From a bacterium (GTDB lineage Bacteria > ARS69): a stretch of 16,901 nucleotides of DNA. Below are positions 1-16,901 of the stretch, in pieces. Under the pieces are notes generated by a model, which worked only from the letters and a program-made list of their open reading frames with translations, was not told the DNA's origin and ran no database searches. A program made the position numbers and the translations under genes. Position 1 is the stretch's first letter; the number at the start of each line of letters is the position of its first letter. Location: NCBI GenBank assembly GCA_025774865.1, contig JALGZO010000171.1:1-16901 (forward strand), given 5' to 3'.

Positions 1-18
1 TCATCCGGAGGTCGCCGC

Positions 19-2085
19 ATGTTCTGTCGATTCCCAGTCGCCACGACGGTGATCCTCGCCGCGTGGCTCGCATCGAGTCCCGCGTTCGGCGCTCCCGGCG
101 CGGTCTGGTCCGAGCACCATCCCCGCGACAAGTTCGTCGGCGACGAGGCACTACGCGACGTACGGGACCCCCTCGCGAATCACCGGGCGCGTGCGGATCG
201 ATCGAACGTCCTTCGCGGCAACTTCGAGAACTGTCCCCATGATTACGACGTACTTCACTACGATCTGAGCTTTTACGAGCTCAACGAACTGGCTGGCGCC
301 CTCGACGCGGTGGTGGTGATCGATTTCGAGTCTCGCGTCGACAACCTGGCTTCGATCGATCTCGACCTCACGTCGCAGCTGACGGTGTCCAGCGTGCTCC
401 TGGACTCCACGACCCCGCTCGCGTTCAGCCACGTCGGCGACGTGCTGAACGTGCAGTTCGTCGCGCTGCCCGACTCCGGGGACGTCGTCTCGATCGACGT
501 GGCGTACTCCGGGCCGCCTTGGAACGAAGGTGGCGGTGGGTTCGGCGGCTTCTGGTTTCAGCTCGTGCCCAAGAACGCGTTCTCGATGGGAGTGGGCCTC
601 AATGCCGACCCCCCTTCGATGGGGCGCGCGTGGTTCCCGGGCTGGGACTGGCCGTGCGACAAGGCGACGGTCTCGCTTCACATCGAGACGAACTTCAACC
701 GCGTCGGCGTGGGAAACGGCACGCTCGTGGGCAAGGATTCCACCGCCACTCACCACACGTGGCACTGGCAGCACGACTACCAGATATCCACCTATCTCAT
801 CGCCGTGTCGGTCGCGAAGTACCAGGTACTTTCCGACTCGATCGTCACCGACCCTCGCATCGACGTCTATCACCACCCGCAGGTCGCGGCGGAAGCACCG
901 GTCAGTTTTCAGTACACGGACTTGATGATGGAAGCGTTCGAAACACGCCTCGGGCCGTACCCCTTCCAAGAGTTCCGATTCATGACCACGACGAAGGGGG
1001 ACATGGAGCATCAGACCAGCGTGAGTCACCTGTACACGCTGGTGAACGGGACGAACTCCTTCGACGATATTCTCGCGCACGAGATGGCACACATGTGGTT
1101 CGGAGATTGTGTCACCTACGGCGATTGGCGGGACGTCTGGCTTTCCGAAGGTTTCGCGACCTACGGTGAGGCGGCGTTCCGCGAATACCAGAGCGGTACC
1201 GCCGAGTACCACTGGTACATGTCGAACCTCGTCATGAACCGAGTGATCAACTCGGGGGTGACCGACGGCGTGTACGATCCGTCGTTTAAGTGGGGCGTCG
1301 AGGCGTACGAGAAGGGTGCGAGCGTGCTTCACATGCTGCGAGGCATCCTCGACGACGACGTACTCTTCTGGCAGGTGCTGCAGGACTACCACGGGAACCA
1401 CGCGTACGGAAACGCGGTGACCACCGATTTCCTGGCCGACGTCGCCGCCACCGTCGGCCAGGACATGTCCTGGTTCTTCGATCCGTGGCTCTACGGAACC
1501 GGACACCCCGTCTACGAGTACGGCTGGTCGTGGGATGATGTGGGCGGCGGTCAGTATCAGGTGGACGTCACGATTCGCCAGGTCCAGGGCACCGGAACGC
1601 TCTTCGATGTCCCTCTCGACTTCCGCGTCCACACGGTTGCGGGGGACGAGGACTTCTCGGAGCGCATCGATCTGGCGGAGGAGACTGTCTCCTTCGTCGT
1701 GTCCGACGTTCCGACGGGATTGACCGTCGACCCGGACGATTGGGTGCTCGACGAGCAGCAGCTCGCCCCGACCTCGGTCGACTTCGGTCCCGACATCGCG
1801 GCGGCGCAGGCGCTGTCGCTCAAGGTACCGCGGCCGAACCCGTTCCGGATCCGAACCGAGATTCGATACTACGTGCCGACGACGGGTCCGATCGCGCTCG
1901 TCATTCACGATGTGGCCGGTCGCAAGGTCCGATCGCTCGTGGACGGTCCCGAGTCCGCCGGCTCCCGTAAGGTCTGGTGGGACCGGCGTACCGAGGACGG
2001 CACAAAAGTCGCCGCCGGAGTCTACTATTTGCGCCTCGAGGCCGCGGAGGGGACGCGCACCGAGAAGGTGGTGGTCCTCGACTGA
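19..2085 (+). CDS. Secreted M1-family zinc aminopeptidase with C-terminal FlgD/T9SS-like domain
   Basis: Predicted exported metallopeptidase that removes N-terminal residues from peptides outside the cytoplasm. The 688-residue product has a signal peptide at about residues 1-24 (cleavage near AFG|A). The gluzincin motif HEMAH is at 354-358, with the third zinc ligand E377 exactly 18 residues later, followed by GFATYGEA. The substrate-binding exopeptidase loop, usually GxMEN, reads GDMEH at 327-331. The likely transition-state tyrosine is Y430 in YEKGASVLHMLR. Residues from about 595 to 688 form a separate module with PNPF (606-609), VIHDVAGRKVRSL and GVYYLRL, as in FlgD Ig-like and T9SS-type sorting domains, so the enzyme may be secreted or held at the cell surface. 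GGAGG at 7-11, seven bases before the ATG, supports the start. Family identification is strong; peptide specificity is unknown. Confidence 0.93.
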   Translation: MFCRFPVATTVILAAWLASSPAFGAPGAVWSEHHPRDKFVGDEALRDVRDPLANHRARADRSNVLRGNFENCPHDYDVLHYDLSFYELNELAGALDAVVVIDFESRVDNLASIDLDLTSQLTVSSVLLDSTTPLAFSHVGDVLNVQFVALPDSGDVVSIDVAYSGPPWNEGGGGFGGFWFQLVPKNAFSMGVGLNADPPSMGRAWFPGWDWPCDKATVSLHIETNFNRVGVGNGTLVGKDSTATHHTWHWQHDYQISTYLIAVSVAKYQVLSDSIVTDPRIDVYHHPQVAAEAPVSFQYTDLMMEAFETRLGPYPFQEFRFMTTTKGDMEHQTSVSHLYTLVNGTNSFDDILAHEMAHMWFGDCVTYGDWRDVWLSEGFATYGEAAFREYQSGTAEYHWYMSNLVMNRVINSGVTDGVYDPSFKWGVEAYEKGASVLHMLRGILDDDVLFWQVLQDYHGNHAYGNAVTTDFLADVAATVGQDMSWFFDPWLYGTGHPVYEYGWSWDDVGGGQYQVDVTIRQVQGTGTLFDVPLDFRVHTVAGDEDFSERIDLAEETVSFVVSDVPTGLTVDPDDWVLDEQQLAPTSVDFGPDIAAAQALSLKVPRPNPFRIRTEIRYYVPTTGPIALVIHDVAGRKVRSLVDGPESAGSRKVWWDRRTEDGTKVAAGVYYLRLEAAEGTRTEKVVVLD

Positions 2086-2140
2086 GGTCGGATGCGGTAT
2101 GATGCCGGGGCTCGAAGGGACCTCCCCCGAGCGCGACGAG

Positions 2141-2149
2141 AGGAGGTGA
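2141..2149 (+). promoter_or_regulatory. Near-perfect Shine-Dalgarno for the 53-aa zinc-finger gene
   Basis: AGGAGGTGA matches nine consecutive bases of the consensus complement of the 16S rRNA 3' end. It lies three bases before GTG 2153. The upstream frame is closed by a TGA (2147-2149) inside this site, so the start of the downstream gene is fixed at 2153. Confidence 0.75.
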
Positions 2150-2152
2150 GTC

Positions 2153-2314
2153 GTGTCCGAGGCATCGGAAGCGAAGTCCGAACCGCGCTGGTGGTGCAAC
2201 TTCTGCGGTTACAAGACGGACGACCGCGACGCCTACCTCGCCCACAGCTGTCGCGAGGTCCTCGAGAGCCAGGGGAAGCCTCCGGGCTCCGGAACCCAAC
2301 GCCACTGCGGCTGA
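2153..2314 (+). CDS. Small putative zinc-finger protein (53 aa)
   Basis: Short gene starting at GTG and encoding 53 residues. A very acidic/basic N-terminus (SEASEAKSEPR) leads into WWCNFCGYKTDD and then AYLAHSC. C15, C18, H31 and C33 make a Cx2C-x12-HxC arrangement suited to one zinc ion, and the protein ends in HCG (51-53), which adds two more potential ligands. The near-perfect Shine-Dalgarno and the clean, cysteine-rich composition make it a credible gene despite its size. It sits 67 bases after the M1 peptidase and 85 bases before the sulfurtransferase on the same strand, so it may be co-transcribed with either. I do not recognise a named family. It could bind nucleic acid, act as a zinc-dependent adaptor, or relate to persulfide/metal handling by the neighbouring sulfurtransferase; that last idea is only a guess from context. 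Confidence 0.72.
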   Translation: MSEASEAKSEPRWWCNFCGYKTDDRDAYLAHSCREVLESQGKPPGSGTQRHCG

Positions 2315-2346
2315 TCACGGCGTTACCCCCGACCGGACGCCCGGCG

Positions 2347-2364
2347 GGCCGGAAGCAGCCGGCC
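2347..2364 (+). other. GC hairpin ahead of the sulfurtransferase gene
   Basis: GGCCGG, loop AAGCAG, CCGGCC: a perfect 6-bp stem in the 85-base gap after the zinc-finger gene, ending about 24 bases before the next Shine-Dalgarno. There is no T-tract, so it is a weak terminator candidate. It may instead be an mRNA processing or stability element, or chance in high-GC sequence. Confidence 0.3.
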
Positions 2365-2399
2365 TTCGTCGACTGCATGTCAATGTCAGAGGAGCGAAT

Positions 2400-3242
2400 A
2401 TGACTGGGGAATACGCGCACCCGGAGACCCTCGTCGACGTGACGTGGGTGCAGGACAATCTCGGGACTGCGAACGTGAGGCTCGTCGAGGTGGATGTGGA
2501 TCCGTCCCTCTACGAGAAGGGACACGTTGAAGGTGCAGTGGGCTGGAACTGGGAGACGGATCTCTGCGATCCCGTGCGGCGCGACGTCCTCGCGCGGGAG
2601 GACTTCGAAAAGCTCTGCTCCGCGGCCGGGATCACGCCCGACACCACCGTCGTTCTGTACGGTGACTCCAACAACTGGTTCGCGTGCTGGGCGTTGTGGG
2701 AGTTCAAGCTCTATGGACATCGGGACGTGCGGCTGATGAACGGTGGGCGGGTCAAGTGGGAGAAAGAGGGTCTCCCGTACGTGACCGACGTCCCTGCGCA
2801 TGAGAAGTCGAGCTACCGCGCGGGGCAGCCCGATCCGGATCTGCGCGCCTTCCGCCCGGAGGTCGAGGAGCGCGTCGCCGGCCGGGAAGTCAATCTCGTG
2901 GATGTACGATCGCCCGACGAGTTCACCGGCAAGATCATCGCTCCTCCGGGATTGATGGAGACGGCGCAGCGCGCTGGGCACATTCCGGGCGCGGTCAACG
3001 TGCCTTGGGCGATGGCGGCTCGGGAGGATGGCACGTTCAAGTCGGTGGCGGAGCTCAAGGAGCTGTACGACGATGCGGGCGTGATTCCCGCGCGGGACAC
3101 GATCGCGTACTGCCGGATCGGAGAGCGCTCCTCTCACACCTGGTTCGTTCTCAAGTACCTGTTGGGCTACGACAACGTGAAGAACTACGACGGCTCGTGG
3201 ACCGAGTGGGGGAACATCGTGGGGGCGCCGATCGAGAGGTGA
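2400..3242 (+). CDS. Thiosulfate sulfurtransferase (two-domain rhodanese, CysA type)
   Basis: Transfers the sulfane sulfur of thiosulfate (or possibly 3-mercaptopyruvate) to an acceptor such as cyanide or a protein thiol, through a cysteine persulfide; cytoplasmic, as no signal peptide is seen. The 280-residue protein is a tandem rhodanese. In the N-terminal domain the equivalent loop reads VVLYGDSNNWFACWALW, with aspartate in place of the catalytic cysteine, so that domain is structural. The C-terminal domain carries the active loop YCRIGERSSHTW with C238 as the persulfide cysteine, followed by YDGSWTEWGN. CRxGER is the loop of the mycobacterial CysA2-like and thiosulfate-preferring enzymes, not the CGSGVT loop of mercaptopyruvate enzymes. 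GGAG at 2391-2394, five bases before the ATG, supports the start. It ends seven bases before the convergent sulfatase-like gene. The acceptor is unknown. Confidence 0.92.
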   Translation: MTGEYAHPETLVDVTWVQDNLGTANVRLVEVDVDPSLYEKGHVEGAVGWNWETDLCDPVRRDVLAREDFEKLCSAAGITPDTTVVLYGDSNNWFACWALWEFKLYGHRDVRLMNGGRVKWEKEGLPYVTDVPAHEKSSYRAGQPDPDLRAFRPEVEERVAGREVNLVDVRSPDEFTGKIIAPPGLMETAQRAGHIPGAVNVPWAMAAREDGTFKSVAELKELYDDAGVIPARDTIAYCRIGERSSHTWFVLKYLLGYDNVKNYDGSWTEWGNIVGAPIER

Positions 3243-3249
3243 CGGCCCG

Positions 3250-4788
3250 TCAGCGGGAACCCGCCCCCGGGTCGCCTCGCTGCAGAGCCGCGCGGGCGAT
3301 GTCGCCGAAGCGTCCGTCCGGATCGAGCTCGAGAAGCCGCCGCCAGTGGGCGGCGGCTTCGTCGTACCGGCCGAGTCGTTCGTAGATCTGAGCGATGCTC
3401 ACGTGGCATCCCGTCGCCCGCGGGCGGATCTGCAGCGCCTCGTCGAGGAGGACCAGGGCCGGCTCGAACCGCTCGTCATTGACCAGAAGCTGAGCCAGGG
3501 CCTTGCGCGCTTCGACCGAGCGGGGATTCGCGGCGAGCGCTCCGGCCAGCGCCTCCTCTGCGCCGGCCCGGTTCTCCAGCTGCTTCTCGACGTTGGCCAG
3601 CTCCAGGTGGACGAGCTCCGGGCATCGCCCGGTGGCCACCGCTTCCCGAAACGTGGCCCGTGCTTCTTCGAGGCGCCCCGCGTCGCGCAACGCGCGAGCC
3701 AGGTGCTCGAGAGCGAAGCGGTTCGCGGGTTCCTCCTCGACGACCCGGCGAAGAGTGTCGACCGCCTCGCTCGGCCTCGCGTCGCGCAGCAACGTCAACC
3801 CGAGATTGATGCTGTCCACGATGGCCAGACGCAGATGAGGATCAGCCCCGGTTCGAAATGCGCGATCCCCGTCGACCTGGTGATCGTCGGTGCCACCCGC
3901 GACGTAGCCGAGCGATCGCAGCGCCTCCGCCTCGTCTGCGGACAGGTCTCGCGGGGCTGCCCGGAACGCCGTCGCCTCTTGCTTCGCCCATTCCTCCTCG
4001 AGGCCCTCCTTCAGGTCGGCCACGATCTCGGGGTGAGCGGCGGCGACGTTACGGACCTCGCCGGGATCGTCCACGATTCGATAGAGGCGATCCGAAGGTC
4101 CGGTGATGAGACGCCATCCGTTCTCCTCGCGACTGCGCAGCCCCGACCACCCGAAGTTGAAGTACGGATACAGGGTCTCTGCGTGCACGGGGGTCGGAGG
4201 GTCCGTCAGCTCCGGGGCGCTTCCGGGGTTGAGCTCGGGATCGAGGCCGAGGAGCGCGAGCAGGGTCGCGGGGATTCGCTCCACGGACACCGGGGCGGCC
4301 ACGAAGTCCGGCTCGTAGCTCCCCGTTCGAACCAGGATCGGGACACGGATCGTGGTGGTGTGAATGAGCGCTCCGTGTGTCGACTCGTCGTGGTCGGACA
4401 ACCCCTCTCCGTGGTCGGACGTCACCACGAGGCGGAGCTCGCGGCTCGTTCTTCGCCTCCGCAACGTCTCGAGCAGTCGCCCGACCTGCTGATCGACGAA
4501 CGCGACCTCGGCGCGGTAGGGGTCCCCGGGGTGGACGGACGGCCACGGAGGGGGCGCAGCGTAGTCCGCGTGCGGATCGAAGAAGTGCACCCAGAGAAAG
4601 AGCGGCACCTCGTGCTCCGGCGGCGGTCCCTTGCGTCCTTCGAACCACGGCTCCAGGCGATGGAGGGTCGTGTCAGCGGAGCGCTGCCGCATGCCGCCGA
4701 GCGCGTCGTCGCGAAGACCCAGCGCGCTGTCGTAGTGGTCGAATCCGCGGTTGAGTCCGAACCTCGCGAGCAACGGAAACGCGCTCAC
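3250..4788 (-). CDS. C-terminal part of frame-interrupted sulfatase-like/TPR protein
   Basis: Continuation of the sulfatase/alkaline-phosphatase-superfamily protein whose N-terminus is encoded at 4785-5168. The ORF opens at GTG 4788, overlapping the upstream stop as GTGA. Homology-like sequence (GWSTAAFV) continues upstream of that GTG in the same frame, which shows this is the second part of one gene and not an independent one. Within its 512 residues, HFFDPHADY (69-77) and the metal-binding TSDHGEGLSDH (123-133), then THGALIHTTTIRVP, are typical of the superfamily's C-terminal catalytic half. ALRSLGYVAGG near 289-299 closes the enzyme domain. Residues about 323-500 are tetratricopeptide-like helical pairs (for example GRLEEARATFREAV and GRYDEAAAHWRRLLELDP), probably for protein binding at the envelope. 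If the split is real, this part alone would lack the nucleophile. Confidence 0.82.
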   Translation of the reverse strand: MSAFPLLARFGLNRGFDHYDSALGLRDDALGGMRQRSADTTLHRLEPWFEGRKGPPPEHEVPLFLWVHFFDPHADYAAPPPWPSVHPGDPYRAEVAFVDQQVGRLLETLRRRRTSRELRLVVTSDHGEGLSDHDESTHGALIHTTTIRVPILVRTGSYEPDFVAAPVSVERIPATLLALLGLDPELNPGSAPELTDPPTPVHAETLYPYFNFGWSGLRSREENGWRLITGPSDRLYRIVDDPGEVRNVAAAHPEIVADLKEGLEEEWAKQEATAFRAAPRDLSADEAEALRSLGYVAGGTDDHQVDGDRAFRTGADPHLRLAIVDSINLGLTLLRDARPSEAVDTLRRVVEEEPANRFALEHLARALRDAGRLEEARATFREAVATGRCPELVHLELANVEKQLENRAGAEEALAGALAANPRSVEARKALAQLLVNDERFEPALVLLDEALQIRPRATGCHVSIAQIYERLGRYDEAAAHWRRLLELDPDGRFGDIARAALQRGDPGAGSR

Positions 4789-5168
4789 GAATGCAGCCGT
4801 CGACCAACCGTGGGCGCTGAGCCCAGCGTCACGCCGGCGGCCGGATCCAGACGGAAGATGCCGTTGTCGCGGACGCCGTGCGCCGCGGGTGGCAACCCCG
4901 TCATGATGGATGTGTGGGAAGGCAACGTGATCGGGGCCGGCGCCCTCCCTTCGAACGCGAGCGTACCACCGCGGGCGAGACGATCGAGGTGGGGCGTGCG
5001 CGCCTGCGGATCGCCGAGTGAACCCCAGCGGTCGCCCCGCAGCGTGTCGATGGTGAGAAGCAGCGCGTCGGCCTGGGGTACGTCGGTTCGCGAGCAGCCG
5101 AACGGGAGGAGCGCGACGAAGAGGAGCAGAGCCGGACGCTGGCGGCGGGGGCGGCGAAGTGCGGTCAA
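4785..5168 (-). CDS. N-terminal part of frame-interrupted lipoprotein sulfatase-like protein
   Basis: N-terminal third of a sulfatase/alkaline-phosphatase-superfamily enzyme. The TTG start at 5168 is supported by GGGGAG at 5180-5175, six bases upstream. A basic n-region, a hydrophobic stretch ([13 protein letters not shown]) and C25 suggest a lipoprotein, although the lipobox is atypical (PFGC). [14 protein letters not shown] contains the metal ligand D41. The nucleophile loop is [14 protein letters not shown]81-L-P-S-H stands where true sulfatases have Cys/Ser-x-Pro-x-Arg, so formylglycine formation is not expected and a threonine nucleophile or another phospho/sulfo-ester chemistry is possible. 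[18 protein letters not shown] follows the family pattern, then the frame shifts and ends in an unrelated tail ([12 protein letters not shown]). The ORF track of the family continues in the other frame at 4788 and downstream. Break: missing or extra bases near 4822-4827, by true mutation or assembly error. Confidence 0.82.
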
Positions 5169-5323
5169 GCGTGGCTCCCCAGGCGGATGCTCCGGTCGGG
5201 ACCCGCCCCGGATGGCGGAACGATCAGAAAGGTAGGGATCGGGCGTCGCGAGTCAAGGTGGGAGTCTTCCCGCGGCGCTTCTCCTCGCGTATCCTGGCGC
5301 CGAGCCATTCCCCGGGAGTCGAA
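5169..5323. promoter_or_regulatory. Divergent gap between the sulfatase-like gene and ispG
   Basis: 155 bases that should carry the promoters of both divergent genes. A -10-like TATCCT lies near 5290-5295 on the + strand, without a clear -35. No operator-like repeat was recognised. Confidence 0.35.
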
Positions 5324-6568
5324 ATGTCGCCAGTGCGCCGCCGCCAGACGCCGACCGTCCGGATCGGCCCGGTGCCGGTCGGGTCGGATCACCCGATCGT
5401 CGTCCAGTCGATGACGAATACGGACACCGCCGACGCGGCGGCCACGGCGGAGCAGGTCAGACTCCTCGCGGAGGCCGGTTCGGAGATCGTTCGCATCACG
5501 GTCAACACGCGGGCGGCCGCCGAGAGGGTTCCCGAGATCGCCTCTCGCCTGAGGGACGCCGGGGAGGGCGACGTGCCGCTCATCGGCGACTTTCACTTCA
5601 ACGGTCACGTCCTGCTGCGGGAGTATCCTGAGTGTGCGGATGAGCTGGCCAAGTACCGGATCAATCCCGGCAACGTGGGATCGGGCCAGCGGCACGACGA
5701 GAACTTCGCGACGATGATCCGGGTCGCGATCGACCACGGGAAGCCCGTCCGCATCGGCGTGAACTGGGGGTCGCTCGACCAGGAGCTCCTCACGCAGAGG
5801 ATGGACGAGAACTCGCATCGCTCGGAGCCGCACGCCGCGCGCGACGTGATGCTCGACACGATGGTGGAAAGCGCTTTGCGGTCGGCCGAGCGCGCCGAAG
5901 AGATCGGGCTCGCGCACGATCACATCGTGCTCTCCGTGAAGATGTCCGGGGTGCAGGACGTGATCGACGCGTACGAGCGGCTCGCGACCGCGACTGACCT
6001 GCCCCTGCACGTCGGTCTCACCGAGGCGGGGCTCGGCGCGCGCGCGGTCGTGACGACGACGGCGGCGCTCTCCGTCTTGCTGCAGCGCGGCATCGGGGAC
6101 ACCGTCCGCGCGAGCCTCACCCCGAGCCCGGGAGGTGATCGCGCCGAGGAAGTGCGGCTCTGCCGGTACGTCCTCCAGGCGCTCGGCTTCCGCCACTTCG
6201 CACCGCAGGTGGCGGCGTGCCCCGGCTGCGGGCGAACGACTAGCACGCTGTTCCAATCCATGGCGGAAGAGATCCAGGGGTGGTTGGAGGAGCGCATGCC
6301 CGAATGGAAGTCTCGGTACCCGGGAGTCGAAGAGCTGCGGGTCGCCGTGATGGGTTGCATCGTCAACGGGCCGGGCGAGTCCAAGCACGCGCACGTCGGA
6401 ATCTCGCTCCCGGGGACCGGTGAGGCGCCGAAGGCACCGGTCTTCGTCGACGGTGAGAAGCGCACGACCCTTCAAGGACCGGAGATCGTCCACGATTTTC
6501 TGGCCCTTCTGGACGAGTACGTGGAAGCGCGCTACGGCGGGGCACTCTCCGGGGTCCACGAGGACTGA
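5324..6568 (+). CDS. ispG: 4-hydroxy-3-methylbut-2-enyl diphosphate synthase (flavodoxin/ferredoxin) IspG
   Basis: Cytoplasmic iron-sulfur enzyme of the MEP isoprenoid pathway. It reductively opens 2-C-methyl-D-erythritol 2,4-cyclodiphosphate to HMBPP, just before IspH. The 414-residue product has the N-terminal TIM-barrel signature [19 protein letters not shown], then ETLADIDGDFHF-type barrel strands (here [13 protein letters not shown]), and [10 protein letters not shown]. The C-terminal 4Fe-4S ligands are C299 and C302 (CPGCGRTTS), C345 and E352 (GCIVNGPGE), followed by [10 protein letters not shown]. All ligands are present, so it should be active. GGGAG at 5314-5318, five bases before the ATG, supports this start; the frame stays open upstream to 5159 but without family similarity. 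It is longer than the 372-residue E. coli enzyme, as in several other phyla. It is divergent from the sulfatase-like gene and ends 13 bases from the convergent NTPase gene. Confidence 0.97.
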
Positions 6569-6581
6569 GCCGACCACCGGT

Positions 6582-7142
6582 TCAGCGCGGCTCGAACAAG
6601 CTCCGCTGCCGCGGTCGCGACGGGAACCCCAGCTTTCCCAGGATTTCCTCCACCCAGCCCTCCGGATCGTCCGGATCGAGCTCGTGCGCGGTCACTCCGA
6701 GATCGCGGATGAGATCTTCCAGGGTCACGTCGATCTCGCGTTGAAACACGAGATCCGTGTCGCGGGTTCCGTCGAACCGAGGAGGCTGCCAGAGCGGGAC
6801 TTTGAACAGGGCGCCGTAGGTGTCGCACCAGCGGCGCACCCACGGGTCGAGCTCCGCGCGTCGCCCCACGGCATGCACGAGGTACGCGTAGTTGTCGAGG
6901 ATCGAGCGATCGCAGACGACGACTTCCGAGCCGTTGGCTGCCCCGATCTCACGCGTGCACTGGGTGTGAAGAATCCACGATTGGGCGTCGAGCGTCGTGT
7001 CGCGATTGAGCGGCAGGGGGCAGTCTCGGGCGACCTCTTTCACGAGGTCCACCTGGAGGTCCAGACGCTTGAGCTTCGCGGCCAGCTCGAAGCACAGAGT
7101 GGTCTTTCCGACACCGTGGGTGCCGATGAGTGCGATCTTCAC
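6582..7142 (-). CDS. Small P-loop NTPase (AAA_28/NadR-kinase-like)
   Basis: Compact 186-residue cytoplasmic nucleotide-binding protein. The Walker A loop GTHGVGKTT occupies residues 7-15 directly at the N-terminus. VVCDRSILDNYAYL (about 94-107) is the Walker B-like strand with the DRS-x-DN pattern seen in NadR/Ttd14-like AAA_28 proteins and in nucleoside or nicotinamide riboside kinases. The C-terminal half is acidic and ends in a short basic tail. The start is GTG at 7142 with GGAG at 7151-7148, five bases away. It lies downstream of the inositol-phosphate synthase on the same strand, separated by 115 bases with a strong hairpin, so co-expression is uncertain. It may be a small-molecule kinase or a regulatory NTPase; the substrate cannot be read from the sequence. 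Confidence 0.85.
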   Translation of the reverse strand: MKIALIGTHGVGKTTLCFELAAKLKRLDLQVDLVKEVARDCPLPLNRDTTLDAQSWILHTQCTREIGAANGSEVVVCDRSILDNYAYLVHAVGRRAELDPWVRRWCDTYGALFKVPLWQPPRFDGTRDTDLVFQREIDVTLEDLIRDLGVTAHELDPDDPEGWVEEILGKLGFPSRPRQRSLFEPR

Positions 7143-7224
7143 GGCGGCTCCGAGGATGCGTGGAGCCGAGGTTAGCGCGTCGACAGGGACCGGCCAAGCG
7201 CAGACTCCGGGCCCCGGCGGGGCG

Positions 7225-7248
7225 GGCGCGGGGTCGGAGCCCCGCGCC
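7225..7248 (-). terminator. Strong GC hairpin just after the inositol-phosphate synthase gene
   Basis: A nine-base-pair uninterrupted stem (GGCGCGGGG on the - strand, loop of six, CCCCGCGCC) starts nine bases after the ino1 stop codon. It is GC-only and lacks a downstream T-tract, so it is a non-canonical terminator or an mRNA 3'-end stabiliser. It may uncouple ino1 from the NTPase gene behind it. Confidence 0.5.
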
Positions 7249-7257
7249 GCCCGGCCC

Positions 7258-8565
7258 TCAGTCGTAGTACTCGGTGCCCAGGTGCGTGATGAGGGTTTCC
7301 CCCTTGAGGTGCCGGAGCGTGTTCTTCAACTTCATCAGCTGAATGAACAGGTCGTGCTCCGCGTAGAGCCCCGGTGCGGTTTGCGGGCTCTTGAAGTAGA
7401 AGGAGAGCCACTCCTGGATGCCGCTCATTCCGGAGCGGTGCGCCAGGTCGAGAAACAGCGCGAGGTCCAGGACGATGGGCGCGGCCAGGATCGAGTCGCG
7501 GCACAGGAAGTCGACTTTGATCTGCATCGGGTAACCGAGCCACCCGAAGATGTCGATGTTGTCCCAGCCCTCCTTGTTGTCTCCTCGCGGCGGATAGTAG
7601 TTGATGCGCACCTTGTGGTGGATCTCTCCGTACAAGTCCGGATAGAGGTGCGGCTGCAGAATGTGATCGAGCACACTCAGCTTCGATTGCTCCTTCGTCT
7701 TGAACGACTCGGGATCGTCGAGCACTTCGCCGTCGCGGTTGCCGAGAATGTTCGTCGAGAACCACCCGTTCACTCCGAGAAGCCGCGCCTTGAAGCCGGG
7801 CGCGAGAATCGTCTTCATGAGAGTCTGACCGGTCTTGAAGTCCTTGCCGCCGATCGGAATTCCCTCACGCTTCGCAAGCTCGACGAGCGCGGGCGTATCG
7901 CAGGTCAGGTTGGGGGCCCCGTTCGCGAAGGGCGTCCCGGTCTTGATGGCCGCGTACGCGTACACCATGCTGGGCGAGATGTCGGGGTCGTTTTCCATGA
8001 GCCCGAGCTCGAACGCGTCGATCGTCTCGTGGACCGGCTTGGTCTCCATGAAGATCTCGGTCGAGCCGCACCACACCATCACGGTACGGTTGCAGCCGTT
8101 CGCCTTCTTGAACCGCTCGATGTCGTCGATCAAGAGACGAGCCTTCTCCATCCAGGACTCGCCGCCTTTCACGTGCGTGCCGTGCAGCTTCTTCACGTAG
8201 CGCTGGTCGAACACGGCTGGCCAGGGTCGGATCTTCTCGAGCTGCGGTCGCAGATCCTCCAGTAGGTCCTTGTCCAGCACGCCGGACCGTCGAGCCGCCG
8301 TGTACACGTCTTCGTCGAAGATGTCCCAGCCGCCGCACACGATGTCGTCGAGGTCCGCCAGCGGCACGAAGTCCTTGATCCTCGGAGAGCGGTCCTCGGT
8401 GCGCTGGCCGAGGCGGATCGTCCCCATCTGGGTCAGCGACCCGATCGGGGCGCCGAGCCCGGCCTTCACGGCCTCGATACCAGCGATGAACGTCGTGGCG
8501 ACGGCGCCCATGCCCGGGAGCAGGACGCCGAGTTTCCCTCCGGTAGGTCGAATGTCGGCGCTCAC
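7258..8565 (-). CDS. ino1: myo-Inositol-1-phosphate synthase (inositol-3-phosphate synthase)
   Basis: NAD-dependent cytoplasmic enzyme converting D-glucose 6-phosphate into 1L-myo-inositol 1-phosphate, the first step to inositol and inositol lipids. The 435-residue product begins with a Rossmann loop LPGMGAVATT (G18, G20). It carries the family blocks GGKDFKTGQT (239-248), LLGVNGWFSTNILGNRDG (262-279), FKTKEQSKLSVLD (288-300), HHKVRINYYPPRGDNKEGWD (316-335) and DSILAAP (357-363), with the conserved lysines of the active site in place. At about 435 residues it resembles the longer Bacteroidetes-type synthase used for phosphoinositol lipids more than the 367-residue mycobacterial Ino1. GTG start at 8565 with AAGGAG at 8577-8572, six bases away. 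It is divergent from a LysR-type regulator across a 157-base gap with an LTTR-like box, which suggests that regulator controls it. No phosphatidylinositol synthase is visible nearby. Confidence 0.95.
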   Translation of the reverse strand: MSADIRPTGGKLGVLLPGMGAVATTFIAGIEAVKAGLGAPIGSLTQMGTIRLGQRTEDRSPRIKDFVPLADLDDIVCGGWDIFDEDVYTAARRSGVLDKDLLEDLRPQLEKIRPWPAVFDQRYVKKLHGTHVKGGESWMEKARLLIDDIERFKKANGCNRTVMVWCGSTEIFMETKPVHETIDAFELGLMENDPDISPSMVYAYAAIKTGTPFANGAPNLTCDTPALVELAKREGIPIGGKDFKTGQTLMKTILAPGFKARLLGVNGWFSTNILGNRDGEVLDDPESFKTKEQSKLSVLDHILQPHLYPDLYGEIHHKVRINYYPPRGDNKEGWDNIDIFGWLGYPMQIKVDFLCRDSILAAPIVLDLALFLDLAHRSGMSGIQEWLSFYFKSPQTAPGLYAEHDLFIQLMKLKNTLRHLKGETLITHLGTEYYD

Positions 8566-8680
8566 GATTCACTCCTTCGGTTTTGGAGAAGGCTCCCCGA
8601 TCGCTTTGATTGCGGACGGTCGGCCTCGTTCCCTCTTCCGGAGAGCAAGTTAGGGTTCCGCACCACGATTCGTCCAGTCA

Positions 8681-8688
8681 ATTATACT
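8681..8688. promoter_or_regulatory. Overlapping divergent -10-like hexamers (ino1 and lysR)
   Basis: Within ATTATACT the - strand reads a perfect TATAAT (8686-8681) facing ino1, and the + strand reads TATACT (8683-8688) facing the LysR gene. Neither has a good -35 at 16-18 bases. The - strand -35 position falls inside the inverted repeat at 8694-8718, which fits an activator-dependent promoter. A + strand transcript would begin near 8695, close to ATG 8696, so a leaderless lysR mRNA is possible. Confidence 0.5.
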
Positions 8689-8693
8689 TGTCA

Positions 8694-8718
8694 GAATGAT
8701 TAGGATTACTTATCATTC
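8694..8718. promoter_or_regulatory. LysR-type T-N11-A operator between ino1 and lysR
   Basis: GAATGAT and ATCATTC are perfect 7-bp inverted arms separated by exactly 11 bases (8701-8711), the classical geometry of an LTTR recognition site (T-N11-A). It is AT-rich against the high-GC background. It ends four bases before the preferred lysR start codon and covers the -35 region of the putative ino1 promoter. This placement would allow autorepression together with control of ino1. Confidence 0.62.
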
Positions 8719-8722
8719 GCGA

Positions 8723-9643
8723 ATGGACATCCGCTCCGTTCGCTACTTCCTCGCTGTCGCCGAAGAGCGCTCGTTTCGCCGGGCGGCCGAGCGGGTCGGT
8801 GTGAGCCAGCCCGCGATCTCGCAGGGTATCCGGTTGCTCGAGGACGATCTCGGGACGCGTCTCTTCGACCGGGTGTCCTCACGGACCTCGCTCACCCCCG
8901 ACGGTCAGCTCTTCTTGGAGCCCGCCCGCCGGGTGGTCGAGGAGTTCGACGGGCTCCGCGGTCATCTCGACCGCAGCCGCGGAGTCGTGCGAGGCCGCCT
9001 CGAGATCGGGACGACGGACGTCGCGAGCATCTACGTCTTGCCGAAGGTCTATCGGCGATTCCGCCGGAAGTATCCGGAGGCGGAGCTGTCGGTTCACGTG
9101 GAGGGGACGGAGTCACTGATCCGCCAGCTTCGTGAGCGGACGATCGAGATCGCGATCGTGACCCTGGCCGTCGGCGATCGAGAGGCGGATGTGCCTGAGC
9201 AATTCGTGGCGGATCCGCTCTTCCGCGAGGAGCTGTCCGTCATCGTGTCACGCAACCATCCGCTCGCGGACCGCCGTCGAATCGAACTCGCCGACCTGGC
9301 GGATACCCCGTTTCTGTCATTCAAAGAGGGTTCCGTGACGCGGCAGGGCGTCGATGCGGTGTTCGGCGAGAGCGATGTCTTCCCGCGCGTCGCGATGGAG
9401 ATGTCGAGTCCGGAGGCGATCAAGAAACTCGTCGAGGTCGGGGTGGGAGCGAGTGTCCTGCCCGCCCAGTCAGTCCGGGCGGAGGTCCGCTCCGGCGCCC
9501 TCGTTGTCCTGCCCGTGCCGGGAGCGCGTCTGACGCGAGTTCTCGGGGTCGTTTGCGCCCGCGGTCGGACACCGTCACCGGGTGCCGCGGCCTTTCTCGA
9601 GCTCGTCGAGTCGATCCGGAACATTCCACGTGCTGAAGCCTGA
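8723..9643 (+). CDS. LysR-family transcriptional regulator
   Basis: Cytoplasmic DNA-binding regulator of 306 residues, normal for the family. The N-terminus MDIRSVRYFLAVAEERSF leads into the winged helix-turn-helix FRRAAERVGVSQPAISQGIRLLE (about 18-40) and LGTRLFDR. The rest is a periplasmic-binding-protein-like co-inducer domain starting at GRLEIGTTDVASIYVLP, with LVEVGVGASVLPAQSV near its end, a pattern of the CysB/CbbR/CynR type. I chose ATG 8723 because the family alignment starts there. ATG 8696 adds nine residues (MIRITYHSR) encoded by the palindrome itself and is less likely as protein, though a leaderless start there cannot be excluded. Neither start has a good Shine-Dalgarno. Being divergent from ino1 across the LTTR box at 8694-8718, it probably regulates ino1 and itself. 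The inducer is unknown. Confidence 0.93.
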   Translation: MDIRSVRYFLAVAEERSFRRAAERVGVSQPAISQGIRLLEDDLGTRLFDRVSSRTSLTPDGQLFLEPARRVVEEFDGLRGHLDRSRGVVRGRLEIGTTDVASIYVLPKVYRRFRRKYPEAELSVHVEGTESLIRQLRERTIEIAIVTLAVGDREADVPEQFVADPLFREELSVIVSRNHPLADRRRIELADLADTPFLSFKEGSVTRQGVDAVFGESDVFPRVAMEMSSPEAIKKLVEVGVGASVLPAQSVRAEVRSGALVVLPVPGARLTRVLGVVCARGRTPSPGAAAFLELVESIRNIPRAEA

Positions 9644-9718
9644 TGACGGCTCCACGGACCCGAGACCGGTCGCTCGATATGATCTAGAATGCCTTCTCCT
9701 CGTTTCCGGGGATGGGGC

Positions 9719-10261
9719 ATGGCCGACAACGACCAGCGCGCTGACGCGACCGACACGGCGAACGCGGGCGAGCCGCAGACCGACGACTCCGCCGCGTTCG
9801 GGCCCGCTTTCCGCCTGGGTATTTTGATGGTTCTCGTCACCGCGGCCGCGATCTTCCTGCTGGGCGGCGGCGCGACGAATTTCCGGCCCGTCCCGCGGGA
9901 TCTCGTCGCCCCCGATACTCCGCTTCCCGTCGGCCTCGAGCCGGAAGGCGTGCACGATACGCCGCCCACGATGTTCCGGTGGACCCCGGGCGGCCAGGAC
10001 GTGGATCTGTCGCAATTGCTGCTCTACCGCGGGAATCGATCCCGGATCTGGCAGTCCGCGCCGGTCCAGGGGTCCGAGCTCGAGATTCCGTTGGCCGCGT
10101 ACCAGGACATTCCCGCCGGCGAGACCCTCTACTGGAGAGTCCGCGAAGTCCGCCGGGGCAAGGCCCGCGCATCCTCCGCCCGCGTGGCGTTCTGGTATCA
10201 GCTCGACTCGCAGGGTCGCGGCCCCGGCGAGGGCGTCGTCACCGACATCCTTCGCCAATAG
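9719..10261 (+). CDS. Membrane-anchored protein with FnIII/Ig-like extracytoplasmic domain (unknown function)
   Basis: About 180 residues of unknown function. An acidic, polar N-terminus (about 1-30) precedes one hydrophobic segment, residues 32-50 (RLGILMVLVTAAAIFLLGGG). The C-terminal part after about residue 68 lies outside the membrane if orientation is N-in. Residues 83-160 (TMFRWTPGG, LLLYRGNRSRIWQSAP, LEIPLAAYQDIPAGETLYWRVREV, ARVAFW) have the strand pattern of a fibronectin type III or Ig-like beta-sandwich. ATG 9719 is chosen; ATG 9689 in frame adds ten residues and has no ribosome-binding site either, and 9719 has only a G-rich run (GGGGATGGGG) ahead. It follows lysR by 75 bases and precedes the next membrane protein by 54 bases. 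The two may form a small operon. No catalytic motif is visible. Confidence 0.75.
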   Translation: MADNDQRADATDTANAGEPQTDDSAAFGPAFRLGILMVLVTAAAIFLLGGGATNFRPVPRDLVAPDTPLPVGLEPEGVHDTPPTMFRWTPGGQDVDLSQLLLYRGNRSRIWQSAPVQGSELEIPLAAYQDIPAGETLYWRVREVRRGKARASSARVAFWYQLDSQGRGPGEGVVTDILRQ

Positions 10262-10288
10262 CCGGCACGCTCATTTCGGGTCTGGGCG

Positions 10289-10306
10289 CGACCGATCCCC
10301 CGGTCG
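10289..10306 (+). other. Hairpin abutting the ribosome-binding site of the downstream membrane protein
   Basis: CGACCG, loop ATCCCC, CGGTCG: a 6-bp stem whose last base is the first G of the Shine-Dalgarno GGGAGG (10306-10311). It could mildly tune translation or mark the 3' end of the preceding gene. There is no T-tract. Chance occurrence in this composition is possible. Confidence 0.28.
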
Positions 10307-10315
10307 GGAGGTGCC

Positions 10316-10867
10316 GTGGTCCCGTTCCTGTGGCTAGACTTGGTGGTACTCGCAGTCTGCTCTTTGGTCGCCATGCTCGATCTGGACGTGGAATTCAGGG
10401 AGCTCCCGATCGGGCGTCCCATCTACGGCTTCTTCGTCCTGGTCGGGCTCGTCGGCCTTTACTCCGTGGCACTGCGCGAGGGAGCGATCCCGCTGCCCGG
10501 CTGGGGCGTGATGGCGTTCGCGGCTTTCTACCTCCCGTTCCTTTCTCGGGCGTTCATCGATCTGGAGACCACGGACCGTCTGGCTCGCGCGGAGCTGGAG
10601 GAGCTCCTGGTCCGGCGCGAGCTGGGCGAACTCTCCCGGACGTTTGGCCGCGAGGTGGTGCGAGTGGGGAGGCGACGGCTCCGTCTCCACTGGGAGGGCC
10701 GATGGGAGGGGGAGGCGGTCGTCGTCCATCTCAACGTGCATCCGAGTCTCCTCCCGGTCACGGTCTCCCGACCTCACGTCGCCCGAATCGAGAGCAAGGA
10801 GCACCTCGCGTGGATCCGTGAAGAGATTCGCGTGCGGCGCGAGCGCGAACGGAGCGGCCAATCCTGA
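10316..10867 (+). CDS. Small membrane protein with cytoplasmic coiled/basic tail (unknown function)
   Basis: 183 residues, unrecognised. Three hydrophobic segments, at about 4-22, 36-53 and 63-80, form a membrane domain. A charged helix with coiled-coil character (about 85-110, ARAELEELLVRRELGELS) follows, then a beta-rich section with basic patches (VRVGRRRLRLHWEGRWEG, VVVHLNVHPSLLPVTV) and a very basic C-terminus (REEIRVRRERERS). GTG 10316 is preceded by GGAGG at 10307-10311, four bases away. The predicted topology leaves the long tail on the cytoplasmic or membrane-adjacent side. It follows the FnIII-like protein on the same strand, so a two-gene envelope operon is plausible. It ends only six bases from the stop of the convergent LolA-like gene. 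Function cannot be assigned. Confidence 0.78.
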   Translation: MVPFLWLDLVVLAVCSLVAMLDLDVEFRELPIGRPIYGFFVLVGLVGLYSVALREGAIPLPGWGVMAFAAFYLPFLSRAFIDLETTDRLARAELEELLVRRELGELSRTFGREVVRVGRRRLRLHWEGRWEGEAVVVHLNVHPSLLPVTVSRPHVARIESKEHLAWIREEIRVRRERERSGQS

Positions 10868-10873
10868 TCCAGA

Positions 10874-11629
10874 TCAGATGTCTCCGCCGGAGCCGGTGGG
10901 CAGAAACGTCCGAGAGGGGAAGTCGCCTTCGATCGTGACGCGGTCGAGAATCGTCTCAGCCGCGACGCGGCCCGCCACCCAGGTCGTCATTCGGAACGGG
11001 AACCACACGCCGTCGACGTCCCGGAAGTCGGACGACTCGGTCACGAACTCGAGCGGTCCATCCTCGATCACGCCGCGCGTGCGCTTGATCCGGCCCGTGT
11101 CCGCGTCGATCTCGTAGATCATGTGCAGGCTGCCCGCCCATTGCCGGCGGAACCGCAACCATCCCTCATCCGAGATCCCGTCGGGCTCGAGGTCTGCGAC
11201 CTCGGTCGCGACGATCTCGAAAGGTGCCGCCAGTCGGTGGTATTGCAGGCGAACGGACGATGCCATGCTCCGATCAGAAGGCCGCTGTCGGCGCCGACCC
11301 CCGTTCCAGGCGAGCTTGCCCGAGAGAATCCGTGTCTCCGATCGGTTGGGATAGTCGATCTCGACACGCAGCGCTCCGTCGAGCGACAGCGAAAGCTTCA
11401 GGGTACCGTTGACTCCGTCCGATACGGAATGAACCTTCCCTCGAGCCCGGAACCCGGGGCACTCGGTCAAGGCGGTGAGACCGCCGTACGCGTCACCCAC
11501 TTTCTCCAGGAGGGCGCCGACGTCGGGCGCGTCGGAAGGGGTGTCGGCCGACAAGGCACGATCGGGGAGGAGCGAGCAGGTCGAGACCAGAACGGCGACG
11601 GCGGTGAGGGCGGAGCGTCGGGTCAGCAC
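10874..11629 (-). CDS. Exported LolA-like protein (outer-membrane lipoprotein-sorting fold)
   Basis: 251-residue exported protein. A twin-arginine-like n-region (MLTRRSALTAVAVLV) and the site ALSA|D at 28/29 form a clear signal peptide. The mature part starts with a LolA/LolB-like helix-and-sheet pattern: ALLEKVGDAYGGLTAL, FRARGKVHSVSDGVNGTLKLSLSLDGALRVEIDYP, then IYEIDADTGRIKRTRGVI and FVTESSDFRDVDGVWFPFRM. These features match periplasmic 'outer membrane lipoprotein-sorting' folds that bind lipid or lipoprotein, but the assignment is by pattern only. GTG 11629 is chosen because GGAGG (11639-11635) lies five bases ahead and the signal peptide begins there; the frame is open to 11701 without similarity. 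It is divergent from the SDR gene across 114 bases and convergent with the small membrane protein. No partner is visible. Confidence 0.72.
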   Translation of the reverse strand: MLTRRSALTAVAVLVSTCSLLPDRALSADTPSDAPDVGALLEKVGDAYGGLTALTECPGFRARGKVHSVSDGVNGTLKLSLSLDGALRVEIDYPNRSETRILSGKLAWNGGRRRQRPSDRSMASSVRLQYHRLAAPFEIVATEVADLEPDGISDEGWLRFRRQWAGSLHMIYEIDADTGRIKRTRGVIEDGPLEFVTESSDFRDVDGVWFPFRMTTWVAGRVAAETILDRVTIEGDFPSRTFLPTGSGGDI

Positions 11630-11743
11630 GGGCACCTCCGAGACCTTCCAGTCTACATGATCTCTCGACAGTCGCGGGGGTGCGCACGCGTTCTTGCGCA
11701 TCGGGGCGGGAACGAAGATGCTCCCGGCGGCACGGAGGGCAGG
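11630..11743. promoter_or_regulatory. Divergent gap between the LolA-like gene and the SDR gene
   Basis: 114 bases holding both ribosome-binding sites and presumably the two promoters. I found no distinct promoter hexamers or operator. Confidence 0.35.
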
Positions 11744-12550
11744 ATGTCGATCTTTCGGGGATGGGGCGGAGCGGCGCTCGTCACGGGGGCGAGCGGCGGA
11801 ATCGGACTGGAGCTGGCGAGATCACTGGCCGAACGCGGCTTCGACCTGATTCTCGTCGCCCGTTCGCTGGGGAAGCTCGAGCGCATCGCGATGAAGCTCA
11901 AAGTCACCCATCACGTGCGCGTCCACGTCGTGAAAGCGGATCTGTCCGAGCCTGACGCCGCCGAGCATTTGATGGCCGAGCTCCGAACGATCGACCTCGA
12001 CATCGACGTCCTCGTGAACAACGCCGGGTTCGGGATCTACGGTCGTTTCCCGGCGCGGGGCCCCGAACGTGAGACCGAGATGATTCGGCTCAACGTGATG
12101 ACGCCGACTGGACTCGTCGCGCGTCTTCTGCCCGGCATGATCCGGCGACGACGCGGCATGATCTTGAACGTGGCATCGACGGCCGGGTTCGCGCCGGTGC
12201 CGCTCCTCGGAACCTATGCGGGCACCAAGGCGTTTCTCCTGCACTGGACTCTATCCCTCGCCGAGGAGCTCGAGGGGACCGGCGTTCGGGCCGCCGTCCT
12301 CTGTCCCGGCTCCACCCGGACGAATTTCCACGCGGTTTCCGGGGCCGGCGAACGACGCCCCCCCGATGCCCTGCGACAGGACGCCTCCGACGTCGCCCGT
12401 GAGTGCCTGCGAGGTCTCGACCGCGGAAAGAAGGTGATCGTGAGCGGGTCGGTCAATCGGATCCACGCTCGCGTCGCGCGGTTGGTTCCGCCGGCCTTCG
12501 CCGCCCGCCTCGCGTGGAAATGGATGCGCCGCCGCGAGCGGCGGCGCTAG
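11744..12550 (+). CDS. Classical short-chain dehydrogenase/reductase (SDR)
   Basis: NAD(P)-dependent oxidoreductase of 268 residues. The Rossmann loop TGASGGIG lies at 14-21, VNNAG at 91-95, and the catalytic set is S145 (NVASTAG), Y158 and K162 (TYAGTKAF), all at normal spacing; N-terminal helix and LCPGSTRT after the active site also fit the classical SDR type. RSLGKLERIA after the second strand suggests NADP preference (ARS motif), an inference. The C-terminus is strongly basic (RIHARVARLVPPAFAARLAWKWMRRRERRR region), possibly binding acidic membrane lipid; members of this subgroup act on lipids, steroids or fatty-acyl chains, but the substrate here is unknown. ATG 11744 has GGAGG at 11734-11738 five bases ahead. 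The stop codon overlaps the stop of the convergent gene in a shared CTAG. Confidence 0.93.
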   Translation: MSIFRGWGGAALVTGASGGIGLELARSLAERGFDLILVARSLGKLERIAMKLKVTHHVRVHVVKADLSEPDAAEHLMAELRTIDLDIDVLVNNAGFGIYGRFPARGPERETEMIRLNVMTPTGLVARLLPGMIRRRRGMILNVASTAGFAPVPLLGTYAGTKAFLLHWTLSLAEELEGTGVRAAVLCPGSTRTNFHAVSGAGERRPPDALRQDASDVARECLRGLDRGKKVIVSGSVNRIHARVARLVPPAFAARLAWKWMRRRERRR

Positions 12551-13743
12551 CCGGCGGGGCGCCAGGACTCCGGCAGCTGTACGATGCGCAGTACCCGGTG
12601 TATCGGGCTCATCGAGTAGAGAACGAGCACGCGGGATCGATCCGGGACGACGTAGTTGTAGTAGAACCCGACGCCTTGTCCGACATCGAAGGAACGCCGG
12701 TACTGCAGATCGCGGGGAAGGGGATCGAGCTCGTCGTAGAATCCCCCCGAACGATCCCACCGCTCCTGCAAGAGTCGTGCGAATTCAGGCGGCGGGGCGG
12801 GAAGGGGAGCGAGCTCGATGTGGTCTGCGTCGAGGATCGATTGCGCGCCGCCCTGACCCGTGATGAGCACGAGAGAGCGGTCGAGCACGGCCACGTACTC
12901 GATCTCGTCGTGGACCAGGATCCATTCGTCGCCGACGCGAAGATAGAGCTCCGGGCGCTCGCCGAAGAGCTCCGACACCACCGGGTCCCGCTGGCCGCGC
13001 TGAGTCCAGTGGGCGTCAAGCCGTCCCAGGAGCTCCCCGAGCTCGCGGGGCGAGGTCGCGCCGGATCCGACGGCGAGTCGACGGGCGAGAGCGAGCCGGC
13101 GTTCGTCCTCGTGGATCAGCAGACTCTCGCGGGACTTGCGAATCTCGGCGAGCTCGCCGTCGTAGAGAGGCCAGACGGCTGCCTCCTCCTGTCCGGACCA
13201 GGTTCCGTGGTACGCCCCTTTCTGCTTCCAGCGGAAGCGTCGACCGTCCCGCCGGCCCGTGAACGGTTTGCGTGGAATGAACTGGGACGTGACCACGTCG
13301 TAGATCCAGTGATAGGTGTGCCAGTCTCCAGTGAGCGCGAAGAGAAAGTCGGGTTTGACGGTCTCTAGCAAAAAGTAGCGACCGGACGAGTCCCAGCCTC
13401 CGAGCCGGGCGGCGCGGCCTTGCGAGGTCTTCGTCGGTCGGTTGTCGCCGGTGCCGAGATCCAACAGGAAGGCGCGACGTTCCGGCTTCCGTCGCAAGAA
13501 TCCGCCGGGTACGTGATGCAGGTACGTGAAGTAGTAGCCGTCGGGCGAGAACGACTCCTCGGCCACGGGAATGCCTCGTTCGAAGAGCCGCCCCTTGGCC
13601 TCGATGTCGATGGTGCGGAGCTCGGTCAAGACCGCTGGCCCCCCAGCCGACATCTCGGGAGGCTCCGCGCGGCCCGGACCCGCGCCGACGATCAGGCCGG
13701 ACACGATCACGATGGTCGCAGCGGTTCGTCGATGCACGCTCAT
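12547..13743 (-). CDS. Exported beta-propeller-like protein (unknown function)
   Basis: 398-residue secreted protein with no recognised enzyme motif. The signal peptide (about 1-26, hydrophobic TAATIVIVSGLIVGAG, cleavage GRA|E) sets the start at ATG 13743, supported by GGGAG (13753-13749) five bases upstream; the frame is open upstream to 13944 without sense. The sequence has repeated WD40/TolB-like blade motifs: EESFSPDGYYFTYLHHV, RAARLGGWDSSGRYFLLET, YHGTWSGQEEAAVWPL, and later YVAVLDRSLVLITG and VGFYYNYVVPDRSRVLVLY, interrupted by a charged helical stretch around 210-270 (RKSRESLLIHEDERRLALARR). This looks like a propeller of about six or seven blades outside the cytoplasm. It is divergent from metH and its stop codon overlaps that of the SDR gene by four bases. 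Partner and function are unknown. Confidence 0.75.
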   Translation of the reverse strand: MSVHRRTAATIVIVSGLIVGAGPGRAEPPEMSAGGPAVLTELRTIDIEAKGRLFERGIPVAEESFSPDGYYFTYLHHVPGGFLRRKPERRAFLLDLGTGDNRPTKTSQGRAARLGGWDSSGRYFLLETVKPDFLFALTGDWHTYHWIYDVVTSQFIPRKPFTGRRDGRRFRWKQKGAYHGTWSGQEEAAVWPLYDGELAEIRKSRESLLIHEDERRLALARRLAVGSGATSPRELGELLGRLDAHWTQRGQRDPVVSELFGERPELYLRVGDEWILVHDEIEYVAVLDRSLVLITGQGGAQSILDADHIELAPLPAPPPEFARLLQERWDRSGGFYDELDPLPRDLQYRRSFDVGQGVGFYYNYVVPDRSRVLVLYSMSPIHRVLRIVQLPESWRPAG

Positions 13744-13924
13744 CTGGACTCCCGCGAACGGTGACGTACGATTCTGAAGCACCCTCGGTCGATCGGCAAC
13801 GGCCGAGAGAGCGGGCTTGCGCGGCCGAGGCCCGCCCCGTAGCTTCATCGGAAGGCCGCTCCCGGCGATCCACTGCGCGCCCGCAGGGTCGAGCCCGATT
13901 TCGGCACCCTCCCGAGGAAATATG
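13744..13924. promoter_or_regulatory. Divergent gap between the propeller gene and metH
   Basis: 181 bases of GC-rich sequence that must include both promoters. It contains CCACTG near 13871, a partial B12-box-like string, but the rest of a cobalamin riboswitch was not found. No other structure is convincing. Confidence 0.35.
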
Positions 13925-16901
13925 ATGAGTCTGTCCGAAACCACTCCCGGTCAGTACGGCGTCGATCTCGCGGGGCCGCTCCCGGCGCGGCGGCCAGAAG
14001 CCGAGCTCCGCGACTTCCTCGCCGAGCGCATTCTCGTGCTCGACGGCGCGACGGGGACGGGGATCCAGGTTCGAGATCTCGGACCGGACGACTTCGGGGG
14101 GGCCGATCTCGAGGGTTGCAACGAGAACCTGGTCGTCACGCGCCCGGATGTCGTCGCGGACCTCCATGCGTCCTATCTGGCGGCCGGCGCGGACATGATC
14201 GAGACGAACACGTTCGGGGGTACACCGATCGTCCTCGCCGAGTACGGGCTGGGGGATCAGGCGTTCGATCTGAATCGGCGCGCGGGCGAGATCGCGAAGA
14301 AAGCGGCGGCCACGTTCTCCACCGAGAAGCGTCCGCGCTTCGTGGCGGGATCGATCGGACCGACCACGAAGGCGATCACGGTGACCGGTGGGGTGACGTT
14401 CGACGAGATGATCGCGACGTTCCGAACGCAGGCGGAAGGCCTCATTGCCGGCGGCGTCGACCTTCTCATGGTCGAAACCCAGCAGGACACGCGTAACGTC
14501 AAGGCGGCGCTGCTCGCGCTCGAAGAGGCGTTCGCCTCCGCAGCGACACGGGTCCCGGTGATGCTATCGGGGACGATCGAGCCCACCGGAACGATGCTCG
14601 CGGGACAGACCGTCGAAGCGTTCTGGGCGAGCGTCTCGCACTACCCGTTGCTGTCGATCGGACTGAACTGTGCGACCGGCCCGGAGTTCATGACCGACCA
14701 CCTGCGCACGCTGTCGAGTCTCGCGAAGACGTTCGTCTCCTGTGTGCCGAACGCCGGTCTCCCGGACGAAGAAGGGAACTACGGGGAGACCCCGGAGAGA
14801 ATGGGGGAGACGCTCGGTCTCTTCGTCGGCGAGGGCTGGGTGAACGTCATCGGCGGCTGCTGCGGCACGACGCCCGAGCACATTCGGGAGTTCGCGCGCA
14901 TCGTCGAGGGCTCGAAGCCCCGGTTGCCGGTCAACTATCGCAAGACGATGGTTTCGGGGATCGACTTCCTGGAAGTGGACGAGGACGTGCGCCCCGTGTT
15001 CGTCGGGGAGCGCACCAACGTCATCGGTTCGCGCAAGTTCAAGCGGCTGGTTTGCGAAAACAAGTACGAAGAGGCGGCCGAGATCGCCCGGCGTCAGGTG
15101 AAGGGCGGCGCCCAGGTGATCGACATCAACCTGCAGAACCCCGACCGCGACGAGCTCGTGGACGTACGAGGCTTCTACGAACGGGTGATCCAGAAGGTCA
15201 AGGTCCCGCTGATGCTGGACTCCACCGACGCCGACTCGATCAATCTCGCGCTCACGTACTGTCAGGGCAAGTCGATCGTGAACTCGATCAATCTCGAGGA
15301 CGGCGAGGAGCGCTTCGAGAAGGTCTGTGCGCTCCTGCGGAAGTACGGCGCGGCCGTCGTCGTCGGCACGATCGACGAGGATCCGATGCAGGGGATGGGC
15401 GTCACCCGCGAACGGAAGCTCGAGATCGCGCGGCGGAGTTACACGCTCCTCACGGAGAAGTACGGGATCCCGCCGGAAGACATCATCTGGGACCCGCTCG
15501 TCTTCCCCGTCGGTACGGGCGACGAGCAATACGTCGGCAGCGCCGAGGAGACGATCGCTGCGATCACGCTTCTCAAGAGGGAATTCCCGGAGACGAAGAC
15601 GATTCTCGGCGTTTCGAACGTGAGCTTCGGGCTGCCGACCGCCGGGCGCGAGGTGCTCAACTCCGTCTATCTCTATCTCGCCACCAAGGCGGGTCTCGAC
15701 CTTGCGATCGTGAACACCGAGAAGCTGGAACGCTACAACATGATCCCCTCGGAAGAGATCGAGCTCGCCGAGAATCTGCTGTTCGATCGGGGAGACGATC
15801 CGGTGGCGGCGTTCGCCAACTACTTCCGGAAGGGTCGGACGCGAACGCATGCGCACGCGGGAGTCGAACGTACTCTCGACGAGCGGCTCTCCGACTACGT
15901 CATCGAGGGATCGAAGGATGGGCTCGTAGAAGATCTGGAGCGCAAGCGGGCGGATGGGTTCGGCGCTCTCGAAATCATCAACGGACCGCTGATGGCGGGC
16001 ATGGCCGAAGTGGGGCGCCTCTTCAACGACAACCAGCTCATCGTCGCCGAGGTGCTCCAGAGCGCGGAAGCCATGAAAGCGGCGGTGTCGCACCTCGAGC
16101 AGTTCATGGAGAAGGGCGAGTCCGCGACGAAGGGCAAGGTTCTGCTCGCGACGGTCAAGGGCGATGTCCACGACATCGGCAAGAACCTCGTGGAGATCGT
16201 CCTCTCGAACAACGGGTACGACGTCGTGAACCTCGGAATCAAAGTGCCGCCCGAGGCTCTGATCGAAGCGTGCCGGGAGCACGAGCCGGACATCCTCGGG
16301 TTGTCCGGACTCCTGGTCAAGAGCGCCCACCAAATGGTGATCACGGCCGAGGATCTGTCGCGCGCCGAGCGCGTGCCGCCGATGCTCGTCGGTGGGGCAG
16401 CTCTCTCGCAGAACTTCACGCTGACGAAGATCGATCCGGCGTACGGGGGCTCGGTGTTCTACGCGAAGGACGCGATGGCCGGTCTCGCGCTCGCTCCGCG
16501 GTGCGAATGGCGGGCTCTCCGGGCTGGAAGCGGAGACCGGACAGGCGAGGGCGAAGGCGGCGGCGCGGCCGGCCCGAGCGGCCCGCGAGATGGCGGACTC
16601 CGGGACGCGGCGGAGCAGCGCCATCTCGCCCGTGGCGAAGACGCCGGACCCGCCCGACTTCGACCGTCACGTCGAGATCAGCGCCGACCTCGCCGAGATC
16701 TGGCCGTGGATCAATCCGCAAGCGCTCTTCGGTCGCCACCTCGGCCTCAAGGGCAAGTGGGAGACGCTCTGGGAAGCGCGCGACGAGAAGGCGATGGAGC
16801 TCAGCCGGGTCGTACGCACGCTGCAATCGGAGGGGGAGGGAGGCGCGCTCACCGCGAGCGCCGTCTGGCAGTGGTTTCGCGCGGAGTCTGAGGGCAACAC
16901 G
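13925..16901 (+). CDS. metH: Cobalamin-dependent methionine synthase MetH, frame-interrupted and cut by window end
   Basis: Transfers a methyl group from 5-methyltetrahydrofolate through cobalamin to homocysteine, forming methionine. Domains in order: homocysteine-binding (about 1-335) with zinc ligands C249 (GLNC), C312 and C313 (GGCCG); pterin-binding with GERTNVIG at 361-368; four-helix cap; B12 domain with the cobalt-ligand motif DVHDIG (D747, H749, G752). The frame then leaves homology after about residue 856: at tandem GCTCGCTC (16489-16496) a +1 shift occurs, and the C-terminal activation domain continues in the next frame (see 16497-16901). Reading in the original frame reaches a stop at 16889-16891 without further similarity. 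GAGGA at 13914-13918 is six bases from ATG 13925 and three from ATG 13922, so 13925 is preferred. Divergent from the propeller gene; I see no clear cobalamin riboswitch upstream. Confidence 0.93.
16489..16496 (+). repeat. Tandem GCTC duplication at the metH frame break
   Basis: Two copies of GCTC lie side by side. Removing one copy restores a continuous frame (AMAGLALRGANGGLSGLEAE) into the activation domain. A 4-bp slipped-strand duplication or a sequencing/assembly indel would both give this. Another nearby single-base indel cannot be excluded. Confidence 0.5.
16497..16901 (+). pseudogene. metH: metH activation-domain segment in the shifted (+1) frame, runs off the window
   Basis: Frame +1 relative to the upstream metH reading, open without a stop from 16497 to the window end. 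It encodes an alanine/arginine-rich linker (SGLEAETGQARAKAAARPAR) and then activation-domain sequence: FDRHVEISADLAEIWPWINP, LFGRHLGLKGKWETLWE, and AVWQWFRAESEGN. These are the SAM-binding reactivation domain motifs of MetH-type proteins. As sequenced, this part is not joined to the catalytic part, so reductive reactivation would be lost unless the shift is an artefact. Confidence 0.75.

Follow-up and report, generated by a model that had tools for sequence, protein, structure and literature searches.

An inositol-phosphate synthase gene (ino1) and a gene for a LysR-type transcriptional regulator (LTTR; lysR) are transcribed divergently in the window, i.e. the whole 16,901-nucleotide stretch of DNA that was analysed, and this locus raises the question of whether the regulator controls its neighbor through the inverted repeat between them. 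A sequence-only reading had proposed such control, describing an LTTR box and two overlapping divergent promoters in the intergenic region, and had named comparison of the gene pair and of the intergenic region among relatives as a check.

The genes at the locus

The regulator is a full-length LysR-type protein of about 300 aa, with an N-terminal HTH and a C-terminal substrate-binding domain. Its gene (8723..9643, plus strand, ATG start) encodes 306 aa with matches to Pfam HTH_1 (PF00126, residues 3-62, E 3.5e-23) and LysR_substrate (PF03466, residues 87-295, E 9e-53), and full-length LTTR structures in the PDB matched the protein in a sequence search with E-values down to 6e-31. The window LTTR scored below the curated NCBIfam cut-off of every named LTTR subfamily (GltC, CynR, CidR, OxyR, CysB and others), the best scores being those for NF040786 (180 bits vs a cut-off of 250), CynR (177 vs 277) and GltC (170 vs 350); a phosphonate LTTR model was also among the best subfamily matches, below its cut-off. 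The lysR start of the sequence-only reading is corrected here to the ATG at 8723, the start aligned in 4/4 own-phylum orthologues. An ATG at 8696 is in frame, but was rejected because the alignment of all four orthologues begins at 8723, just downstream of the promoter.

The ino1 gene (7258..8565, minus strand, GTG start) encodes a myo-inositol-1-phosphate synthase of 435 aa (Pfam PF07994, E 2e-101; PF01658, E 7e-33) that is 78-85% identical to those of three own-phylum relatives. A Shine-Dalgarno AAGGAG (8572..8577, minus strand) was read directly from the sequence ahead of ino1, which therefore has a leader, unlike lysR; no known RNA element was found in this leader at Rfam gathering scores. 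A gene for an AAA_28-domain P-loop protein (6582..7142, minus strand; Pfam PF13521, E 8e-17) follows ino1 directly as its probable operon partner, an arrangement seen in 4/4 own-phylum genomes. It was not found beside ino1 in other phyla, and its product had no PDB relative by sequence; the protein may be a lineage-specific partner of inositol synthesis.

Conservation of the gene pair

The own-phylum sample consisted of five genomes, including G001, G002, G003 and G004. The same divergent pair was carried by G002, G003 and G004, with LTTRs 59-65% identical to that of the window, while G001 (67% complete) contained neither the LTTR nor ino1, so that lysR and ino1 were divergent neighbors in 4/4 own-phylum genomes having either gene. 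Much of the neighborhood is syntenic across these genomes, and the gene-pair evidence within the phylum is therefore weak by itself.

A search of 241 genomes supplied further ino1 loci, and a divergent LTTR adjoined ino1 at two of those fetched from outside the own phylum, in G102 (47% identical) and G176 (40% identical), with no other neighbor shared. Profile searches of the G102 and G176 phyla returned 35 LTTR loci, with ino1 divergently adjacent in 32 of the 35 and no other synteny shared. Two of the three exceptions (L196, L208) were at contig ends. The third, L211 (G317:C109:3057-3923), is a second paralogue unlinked to ino1 in a genome that also has an ino1-linked LTTR. The expectation that the two genes would be neighbors in relatives was thus borne out within and beyond the phylum.

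In a profile search of 386 genomes, every LTTR scoring at least 357 bits was linked to ino1, as was the G004 copy (274 bits), which is truncated by a contig end. Another 22 LTTR loci that were checked, with scores of 294 bits or less, all lacked ino1, and none of 80 distant LTTRs at named-organism loci adjoined it. The own-phylum and G102-phylum proteins formed a supported clade (97/92) in the tree, which neither shows nor rules out a single origin of all ino1-linked LTTRs. Outside the three phyla most of the ino1 genes at the loci fetched were without a LysR neighbor, suggesting that the circuit is lineage-specific. Within the G176 phylum, no LTTR match at 1e-50 came from a large family (f26), although ino1 occurs in at least one of its genomes (G029); this family would therefore have lost or replaced the switch, or never have had it.

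The inverted repeat and its conserved core

The inverted repeat GAATGAT-N11-ATCATTC described in the sequence-only reading was confirmed at 8694..8718, with perfect 7-bp arms and an 11-base spacer, as was the AT-rich island around it (26% G+C over 8680-8718 vs about 66% for the window). When the 159-bp intergenic region was shuffled, some 7-bp dyad with a spacer of 0-30 appeared in 20% of shuffles, while one with exactly N11 appeared in 1.3% of intergenic shuffles and in 0.6% of shuffles of the AT-rich island. The repeat has one perfect copy in the whole 4.7-Mb assembly. Taken alone, it is suggestive only.

Alignment of four own-phylum intergenic regions revealed a 52-bp block adjoining lysR in which 24 of 52 columns were invariant (shuffle mean 1.3, maximum 8 in 5000 shuffles), with conservation dropping to background upstream of it. 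The best joint palindrome of this block was centred at 8706, with 24/36 pairs (column-permutation P 0.005), and T-N11-A was present in 4/4 own-phylum sites. The intergenic alignment thus upheld the inner T-N11-A of the proposed site but not its outer bases GAAT/ATTC, which vary among the own-phylum sequences, and the full arms GAATGAT/ATCATTC were accordingly ruled out as the operator. The comparison across phyla described below gave an LTTR box core of the ATAA-N7-TTAT type with T-N11-A, ATTAGGATTACTTAT in the window (8699..8713, centre 8706), which has one mismatch to ATAA-N7-TTAT. The inverted repeat is real and looks functional from this conservation, with a conserved core smaller than the 7-bp arms.

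A second conserved dyad, GATTCGTCCAGTC (8667..8679), contains an invariant TCCA, lies 33 bp (three turns) from the box and is a candidate second LTTR contact. The full scan ranked it second among palindromic centres, and with the centre fixed there its P was 0.002. This dyad is without T-N11-A, leaving the window with a single consensus T-N11-A box, and it lies on the opposite side of the box from where the G176 phylum has its second box.

The operator in other phyla

Exact ATAA-N7-TTAT was observed in 23 of 35 intergenic regions from the three phyla (shuffle mean 0.58, maximum 3), and allowing one mismatch raised this to 31 of 35 (5.7 in shuffles, with a maximum of 11), although these regions are related by descent and the shuffle statistics overstate their independence. 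The T-N11-A core was conserved across all three phyla, and two G102-phylum members had the related dyad ATAG-N7-CTAT. The LTTR box of the sequence-only reading therefore stands as a T-N11-A core conserved in three phyla, while the conserved part is ATAA-N7-TTAT and not the full 7-bp arms.

In 20 of 22 G176-phylum intergenic regions a second ATAA-N7-TTAT was found, spaced 31 bp from the first. The idea that it is an artefact of the start codon was rejected, since loci whose lysR start codon is assigned elsewhere (L185, L199, L207, L209, L210) also have it. On the ino1 strand, 17 of these 22 regions had a TAnnnT at a distance of 20-22 bp from the centre of the first box, against 0-2 in intervals elsewhere, and a start taken about 12 nt beyond it would place the two boxes at about -33 and -64 of ino1. 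Extra half-sites, TWAT-N7-ATAA, were also observed 20 bp from the first box in G176-phylum lysR upstream regions (L183-L210), besides the 31-bp box; they may offer the dimer another place to bind, of the kind that sliding-dimer models of LTTR activation invoke.

Of 24 genomes searched for the tandem box, 20 had it, in every case at lysR-ino1, and the single box was unique in the own-phylum genomes. A wider regulon was rejected, since the own-phylum genomes contained no convincing further copies and the extra one-mismatch tandem copies in the 24 other genomes (one each in two of the 20) equalled the number in a reversed-pattern control. That the tandem box is essentially confined to lysR-ino1 argues for a single-target regulator.

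Promoters of lysR and ino1

The sequence-only reading had noted a TATAAT on the minus strand (8686-8681) and a TATACT on the plus strand (8683-8688) as overlapping divergent promoters. Both hexamers are present and overlapping divergent promoters are supported, but the plus-strand TATACT was rejected as the lysR -10 because it is not conserved and has a poor -35. The predicted lysR promoter is instead TTGTCA (8688-8693) - N17 - TATCAT (8711-8716), on the plus strand at 8688..8716, which or a variant of which was the best-scoring plus-strand promoter at the homologous place in 4/4 own-phylum genomes and the sole promoter found in a consensus promoter scan (shuffle mean 0.0). Much as in the window, TTGACA-N17-TATnnT overlaps the box in most of the G176 phylum.

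The lysR -10 ends 6-7 nt before the ATG at 8723, and from this spacing the lysR mRNA is predicted to be leaderless. Because the LTTR box covers the spacer and -10 of this promoter, a classical position for an autorepressor, the regulator should repress its own gene. Separately, a TATGAT ends 5 nt before the start codon of the next plus-strand gene (hypothetical, ATG 9689; 9678-9691), giving a second possible leaderless mRNA, and leaderless genes may be common in the window's phylum.

Two candidate promoters were considered for ino1, both on the minus strand. The first, P1, has the TATAAT (8681..8686) as its -10, with a start at about 8674 and the box centre at about -32. The key positions of this hexamer (A2, A5, T6) do not vary in 4/4 own-phylum sequences, and its place matches that of the G176-phylum -10, while the -35 of P1 is poor and the score of P1 alone gives P 0.07. 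The alternative, P2 (8647..8676), consists of TGGACG (8676-8671) - N18 - TAACTT (8652-8647), weak hexamers found at the homologous place in 4/4 own-phylum sequences, with -10 columns that are not conserved. LTTRs usually have a primary T-N11-A site whose centre is near position -65 relative to the target and which covers the lysR promoter, together with a secondary site that extends to the target -35 (PMC4834489). A P2 start at about 8640 would give this canonical layout, with the box centre at about -66 and the dyad at 8667-8679 at -33, and the window fits primary and secondary sites near -65 and -35 only with this start and not with the P1 start at about 8674. The positions of these candidates lead us to conclude that the box and the predicted ino1 promoter are physically linked, whether the start is P1 or P2.

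Proposed mechanism and alternatives

We consider it likely, on these comparisons, that the locus is a divergent LysR switch dedicated to ino1, with an operator lying across the lysR promoter and at or over the edge of the ino1 promoter. Control of ino1 by the LTTR, the central claim of the sequence-only reading, is very likely as a prediction from comparison, the pair and the T-N11-A core having been kept together, and the regulator, retained with its matching site in three phyla, very probably serves as a switch dedicated to inositol synthesis. Comparative analysis of the sequences shows the gene pair, the operator core, the predicted lysR promoter across the operator and one operator locus per genome, and we infer that the LTTR binds this operator.

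In the mechanism that we propose, the LTTR would bind the ATAA-N7-TTAT (T-N11-A) operator across its own -35/-10 promoter, with two operator dimers held about three helical turns apart, and the same operator would either border the ino1 promoter on its upstream side or extend over it. The bound regulator would repress lysR, with its predicted leaderless mRNA, and would control ino1 on the opposite strand, where its most likely role is that of an effector-dependent activator. Activation of ino1 seems probable to us and its repression unlikely, and the effector would presumably come from inositol metabolism (inositol, an inositol phosphate or glucose 6-phosphate). We are also inclined, if only slightly, towards a broader view in which these LTTRs form an undescribed orthologous group in at least three phyla with ino1 as sole target, sense an inositol-pathway metabolite and, in the window's phylum, are made from a leaderless, self-repressed mRNA.

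Of the alternatives, the one that survives best, although we regard it as rather doubtful, is that the LTTR represses both genes, blocking ino1 (from P1, start about 8674) together with lysR until an effector releases it when inositol phosphate is needed. The perfect TATAAT of P1 in the window would fit such repression, as would a box centred about 32 bp upstream of the P1 start and a second dyad at about +1, such that a bound tetramer covers the ino1 promoter. However, the G176-phylum boxes at about -33 and -64 have the layout of an activator, ino1 has a poor -35 in the own phylum, a trait of activator-dependent promoters, and most LTTRs activate their divergent target (PMC4834489).

It is improbable that the LTTR regulates itself and distant genes only, with ino1 as an inherited neighbor. 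A longer gene block does keep its order within the own phylum, and the box overlaps the lysR promoter most tightly, but two other phyla keep the pair and not the remaining genes of the block, the genomes searched yielded no further convincing copy of the operator, and the ino1 -10 lies at a near-fixed distance to the box in 17 of 22 G176-phylum intergenic regions. It is highly improbable that an AT-rich promoter island produced the dyad by chance, or that the dyad there serves an unrelated regulator, since the same core occurs at the same place in three phyla and tracks this LTTR group, even though 20% of intergenic shuffles contain some 7-bp dyad when the spacer is left free.

Inositol synthesis is patchily distributed among bacteria, and the descriptions of ino1 control that we found concern actinobacteria (IpsA). 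If ino1 is indeed under a dedicated divergent LysR switch, the LysR-ino1 unit in several other phyla would be a handle on when inositol lipids or inositol osmolytes are made and would provide a candidate inositol sensor, and the operator would predict the start sites of both lysR and ino1.

Comparison with known systems

GltC/gltA of Bacillus subtilis has overlapping divergent promoters and two operator boxes. The locus studied here may resemble it in promoter layout, with divergent, overlapping promoters predicted to be under an LTTR. It differs in that the target is ino1 and not glutamate synthase, and the 170 bits of the window LTTR are far under the GltC cut-off of 350.

Canonical divergent LTTR systems (PMC4834489) share with this locus the divergent pair, a T-N11-A dyad over the lysR promoter, a second dyad about three turns off and a single target locus. 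What sets this locus apart is its target, inositol-phosphate synthase, together with a lysR mRNA predicted leaderless in the own phylum and a possible overlap of the two promoters. A literature search, with most subscription papers outside its reach, turned up no report of a LysR protein that regulates inositol-phosphate synthase; a study of inositol lipids in Bacteroidetes (PMC9246714) makes no mention of LysR in its main text.

The nearest functional precedent is IpsA of Corynebacterium and Mycobacterium, a LacI-type activator of ino1 whose effector is myo-inositol (PMC3899939). Both cases involve a transcription factor at a palindromic site for ino1, here as a prediction, inositol being the signal of IpsA and a candidate signal here, but the regulator is of the LysR type here and the LacI type there, and the IpsA regulon is wider and includes cell-wall genes (PMC3899939). 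The mode of action at this locus appears to be that of an ordinary LTTR, and the target appears to be new.
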